Source: an uncultured Collinsella sp. (GTDB taxonomy: Bacteria > Actinomycetota > Coriobacteriia > Coriobacteriales > Coriobacteriaceae). Taken from it: a stretch of 9,634 bases of DNA. The notes beneath the pieces are model-generated. The model had not been told where the DNA came from, did no database searches, and was given only the letters and a program-made list of their open reading frames with translations. The stretch is from the NCBI GenBank assembly GCA_902482185.1, contig CABSZR010000038.1, positions 1 to 9,634 on the forward strand, read 5' to 3'. Positions 1 through 9,634 of this stretch are shown one piece after another. Position 1 is the stretch's first letter; each line of letters opens with the position of its first letter. The translations under genes were made by a program, and so were the position numbers.

Positions 1-1
1 G

Positions 2-466
2 GATTTTACAGTAAAGGATTATCTAATGTATATTGCCAGTTTAAAGGGAATCCGTTCTATGATAGCAGGTAAAAGAGTAAAAGAATTATTAGAACAGGTT
101 GGTCTTGCCAAAAGTGTTAATAAAAAGATGAAAAAACTCTCAGGCGGTATGAAACGTAGAGCAGGAATTGCTCAAGCAATGCTAAACAATCCAAAGATTC
201 TTATTTTGGATGAGGCGACGAGTGCCCTGGATAACGAGAGCGAGGAAGCGGTGCAGGAGTCGCTCGAAGAGCTGGCGCGCGGCCGCACCACGATTATCAT
301 CGCCCATCGTCTCTCGACCATTAAACACGCCGATGAGATTGCGACCGTTGAGCATGGTCGCGTTGTGGAACGTGGCACGCACGAGGAGCTTCTCGCCCGC
401 GGCGGCACCTATGCCCGTTACTATCGAATGCAGTTCGAAGGTGCGCGTGCGCACGAGCTCGACTGA
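2..466 (+). CDS. ABC transporter ATP-binding domain, 5'-truncated and apparently chimeric
   Basis: This is the C-terminal part of a nucleotide-binding domain; the frame is open to the left edge, so the start lies outside. Visible motifs are an ABC signature LSGGMKRR (137-160), Walker B plus D-loop [12 protein letters not shown] (197-232) and the H-loop IIIAHRLS with its switch histidine at 305-307. The two halves disagree. Up to about 205 the DNA is AT-rich and the protein ([28 protein letters not shown]) resembles ABC-2/NatA-type drug or bacitracin exporters of Firmicutes, which normally continue DEPTAGLDP. From about 212 the DNA is GC-rich like the rest of the window and the protein ([38 protein letters not shown]) is that of an MsbA/MdlB-like exporter with fused membrane domain. 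I infer that the real local gene is the exporter and that the first ~205 bases are foreign or misjoined. The stop lies 19 bases before the next gene, suggesting one operon. Confidence 0.85.
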
Positions 467-485
467 TTGATATGACAGGAAGATC

Positions 486-1451
486 ATGGCTGATAAGAAC
501 CCTTTGACTCCGGAAGAAGTGACGGAGTTATTCTCCGAAATCGATGCATCCGGCGTCTTGGATCCTACGCTTGCCAAAAAGCGTACCGAGCGCATGCGCG
601 AGAAAGAGACCGCCGTCAAGCACGGTGACAAGGCGACGCTGGCGCGGCTGCGCAGCGAGGACCGCGCGAGTCAGGCAAAACATATCGACCCGCTGTCCGA
701 GGACGACCCTTCGGGTTCGCAGGTGAGCCATACCATTACGAAGACTGCCATGGCCGTGGTTATCGGCATCTTGGTGCTGATTGTGGGCATGCAGATTGGC
801 TACGGCGTAATGCGACGTCTGAACACCGCAAACCTCTCCGACAGCGTTTCGGTGGATACCGTCTCGACCGCGCTCAAGGGTGGACTTGAATGGGGCAATG
901 GCTTTACGCAGTTCCCGCTCGATTTTACCGTCGACGAGGCAGATGAGCGCACGGGCACGGTTGAGGTGACGGTGCTGGACACGTCTTCTGCCAATGAACT
1001 CGAGCTGCTGTCCAACGGTCAGATTCAGGCGGCGGCGCTCGCAACCAATGCGCTGCTCAACGACAAAATCGACCGCGTGGTGTATAACGTTCACGCCTAT
1101 ATCGACGAGGACAGCAATATCCAGCATGATTCCTTCTTTGGCATGTTTCCCGCTCAGGGCCACCAGAGCGCCATCCTGACGTTCGTCTGGACCAAGAGTT
1201 CGTCCAACGCCACGAATATCGACTGGAAGATGCGCATCGTAAGCATGGACGATACCATTGCCGAGCGCATTCAAAAACAGGTCAACTCGGTTTCGTCGCT
1301 TATCGAGGACCCGGTGGTGAGCCAGACCAAGATTGCGGAGGAACAGGCCGAGCGCGATCTTGAGCATCGTCTGCACGGTCGAGAGATCTTCCGCGGCGGA
1401 AAGCCTGATCGCACGCCGTCCGAGCTGCTGGAGCAGGACAAGCAAAAGTAG
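486..1451 (+). CDS. single-pass membrane protein of unknown function
   Basis: I do not recognise this 321-residue protein. Residues 1-85 are charged and hydrophilic, with a Lys/Arg/Glu-rich stretch around 30-65 that could be helical. One hydrophobic segment at about 86-109 (AVVIGILVLIVGMQIGYGVM) is the only membrane span, followed by Arg-Arg. Residues ~115-260 look like a folded alpha/beta domain with alternating strands (TGTVEVTVLD, RVVYNVHAYI, SAILTFVWT). The last ~60 residues are charged and probably helical. No signal peptidase or lipobox motif is seen. The start ATG follows an AGGAAG at 477-482 and lies 19 bases after the ABC gene stop, so the two are probably co-transcribed and this protein may assist the exporter; that is context only. 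A strong terminator ends the unit 24 bases downstream. The orientation of the large domain is not settled by the charge pattern, although export is plausible. Confidence 0.8.
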   Translation: MADKNPLTPEEVTELFSEIDASGVLDPTLAKKRTERMREKETAVKHGDKATLARLRSEDRASQAKHIDPLSEDDPSGSQVSHTITKTAMAVVIGILVLIVGMQIGYGVMRRLNTANLSDSVSVDTVSTALKGGLEWGNGFTQFPLDFTVDEADERTGTVEVTVLDTSSANELELLSNGQIQAAALATNALLNDKIDRVVYNVHAYIDEDSNIQHDSFFGMFPAQGHQSAILTFVWTKSSSNATNIDWKMRIVSMDDTIAERIQKQVNSVSSLIEDPVVSQTKIAEEQAERDLEHRLHGREIFRGGKPDRTPSELLEQDKQK

Positions 1452-1474
1452 TCCGCAGCCATATAGAACGATGC

Positions 1475-1513
1475 CATCCCGCGTGAGTCACAAGACCACG
1501 CGGGATGATTTTT
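1475..1513 (+). terminator. intrinsic terminator after the ABC/membrane-protein operon
   Basis: A perfect 11-bp stem pairs 1475-1485 (CATCCCGCGTG) with 1497-1507 (CACGCGGGATG) around an 11-base loop. It is followed directly by A and five T residues (1508-1513). The T-run is only on the plus-strand side, so it ends transcription from the left-hand operon and separates it from carAB. Confidence 0.88.
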
Positions 1514-1587
1514 CTGGGACGGGGATTAAAAAATCATTATGCATAGGAAGTCATAATTATCATTTTGTAAACAATTCTATGTAATTA

Positions 1588-1616
1588 ATGCCATGGGCGA
1601 TGCTTGCGGTTAGAAT
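1588..1616 (+). promoter_or_regulatory. probable carAB promoter
   Basis: A TAGAAT hexamer at 1611-1616 matches the -10 consensus in five of six positions. ATGCCA at 1588-1593, with a 17-base spacer, matches TTGACA in four of six. The upstream region 1520-1590 is strikingly AT-rich in an otherwise GC-rich window, as an UP-element-like region would be. Predicted transcription would begin near 1623, just before the PyrR-type hairpin. The -10 is framed by GCGGT (1606-1610) and ACCGC (1617-1621), a perfect dyad that could be an operator. No experimental support. Confidence 0.45.
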
Positions 1617-1637
1617 ACCGCGAGGCCTAACTACACA

Positions 1638-1670
1638 CCTTTAAGCCGGTCCTGTGAGACCGGGAAGGAG
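1638..1670 (+). promoter_or_regulatory. PyrR-binding RNA hairpin overlapping the carA Shine-Dalgarno
   Basis: The carA leader can fold into the two-part hairpin known for PyrR sites. A lower stem CCTT (1638-1641) pairs with AAGG (1665-1668). An asymmetric internal loop follows (TAAG against G). An upper stem CCGGTC (1646-1651) pairs with GACCGG (1658-1663) around CTGTGA. The tip GTCCTGTGAGAC at 1649-1660 fits the conserved PyrR loop (GUCC-N-G-N-GAG-R-C). The 3' strand of the lower stem is part of the SD AAGGAG (1665-1670), and no terminator or antiterminator lies between here and carA. This suggests that UMP/UTP-bound PyrR blocks ribosome access, as described for mycobacterial pyr leaders, and not the attenuation used in Bacillus. 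The fold was done by hand; the pyrR gene is not in the window. Confidence 0.8.
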
Positions 1671-1674
1671 AACT

Positions 1675-3120
1675 ATGGCGAACAACCATATTGCGGGCGC
1701 TGCCGCCCGCACCATCGCGCCCAGTGAGCTGTGCCAGCGTATGCTGGCTAAAACCAGCAAGGGCACCTGCGGTCCCTGCATCCTGTATCTTGAGGATGGG
1801 ACCATTTTTTATGGCCGTGCATGCGGTGCCGAGGGTACTGCGACCGGCGAGGTCTGCTTCAACACCTCGCTTGAGGGCTACTTTGAGGTCATGACCGACC
1901 CGAGCTATGCCGGCCAAATCGTAACCATGACCTATCCGCAGATCGGCAACTACGGCATTGACGAGACCGATGTTCAGTCGGCCTTCCCCGGCGATACCGC
2001 TCGCCCCGCGAGCGCTCCCGCCATGCGCGGCATGGTCGTCCATGACATGTGCGCCACGCCTTCTAACTGGCGCTCGACTGTCAGCGTGCCGGAGTACCTG
2101 CGTGCACACGGCATCGTCGCTATCGAGGGCGTCGACACCCGCGCTCTTGTGCGCCACCTGCGCGACAACGGCTCCAAGATGGGTATCATCTCGACCGAGG
2201 TCTTTGACGTCGACGAACTTGCCGAGCGTCTGGCCGCAGCCCCCACGTTGGTGGGCGAGAACTTGGTCAAGACCGTGAGCTGCCCTGAGCCCCACGAGTT
2301 TGCAGCTGCCGACCTGCCCGCTACGCATGACTTTGCGCTTGCCCCTGCCGCTCCTTCCCGCCACAAAGTGGTCGCCTACGATTGTGGCGTCAAACGCGGC
2401 ATCCTGGAGGGTCTGGTCCGTGCCGGCTGCGGCCTTACTGTCGTGCCGTGGGATACGCCCGCCCAGCAGGTGCTCGACATGAATCCCGATGGCGTCTTTT
2501 TGTCCAACGGCCCCGGCGATCCCGATGCCGTGGTGGAGACCTACGAGCAGGTGCAGCAGCTGATCGGCAAGGTGCCGGTCTTTGGTATTTGCCTGGGTCA
2601 TCAGATGATCAGCTTGGCGTGCGGCGCTCAGATGGAAAAGCTTAAGTTCGGCCACCGCGGTGGTAACCAGCCGGTTATGAACCTGGTGAGCCGTCGCGTG
2701 GAGATCACCGCGCAAAACCACGGCTTTGGCCTGCTGTTCCCCAGCTTGGGCAAGCTCGTCCCCGAGCTTTCGGGCGACGAGACCGAGCATACGGTCGATG
2801 GCGATCTGCGCGCCTGGGTGCGTCGCGGCATCGCGCCGGTCGTGATGAACGAGCGCTTTGGTCGCATTCGTCTGACGCACGTGAACCTCAATGACGGTAC
2901 CGCCGAGGGCATCCAGCTGCTCGACGCGCCGTGCTTCTCGGTGCAGTACCACCCCGAGGCCTCACCTGGCCCCACCGATGCTCACTATCTCTTTACCGCC
3001 TTTACGCGACTCATGGACGGCGAGGAGAACTACCTGGACATCGACACCGCGAAGGACCGCCTGCAGGGCTGGAACTTTGCCGACAATGGTTCCGCTGCGA
3101 CCGAGACCGAGGAGAACTAA
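1675..3120 (+). CDS. carA: carbamoyl-phosphate synthase small (glutaminase) subunit
   Basis: CarA hydrolyses glutamine and channels ammonia to CarB for carbamoyl phosphate, the precursor of pyrimidines and arginine; it acts in the cytosol. The N-terminal CarA domain is seen from about residue 35 ([37 protein letters not shown]). The class I glutamine amidotransferase domain has [15 protein letters not shown] with nucleophile Cys306, and HPEASPGP with His426 and Glu428, so the catalytic triad is intact. At 481 residues it is much longer than the usual ~360-390. It has ~30 extra residues at the N terminus, about 48 residues between NHGFG (348-352) and THVNLNDGT (from 401) where E. coli has about 12, and an acidic C-terminal tail. 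I chose ATG 1675 because AAGGAG at 1665-1670 sits four bases upstream; a GTG at 1654 in the same frame falls inside the PyrR hairpin and is unlikely. One base separates its stop from carB. Confidence 0.96.
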
Positions 3121-3121
3121 C

Positions 3122-6436
<3,315 letters not shown>

Positions 6437-6448
6437 TGTGACCTGTCC

Positions 6449-6539
6449 GGCCGGGGTGGGAGGGGCCGAGATTTCCCCCTTTCGCTCCGGCTGCAAGCAG
6501 AGTCGCTCAGGAGGAAACTCGGCCCCTCCCGCCCCGGCC
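6449..6539 (-). repeat. long inverted repeat IR1 with conserved GAGCGA tip, just after carB
   Basis: Arms 6449-6476 and 6513-6539 pair over 27 positions with one G-T wobble (6457/6531) and one bulged A (6471). The tip, read on the minus strand, is GAGCGA (6508-6503), a 15-base mini-hairpin segment, then GAGCGAA (6487-6481). The same tip is found in the repeat at 6690-6794 on the other strand. The element starts 13 bases after the carB stop. It lacks a following T-run, so it is not a standard intrinsic terminator, though it could stall polymerase or protect the carAB mRNA 3' end. The strand given is that of the GAGCGA boxes. Confidence 0.8.
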
Positions 6540-6612
6540 TGCGGTGACTTGGCTGCACCGTGTGCTGCGGAAGGGGCTTTGCGCGATGACTAGGGCTGAA
6601 TAAAAAGTGAGT

Positions 6613-6648
6613 GTGGGATCCGCCGTTCGTTCGAACGGCGGATCCCAC
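6613..6648. terminator. perfect 17-bp palindrome, probable terminator
   Basis: Arms of 17 bases (6613-6629 and 6632-6648) are perfectly complementary around two central bases. On the plus strand it is followed by GTTAATATTTC, a weak T-rich tail. On the minus strand it is followed, a few bases on, by the complement of AATAAAAAG (6599-6607), a better T-run. A bidirectional or weak terminator for carAB is the likeliest role. It does not share the GAGCGA tip of its two neighbours. Confidence 0.55.
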
Positions 6649-6689
6649 GTTAATATTTCAGCCAACGTACGTCATGGCAATCCCCGGTA

Positions 6690-6794
6690 GGTCCCCGGGT
6701 GCCCCGCGGCAGGCTGGGTTTATTGTCCGAGCGACTTTGCGAAGCAAGGGGAGCGAAGATAAAAACCCAGCCCGCCGCGGGGCACCCGGGGACC
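6690..6794 (+). repeat. long inverted repeat IR3 with conserved GAGCGA tip, upstream of purE
   Basis: Arms 6690-6721 and 6763-6794 pair over 32 positions with a single A/C mismatch (6711/6773). The tip contains GAGCGA (6729-6734), a mini-hairpin CTTTGC-GAA-GCAAGG (6735-6749), then GAGCGAA (6751-6757). If the two GAGCGA boxes face each other, G-A pairs flank two G-C pairs, a recurrent RNA fold. The tip matches the repeat at 6449-6539 in reverse orientation, while the arms are unrelated. The right arm ends 17 bases before the purE -10. Confidence 0.82.
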
Positions 6795-6811
6795 GCAGGG
6801 ACGGGAGCAGC

Positions 6812-6829
6812 TATACTACTCTCAGTAGT
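6812..6829 (+). promoter_or_regulatory. candidate purE -10 element with overlapping dyad
   Basis: TATACT at 6812-6817 is a good -10 hexamer. No convincing -35 is seen; the correctly spaced bases GGGACC (6789-6794) are the end of the inverted repeat. ACTACT (6815-6820) and AGTAGT (6824-6829) form a perfect 6-bp dyad across the expected transcription start, a possible operator. A further 5-bp hairpin, CGCGG/CCGCG (6837-6841 and 6847-6851), lies in the leader. Confidence 0.35.
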
Positions 6830-6880
6830 TAAGGGTCGCGGATTGGCCGCGTCACCGCTCTCAACAGGAGGTCTTTGTTT

Positions 6881-7345
6881 ATGGCAGATCAAAAGCCGGT
6901 TGTCGGGATCATCATGGGCTCCAAGTCCGATCTGGGCGTTATGGAAGGCTGCACCGCCGAGCTCGAGGCGCTTGGTGTGCCCTATGAGCTCGTCATTGCG
7001 AGCGCACACCGCACGCCGGCGAAGGTCCACGAGTGGGCCTCGACTGCCGCCGATCGCGGTATCAAAGTGATTATCGCCGCCGCCGGCAAGGCTGCTCACC
7101 TGGGCGGTGTCGTGGCTGCGTTTACGCCGCTGCCGGTCATCGGCGTGCCTATGAAGACGAGCGATCTGGGTGGTATGGACTCGCTGCTGTCGATGGTGCA
7201 GATGCCTTCGGGCGTGCCCGTTGCCTGTGTGGCCATCAACGGTGCCAAGAACGCTGCCATTTACGCCACGCAGATTCTGGGCGCATGCGACCCCGAGTAC
7301 CGCAAGGTTATCGAGAAGATGAAGCAGGAGATGGCTGACGCCTAA
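6881..7345 (+). CDS. purE: N5-carboxyaminoimidazole ribonucleotide mutase (class I PurE)
   Basis: PurE converts N5-CAIR to CAIR in de novo purine synthesis in the cytosol; PurK normally supplies N5-CAIR. The 154-residue length fits single-domain bacterial PurE. Conserved blocks are IIMGSKSDLGVM near the N terminus, ASAHRTP, the AAAGKAAHLGGVVAAFTPLP glycine-rich loop, VIGVPMKT, and SLLSMVQMPSGVPVACVAI. The last two favour the bacterial class I mutase over the class II AIR carboxylase. I chose ATG 6881, nine bases after AGGAGG (6866-6871); an in-frame TTG at 6875 is only three bases from it. No purK or other pur gene is in the window. The sortase gene follows after 36 bases on the same strand with its own ribosome-binding site, so co-transcription is likely but functionally unexplained. 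Confidence 0.95.
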   Translation: MADQKPVVGIIMGSKSDLGVMEGCTAELEALGVPYELVIASAHRTPAKVHEWASTAADRGIKVIIAAAGKAAHLGGVVAAFTPLPVIGVPMKTSDLGGMDSLLSMVQMPSGVPVACVAINGAKNAAIYATQILGACDPEYRKVIEKMKQEMADA

Positions 7346-7381
7346 GCGCTCTGCCAGTCCATTTGCAGCATAAGGAGAGCC

Positions 7382-8380
7382 ATGTCCGACTATCAGGGAA
7401 AGCGTTTTTCGGCTTCTCGGATTCCCGATCCAGCCAAGTCGGGAGCAGCCCGCGCGCCGCAGCAGGGTCGGACATCCTCTCCTCAGCAGTCACGTGCGCC
7501 GCGCCCCGTGACGCCGGCGAAGCATCGCCGTCAGGATACACCTGCTGCATATCGCCCTTCGTCATACAGTACGGCCAAGAAGTCACCTCGCTCTTCGGCG
7601 CATGCCGCGCCATCGAGCTATACCGAGCCGCCGCGCAAAAATCGCCGCTCCGTCATTCCCATTCTGCTCATCATCATCGGTATTGGCCTGATCGTTGCTG
7701 CGGCCGCTATCTTTATCAACGCGCAGATTGGCTACAAGCAGGCGAGCGAGTCGTATCAAAAAATCGAAAAGCAATATGTGAGCGACAAGGACGCCAGTGG
7801 CGTGCCAATTATCGACTTCAATGCGCTTGCCCAGACAAATCCCGAGGTTGTGGGTTGGATTTACGCACCCGGCACCAACATCAACTACCCCGTGGTGCAG
7901 ACCAACAACAACTCCAAGTACCTCAACACGCTGTTCGACGGCACCGCCAATGCGTCGGGTGCCATCTTCCTGGATAGCGACGACACCGCGCCGGGCATGG
8001 TGGATCAGCAGACCACGATTTACGGTCATCACATGAACGACGGTTCGATGTTCAACGTGATTTCGGATACGACCGATCAAGCGACGTTCGACAGCATGGA
8101 CTACGTGTACTACATCACACGTGACGCGACGTATAAGCTGCGTCCGCTGGCGACCAAGGTGGTCGAGGACACGTATGCCAAGGCGCGCACGCCCAACTTT
8201 GAGGGCGATGACGGACTGAAGAATTATCTGTCCGAGATGCTCGACGGTGCCTCTGCCGTGGCGAGCGATGCCACCGATCGTGCCGCTTCGGCAACCAAGG
8301 TCGTAACGCTTGTGACCTGCCGTTCGCTGTCATTTAGCAATACGCGCGCCGTCATGGTGCTCACGCTGGTCGAGGAATAA
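7382..8380 (+). CDS. class B sortase, membrane-anchored transpeptidase
   Basis: Sortases cut a C-terminal sorting signal and join the protein to the cell wall or to a pilin lysine outside the membrane. Of 332 residues, 1-90 form a long Pro/Ser/Ala/Arg-rich, strongly basic and probably disordered N-terminal region. One membrane span lies at about 91-112 (VIPILLIIIGIGLIVAAAAI), followed by the catalytic domain. The domain has the class B hallmarks: NPEVVGWIYAPGTNINYPVV, TIYGHHM with catalytic His216, TLVTC with nucleophile Cys313, and SNTRAV with Arg322; all three active residues are present. The N-terminal tail is longer than the short cytoplasmic end usual in this family. AAGGAG (7372-7377) sits four bases before the ATG. 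No sorting-signal substrate or pilin gene is in the window, so this looks like a stand-alone rather than pilus-cluster sortase. Whether it is SrtB-like in specificity cannot be told from sequence alone. Confidence 0.93.
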   Translation: MSDYQGKRFSASRIPDPAKSGAARAPQQGRTSSPQQSRAPRPVTPAKHRRQDTPAAYRPSSYSTAKKSPRSSAHAAPSSYTEPPRKNRRSVIPILLIIIGIGLIVAAAAIFINAQIGYKQASESYQKIEKQYVSDKDASGVPIIDFNALAQTNPEVVGWIYAPGTNINYPVVQTNNNSKYLNTLFDGTANASGAIFLDSDDTAPGMVDQQTTIYGHHMNDGSMFNVISDTTDQATFDSMDYVYYITRDATYKLRPLATKVVEDTYAKARTPNFEGDDGLKNYLSEMLDGASAVASDATDRAASATKVVTLVTCRSLSFSNTRAVMVLTLVEE

Positions 8381-8433
8381 AGTGTCCGGGCCCCGTCCCA
8401 AAAAGACTACCCTGGAAATCAAAAGGAGAAATG

Positions 8434-8850
8434 ATGCTTGAGAACGGCAAATCGATGCCTTCGGTTGATGCTTGGCTGCGCGAAGCCAAGGCCGATGTTT
8501 CGGCGGCTGATTGTGGGATGTACCTGACACACAACGGCGTGGTGCGCGCGACGCCCAAGGCCGAAGTGCGCGGAGTCGAGACCGATGGCGTGGCGCCAGG
8601 CCACAAGGTGGGCGGCATGGTGTTTGGCTTCGATGCCGAAAAGGTGCAGGCCGCTATCGAGGCGACGCGCACGATGCCGGGTATCGGCTATGTGCGCGTG
8701 TGGCTGGCGAGCGGCGAGCTTACCGTGGGCGACGACATCATGCTCGTGCTCATTGGCGGAGACATTCGCCCGCATGTGGTCGATGCGCTGCAGTCGCTCG
8801 TCGGCACCATCAAGAACGAGTGCGTGAGCGAGGTCGAGCGCGAGGCGTAA
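8434..8850 (+). CDS. MoaE-like protein (molybdopterin synthase catalytic subunit family, divergent)
   Basis: The 138-residue protein resembles MoaE-family proteins, which carry sulfur from MoaD onto precursor Z to make molybdopterin. Matching points are a CGMYLTHNGVVR strand near the N terminus (MoaE: G-V-V-x-F-x-G-x-V-R) and YVRVWLASGELTVGDDIM at about 86-103 (MoaE: IGEL-x-x-GD-x-I). MoaE proteins normally end with a Lys-rich P-F-W-K-K-E block holding two key lysines. Here the region reads SLVGTIKNECVSEVE, so Lys127 may remain but the second lysine and the Trp are absent. No moaD or other molybdenum-cofactor gene is near. It may therefore be a MoaE relative with another role. AAGGAG at 8424-8429 is four bases before ATG 8434 and one base before ATG 8431; I chose 8434 because other genes here also use four. 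It lies 53 bases after the sortase gene, probably in the same operon. Confidence 0.7.
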   Translation: MLENGKSMPSVDAWLREAKADVSAADCGMYLTHNGVVRATPKAEVRGVETDGVAPGHKVGGMVFGFDAEKVQAAIEATRTMPGIGYVRVWLASGELTVGDDIMLVLIGGDIRPHVVDALQSLVGTIKNECVSEVEREA

Positions 8851-8902
8851 GGCCTCGTCGGCAATCCGAGTCTGTCTATAGCGAAAGCCCGCCGGCAGTT
8901 CA
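8851..8902. other. short spacer between moaE-like gene and insertion sequence
   Basis: Fifty-two bases with no gene and no convincing terminator. The expected end of the purE-sortase-moaE transcript may therefore lie beyond the inserted element, or transcription may run into it against the transposase. Confidence 0.5.
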
Positions 8903-9634
8903 TGTAGATGAACCGCGCCCCAAATCTTGGACGCCCTAAATAGCGACTAGGCCGCAAGGGCCTGATTCCGGTACTCCTCCGGGGTCAGGCCCTTCAATCT
9001 TACCTGCCTCCGGCTCGTGTTCCAGTGGACTATGTATTCCTCCAGGTCGCGTTTGAAATCCTCGAACGTCTTCCACTCGCGGCCCCTGTAGAACTCGTCC
9101 TTGACGTGGCCGAAGAGCTGCTCGGTGGCGGCATTGTCGATGCAGTTCGCCTTCCTGGACATGCTCTGGACGATACCGGCGGCCTCGAGCCTGGATGTGT
9201 ATGAGGCGTGCTGGTACTGCCAGCCCCGGTCCGAGTGCATGGTCGGGGCGGCGCCCTCGGGGATCTTGGACAGCAGCTCGTCGAGCATCCTCGCCTGCTG
9301 GGCCATGTCGGGCGTGGTCGATATGTCGCTCGCCACGATCTCCTTGGTGCAGAAGTCCAGCGTCGGGGCCCAGTAGGCCTTACCGCCAGCCACCTTGAAC
9401 TCGGTGACGTCCGTCCCCAGCTTCTGCCACGGGGCCCCGGCGTCGAAATCCCTCGCGATCACGTTCTCGAACGTTCTGCCGACGACGCCCTTGTACGAGT
9501 TGTACCTGTGGTAGGCCGTCTCGCGTCTGATGCCGCAGCGAATCCCCATCTCGCGCATCATCTTGAGCACGGTCTTGTTGGCTATCACGGCCCCCTCTTC
9601 CGCCCTGAGGCACATCGCTATCTGCCGGTGCCCG
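8903..9634 (-). mobile_element. IS3-family insertion sequence, cut by the window edge
   Basis: The element contains the minus-strand transposase and ends near moaE. Its outer end at about 8903-8935 has the layout of IS150-type terminal repeats: a TG start, then CGCGCCCCAAATCTTGGACG. The exact tip is either TG at 8903 or TG at 8909 and cannot be fixed without the other end. It lies about 55 bases after the moaE-like stop, so no gene here is broken by it. The other terminus, the orfA part and the target duplication are outside. Confidence 0.75.
8947..9633 (-). CDS. IS3-family transposase OrfB (DDE), 5'-truncated by window edge
   Basis: This is the integrase-core part of an IS3 transposase, which cuts and joins the element's DNA ends. 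The frame is open to the right edge, where it begins GHRQIAMCLRAEEG, the HTH_21-like region that precedes the catalytic domain. Counting from the first in-frame Met (9615), the acidic triad is Asp69 in GTDVTEF (9409-9411), Asp129 in HSDRGWQY (9229-9231) and Glu165 in NAATEQLF (9121-9123). Asp129 and Glu165 have 35 residues between them, the DD(35)E spacing of this family. The C terminus HWNTSRRQVRLKGLTPEEYR is also typical. The visible part has no frameshift or stop and looks intact. In IS3 elements OrfB is usually made as an OrfAB fusion by -1 frameshifting, but that site is off the window. The IS150 subgroup is likely, not proven. Confidence 0.92.
   Translation of the reverse strand, partial: GHRQIAMCLRAEEGAVIANKTVLKMMREMGIRCGIRRETAYHRYNSYKGVVGRTFENVIARDFDAGAPWQKLGTDVTEFKVAGGKAYWAPTLDFCTKEIVASDISTTPDMAQQARMLDELLSKIPEGAAPTMHSDRGWQYQHASYTSRLEAAGIVQSMSRKANCIDNAATEQLFGHVKDEFYRGREWKTFEDFKRDLEEYIVHWNTSRRQVRLKGLTPEEYRNQALAA

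Follow-up and report, generated by a model that had tools for sequence, protein, structure and literature searches.

Crowned hairpins at gene ends in Collinsella: a likely carB 3'-end hairpin with a predicted RNA module at its tip

A long hairpin (IR1) begins 12 nt past the carB stop codon of an uncultured Collinsella species. It is likely to be the 3'-end hairpin of the carB mRNA, and its conserved apex, the crown, is predicted to form an RNA module of its own, held by a partner; taken as a whole, this reading is judged moderately probable. The crown would sit as a self-contained part on a stem that is specific to each locus. Crowned hairpins would work at the level of the mRNA, resembling terminators or protecting the 3' end, and recognition of the crown, probably by an RNA-binding protein, would add to termination, 3'-end protection, or processing. 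A further hairpin in front of purE (IR3) would be a second copy, with the minus strand as its mRNA-type strand. As the stem supplies double strand, its sequence would be free to drift while pairing is kept. The crown would have to keep its sequence in one orientation, which suggests that something reads it, most likely a protein.

The hairpins between carB and purE

The window, meaning the whole stretch of 9,634 nucleotides that was analysed, contains carB, IR1, IR2, IR3, and purE in that order (Table 1). The names carB and purE were read off the sequence, that of carB without a family search, and are presumed here. The last 477 residues of carB are matched in 61 of 64 family genomes, and the sortase of the window matches 19 Collinsella loci at 88–99% identity.

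Table 1. Positions of the genes, hairpins, and crowns in the window
Feature	Position	Strand	Basis or remark
carB (carbamoyl phosphate synthase large chain)	3122..6436	+	ORF
IR1, long hairpin at the carB 3' end	6449..6539	+	Arm complementarity, RNA folding
IR1 crown (apex), GAGCGA strand	6482..6508	-	Shared apex sequence
IR2, 16-bp hairpin with T-rich tail on the minus strand	6613..6648		Ordinary, intrinsic-terminator-like
IR3, long hairpin between IR2 and the purE leader	6690..6794	+	GAGCGA crown on the plus strand
IR3 crown (apex)	6729..6756	+	Shared apex sequence
purE, 3' of IR3	6881..7345	+	ORF

IR1 and IR3 were originally described as near-perfect hairpins that share one GAGCGA...GAGCGA apex on unrelated arms, and both arm complementarity and folding bear this out. 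The arms of IR1 (6449–6478 and 6510–6539) are 30 nt long and 87% complementary, those of IR3 (6690–6721 and 6763–6794) 32 nt and 97%. As RNA, IR1 folds at -74.9 kcal/mol on the plus strand and -77.2 kcal/mol on the minus strand (z -7.81 and -7.67), and IR3 at -90.4 and -85.3 kcal/mol (z -12.72 and -13.20); in all four cases the fold was reached by none of 200 shuffles. The apex reads GAGCGACTCTGC..TT..GCAGCCGGAGCGA on the minus strand of IR1 and GAGCGACTTTGC..GAA..GCAAGGGGAGCGA on the plus strand of IR3. On the carB mRNA strand the IR1 crown is TCGCTCCGGCTGCAAGCAGAGTCGCTC, and the hairpin is followed directly by TGCGGTGAC, with no U-run. IR3 does not lie closely downstream of any stop codon, but sits before purE.

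Other parts of the window show features of their own. The first ~220 bases are AT-rich, with a GC content of 0.32–0.38 over the first 180 nt versus 0.65 at 241–300, and positions 1–240 look like a chimeric assembly join of a low-GC ABC-transporter piece to the Collinsella piece, the join seemingly falling at a conserved nucleotide-binding motif. Where carA starts (1634–1812), a sub-threshold match to the PyrR binding site is seen (38.2 bits against a gathering threshold of 54). Its 5' hairpin fits well, and the match suggests pyrimidine control of carAB. The minus strand of 8947–9633 holds what is presumably an integrase-core transposase ORF, resembling the IS3 type when judged by eye.

A dispersed family at gene ends

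The bare pattern GAGCGAN{8,30}GAGCGAA is unspecific, its backwards control being about equally frequent in eight genomes. Because it gives too many chance matches, a stricter tip pattern was used, which is present in 22 of 43 genomes of the genus, against none of the 43 for the backwards pattern; the tip recurs within the genus. Among 30 unique window-type hairpins, 14 lie at the 3' end of a DUF47-type gene that adjoins a phosphate-transporter-like gene, eight upstream of purE, and seven at the carB 3' end, with one unassigned. A covariance model built from 24 hairpins (R1) hits 26 of the 43 genus genomes at E up to 0.1 and, at the stricter E up to 0.01, 34 of the 65 family genomes. On the reverse strand of true hairpins R1 still scores ~40 bits from the arms alone, which rules out its score by itself as proof of membership. 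Low-scoring matches were therefore fetched and read by eye, and nearly all have GAGCGA-like boxes with wholly different arms.

Other members carry a longer, nearly invariant tip, which on the GAGCGA strand reads GAGCGATTCCGCAG-[stem]-CGAGGACMAGCGA. This tip occurs at 42 exact places in 14 of 244 genomes of the order, ten of them in one genome, and its reversed pattern at none. A slightly looser pattern is found in five of 396 phylum-sample genomes, all five among the 65 family genomes. R2, a model of this long-tip class, matches in 66 of 247 order genomes (E up to 1e-4), with 6–40 matches per genome in ten genomes, counts that are upper bounds as some hairpins are counted on both strands. On the mRNA strand the common core is GTCCTCG-[stem]-CTGCGGAA. 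The helix that closes it varies, with GCGAAC/GTTCGC and GCAAAC/GTTTGC among the examples. A model of this core (R3) has matches in 75 of 296 class genomes (E up to 0.001), and finds neither IR1 nor IR3 at E up to 1. The window crown is therefore a divergent version, tied to the wider family by no more than its GAGCGA boxes, its stem, and where it is placed.

Over the hairpins of the window and of 20 loci with related hairpins, no Rfam 15 family reaches its gathering threshold. The matches there are sub-threshold, mostly to microRNA families, and these and DUF3800-IV were rejected as the identity of the hairpins, being arm-driven as well. What emerges is an RNA-like module at the tips of gene-end hairpins, below every Rfam 15 threshold, with up to 40 looser matches in one genome as an upper bound. 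The tip pattern matches no viral contigs, and a viral origin was set aside. No description of the crowned family appeared in the literature among the matches listed, nor in the available portions of PMC3733652, PMC12306157, PMC8040213, PMC8632094, and PMC2864571. The available part of PMC8040213 refers to 250 palindromic RNA candidates in a supplement, one of which may be this family. In 800 kb of one genome (G009, L141–L180) there is another dispersed palindrome family, with TTGCGGTGRWATA arms and 30 such words, besides further palindromes built on GGGACGGGG. The word CAGCCAA upstream of hairpins was discarded as a general feature, occurring at two family hairpins in 800 kb.

Placement was analysed in 52 non-redundant hairpins, reduced from 181 instances through 94 unique ones. 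The loci were fetched mostly as pattern matches, paired arms were required in picking and orthologous genes recur, and the set is neither a random nor an independent sample. An ORF ends within 60 nt of 40 of the 52, and the GAGCGA strand is antisense to that ORF in 34 and sense in six. When ORFs of at least 200 aa are considered, taking the nearest ORF end within 60 nt and the longest ORF, the ratio is 34:1, as all 34 antisense ORFs reach this length but only one of the six sense ORFs. Another rule for picking genes, with a minimum of 150 aa, gives 39 antisense versus seven sense. The hairpins mostly start 9–31 nt past the stop codon.

The ORFs beside the hairpins are mechanical calls, named from an NCBIfam scan or by eye. 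Of the upstream proteins, 26 are listed and 20 were scanned; 18 of these have a match with an E-value no higher than 1e-10, though some do not exceed the curated cut-off. The matched genes include argS, folD, rsgA, pta, groEL, ftsX, ispG, pnp, and an oadA-type gene, as well as ppc, gltX, arcC, rplX, livF, and others; two further neighbours, named from sequence, are taken to be rpsJ and the aldolase gene fba. Hairpin-bearing genes are thus largely housekeeping genes. T's are also enriched on one side, the first 9 nt past the hairpin holding a mean of 3.02 on the mRNA-sense side versus 1.35 on the other (excess on the mRNA-sense side at 41 hairpins versus seven, with four ties, p = 4e-7). The flank starts with T.CG on the mRNA-sense side of 16 of the 52 and on the other side of none. 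A canonical U-tract (five T in eight) follows five of the 52, and four T in eight follow 21.

The stems comprise 19–45 pairs (median 27 in the 52 hairpins), and pairing is kept across wholly different sequences. In 49 arm pairs of the canonical class, chosen partly for paired arms, the Watson-Crick fraction is 0.90; after shuffling the mean is 0.44 and the highest value 0.475. All 40 unique instances picked by tip only have long complementary arms, scoring at least 13.8 (median 21), against a median of 3, a 95th percentile of 11.7 and a maximum of 16.1 when arms are swapped between instances. An alignment of 18 rows, 17 of them distinct (A3), shows changes on both sides in 22 of 26 outer-helix pairs. 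None of 500 shuffles and no slid version of the structure reaches the observed value of any of the five covariation measures; the structure was drawn from the same sequences, a choice that favours it over the slid versions. The pattern originally proposed, a conserved tip on free but paired arms, is therefore seen in each of its parts: several copies per genome, a conserved apex, and covarying arms.

Crowns at orthologous ends and the readings they allow

The ends of groEL and fba were read in 30 loci each, from 62 and 64 genomes with a match, respectively. At groEL, a stem scoring at least 10 is present at 29 of 30 orthologous 3' ends and starts 19–45 nt past the matched coding region, within a search confined to 12–61 nt past it. 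The broad core labels 14 of the 30 as crowned (for example in G061, G058, G062, G008, G041, G042, and G056). Among the other 16, G048, G050, G023, and G019 have a plain short loop and the rest include some other or decayed apices; G051 and G060 are crown-like by eye. The label 'plain' means that the core expression is unmatched, and takes in the decayed and other apices as well as these last two. The strict tip pattern labels four of 30 groEL ends and one of 30 fba ends. Crowned and plain groEL hairpins often have a similar stem base (GGGAAGCCCC, GGAAGGCCCC, GGGAGGCCCC), and TGCG or TGTG often follows either. A terminator-like hairpin lies within the crown at L405 (G007).

The carB ends were read in 30 loci and 20 further stretches. 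By eye, the base stem GGCCGGGGCGG is common to 21 of the 22 closest genomes, of which 13 have a GAGCGA-box crown, eight another crown, and one has lost both. Beyond these 22, none of 28 carB ends carries this crowned hairpin; the first eight of them include five ordinary terminators by eye, and the other 20 comprise five canonical terminators, 14 with neither, and one with box-like words and no hairpin. Together, the plain and crowned groEL ends and the two crowns on one carB stem indicate that a local stem can have its crown exchanged.

Upstream of purE, 19 loci were compared with the window; L020 and L021 gave no purE start. A GAGCGA-type apex is present in 13 sequences including the window, one of them inverted (L002), and another apex in L006 and L010, while L015 is cut off and no such hairpin was found in L005, L012, L017, and L018. 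In 12 of the 13, leaving out L002, the left-arm segment differs by 27% and the tip by 7.3%, with values of 20.7% at four-fold sites of purE, 13.8% in the 38 nt upstream, and 3.2% in the purE leader. As the arms differ about as much as four-fold sites, hypermutation is not needed to explain them, and hypermutable arms were rejected: the arms drift at about the neutral rate at this site with pairing kept.

The second crown type, one strand of which contains CTTCGCGAAGCCCAG, takes the place of the GAGCGA crown in some strains, at carB as well as at purE (L004, L013, L006, L010, L462, L467, and others). In other strains (L001, L006, L010, L164, and others) the carB–purE interval holds different cargo upstream of purE; by eye, this includes a probable sorting-signal surface protein, a toxin-antitoxin-like pair, and PTS-type genes. 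The interval thus appears to behave like an insertion hot spot. A segment starting at or near CGACGCACTGTGTCTAGACGG is joined inside an arm of crowned hairpins at the carB and purE sites (L164 at ~6070; L126 and L140 past the purE hairpin; L478), which makes the arm look like a target of insertion or recombination.

It was also proposed at the outset that the hairpins may be a mobile palindrome family. Orthologous gene ends occur with or without a crown at one spot, which leaves the plain form of the idea incomplete. A refined form holds that crowns are selfish or mobile palindromic cassettes, inserting into the loops of terminator hairpins that already exist; each copy would inherit the local stem, with no need of benefit to the host. 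Since crowns do look like cassettes, this is a serious rival, even if an unlikely one. It directly explains how one crown comes to sit on unrelated arms, and how two crown types share one carB base stem and both recur at the purE site. The groEL 3' end of G049 (L400), where a complete hairpin is nested in the loop of another, the 6–40 R2 matches per genome, again as upper bounds, and the inverted IR3 hairpin of L002 also fit. The single orientation relative to the gene (34:1) argues against it, as do covariation in the inner stem within the crown, near-neutral arm drift with pairing kept, and the tip pattern's lack of matches in viral contigs.

The stems are almost wholly Watson-Crick. In 995 aligned arm pairs of the tip-only set, 20 G-T and 25 A-C mismatches are found on the GAGCGA strand, and G-U is accordingly rare on either strand, unlike in a stem kept by RNA folding alone. 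This leaves room for DNA-level copying or use of the palindrome, in which it would act as a cruciform or as single-stranded DNA, for example as a site for a topoisomerase or a nuclease beyond strongly transcribed genes. Such an element would account for G-T and A-C being equally rare, an outcome not expected from selection on the folding of one RNA strand, and for the survival of the inverted copy in L002; a comparable role has been proposed for REP elements. Nonetheless, T enrichment on one side only and the plain terminator-like hairpins that relatives carry at the same gene end point to the mRNA, and REP foot tags are rare, so that a DNA-level element is considered quite improbable.

The original prediction that mismatch types would not name the transcribed strand held. 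The 94 unique hairpins have 41 A-C versus 25 G-T (p = 0.064) and the 52 non-redundant ones 24 versus 18 (p = 0.44), and folding energy shows no preference for the mRNA strand, which is the more stable in eight of 29. The strand is pointed to by position and orientation, not by mismatch type. Since the GAGCGA strand is antisense to the neighbouring ORF in 34 of the 35 hairpins that lie by the end of an ORF of 200 aa or more, the boxes would appear in the mRNA as their pyrimidine complement, which does not suit the tandem G-A motif first suggested, a kink-turn-like arrangement. That the GAGCGA strand is nevertheless the transcribed RNA, for example an antisense transcript coming in from downstream in which the facing boxes would pair through tandem G-A, is very improbable. 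In its favour, GARCGA/GAGYGA boxes usually remain paired where G-C is replaced by A-T, and structured RNAs commonly have conserved purine-rich internal loops. Against it, the 3' ends of groEL, rpsJ, fba, and other genes would have to be transcribed in antisense, and T's are enriched only past the end of the opposite strand.

If the crown is indeed an mRNA module bound by a protein, it would constitute a family-wide 3'-end signal for housekeeping mRNAs; to our knowledge, bacteria are not generally thought to have a shared one. A tentative extension, possible yet on the doubtful side, is that a family-wide RNA 3'-end system in Collinsella and its relatives docks at the crown. One RNA-binding protein would read both GUCCUCG...CUGCGGAA and the GAGCGA-box versions on terminator-like hairpins, and its binding would mark, protect, or process the ends of many housekeeping mRNAs. 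The groEL orthologues that end plain or crowned and the two crowns that alternate on the carB stem provide a natural experiment.

Relation to known systems

Rho-independent terminators likewise consist of a GC-rich hairpin shortly past the stop codon, a position that IR1 has and IR3 does not. Shared with them are also the T enrichment on the sense side and, at groEL of some relatives, plain-loop hairpins. The crowned hairpins differ in their stems of 19–45 pairs, their conserved crown, and a canonical U-tract in only five of 52 and none at IR1. For lack of a U-run, IR1 is not filed as a Rho-independent terminator and is instead proposed to work like one. The uptake sequences of Neisseria and Haemophilus double as terminators, with the word forming the arms and occurring in very high numbers. 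They resemble the crowned family in having a conserved word in gene-end hairpins of otherwise free sequence, but in the crowned family the word is the apex and numbers tens at most. DUF3800-IV RNA (RF02963) is a long GC-rich hairpin and scores 33.4 bits on IR3; this is below the gathering threshold of 60.7, and the alignment pairs the arms and skips the tip.

REPs have been linked to gyrase. Like REP, PU, and BIME elements, the crowned hairpins are intergenic palindromes repeated within a genome, and REPs are described in the available part of PMC3733652 as having 5–13 bp stems and a GTAG or CGTC foot tag, with hypothesised roles in supercoiling of DNA, termination of transcription, and stabilisation of mRNA. 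Unlike these elements, the crowned hairpins have 19–45 pairs, a conserved apex, and a free stem, and at either foot GTAG and CGTC each occur in three of the 52. The HMP-PP (thiS) riboswitch, an aptamer embedded in a terminator that senses a thiamin precursor, offers a parallel as a conserved RNA domain inside a terminator, as far as the accessible text of PMC6478431 describes it; the crowned hairpins differ from it in lying at the 3' ends of unrelated housekeeping genes. The crowned hairpins thus share their place with intrinsic terminators and their nature as repeated palindromes with REPs, yet lack a defining feature of each.
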